Below, one piece after another: positions 1-12,135 of a DNA stretch of 12,135 nucleotides (its first letter is position 1; each line of letters begins with the position of its first letter). The notes below the pieces were generated by a model. That model was not told the origin of the DNA, did no database searches, and was given only the letters and a program-made list of their open reading frames with translations. The DNA is taken from contig JACPVD010000174.1 of the NCBI GenBank assembly GCA_016191895.1, positions 1 through 12,135 of the forward strand, written 5' to 3'. The stretch comes from Chloroflexota bacterium (GTDB taxonomy: Bacteria; Chloroflexota; Anaerolineae; Anaerolineales; Villigracilaceae). A program made the position numbers and the translations under genes.

Positions 1-1
1 C

Positions 2-1849
2 TGGGTGGAAACACAGGCTTCCCCCACATGCCCGAATGGGCCGAAACGCGTCTTCTTCCAGCCGATCCTGTTCCAGCCCACCGATTCGGGCCTGGGTTTT
101 GGGTTTATCAATGTAACCATCGGGAGTTACACAGCCTTCCGCGTTCCCCGCGGACAACAGGTCAATCACCCAACCGGGACATATACCACCGATGATCGCT
201 GGGCGATTCCGCTCCCGGAACTGCAAACCATGCAACCGGGCGAATCCCTGCGCGTGGAGATTCAAGGAAATGCCACAAAGGCGGCGGATAACACCATCGT
301 ATTCGTGCTGGGGCAGGAAGCGGCGTCGCACTCTTACGAAACGTTGACCTCCGCCGATGCAAAAAACACAACCTGGAAAATATTTACTCCCTATATGACT
401 GTGGGATATAAAATCTGGATGGAGGATTGGCAGTGGGGAGGCGCAATATCCAACCCCCAAATGCCCGCTCCCACCAACCTGAAGTTGGGCAGTTACGTCA
501 ACGCTCATGAATTGACCTGGGACTATGACCCGGACGCCAAAAATAAATTCGCGGTCGACGGATTCATCGTGTACCCGAAATATTCCTGCGGCAACTCCAG
601 CCAGCCCACACAGCCGCCGTTGGTCGCAAGCGCGCAAAAACTCAGCGTCGCCACGAAAACCATGCCGGCCGGGTGTATCTGCTCCTATCAGGTGAGCGCA
701 TTCGGCGCAAGCGGAGAATCTGCATTGAGCGCATCGACCACGGAAGCATGCCAGACTCCCGCAGCCGAAGAAAGCGTGCTTGTAACATTCGAAAGCGTGA
801 AGGTGAATTCTCTGGCGCAGCCCACAAGCGCATCCATCACCCTTTCCGCGAATGGGCGCGTCATTACGTCGCCCAATCTCCTGCTGGAAGCGGGTAACAT
901 CAATTCGTTGAAGAACGTCGCGTTCACAGGGGCCTCAACAGCCAACCAGGTTACGCTGAATTTCGCGGCGGGAGAATCGCGCGCCATTCAACTCGGCTTT
1001 TCCGCGGCGAACCTGTGCATAGGACAGGCGTTGGTGGGCAAAGATATGAAAACCTGGTCGGGCGCGCCGGCATCCTACATCATGACTTCGACGGATGGGA
1101 ATTGCACGGTGATCGTTTCCATCAACGGGACATCCGTGCCGGGCGCCCCGCCTGTCCTGCCGCCGGCGAACCTGCCGCCTGTTAATCCACCCAACAACCC
1201 GCCCAATAATCCTCCTGTCAACCCACCCAACAATCCCCCTGTCAACCCGCCGGCAGGGAATGGAACCACCCGATTCATCAATAACACTTCACACCCCATC
1301 GTCTCGCTGGTCATTGATTCCCAGGACGTGATTCAGACGCAAGCGCAGATCATTCTGCAAGGCAGTTGGTTGGATGTTTCCGGCGTGACGGCGAACAACC
1401 ACACTCTCGAAGCCGCCAATGGATTTATGGACGCATCGGGATCGCTGCAATTGCTTTTGCGCCTGCCCGCTGAAACGTTTGCGGGAGCGCCCGGCTCGTT
1501 CACCATCAACGATCCCGGCATCGAACAGTTATTGACCGGCGCGTTCATCGGCGAGTATTGGGACGCCAACACGATCATTCACTCCGCCGGGTTCTGTTTC
1601 CACGCCAACGGGTCATTCGACTTTTTCGACGACGGAAAGTTTCAGAGCAGCGGTTCCTATTCGTTAATCAGCCGCAACCCGGGCGCATATTCGGTCAAGT
1701 TCAACGTGAAAGACAGCCAGGGGGAACAGTTCGCCGGCGATTACAGTTACGCCGGCCCGCAGATGGGACTCATGCTCATACACAACGGCCCGCCCAGCTG
1801 GCCCATGATCGAATACATACGCGATACGCAATGCCCGGCAAAACCCTGA
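2..1849 (+). CDS. Secreted multidomain protein with FN3-like domain and Pro/Asn-rich linker (5' partial)
   Basis: The frame is open to the window edge (a Trp codon precedes the first GTG at base 5), so the true start and any signal peptide lie upstream. Residue 1 below is the GTG at base 5. Residues 1-150 are beta-rich with no recognised family. Residues about 155-250 resemble a fibronectin type III domain, beginning PAPTNLKLGSY and including LTWDYDPDA and YQVSAFGASGESALS. Residues about 257-380 look like another all-beta module. A PP[VN]N repeat linker covers residues 391-416. Residues about 420-614 form a C-terminal beta domain whose end contains FCFHANGSFDFFDDGKFQSSGSYS, reminiscent of lipocalin-like stress-sensor repeats, though I assign no function. 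Paired cysteines and Asn/Thr/Ser richness suit an extracytoplasmic protein. It heads a same-strand run of surface proteins, so a role in adhesion or the cell envelope is plausible but inferred. Confidence 0.8.
   Translation, partial: WVETQASPTCPNGPKRVFFQPILFQPTDSGLGFGFINVTIGSYTAFRVPRGQQVNHPTGTYTTDDRWAIPLPELQTMQPGESLRVEIQGNATKAADNTIVFVLGQEAASHSYETLTSADAKNTTWKIFTPYMTVGYKIWMEDWQWGGAISNPQMPAPTNLKLGSYVNAHELTWDYDPDAKNKFAVDGFIVYPKYSCGNSSQPTQPPLVASAQKLSVATKTMPAGCICSYQVSAFGASGESALSASTTEACQTPAAEESVLVTFESVKVNSLAQPTSASITLSANGRVITSPNLLLEAGNINSLKNVAFTGASTANQVTLNFAAGESRAIQLGFSAANLCIGQALVGKDMKTWSGAPASYIMTSTDGNCTVIVSINGTSVPGAPPVLPPANLPPVNPPNNPPNNPPVNPPNNPPVNPPAGNGTTRFINNTSHPIVSLVIDSQDVIQTQAQIILQGSWLDVSGVTANNHTLEAANGFMDASGSLQLLLRLPAETFAGAPGSFTINDPGIEQLLTGAFIGEYWDANTIIHSAGFCFHANGSFDFFDDGKFQSSGSYSLISRNPGAYSVKFNVKDSQGEQFAGDYSYAGPQMGLMLIHNGPPSWPMIEYIRDTQCPAKP
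1175..1252 (+). repeat. 12-nt tandem repeat encoding PP[V/N]N linker
   Basis: Six and a half copies of a degenerate 12-nt unit encode the tetrapeptides PPVN and PPNN, followed by a closing PP. Third positions vary (ccg, cct, ccc, cca), so the peptide is kept while the DNA has drifted. It is an extended, probably rigid spacer between two beta domains of the secreted protein. Such repeats can change copy number by slippage. Confidence 0.85.
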
Positions 1850-1859
1850 AGTTCAGGGT
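1843..1859 (+). other. Small intercistronic hairpin over a stop codon
   Basis: The sequence accctga / tcagggt forms a perfect 7-bp stem with a 3-nt loop. It covers the TGA stop of the first gene and ends six bases before the AAGGAGAG Shine-Dalgarno of the next. No T-run follows, so it is not a convincing terminator. It could tune translation or mRNA stability between the two genes, or be chance. Confidence 0.35.
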
Positions 1860-1877
1860 CTCCAAAAGGAGAGAACC

Positions 1878-3023
1878 ATGTTCATTAAACGCTTCATGAT
1901 TTGCGCATTGATACTCACCCTGTTCCTTGCCTCCTGCACCGGCGCCGAAGCACCCGCCCTGTCTGCCAACATCGAAGCATGGGTGGAAGCCCCTCTCGCG
2001 GGAAGTACCTTGCCGATGGGTCCCGTTACGCTGGTGGTGTACGCCTCCTCTGCGGAAGGAATCAGTTACATTCACATTCAGGTCAATGGGCAATCCCTGC
2101 CGGCAGTGGCCGCCGCGCCGCTGACCGTGGATGGGAGTTCGCGTCTCGTGCGTGTGGATTATCCCTGGACTCCACCGGGCGAAGGCGAATATCTCGTGCA
2201 GGCTGCAGGCGTCAACGCCGCGGGAGCAAGCGGCGGGTCCGGCTCGACGCGCTTTTGTATCGTCACCTGCAACCCGGCCAATCCCACGTCCACTCCGGCC
2301 GCGGCTGTCGAAACCGGCACACCCACGCCCGCCGGTGCTCCGCTCCAGCCAACGCCTGCGGCTACGACAACGCTCACCCCGGTATCGGGCATGACCACCG
2401 TCCAGTTTTATGCCAACCCCGCCTCGATCAACGCCGGAAGTTGCTCCACATTGGAGTGGAATGTAACCACGAACGAAACCCTCTCGGTCTATTTCAGCGG
2501 CGACCTTGTGGGCGCGAGCGGCCGTTATGAAACGTGTCCCTGCCAAAGCGAAACGCACACCCTGCGCGTCGTAAAAATGAACGGCTCTTCGGAGGATTAC
2601 TACGCCACCGTGAACGTAAGTGGAAGTTGTTCGCTGCCGACCATTCAGCCGACTTCCACAACGGTTCCGCCCCCGACCATCGAACCTTCGCCCACCCTGC
2701 CACCACCTCCCTCCGACACAAGCGGCCCCAGCATCAACTCGGTCAACGCAACCTGGTACCCGGAAGGATGCAGTCTTTTCGGCAGGGCAAACATTACCGA
2801 TCCATCGGGCGTGATTTGGGCTGAATTCTGGTTCAACCTCAATGGCACGGGCTGGGCCTGGATTCAAATGAACCAAAGCGGCAATGACTGGACAAGCCAG
2901 GTTGGCATAGATACGTTTGGCGCGCCCGGGTCGCTGGAATACAAAGTGAGAACGCTCGACAGCCTGAACAATGAATCGTGGTCGGGCGTTTCCACCAAAA
3001 ACTTTTCCTACTGCGGAGATTGA
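1878..3023 (+). CDS. Secreted lipoprotein with three Ig-like/beta domains and Pro/Thr linkers
   Basis: The ATG is preceded by a strong AAGGAGAG Shine-Dalgarno, 28 bases after the previous stop. The 381-residue product starts with a lipoprotein signal: basic MFIKR, a hydrophobic core, and lipobox LASC with the lipidated Cys at residue 20. The mature protein has an Ig-like module (about 28-133, with TLVVYASS and YIHIQVNGQSLP), a Thr/Pro/Ala linker, a second beta module (about 173-255, with two close Cys pairs) and another Pro/Thr/Ser linker. The last module (about 280-381) begins PSINSVNATWYPEGC and resembles domains of other bacterial surface lipoproteins. No enzymatic motif is visible. It sits between two other exported proteins with short spacing and is probably co-transcribed. 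A structural or ligand-binding surface role is inferred; the ligand is unknown. Confidence 0.85.
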   Translation: MFIKRFMICALILTLFLASCTGAEAPALSANIEAWVEAPLAGSTLPMGPVTLVVYASSAEGISYIHIQVNGQSLPAVAAAPLTVDGSSRLVRVDYPWTPPGEGEYLVQAAGVNAAGASGGSGSTRFCIVTCNPANPTSTPAAAVETGTPTPAGAPLQPTPAATTTLTPVSGMTTVQFYANPASINAGSCSTLEWNVTTNETLSVYFSGDLVGASGRYETCPCQSETHTLRVVKMNGSSEDYYATVNVSGSCSLPTIQPTSTTVPPPTIEPSPTLPPPPSDTSGPSINSVNATWYPEGCSLFGRANITDPSGVIWAEFWFNLNGTGWAWIQMNQSGNDWTSQVGIDTFGAPGSLEYKVRTLDSLNNESWSGVSTKNFSYCGD

Positions 3024-3026
3024 CAC

Positions 3027-3977
3027 ATGAAACCAGCCATCCCCGCCTTCTGTCTTATTACGTTTCCACTGATCCTTGCATGCGCCTTCACCATGACCAC
3101 CCCGCAAGCCGACCCCAACGCCTTCAACACCGTCGTCGCGCAAACCCTCATGGCGCAAACGTCCGATCCGTTCATCTTCCAAACCACTGTCGCGCAGACC
3201 GCCAACGCGGCGGCGCCCCTTCCATTTGGAGGCAATACCGCCGTCCCGCCGACGATCATTCTCCCCACCCAATCTGTCAGCGACGAGCAAGCCATCAAGC
3301 AGGCTCTCCTGGCGCAACTCGGCTGGAGCGAATCGCAATTGCAATTCACGCTCTCCGCCTCCGATGGGCGGGTCGCTTATGGTTCGGTTGTGCAGGCGGG
3401 GGCCATGGAAGGCGCGGCATGGTATGCGGCAAAAGATTCAAGCGGAAGATGGATCATCATCCACGTCGGTCAGGGTTGGCCGCTTTGCCGTGCCATCCAG
3501 CCGTATAACTTTCCAGTAAATTTCCTTTCGCATTGCGAAGACGACTCGGGAAACGTGATCGATCGTTCCACGGGACAACCTCCTGCGATTCCCACCCAGC
3601 CGACAGTTGCCACGCCGCCCGGCAGTGACGTCTTTCCCCCGGATCCGCTCGGCCCCGCGTGGACAGGTTTCTGGATCGACAACGGCGCATGCTACGATCT
3701 CGACCTGATGATTACCGCCACAGACGCAACCTGCGACCTCCGCCTGGATGCGAACAATATCTTCACGCCGCAAAATGGCGCGTTATTCGAAGCCGCTCCG
3801 TATCAATATGCGCCATCGTTGAATACCTGCAAAACCGCCGCGCTCACATCCGCCTCCATGGACGCGCCCCAAATCACCTATGCCTGTTTCAAGACCAACG
3901 CCGGCAAATACGGTTTCCTCATCCCGCGCGAGGTTCAGGCAAACGGCGTCGTCTTCGACGCGTATCTGTATCCATAA
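3027..3977 (+). CDS. Secreted lipoprotein of unknown function
   Basis: The ATG lies three bases after the previous stop. Its Shine-Dalgarno (GGAG, 3015-3018) is inside the end of the upstream gene, so translation is probably coupled. The 316-residue product has a lipoprotein signal with lipobox LILAC and lipid-accepting Cys19. Residues about 30-60 carry short repeats of the VAQT/MAQT type, a low-complexity spacer seen after the anchor in many Chloroflexota lipoproteins. Residues about 75-165 form a mixed alpha/beta region (DEQAIKQALLAQLGWSESQLQF, then MEGAAWYAAKDSSGRWIIIHVGQGWP) that could be a small PepSY-like or cystatin-like fold. A Pro/Thr linker follows, then a Cys-containing C-terminal beta domain. 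I recognise no family with certainty. Its position in the surface operon supports an envelope role. Confidence 0.82.
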   Translation: MKPAIPAFCLITFPLILACAFTMTTPQADPNAFNTVVAQTLMAQTSDPFIFQTTVAQTANAAAPLPFGGNTAVPPTIILPTQSVSDEQAIKQALLAQLGWSESQLQFTLSASDGRVAYGSVVQAGAMEGAAWYAAKDSSGRWIIIHVGQGWPLCRAIQPYNFPVNFLSHCEDDSGNVIDRSTGQPPAIPTQPTVATPPGSDVFPPDPLGPAWTGFWIDNGACYDLDLMITATDATCDLRLDANNIFTPQNGALFEAAPYQYAPSLNTCKTAALTSASMDAPQITYACFKTNAGKYGFLIPREVQANGVVFDAYLYP

Positions 3978-3982
3978 AAAAC

Positions 3983-4786
3983 ATGAATGACACAATCTCC
4001 GGCCTGATCTCCCTGTTATTCTGCCTTGCGCCGTTCTGCGCGGGCGCGCTGGTCATCGGCGGAGTCGGCTTTCTGATCATTCGCACCATCCGCCACCAGC
4101 GGAATCCGCTCACTGCCGGGCAAGTCAATGCCCGCTCTGATGCCCTCAAATCCCAGGTCCGACAGATGGCCGGTCAATTACGCCCGTGGACCGCCGACTC
4201 GCTCACCGATCTCTCCACCGATTGGGACGCCACATGGTCAAAGTGGGGGCGCGATCTCGACGCGCGCGGAACCATTCCCAGTCTGAGCCGCCCCAAAGAA
4301 GCGGCGTATATCGCCTTCGCCCTGCATGTGCGCGGCGCATTCGAACCCGATGGAATCCTGCATGCTTGCACGACGCAACATGCCTTCGCCTATCGCTTAT
4401 CGCAGAGGGGAGTGGACATTCGCGTGGACGATTCCTCCCTGGGCAGAATCCAGCCGGATGGTCAATTGCTCGATGTGGAATCAAAGATCATCGGGGAGGC
4501 AAAACGTCCCGGCGGCCTGCCCGCCCTCTTTCAAATTGGCAGCGCGGCTATCCTGCGCGACCAGCGCGAACGAAGTTATCCGTTAATCCTCGATGGAAAA
4601 ATCATGGGAGAGATCGCCAACCCGTCCATCCAAATGTTGAACGCAATCGACTTGAAAAAGAAGAACCCGCCTGCCGCCATTCAACACATTGAAACCCGCG
4701 CAGAACGGGAAAAACTTTGGTTGTTGGCTCTTGCCATTCTGCAAGTGGCGGGATACAACCTGCTCGAATCAATCTGGACGAATTGA
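3983..4786 (+). CDS. N-terminally membrane-anchored protein of unknown function
   Basis: I chose the ATG at 3983, five bases after the preceding stop, because it puts a hydrophobic segment (about residues 7-34) at the N-terminus, followed by basic RTIRHQR. The frame is open further upstream, but that part overlaps the lipoprotein gene and is implausible. No Shine-Dalgarno is visible, so translation may be coupled. The 267-residue product has a probable cytoplasmic part with an amphipathic Trp-rich helix (residues 60-90). Then comes a beta-rich region (about 120-215) with evenly spaced GxxLG-type turns (SSLGRIQPDGQLLDVESKIIGEA, YPLILDGKIMGEIANP), which recalls tubby/LURP/scramblase-like folds, though only loosely. 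A final hydrophobic helix (about 244-260) could pack on or cross the membrane. It is the last gene before the terminator. Confidence 0.75.
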   Translation: MNDTISGLISLLFCLAPFCAGALVIGGVGFLIIRTIRHQRNPLTAGQVNARSDALKSQVRQMAGQLRPWTADSLTDLSTDWDATWSKWGRDLDARGTIPSLSRPKEAAYIAFALHVRGAFEPDGILHACTTQHAFAYRLSQRGVDIRVDDSSLGRIQPDGQLLDVESKIIGEAKRPGGLPALFQIGSAAILRDQRERSYPLILDGKIMGEIANPSIQMLNAIDLKKKNPPAAIQHIETRAEREKLWLLALAILQVAGYNLLESIWTN

Positions 4787-4797
4787 AATAACCCGTT

Positions 4798-4831
4798 AAA
4801 CACAACAAGGGCATTTGCCCTTTTTGTGTTT
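4798..4831 (+). terminator. Rho-independent terminator between convergent genes
   Basis: The arms aaacacaacaagggc and gccctttttgtgttt form a 15-bp stem with one mismatch and a 4-nt loop (attt). A T-rich 3' arm on the + strand gives the U-tract. It starts 11 bases after the stop of the membrane-protein gene. Read on the - strand, it could also end transcription of the converging ATPase operon, though with a weaker U-run. Confidence 0.85.
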
Positions 4832-4837
4832 GCCATA

Positions 4838-5170
4838 TCAGTCGATTTTTTTCCAGATACTCGAAGGCGGGCGGTTGAGCGGACGGGTAAGCGCGGAGAC
4901 CCGCGACTCATAGTAGGTTTCCTCTTCGTTCGAAAAGCGGGAGACCACAAACAAATTCCGCTTTACAAGAATATCCGCGATGGTTTTGGCTTGCTCGCGA
5001 GGGAACTCCAGTTTTTCCATAAATTCTGTAAAACTAAAACGGCCAAGTCGAATCACATGGTTCAAGGCCGAGCGCAATGGCTCGGAGAACAGAACCACAT
5101 CGGAGGGACGGATATCTTCCGTGCTGGCTTGAAGTTCTTTAATGACTGTTTCGTAAGGAGTCTCGCTCAT
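4838..5170 (-). CDS. Small winged-helix-like protein, partner of ParA-like ATPase copy A
   Basis: This 110-residue cytoplasmic protein lies directly downstream of the copy A ATPase. Residues about 29-95 have the spacing of a winged helix: EPLRSALNHVIRLGRFSF (helix 1 into a turn), TEFMEKLEF, PREQAKTIADILVKRNLFVV (recognition-like helix), then a hairpin-like SRFSNEEETYYESRV. It ends in SSIWKKI. The small protein at 10520-10894 has the same layout (PLDLASLPPALRKIMRLMLREL, then LSREDLQSALTTLTEQYWLI, ending GIWSSL), and both follow a nearly identical ATPase, so the two are probably distant paralogues. There is no Shine-Dalgarno before the ATG. The gene is in frame with the ATPase, separated by one TAG and six sense codons. 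DNA binding is possible but unproven; it could instead be a protein-interaction wing. Confidence 0.75.
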   Translation of the reverse strand: MSETPYETVIKELQASTEDIRPSDVVLFSEPLRSALNHVIRLGRFSFTEFMEKLEFPREQAKTIADILVKRNLFVVSRFSNEEETYYESRVSALTRPLNRPPSSIWKKID

Positions 5171-5188
5171 GGCGCATTCGAAAATTGA

Positions 5189-5944
5189 CTAGGCTTTGAG
5201 TTGTTCTACAAGAGCCCGCAATCCCTTGGTGATGGGGTGATCGGGGAAACGCACCGAGAAAATGCCGGAACTGGCGAGCGTCATCATTTCATCGGAATGT
5301 TGGAGCACGGCGCCAACGGTGGCGTTGTAGGTTTGTTCCACGCGCCTGCGGACGTCTTCAACATCGAATTGGGTCGGTACTTTGTTGACCAGCATGAGCA
5401 GTTTCGGCACGTCGAGTTTCTTGGCAACGTCCACAGTGACCGCTGTGCCCTGATAATCCTGGCTGTCGGGGCGCAGGATGATGATCAACACGTTCGAGAT
5501 GGCGATGGAAAGAAGCGTCTCTTCGTTCAGGCCGGGGTGCGTGTCGATCAGCAGGTAATCCAGTTTCAGTTTTTCGACCACGTCGCGGAAACCGTCGTTG
5601 AGCAGGCCAACGTCATATCCCTCGCGCAGGATGCGGGCAATTTCGCCGGCTTTGATACTGGAGGGAATCAGGAAAATCTGGCCTTTGATCTCCCCGCCGA
5701 GGTGGCCGGTAACGTCGTGCGCGGCCTCTTCAATGGCGCATTTACCCCACAGGAAATCGTTCATCGTCTTTCCCATTTCATTTTCGTCGATGCCAAACAG
5801 GACATGAATTCCCGGGGATTGAATATCCGTATCCACCACGCCGACACGCGCCCCATCCATGGCCAGCAATGCGGAAAGGTTGGCCGTTGTGTTCGATTTT
5901 CCGGTGCCGCCGCGGAACGAGTGAACTGAAATGATTGTGGACAT
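5189..5944 (-). CDS. ParA/MinD-family ATPase (SIMIBI class), copy A
   Basis: The 251-residue product is a deviant-Walker P-loop ATPase. Residues 10-17 read FRGGTGKS, with catalytic-loop Lys16. The usual signature Lys of KGGxGK is Arg11. The switch I-like VGVVDTDIQSPG has Asp38 and Asp40, and the Walker B-like LLIDTHPGLNEE has Asp134. IIILRPDSQD and LVNKVP complete the nucleotide pocket, with VNK as the base-specificity motif. No membrane-targeting amphipathic tail typical of MinD is obvious. GGAG (5952-5955) precedes the ATG by seven bases, and a promoter lies at 5994-6022. The protein is more than half identical to copy B at 9499-10284, with blocks of 15-19 residues unchanged. Family members switch between ATP dimers and ADP monomers to position cargo. 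No parS-like array or ParB gene is visible, so classical partitioning is unlikely. Confidence 0.93.
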   Translation of the reverse strand: MSTIISVHSFRGGTGKSNTTANLSALLAMDGARVGVVDTDIQSPGIHVLFGIDENEMGKTMNDFLWGKCAIEEAAHDVTGHLGGEIKGQIFLIPSSIKAGEIARILREGYDVGLLNDGFRDVVEKLKLDYLLIDTHPGLNEETLLSIAISNVLIIILRPDSQDYQGTAVTVDVAKKLDVPKLLMLVNKVPTQFDVEDVRRRVEQTYNATVGAVLQHSDEMMTLASSGIFSVRFPDHPITKGLRALVEQLKA

Positions 5945-5993
5945 CTTTCATCTCCAAGTCTGTGATTTTTATAGGTAAAATAAGAACGGGCGT

Positions 5994-6022
5994 ATTATAG
6001 CCTAACTACTCCCAAACGAAAA
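5994..6022 (-). promoter_or_regulatory. Sigma70-type promoter for the copy A ATPase operon
   Basis: On the - strand a perfect TATAAT (5994-5999) lies 17 bases downstream of a weaker TTTTCG (6017-6022). Transcription would start near 5987 and give a leader of about 43 nt that carries the GGAG ribosome site. The consensus -10, correct spacing and proximity make this the best promoter in the window. Confidence 0.7.
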
Positions 6023-6086
6023 TCCTGACTTTTCCATGACGTTTATAGTATTGCTCTCTAAAAGCCACGCCATCGCGAAGATTCTG

Positions 6087-6120
6087 CCCGGTACGGCAAG
6101 ATTTATCTTGCCCGTGCCCG
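6087..6120. repeat. REP-like palindrome, left part of the split repeat
   Basis: The core ggcaagat / atcttgcc (6095-6102 / 6105-6112) is a perfect 8-bp inverted repeat around tt. It extends imperfectly outward through cccggtac against cgtgcccg. With the palindromes at 6326-6354 it appears to have formed one composite repeat before the MITE-like element landed between them. Palindromic elements of this kind are usually dispersed in many copies. Confidence 0.55.
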
Positions 6121-6126
6121 GCGCAA
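6118..6126. repeat. Left target-site duplication of the MITE-like element
   Basis: The 9-mer ccggcgcaa ends at the base before the left terminal inverted repeat. The identical 9-mer begins at the base after the right one (6322-6330). Precise abutment on both sides is the hallmark of insertion. Confidence 0.72.
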
Positions 6127-6321
6127 CAGCAATTCCAAATCTGAAACCAACGAACTCAACGCAAAGCCGCCAAGACGCCAAGTTTTCGACCTTTCCTCAA
6201 CAGAATCAGCGGGAATTCCAGGCGGCGCAACAGCAAACAAAAAAATCTTTGCGACTTTGCGCCTTGGCGTTAAGGTTTTGGTATCTTTGCTTTCGACTCA
6301 ATTTTAGATTTGGAATTGCTG
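6127..6321. mobile_element. MITE-like non-autonomous element, 195 bp, with TIRs and 9-bp target duplication
   Basis: The terminal inverted repeats are an exact 16-bp match (cagcaattccaaatct at 6127-6142, its reverse complement at 6306-6321), extending to 20 bp with one G-T pair. The direct repeat ccggcgcaa abuts both ends exactly (6118-6126 and 6322-6330), as expected for a 9-bp target-site duplication. Inside is a second imperfect inverted repeat of about 29 bp (6158-6186 against 6242-6271), with aacgcaaag/gccaag-type units like the dispersed 'acgcaaag' motif of many environmental bacterial genomes. The whole element can therefore fold into a long broken hairpin. No transposase is encoded, so movement would need one supplied in trans. 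A 9-bp duplication fits several families (for example IS4, IS1 or IS256 types), and I cannot pick one. Confidence 0.75.
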
Positions 6322-6330
6322 CCGGCGCAA
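6322..6330. repeat. Right target-site duplication of the MITE-like element
   Basis: This is the identical copy of ccggcgcaa (the other is 6118-6126). Removing the element and one copy rejoins the flanking palindromes, restoring the reading ...gtgcccggcgcaa|actgaag.... Confidence 0.72.
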
Positions 6331-6354
6331 ACTGAAGTTTGCGGTACGTACCGC
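6326..6354. repeat. Paired palindromes, right part of the split repeat
   Basis: Two palindromes overlap. The arms cgcaaact / agtttgcg (6326-6333 / 6336-6343) form an 8-bp stem. Then gcggtacgtaccgc (6341-6354) is a perfect 14-bp palindrome. The second overlaps the possible -35 and spacer of the sigma-operon promoter, so it might act as an operator. It could equally be just part of a dispersed REP-like repeat. Confidence 0.6.
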
Positions 6355-6367
6355 GTTATGTTATATT
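6339..6367 (+). promoter_or_regulatory. Possible promoter of the sigma/anti-sigma operon
   Basis: TTGCGG (6339-6344) is followed after exactly 17 bases by TATATT (6362-6367). The same -35 hexamer and spacing occur before the PrsW-like gene (7610-7638). Transcription from near 6374 would give a leader of about 187 nt containing two strong hairpins. The -35 lies inside a palindrome and only nine bases from the target duplication, so the match may be coincidental. Confidence 0.35.
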
Positions 6368-6428
6368 CTACCAGACTGCCTGCTTTTTGCCGGCCGCGCG
6401 GAATCTTTTCAAAAGAAGGGGGGGAGCA

Positions 6429-6470
6429 GGGTGTTGTAAGCGCTTCGCGCGCTCGCAGCGCCCCACACCC
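6429..6470. repeat. GC-rich imperfect hairpin
   Basis: Outer arms gggtgt / acaccc (6429-6434 / 6465-6470) and inner arms gcgct / agcgc (6440-6444 / 6457-6461) nest around a cgcgcgct-rich loop, just after a run of eight to nine G. No T-run follows. It may be another dispersed palindrome or a leader structure. Confidence 0.45.
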
Positions 6471-6492
6471 CAATTTATCGAGAGTCCAAGAT

Positions 6493-6524
6493 AGCGGAAA
6501 TTTGCAAATCTGCAAATTTCCGCT
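6493..6524 (+). repeat. Perfect 14-bp stem hairpin upstream of the sigma gene
   Basis: The arms agcggaaatttgca and tgcaaatttccgct (6493-6506 / 6511-6524) match perfectly around a 4-nt loop. The stem ends 36 bases before the sigma-factor ATG. A ccccttttt run starts about seven bases after it, so it could act as an attenuator or weak terminator on the + strand, or as a symmetric protein-binding site. It could also be a dispersed repeat. Confidence 0.6.
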
Positions 6525-6560
6525 CAAAGCCCCTTTTTCAAGTTATCGACTACTAACTGT

Positions 6561-7115
6561 ATGGAAAACGCCTCAAAGCAAGCCTTCCAAAACCCAAGCG
6601 ATGCGACCCTGATCCAGCAGTTTAAAGATGGGGATGGCGAAGCATTTACCGCGCTGTATCATCGCCATCTTCCGTCTGTTTACAAGCGGGTTCGTTATGT
6701 CGTTCCCGAAGGCGATGTGGAGGACGTGACCCAGGAAGTATTTATTGCGGCTTCCAGATCGCTCGCCTCCTTTCGCGGCGACTCGCAATTCGGCACATGG
6801 TTGCGAACGTTGACAAATTACTCGGTAGCCAAATTTTACAGGATGCGCGGCCGTAAACGCGAACCGCTCCTTGCGCCGCTGTTGGAGGCATCCGGCAAAA
6901 CAGAAGGTGTTTCGCAAAAGACCCTGGAGGATCGCATGATCATTCAAAGCGCCCTCCAAAAACTACCCGATAACTACAGGGAAATCCTTCTCCTGCGCCT
7001 TGCGGAAGATATGCAATTTAATGAGATCGCCGGCCTGTTGGATCAAAACATCGAAGCGACCAAGTCCCTTTTTCGCAGGGCCGTGGCCGCGCTTCGCAAC
7101 CTGATGGAAGAATAA
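6561..7115 (+). CDS. ECF-type RNA polymerase sigma factor
   Basis: The 184-residue product has the compact two-domain build of sigma70 group IV. Sigma2 spans about residues 15-99, with DVEDVTQEVFIAASRSLASFRGDSQFGTWL covering core binding and the -10 recognition helix. An RMRGRKREP linker follows. Sigma4 spans about 125-180: ALQKLPDNYREILLLRLAEDMQFNEIAGLLDQNIEATKSLFRRAVAALRN, a clear helix-turn-helix for the -35. No Shine-Dalgarno precedes the ATG, so initiation may be weak. One base after its stop begins a small two-TM protein, the usual place for a cognate anti-sigma factor, and a PrsW-like protease follows. This order fits membrane-signalled release of the sigma factor by proteolysis. Whether it controls its own operon cannot be read from the sequence. 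Confidence 0.93.
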   Translation: MENASKQAFQNPSDATLIQQFKDGDGEAFTALYHRHLPSVYKRVRYVVPEGDVEDVTQEVFIAASRSLASFRGDSQFGTWLRTLTNYSVAKFYRMRGRKREPLLAPLLEASGKTEGVSQKTLEDRMIIQSALQKLPDNYREILLLRLAEDMQFNEIAGLLDQNIEATKSLFRRAVAALRNLMEE

Positions 7116-7116
7116 T

Positions 7117-7584
7117 ATGGATCAATCGAGCGATTATTCCAACTTGATACAGGATAACCGCCTGGCCGATTTCACCGATCGCGTCATGCAGGGCGAAACT
7201 CAACAGCTCGAATCGGGGCTGGACGATGAGTTGATCGGCCTCGAGAAAACGATTCTCCGTTTGAATCAGGCCCTGCCCCCCGTTTCACTGGACGACGTGG
7301 CAATAAAAAAAATGCAGGTGCGCCTGAATGCGCGAATGCGCAGGGAAACAAAGGAGGTCCGCCCGCCTTTTTGGAAGAGGTGGTTCGATCCCCGCTCCCG
7401 TTTGCAACTTGCCGCGGCGGGATTGGTAATCGCGCTTGTTGCGCTTGTGCCCGCATTGATCATCTCCGAACCGCCCCCGCCTCTTCCTGCAACGGCTCTT
7501 GCCCCAACTCGCGGCATTGCCATAGCGGTATTCTTCCTATTGGGCATCCTGCTCGTTTTTTTGTGGAAAAGGCGCAAAAAATAA
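7117..7584 (+). CDS. Putative membrane anti-sigma factor (two TM, no zinc motif)
   Basis: The ATG is one base after the sigma stop. Its likely ribosome site (GGAAG, 7106-7110) lies inside the sigma gene, so the two are translationally coupled, as is typical for a sigma/anti-sigma pair. The 155-residue product has a helical, charged N-terminal part (residues 1-90: RLADFTDRVMQGE, LIGLEKTILRLNQAL, KKMQVRLNARMRRE), TM1 at about 97-116, a 17-residue Pro-rich loop (SEPPPPLPATALAPTRG) and TM2 at about 134-150, ending in basic KRRKK. Both termini would face the cytoplasm. There are no cysteines, so the HxxxCxxC zinc motif is absent. Unlike RsiW it has no large outer domain, so signal sensing would rely on the short loop or on a partner. 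The anti-sigma role is inferred from position, coupling and topology. Confidence 0.72.
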   Translation: MDQSSDYSNLIQDNRLADFTDRVMQGETQQLESGLDDELIGLEKTILRLNQALPPVSLDDVAIKKMQVRLNARMRRETKEVRPPFWKRWFDPRSRLQLAAAGLVIALVALVPALIISEPPPPLPATALAPTRGIAIAVFFLLGILLVFLWKRRKK

Positions 7585-7609
7585 CGCCATAGTTTTGTCA
7601 GTTTCAGGC

Positions 7610-7638
7610 TTGCGGGGACATAACAGGTACGGTATTAT
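7610..7638 (+). promoter_or_regulatory. Possible promoter giving a leaderless transcript of the PrsW-like gene
   Basis: TTGCGG (7610-7615), 17 bases, then TATTAT (7633-7638). Transcription would begin at about 7645-7646, essentially at the A of the ATG at 7646. No Shine-Dalgarno precedes that ATG, which agrees with leaderless translation. The -35 matches consensus only in TTG. Confidence 0.42.
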
Positions 7639-7645
7639 TCCCAAC

Positions 7646-8752
7646 ATGGTCATCTATCTGGCTTTGGGCGTGGCGTTTTTATTCCCGCTCGGTTTTTTGT
7701 ATTTTATTCGCAGGGGGGATTTGTACGGCACGGGCAAATTCCATATCAACATTGTCACGCTTGTTTGGGGAATGGTCGCCTACCTGCTGGCGGCGCAGAT
7801 CAACCCCGCCGTAATAAACGCCGGCTGGGCCACTCGCGATCAGGTCATCCGGGTTGTCGCGCCCATTCTCGAGGAATTCCTCAAAGCCATCATCCTGATC
7901 TACCTTGTGCAACGCGCCGATTTCAACTACGTGGTCGATGGCGCGATCTACGGCTTTGGCGCGGGCATCGGATTTGCGATCATCGAAAACTATGAATACG
8001 TCAGCGGGCATCCTGAGATCGCCATGTCGATTGCGATTGCGCGCGTGCTCTCCACCAACCTGATACATGCCACCGGAAGCGGCGTGATCGGCACCGTGCT
8101 CGCCTTCCGCCGCGGCGAACTTAGCTGGATGGGGTGGCTTGCGGTCCTGCTGGGGTATGTCTTTTCCATGGCCTTTCATATCGGGTTCAATACCATGGTC
8201 AGCATGGGACGGGCGCCCCTTCTTTTGGCGATTGTCTTTGGGTTTACGGGACTGGGCCTCATTTGGTACGCAATCAAGCGCGGCTTGAACGTGCAGAAGA
8301 ACTGGGTCGGCGAAAAACTCGGCATGGGCGACCGCGTGACGAAAAGCGAAGCGACCGTCGTCCGCAATATCGAGGATTTGAGCGAAGTGCTGACGCCGAT
8401 CGAAAAACAATTCGGCGCGGCGAAGGTCCCCATTGTGGAAGGCATTATCCGCAAGCAGGCCGAGATCGGCATCAAACGAAAATTGCTCGAGAAGACTCCC
8501 AGCGAAAGCAAACGCAAGGAGATCGAAGAGATCATCGCGTCGCTTGGAATGGAAATGGATGTCTTGCGCAGGGAGGCGGGTTCCTATTGCATGATGTTCG
8601 TCCGCACGGTGTATCTCGAGCAGGATATCAAGATTTGGGACGCGATCAACTCCCGTATCGCCGAACAGAATACAGGTCAAAAGGGAGGCGGGTTGTTCGA
8701 TCGGGCCACCACGCGCATGAAGCATCGTCCGTCGGAGGAGGAGAAATCATAA
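7646..8752 (+). CDS. PrsW-family intramembrane protease with long cytoplasmic C-terminal extension
   Basis: I chose the ATG at 7646 because the hydrophobic first helix begins there; a TTG 51 bases upstream would add a polar stretch. The 368-residue product has about seven TM helices within residues 1-210. The family's conserved motifs are all present: EExxK (E76 E77 F78 L79 K80), FxxxEN (F110 to E114 N115), a histidine in LIHATGSG (H141) and HxxxN in AFHIGFN (H178, N182). PrsW proteins are glutamic-type/CPBP-related membrane proteases; B. subtilis PrsW makes the first cut in anti-sigma RsiW. A sigma/anti-sigma pair lies immediately upstream here, so the two-TM protein is its likely substrate. 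Residues about 211-368 form an unusual charged, helical tail of unknown role (KRKLLEKTPSESKRKEIEEIIASLGMEMDVL). The stop overlaps the next start. Confidence 0.88.
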   Translation: MVIYLALGVAFLFPLGFLYFIRRGDLYGTGKFHINIVTLVWGMVAYLLAAQINPAVINAGWATRDQVIRVVAPILEEFLKAIILIYLVQRADFNYVVDGAIYGFGAGIGFAIIENYEYVSGHPEIAMSIAIARVLSTNLIHATGSGVIGTVLAFRRGELSWMGWLAVLLGYVFSMAFHIGFNTMVSMGRAPLLLAIVFGFTGLGLIWYAIKRGLNVQKNWVGEKLGMGDRVTKSEATVVRNIEDLSEVLTPIEKQFGAAKVPIVEGIIRKQAEIGIKRKLLEKTPSESKRKEIEEIIASLGMEMDVLRREAGSYCMMFVRTVYLEQDIKIWDAINSRIAEQNTGQKGGGLFDRATTRMKHRPSEEEKS

Positions 8753-9483
8753 TGCACGACATCACAAGTCAATTGAAAAACACGATGATTTTCCGCGGCC
8801 TCTCGGATGAGGCGCTCTCGGCGCTTGCGCAAAAGGCATCCACGCGCAAACTGGCAAAGGATGCCGTGTTGATGCGCAAGGGCGATCCCGGCGATTCGCT
8901 GTTTCTGATCCACAACGGATGGGTGAAGATCGTGACGGTGGATTCAAAAGGCGACGAACTGGTGATCAACAAATGCGGGCCCGGCGAAACGATCGGCGAG
9001 ATGGCCCTGCTTGACGGCTCCCCACGTTCGGCCACGGTGATCGCGCTGGAAGATTCGGAAGTGCTGGAACTGAAACAGGATGTATTTCAAAATGTGCTCG
9101 ATCAGCGCCCGGACGTTTCGCTGGCAATCATCCGCGGGTACTCCGAACGACTGCGCTTTGCCACAACCTACATCGAACGCGCCATCGACTGGTCGCAAAA
9201 GACCGCCGAAGGCGATTACTCCTTTATCAATCAGACACAGCCGCTTTTGAACCAGGCCGGCTCGAACGACGACAAGGCCGCGCAAATGCTCTCCGCGTTC
9301 TTCGCCATGGTTCGAAAAGTTAAGGAGCGCGAAGAAGGCTTGAAACAGCAGTTGGAAAAGCTGACGTTTGAAATCGATCAGGCGCGCAGGAAGAAGGAAT
9401 TCGAAGAGATTACCGGCACCGAGTTTTATACGCAACTCAAGGAACAGGCGAAAACCCTGCGTGAAAAACGAAAACAGTCATAA
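8752..9483 (+). CDS. Cyclic-nucleotide-binding protein with coiled-coil tail, no HTH
   Basis: The ATG overlaps the previous stop (TAATG), with an excellent AGGAGGAG ribosome site inside the upstream gene. A longer frame upstream is only an overlap with that gene. The 243-residue product has a Crp-type cNMP-binding domain at about residues 8-135: MIFRGLSDEAL, GDPGDSLFLIHNGWVKI, and the phosphate-binding cassette GETIGEMALLDGSPRSATV with key Glu83 and Arg92, so cAMP or cGMP binding is credible. It lacks the C-terminal helix-turn-helix of Crp/Fnr regulators. Instead residues about 170-243 form a long charged helix or coiled coil (KVKEREEGLKQQLEKLTFEIDQARRKKEF). It probably works as a nucleotide-sensing adaptor acting through protein contacts, perhaps with the PrsW-like tail or the adjacent ATPase. 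That partnership is inferred from gene order. Confidence 0.9.
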   Translation: MHDITSQLKNTMIFRGLSDEALSALAQKASTRKLAKDAVLMRKGDPGDSLFLIHNGWVKIVTVDSKGDELVINKCGPGETIGEMALLDGSPRSATVIALEDSEVLELKQDVFQNVLDQRPDVSLAIIRGYSERLRFATTYIERAIDWSQKTAEGDYSFINQTQPLLNQAGSNDDKAAQMLSAFFAMVRKVKEREEGLKQQLEKLTFEIDQARRKKEFEEITGTEFYTQLKEQAKTLREKRKQS

Positions 9484-9498
9484 CCTTCTGGAGGCATC

Positions 9499-10284
9499 AT
9501 GAACAAAGGCAAGATCGTTTCAATTCATTCGTTCCGCGGCGGCACCGGGAAATCGAATACCACAGCCAACCTTGCGGCGCAGGCCGCGATGGCCGGCAAA
9601 CGTGTCGGCGTGGTGGATACGGATATTCAATCCCCGGGCATTCACGTGTTGTTCGGCCTCGACGAAAACAAGATGGGCAAGACCATGAACGATTTCCTGC
9701 ACGACAAGGCCACCATCCGCGAGATCGGACTCCCGATCGGCGATAACACCGATACAACCGAAGGGCGCGCCAAACTGAAGGGCAAGAACCTGTGGCTGTT
9801 TCCCTCCAGTATTCGCGGGCGCGAGATCAGCCAGATATTAAAGGAAGGCATCGACTTCAACAAGTTGAACGAAGGCCTGCAAACCACCATCACTGAATTC
9901 GATCTCGATTACCTGTTCATCGATACGCATCCCGGCTTGAACGAAGAGACGCTTCTTTCCATCGCCACCTCCGATATTCTGATCATCATCCTGCGCCCCG
10001 ACAGCCAGGACCTGCAAGGCACTTCGGTGACGGTGGATATTGCGCGAAGCCTCGACGTGCCCAATCTTTTATTGATGGTGAACAAGGCGCTCCCCAAGTA
10101 TGATCACGCGGAATTAAAAAAGGACATCGAAGAGCAGTTTAGCGCGCCGGTGGCCGGGATTTTGCCGCTTTCCTTCGATATGGCCGAAAACGCCAGCAGC
10201 GACCTTTTCTCCCTGCGCTACCCCGACCATGAATGGTCGAAGGGATTGCGCAGCGTGGCCCAGGCCGTTCTGGCATTGGGATAG
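9499..10284 (+). CDS. ParA/MinD-family ATPase (SIMIBI class), copy B
   Basis: A GGAGG ribosome site (9490-9494) precedes the ATG. The 261-residue protein has the deviant Walker A FRGGTGKS (residues 12-19, Lys18; Arg13 where most relatives have the signature Lys), VGVVDTDIQSPGIHVLFG (Asp40, Asp42), Walker B-like YLFIDTHPGLNEE (Asp142), IIILRPDSQD and VNKALP. It is closely similar to copy A at 5189-5944; the main difference is a longer insert at about residues 76-94 (GLPIGDNTDTTEGRAKLKG). It follows the cNMP-binding gene by 15 bases and precedes a small zinc protein by nine, so it is part of one operon. No ParB, parS array, flagellar gene or min gene is visible. A role as an ATP-dependent switch or positioning factor within this signalling operon is inferred. 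Confidence 0.93.
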   Translation: MNKGKIVSIHSFRGGTGKSNTTANLAAQAAMAGKRVGVVDTDIQSPGIHVLFGLDENKMGKTMNDFLHDKATIREIGLPIGDNTDTTEGRAKLKGKNLWLFPSSIRGREISQILKEGIDFNKLNEGLQTTITEFDLDYLFIDTHPGLNEETLLSIATSDILIIILRPDSQDLQGTSVTVDIARSLDVPNLLLMVNKALPKYDHAELKKDIEEQFSAPVAGILPLSFDMAENASSDLFSLRYPDHEWSKGLRSVAQAVLALG

Positions 10285-10293
10285 GAGCGGACG

Positions 10294-10506
10294 ATGAAAT
10301 GCTGGCATTGTGAAGACCCCGCCCGCGCGTCGTGCGCGTTCTGCGGGCGTTTTGTATGCAAGGATCACGCCGCGACCATGTCCACGTTTCTGACGATGTT
10401 CGTGGGCGCAAACAACACTCCCAAGGGACTGGCTGTGGCGAACGTCATCTGGTGCGGGGAATGCGAGCCTCAGCCCGAACCCATCAGCATGCCTGAACTT
10501 TATTGA
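10294..10506 (+). CDS. Small zinc-binding protein, B-box-like
   Basis: This 70-residue protein has its own GGAG site just upstream. The N-terminal half carries CxxC (C3, C6), a second CxxC (C14, C17), then C22 and H25: KCWHCEDPA, SCAFCGRFVCKDHA. That spacing resembles B-box or related treble-clef zinc fingers. A third CxxC (C54, C57 in WCGEC) lies near the C-terminus, making about eight possible ligands, enough for two zinc ions. The middle (TMSTFLTMFVGANNTPKGLAVANV) is mildly hydrophobic and may be a helix. It lies between the copy B ATPase and the winged-helix-like gene with short gaps, so it is almost certainly co-expressed. The copy A locus has no equivalent. Its function is unknown; a protein-interaction adaptor is the likeliest guess. 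Confidence 0.82.
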   Translation: MKCWHCEDPARASCAFCGRFVCKDHAATMSTFLTMFVGANNTPKGLAVANVIWCGECEPQPEPISMPELY

Positions 10507-10519
10507 GAGAGAGGTCGCC

Positions 10520-10894
10520 ATGCCCGGAGTCTTCGATCGGTTGAACAAGGAAATACAGGACAAACAGCAGGAAGGCGGAATTACCCCGCTCGACCTTGCC
10601 AGCCTGCCCCCCGCCCTGCGCAAGATCATGCGCCTGATGTTGCGCGAATTGCAGATGACCTACCCGAGGCTGTGCGAAGCGATGGACGAAATGCCCGAAG
10701 CCGATCGCCTCTCGCGCGAAGATTTGCAATCTGCCCTGACCACATTGACCGAGCAATACTGGTTGATTCGAATCGGCGAGAAAGAGAAGGCCATTTACAA
10801 GGTAAACCTGCGCCGTAAGGAGGGCAGTAAACTGGCGGCGGGCATCTGGTCATCGTTGAACGAGAGGTTGAAGAAACACCCGAAGGATACATAA
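10520..10894 (+). CDS. Small winged-helix-like protein, partner of ParA-like ATPase copy B
   Basis: A GAGAGAGG ribosome site precedes the ATG by a few bases. The 124-residue cytoplasmic protein has a polar N-terminus (VFDRLNKEIQDKQQEGG), then helices consistent with a winged helix: LPPALRKIMRLMLRELQ, TYPRLCEAMDEM, LSREDLQSALTTLTEQYWLIRI. A wing-like strand pair follows (GEKEKAIYKVNLRRK) and a C-terminal GIWSSLNERLKK. The order and spacing match the 110-residue protein downstream of copy A, including the terminal IW motif, although overall identity is low. It is the last gene of the operon, and its stop codon lies inside a strong terminator. It may be a DNA-binding or adaptor partner of the ATPase; it is too short for ParB and lacks ParB motifs. 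Confidence 0.82.
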   Translation: MPGVFDRLNKEIQDKQQEGGITPLDLASLPPALRKIMRLMLRELQMTYPRLCEAMDEMPEADRLSREDLQSALTTLTEQYWLIRIGEKEKAIYKVNLRRKEGSKLAAGIWSSLNERLKKHPKDT

Positions 10895-10932
10895 AATCAA
10901 CAGGCGGACATCAGTCCGCCTGTTGATTTTAT
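10891..10932. terminator. Perfect bidirectional terminator containing both convergent stop codons
   Basis: A perfect 19-bp stem (10891-10909 / 10914-10932) with loop atca. The GC core is caggcggac / gtccgcctg, flanked by aaaatcaa / ttgatttt, so each strand ends in a U-rich arm. The TAA of the + strand operon (10892-10894) and the TAA of the - strand thiamine gene (10929-10931) both lie within the stem. Confidence 0.95.
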
Positions 10933-11957
10933 TTCATCGCGTCCACCCACGCCTCGATCCACGCGTCGCGGTTGGACGCGGTCTCTTTATACGAAAGCAG
11001 GGCGGGCTTTGCCGCGACCTCCGCAAAGTTCACAAAGACATCGGGAAGTTTTGCGTTTTGATTAACAGGGAAGATGAACATGCTCAACGGCATGTCCTCC
11101 TGGAACTGCGGGCTTAACATGAAGTCTATGAATTTTTCGGCAAGTTTTTGATTCGGCGTATTCTTAAGAATGCCGGCAAATTCAATTTGACGGAAGCACA
11201 TGCCCGGGGTCACGATGGAAGCGGTTGGGGATTCGGTCAGTGGGTCGGAAGCGAAGAACACTTCCGCGGCGGGGCTGGAGGCGTACGAAACGACCATCGC
11301 CTGCGGCCCTCTACCCGACGATGCGGAGAAATTGGTGTAATATGCCGTCTCCCAACCATCTACAACAGCCACATCATTTTCTTTCAATTTTTTCCAGTAG
11401 GCGAGATACTCATCGCCAAAGTGCGCGCGTGTGGCAAGCAGGAAGGCAAGCCCCGGCGACGAAGTGGCTGGATTCTCCACGACCAGTAATCCTTTGTATT
11501 CAGGTTTTATCAGGTCTTCAAATGTCTGGGGCACAGACAAATTATTTTCGGCGAAATATTTTTTATCGTAGTTAATGCACACATCGCCATAGTCAACGGG
11601 AATTGCATGATGAGTTTCGTCCAGGATGTATTCGGCGGGAATGTCCTTCAACATGGGTGATTGATATGCCTCGAAAATGCCGGCGTCCAACGCGCGCGAG
11701 AGGAAGGTGTTATCCACGCCGAAAATGATATCGGCAATCGGCGCGTCTTTGGTAAGAATGGCCTGATTGAGCATCGCTCCCGCGTCGCCGCCTTGAATGA
11801 ATACAACGTCCGCGTTGTTCTGTGTTTCAAACGCTGTGATGACATCCTCGCTGATGGCGAACGAGTCGTGCGTCAGAATGGTGATGGTTTGCGGTCCCGC
11901 CGGGGCACAGGAGAAGAGGATGAGGGTGAAAAGTAGAAAGTGGAAAGTATGTTTCAT
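10929..11957 (-). CDS. thiB: Thiamine ABC transporter substrate-binding lipoprotein (ThiB/TbpA family)
   Basis: The 342-residue product is a type II periplasmic-binding protein for thiamine or its phosphates. The N-terminus is a lipoprotein signal with lipobox LFSC and lipidated Cys17. Family hallmarks follow: TITILTHDSFAISEDVITAFE (residues 24-44), ADIIFGVDNTFLSRALDAGIFEAY, IPVDYGDVCINYD, VVDGWETAYYTNFSASSGRGPQAMVVSYASSPA (W202 and Y225 in the region lining the thiamine pocket in ThiB) and TPGMCFRQIEFAGILKNT. The length is normal. A GGAG site (11966-11969) precedes the ATG by eight bases. The gene lies 51 bases downstream of a thiamine pyrophosphokinase on the same strand, so uptake and activation of thiamine are probably one operon. 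Permease and ATPase genes are not in the window. No TPP riboswitch is visible directly upstream; any such element would precede the operon. Confidence 0.9.
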   Translation of the reverse strand: MKHTFHFLLFTLILFSCAPAGPQTITILTHDSFAISEDVITAFETQNNADVVFIQGGDAGAMLNQAILTKDAPIADIIFGVDNTFLSRALDAGIFEAYQSPMLKDIPAEYILDETHHAIPVDYGDVCINYDKKYFAENNLSVPQTFEDLIKPEYKGLLVVENPATSSPGLAFLLATRAHFGDEYLAYWKKLKENDVAVVDGWETAYYTNFSASSGRGPQAMVVSYASSPAAEVFFASDPLTESPTASIVTPGMCFRQIEFAGILKNTPNQKLAEKFIDFMLSPQFQEDMPLSMFIFPVNQNAKLPDVFVNFAEVAAKPALLSYKETASNRDAWIEAWVDAMK

Positions 11958-11982
11958 TTTTAATACTCCATTTGGTTATATC

Positions 11983-11996
11983 AGTTGGCAGTTGGC
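11983..11996. repeat. Short tandem repeat between thiN and thiB
   Basis: Two direct copies of agttggc sit in the 51-bp gap between the thiamine genes. Similar agttggc runs occur as simple intergenic repeats in other genomes. No function is assigned. Confidence 0.4.
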
Positions 11997-12008
11997 GATT
12001 GATGGTTG

Positions 12009-12135
12009 TCAGTCGACGCGGCGGTGGACGATGAGAAGGTATCCAGATTTGATTTGGATGGTCGCTGTTTGGTCTGTCATCTCGTTGCTGATGCCGCGTG
12101 TTTTATTTGGAAACAGAGTCTCGTCTTGCAAAGGC
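12009..12135 (-). CDS. thiN: Thiamine pyrophosphokinase, C-terminal end (partial)
   Basis: Only the last 41 residues are in the window; the 5' part runs off the right edge. On the - strand the frame ends LQDETLFPNKTRGISNE, then about 22 more residues ending SGYLLIVHRRVD. The motif L..ETL.P..TRGISNE followed by a short beta strand pair and a final LL(V/I) strand is the hallmark C-terminal thiamine-binding domain of thiamine pyrophosphokinase, which makes thiamine diphosphate from thiamine and ATP. The downstream neighbour is a thiamine-binding transporter protein, which independently supports the assignment. The stop lies 51 bases before the thiB start. Confidence 0.82.
   Translation of the reverse strand, partial: PLQDETLFPNKTRGISNEMTDQTATIQIKSGYLLIVHRRVD

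Follow-up and report, generated by a model that had tools for sequence, protein, structure and literature searches.

Genes and features of the locus

The window, that is the whole stretch of 12,135 nucleotides analysed, carries a cluster of seven plus-strand genes at positions 6561–10894, whose reading frames were recovered as the initial annotation had described them. The first gene (6561–7115) encodes an ECF sigma factor consisting of sigma regions 2 and 4 only, with matches to Sigma70_r2 (PF04542), Sigma70_r4_2 (PF08281) and TIGR02937 above cut-off. It is followed by a candidate anti-sigma factor (7117–7584) with a cytoplasmic N-terminus and, as judged by hydropathy, two transmembrane helices (residues 98–116 and 133–151) separated by a loop of 16 residues. 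No Pfam family matched this protein and its one NCBIfam match lay far under the cut-off; it is because of position and topology only that we label it an anti-sigma factor. The same two-helix topology, with a loop of 11–26 residues, was seen in 28 of the 28 homologues with a profile score above 80, and the shortness of this loop argues for a trigger on the cytoplasmic side.

The third gene (7646–8752) encodes a PrsW-type intramembrane protease (PF13367, 4e-21). The catalytic Glu pair, the Lys, the second Glu and the two His motifs are all present in transmembrane helices and invariant across 46 aligned sequences, and the C-terminus forms a folded cytoplasmic helical domain for which no clear fold match was found. 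The resemblance to the PrsW/RsiW (sigma-W) system of Bacillus subtilis lies in the four motifs of PrsW (E75E76xxK79, F110xxxE114, H138 and H175xxxD/N179; PMC12943098) and in its position beside an ECF sigma factor and a membrane anti-sigma candidate. Unlike in that system, the anti-sigma candidate has two transmembrane helices and almost no external loop, and PrsW comes with a helical domain in the cytoplasm and with links to a cyclic-nucleotide receptor and a ParA-like ATPase.

This receptor, cNMP (8752–9483), has PF00027 (4.9e-27) as its sole match above cut-off, in agreement with the earlier description of a receptor without a helix-turn-helix (HTH). It shares with CRP/FNR receptors the cyclic-nucleotide-binding (CNB) domain, but a helical linker (coiled coil by eye) and a tail stand in place of their HTH DNA-binding domain. 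As judged from the sequence, the motif of the cyclic-nucleotide pocket is intact: the phosphate-binding motif is GEMALLDGSPRSAT, and the GExxL...PRxA cassette is present. The strict cassette pattern was found in 88 of 120 close cNMP homologues, and a relaxed one in 44 of 57 from named loci.

The fifth gene encodes ParA1 (9499–10284), a ParA/MinD-like ATPase (Pfam ParA/AAA_31) in which Arg takes the position of the signature lysine. The sixth encodes Znf (10294–10506), a zinc-finger-like protein of 70 amino acids with the pattern CxxC, CxxC, CxxH, CxxC, which is kept in 23 aligned sequences; in Pfam its only Cys-His match lay below cut-off. Znf is the most conserved gene of the cluster, its mean amino acid distance of 0.104 being the lowest of eight genes (19 loci). 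For the last protein, wH1 (10520–10894), nothing significant was found in Pfam, BlaI being weak by sequence (E 0.074). Its AlphaFold2 model is of middling confidence (mean pLDDT 65.7, pTM 0.51, about 80 over residues 31–95) and has the order H31–42, E45–47, H48–57, H66–78, E82–85 and E92–95, that is H1-S1-H2-H3-S2-S3, which supports the predicted winged-helix fold. The best Foldseek match of the model had an E value of 1.2e-3, with none under 0.001, and the 50 matches listed were mostly MarR, MecI/BlaI, ArsR and AspA proteins, which we take to be winged-helix proteins.

The tight spacing and overlap noted earlier are evident from the coordinates, the gaps ranging from 1 to 61 nt: 1 nt between sigma and anti-sigma, 61 nt between anti-sigma and PrsW, 15 nt between cNMP and ParA1, 9 nt between ParA1 and Znf, and 13 nt between Znf and wH1, while PrsW and cNMP overlap by 1 nt (TAATG). 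The terminator expected after the last gene is a 19-bp hairpin (10891–10932, plus strand) that overlaps the wH1 stop (RNA fold −31 kcal/mol, z −10.66). Overlooked in the initial annotation was a divergent pair of paralogous genes upstream of sigma, on the minus strand at 4838–5944. One of them, parA2 (5189–5944), encodes a ParA/MinD-like ATPase by Pfam, with an FRGGTGKS P-loop and 57% identity to ParA1; it is divergent from sigma in relatives too. Its partner gene, wH2 (4838–5170), encodes a small winged-helix-type protein that had no Pfam match and no plain BLASTP alignment with wH1, and is homologous to wH1 by hhalign (probability 98.4%, E 7.8e-15).

Ahead of sigma, a TATGTTATATT element (6357–6367, plus strand), a likely vegetative −10, was recognised by eye and also flagged by a simple pattern; by eye, it recurs in the intergenic sequences ahead of sigma in the genus. 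Relatives have an ECF-type promoter approximating CRACCC-N17-CGACTA. With a strict pattern, which was defined after the sequences had been inspected, this motif was found upstream of 20 of 44 sigma genes, against 0.009 expected per 220-nt window, and a motif of this type also lies upstream of propeller lipoprotein genes in relatives. The counterpart in our window (6527–6552, plus strand; by eye) is degenerate and fails the strict pattern.

Conservation in relatives

The order wH2-parA2 / sigma-anti-sigma-PrsW-cNMP-ParA1-Znf-wH1 was kept in 17 of the 40 relative loci fetched (in one of the 17, L066, PrsW and cNMP were matched piecewise), the remaining loci being cut by a contig end, divergent, or equipped with a different ParA gene. 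In another set, which overlaps the first in part (L061 and L088, for example, are one contig), ParA lay near PrsW in 72 of the 80 named loci, or in 70 without the weak hits L119 and L120, and sigma lay near PrsW in 44. The cluster is genuine, its genes are widely linked, and the co-occurrence search in relatives bore out the proposed combination as a conserved unit. Chance adjacency of unrelated regulatory genes has in its favour that single genes are separable, and nothing further; the order conserved in 17/40 loci and ParA near 70/80 PrsW loci contradict it, and we regard it as extremely improbable.

The initial annotation had reasoned that the sigma/anti-sigma pair and the block from PrsW to the winged-helix gene should not occur independently. 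This held in part: 31 of 39 well-flanked PrsW loci had sigma on the same strand no more than 6 kb away and 8 did not, which makes the PrsW-ParA-Znf-wH core separable from sigma. At L115, the locus of Longilinea arvoryzae KOME-1, sigma lies about 9 kb away, outside the 6-kb range. In some relatives cNMP lies elsewhere than between PrsW and ParA. The core at L117 had no tail within reach, and none of the partners was found on the 7.7-kb contig of L073, where PrsW is 68% identical. Some of the relatives' loci also contain genes for a beta-propeller lipoprotein, a class III cyclase and a GAF receptor; lipoprotein and cyclase are missing from the window's own locus, and no cyclase match was obtained at 1e-60 in its genome, which is 67% complete.

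The receptor tail and its candidate ParA-like partner

The last 44 residues of cNMP (9349–9480, plus strand; profile match, alignment A1) constitute a C-terminal tail that appears to be a portable tag. The profile match in the window's own genome had an E value of 8.6e-20, the window tail being one of the ten rows that built the profile. A tail of about 44 residues is common to otherwise unrelated receptors, both membrane-bound and cytosolic, with Cache, CHASE3/4HB, GAF and HAMP domains. It lies within 40 amino acids of the C-terminus in 125 of 129 cases, and the last 15 residues are net positive in 111 of the 129. HAMP membrane receptors include histidine kinases, MCPs and diguanylate cyclases, and tail receptors resemble them in their Cache, 4HB/CHASE3 and GAF sensors and HAMP linkers; in contrast to these, no recognised output domain was found in any of the ten tail receptors scanned, in which the tail occupies the place of the kinase, MCP or GGDEF output. 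Plain receptors do not account for all tail proteins: a length-limited listing of 120 of 141 matches includes a protein labelled as an Na/H exchanger (P0356) and another with a response-regulator domain (P0358).

Across the searched genomes and plasmids, the tail is almost confined to those that also have a ParA with the FRGGTGKS P-loop. Among 396 genomes of the class, 76 had both tail and ParA, 4 the tail only, 3 ParA only and 313 neither; the corresponding numbers were 48, 2, 1 and 349 for 400 genomes of the phylum, a sample that overlaps with that of the class in the first 20 of its positives and in part of its negatives, and 34, 3, 0 and 24 for 61 relatives. All six tail records from 72,556 plasmids were among the eight ParA records (at least 50% identity). 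Co-occurrence p-values for the pair ignore phylogeny; presence and absence were also concordant inside the genera g25, g26 and g4. The single-contig genome G026 has two ParA genes 5 kb apart; of its four tails, two lie about 1 and 2.7 Mb from these genes. At L152, cNMP, tail and ParA are fused, with a junction that resembles an intergenic ribosome site, and at L040 a wH-cNMP fusion (cNMP by Pfam, wH by eye) adjoins ParA. The pairing suggests a so far undescribed route by which bacterial sensors may pass signals on.

It might be argued that the binding partner of the tail is a different conserved component, be it wH, Znf or a factor from another locus, and that ParA is co-inherited with it, so that the pairing is indirect. 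Among the 72 ParA-positive named PrsW loci, wH was indeed present in 69 and Znf in 64, and a wH2 homologue lies directly 3' of ParA on a Deinococcus plasmid. Nevertheless, ParA and tail genes lie together on plasmid stretches of Nostoc (L173, L180) and Rhizobium (L176) in which profiles found neither wH nor Znf, and the fusion at L152 likewise speaks for a direct pairing; we consider the indirect one unlikely.

ATPases of the ParA/MinD (A/D) family work with partners, as in ParA-ParB, MinD-MinE, McdA-McdB, and ParC and PpfA with chemoreceptors, whose arrays ParC and PpfA position. The family likeness here lies in the P-loop ATPase and in a candidate partner peptide that is short, terminal and basic. 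The differences are that, by pattern search, 155 of the 159 unique members of the present ATPase family have an arginine for the signature lysine of the deviant Walker A motif KGGxxGK[ST] (GK[ST] itself being present), that the peptide is C-terminal and common to many unrelated receptors, and that the ATPase is linked to sigma and a protease. The partner peptides described in PMC10241942 are basic and N-terminal, and many ATPases of the family are termed 'orphans' there, their partners not being known.

Spatial positioning instead of switching is another conceivable function: the ATPase would place clusters of receptor and protease, with the tail as cargo adaptor and wH as nucleoid or DNA anchor, and proteolysis would be controlled elsewhere. 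The matches of the wH1 model include AspA (5k5q), a winged-helix centromere-binding protein that works with a ParA partner in a plasmid partition system, at a level not above other winged helices. Placement of cargo via basic partner peptides is also what ParA/MinD ATPases do in PMC10241942. On the other hand, both the tail and ParA occur as fusions with PrsW, and a signalling hub fits better than one cargo because many different receptors without recognised outputs carry the same tail. We regard positioning as a tentative and somewhat unlikely reading.

PrsW fusions and a proposed circuit

PrsW-cNMP-tail fusions were found at five named loci (L087, L088, L093, L094 and L103; L088 confirmed by Pfam) and a PrsW-ParA fusion at one (L148), all derived, like those at L152 and L040, from metagenome assemblies. 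Since these natural fusions link PrsW, cNMP and ParA, the second messenger and the ATPase probably act on PrsW. Fusions of PrsW to second-messenger receptors (cNMP, PilZ, FHA, Zn-ribbon) have been published (PMC3482391, PMC12943098). Our loci share the PrsW-cNMP linkage, mostly as separate genes; the excerpts of PMC3482391 and PMC12943098 considered here make no mention of ParA, a common tail or a winged-helix partner.

In the set of 61 genomes, some of whose assemblies are incomplete, 34 bear ParA; 7 of these had no match to the cluster-type PrsW, and all 7 had tail matches. ParA is thus not simply an accessory of PrsW, and the initial idea that second messenger and ATPase tune PrsW is favoured by the fusions and qualified by these genomes. 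The same genomes, together with the 8/39 core loci lacking a nearby sigma, would suit two independent modules, with sigma, anti-sigma and PrsW as a stress circuit, ParA in a separate receptor circuit, and co-transcription from one operon as their sole link. We find this doubtful, given the two kinds of PrsW fusion and the loci where PrsW, ParA, Znf and wH remain together despite permuted order (L139, L140, L145, L147 and L149).

A circuit from receptor to ATPase to protease is probably the best explanation of these patterns. The tail, from its co-distribution with ParA, would be a docking and control peptide for the ATPase, and several receptors, some encoded far away, would feed into one or two ParA-like switches acting together with winged-helix (and Znf) partners. 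In this operon the ATPase, once switched, and the cNMP receptor may then dock onto the C-terminal domain of PrsW in the cytoplasm, as the fusions help to suggest, and gate its activity or its access to an anti-sigma factor that is itself almost without an external domain. Cleavage by PrsW would, by analogy with its family, free the ECF sigma factor.

Whether all this amounts to a separate class of signal transduction seems to us evenly balanced. Such a class would combine many kinds of receptor, one short tag and a dedicated ParA-like ATPase with the Arg signature and a winged-helix partner, and would span Chloroflexota as well as plasmids from Cyanobacteria, Deinococcus and a Rhizobium. In Anaerolineae it would act through PrsW to release an ECF sigma factor, with a cyclic nucleotide in control. 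If so, one tag would explain both orphan ParA/MinD ATPases and receptors seemingly without output, and would give a sequence rule for spotting signalling partners in genomes; an intramembrane protease would be switched from the cytoplasm by second messenger and ATPase, not by an external anti-sigma ligand.

In relatives, the freed sigma factor would transcribe its own gene and the beta-propeller lipoprotein genes from CRACCC-N17-CGACTA-like promoters, and the neighbouring class III cyclase would supply the cyclic nucleotide. Pfam was run on examples of both neighbours. In 17 of 38 loci the lipoprotein gene separates anti-sigma from PrsW, and the cyclase gene is convergent with wH1, at most 300 bp from it, in 28 of the 49 named loci with at least 2 kb downstream.

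Gene content of the window

The seven tightly spaced same-strand genes of the initial annotation were all found as ORFs on the plus strand (6561-10894), and a strong hairpin at the cluster end agrees with the terminator it had placed after the last gene. Domain scans recognised an ECF sigma factor, PrsW, a cyclic-nucleotide-binding protein (cNMP), a ParA/MinD-like ATPase (ParA) and a small Cys/His protein (Znf). In the same scans the candidate anti-sigma factor matched no family, no HTH was detected in the cNMP protein, and the last product (wH1, 124 aa) remained unnamed. Upstream, divergent and outside the cluster as first annotated, lie a second ParA gene (parA2, 5189-5944; product 57% identical to the cluster ParA) and a second small-protein gene (wH2, 4838-5170), a wH1 homologue by profile with no match to it by BLASTP. 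The window spans all 12,135 bases of contig C168 from a genome (G000) that is 67% complete; its closest named matches are Chloroflexota/Anaerolineales metagenome genomes.

Conservation, fusions and neighbours

Across 61 related genomes the component genes were largely present or absent together: ParA was present in 34, sigma in 28 and cNMP in 27, while PrsW matched in 35, 27 of them with a cluster-type match (E <= 1e-30). The nine-gene order was found again at 17 of 40 fetched loci. Among the best 80 of 125 PrsW loci from named genomes, which overlap in part with the 61 relatives, PrsW had ParA nearby in 72 (70 without the weak loci L119 and L120), a winged helix in 69, Znf in 65, an anti-sigma gene in 40 and a same-strand sigma gene at most 6 kb away in 44; the C-terminal tail of the cNMP protein was within reach in 63. 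Requiring at least 6 kb of upstream and 3.5 kb of downstream sequence left 41 ParA-positive loci, or 39 once L119 and L120 were dropped; sigma was found in 31 of these 39 and the tail in 38. The PrsW-ParA-Znf-wH core is thus the firmer unit, and sigma a frequent yet separable member. Divergent lineages show a permuted order, either tail-ParA-Znf-wH-PrsW (L145, L147, L149) or tail-ParA-wH-Znf-PrsW (L139, L140). A counter-example is L073, whose PrsW is 68% identical but has no partner on its 7.7-kb contig. All titles of the best 80 of 125 loci were Chloroflexota groups except L151; this record, titled Bordetella parapertussis, carries a PrsW-Znf pair of Chloroflexota type and is probably a misassigned metagenome bin.

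Several components also occur fused. PrsW and the cNMP-tail form a single ORF in L087, L088 (checked with Pfam; the same contig as L061), L093, L094 and L103; in L148 a 643-aa ORF unites PrsW with ParA; and cNMP, tail and ParA make up an ORF of 505 aa in L152, possibly by stop loss, since the junction crosses sequence reading like a ribosome site. In L040 a wH-like part (by eye) is joined to a cNMP domain (Pfam) next to ParA. Other ParA relatives include a fusion to an N-terminal DnaJ domain (L033:7330-8607, Pfam), a 1404-aa ORF combining ParA, Ser/Thr kinase, FHA and GON-like domains beside a tail receptor (L154:7605-11819), and a close relative, possibly an inactive paralogue, whose P-loop is degenerate (NSFSSSNGNS; L032:9004-10008).

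With regard to neighbours, both anti-sigma and PrsW are present in 38 named loci, and in 17 of them a gene for a Gly-rich lipoprotein containing PD40 propeller repeats stands between the two. Of 49 named loci with at least 2 kb downstream, 28 have a two-domain class III cyclase gene (PF00211) convergent with wH1 and within 300 bp of it; a GAF protein ending in the same tail comes next in several relatives. Neither the propeller lipoprotein nor the cyclase is at the corresponding place in the window; the site that the cyclase takes in many relatives holds a convergent gene for an ABC substrate-binding lipoprotein of thiamine type (TIGR01254, 10929-11957).

The tail and its pairing with ParA

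The tail, a 44-residue stretch at the C-terminus of the cNMP protein (alignment A1), is C-terminal in other proteins too, lying at most 40 residues from the end in 125 of 129 unique tails (consensus QvekLrIEIDeaRRkkqVeEITeTeFFqdLKekAkeLRqkra). Pfam matches in ten tail proteins, some under the curated cut-off, comprised dCache, Tll0287-like, 4HB/CHASE3, GAF and an ECF-riboflavin-transporter S-like region, mostly with HAMP; these ten gave no match to an output domain, whether kinase, MCP, GGDEF or any other. A length-limited database search with a single tail returned 141 proteins; among the 120 matches listed nearly all had GAF domains, P0358 was labelled with a response-regulator domain and P0356 with a Na/H exchanger domain.

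The tail was present in 34 of 34 relatives with ParA and in 3 of 27 without (G017, G020, G031). A class sample of 396 genomes gave 76 with both, 4 with tail only, 3 with ParA only and 313 with neither, and a phylum sample of 400 gave 48, 2, 1 and 349, with both present in 28 genomes of 10 families outside the class; the samples have their first 20 positives in common, as well as some negatives, and each includes a search scoring up to six candidates per genome. Among 72,556 PLSDB plasmids, all six records with a tail (E <= 1, one query) were among the eight with ParA at 50% identity or more. Of the other two, a Rhizobium plasmid has a tail-protein gene (by profile) immediately upstream of ParA, and no tail was found in the Nostoc UHCC 0870 record, nor in five Streptomyces plasmid records with a ParA match of about 33%. 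The Fisher and hypergeometric p-values are tiny, although computed ignoring shared descent; mere shared ancestry is disfavoured because tail and ParA switch presence together inside genera g25, g26 and g4. The pairing is moreover independent of PrsW, as seven of the 61 relatives have ParA and tails without a cluster-type PrsW match. In the single-contig genome G026, two tails adjoin the two ParA genes, 5 kb apart at 1.24-1.25 Mb, and two are distant, at 2.2 and 3.9 Mb; a roadblock/LC7-like protein (by eye, L166:7070-7441) is encoded near a distant receptor. On a Deinococcus plasmid (L172:905-8255), a PP2C phosphatase gene is followed in turn by genes for ParA, wH2, a tail receptor of HAMP type and another ParA-like protein (FMRGTGKS); one more tail receptor is encoded downstream of these. 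On a Streptomyces plasmid (L181:2879-5771) a ParA relative (about 33% identity) follows an anti-sigma antagonist, an ATP-binding protein and a SpoIIE phosphatase, hinting at another link to sigma control.

With gene content, order, domain make-up, fusions and co-distribution established, we propose that the tail would bind ParA and bring the ATPase under control, that PrsW would be gated, and that the anti-sigma factor would be cleaved and sigma released. This chain draws on the role of PrsW in B. subtilis and on ParA/MinD partners, which according to passages of PMC10241942 act via short basic terminal peptides. The main rival is that the system serves positioning instead of switching, and both may hold. 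PMC3482391 and PMC12943098 already describe proteins in which PrsW is combined with a cNMP or a PilZ domain. In the open-licence literature, no paper was found for the ParA P-loop string or the tail strings, and none among the matches listed links the parts of the cluster. The cluster is best placed as a variant among known kinds, ECF/PrsW proteolysis and ParA/MinD with a partner; a separate signalling class is the more novel possibility.

Sigma-type promoter motif

The motif C[AG]ACC[CA]-N16-18-[GC]ACNA, defined after inspecting upstream sequences, was found upstream of sigma in 20 of 44 cases (expected 0.009 per window). It often lies a few bases 5' of the sigma ATG (by eye), which suggests a leaderless and autoregulated transcript. 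The window copy is degenerate and does not pass the strict pattern. A palindrome, AGCGGAAATTTGCAAATCTGCAAATTTCCGCT, lies between two putative sigma promoters (6493-6524); by eye it was not seen in the sigma-upstream intergenic regions inspected in relatives. Elsewhere the motif had 86 further matches in 81 scanned sequences. It precedes propeller lipoprotein genes adjoining the cyclase in L098 (Pfam), L109 and L127 (both by eye), stands at the corresponding place in L114, and precedes other secreted-looking protein genes in L102, L120, L122, L123 and L135. PrsW paralogues without the cluster (L123:3474-6721, L120:7785-11146) are located downstream of large secreted-looking protein genes with the same motif.
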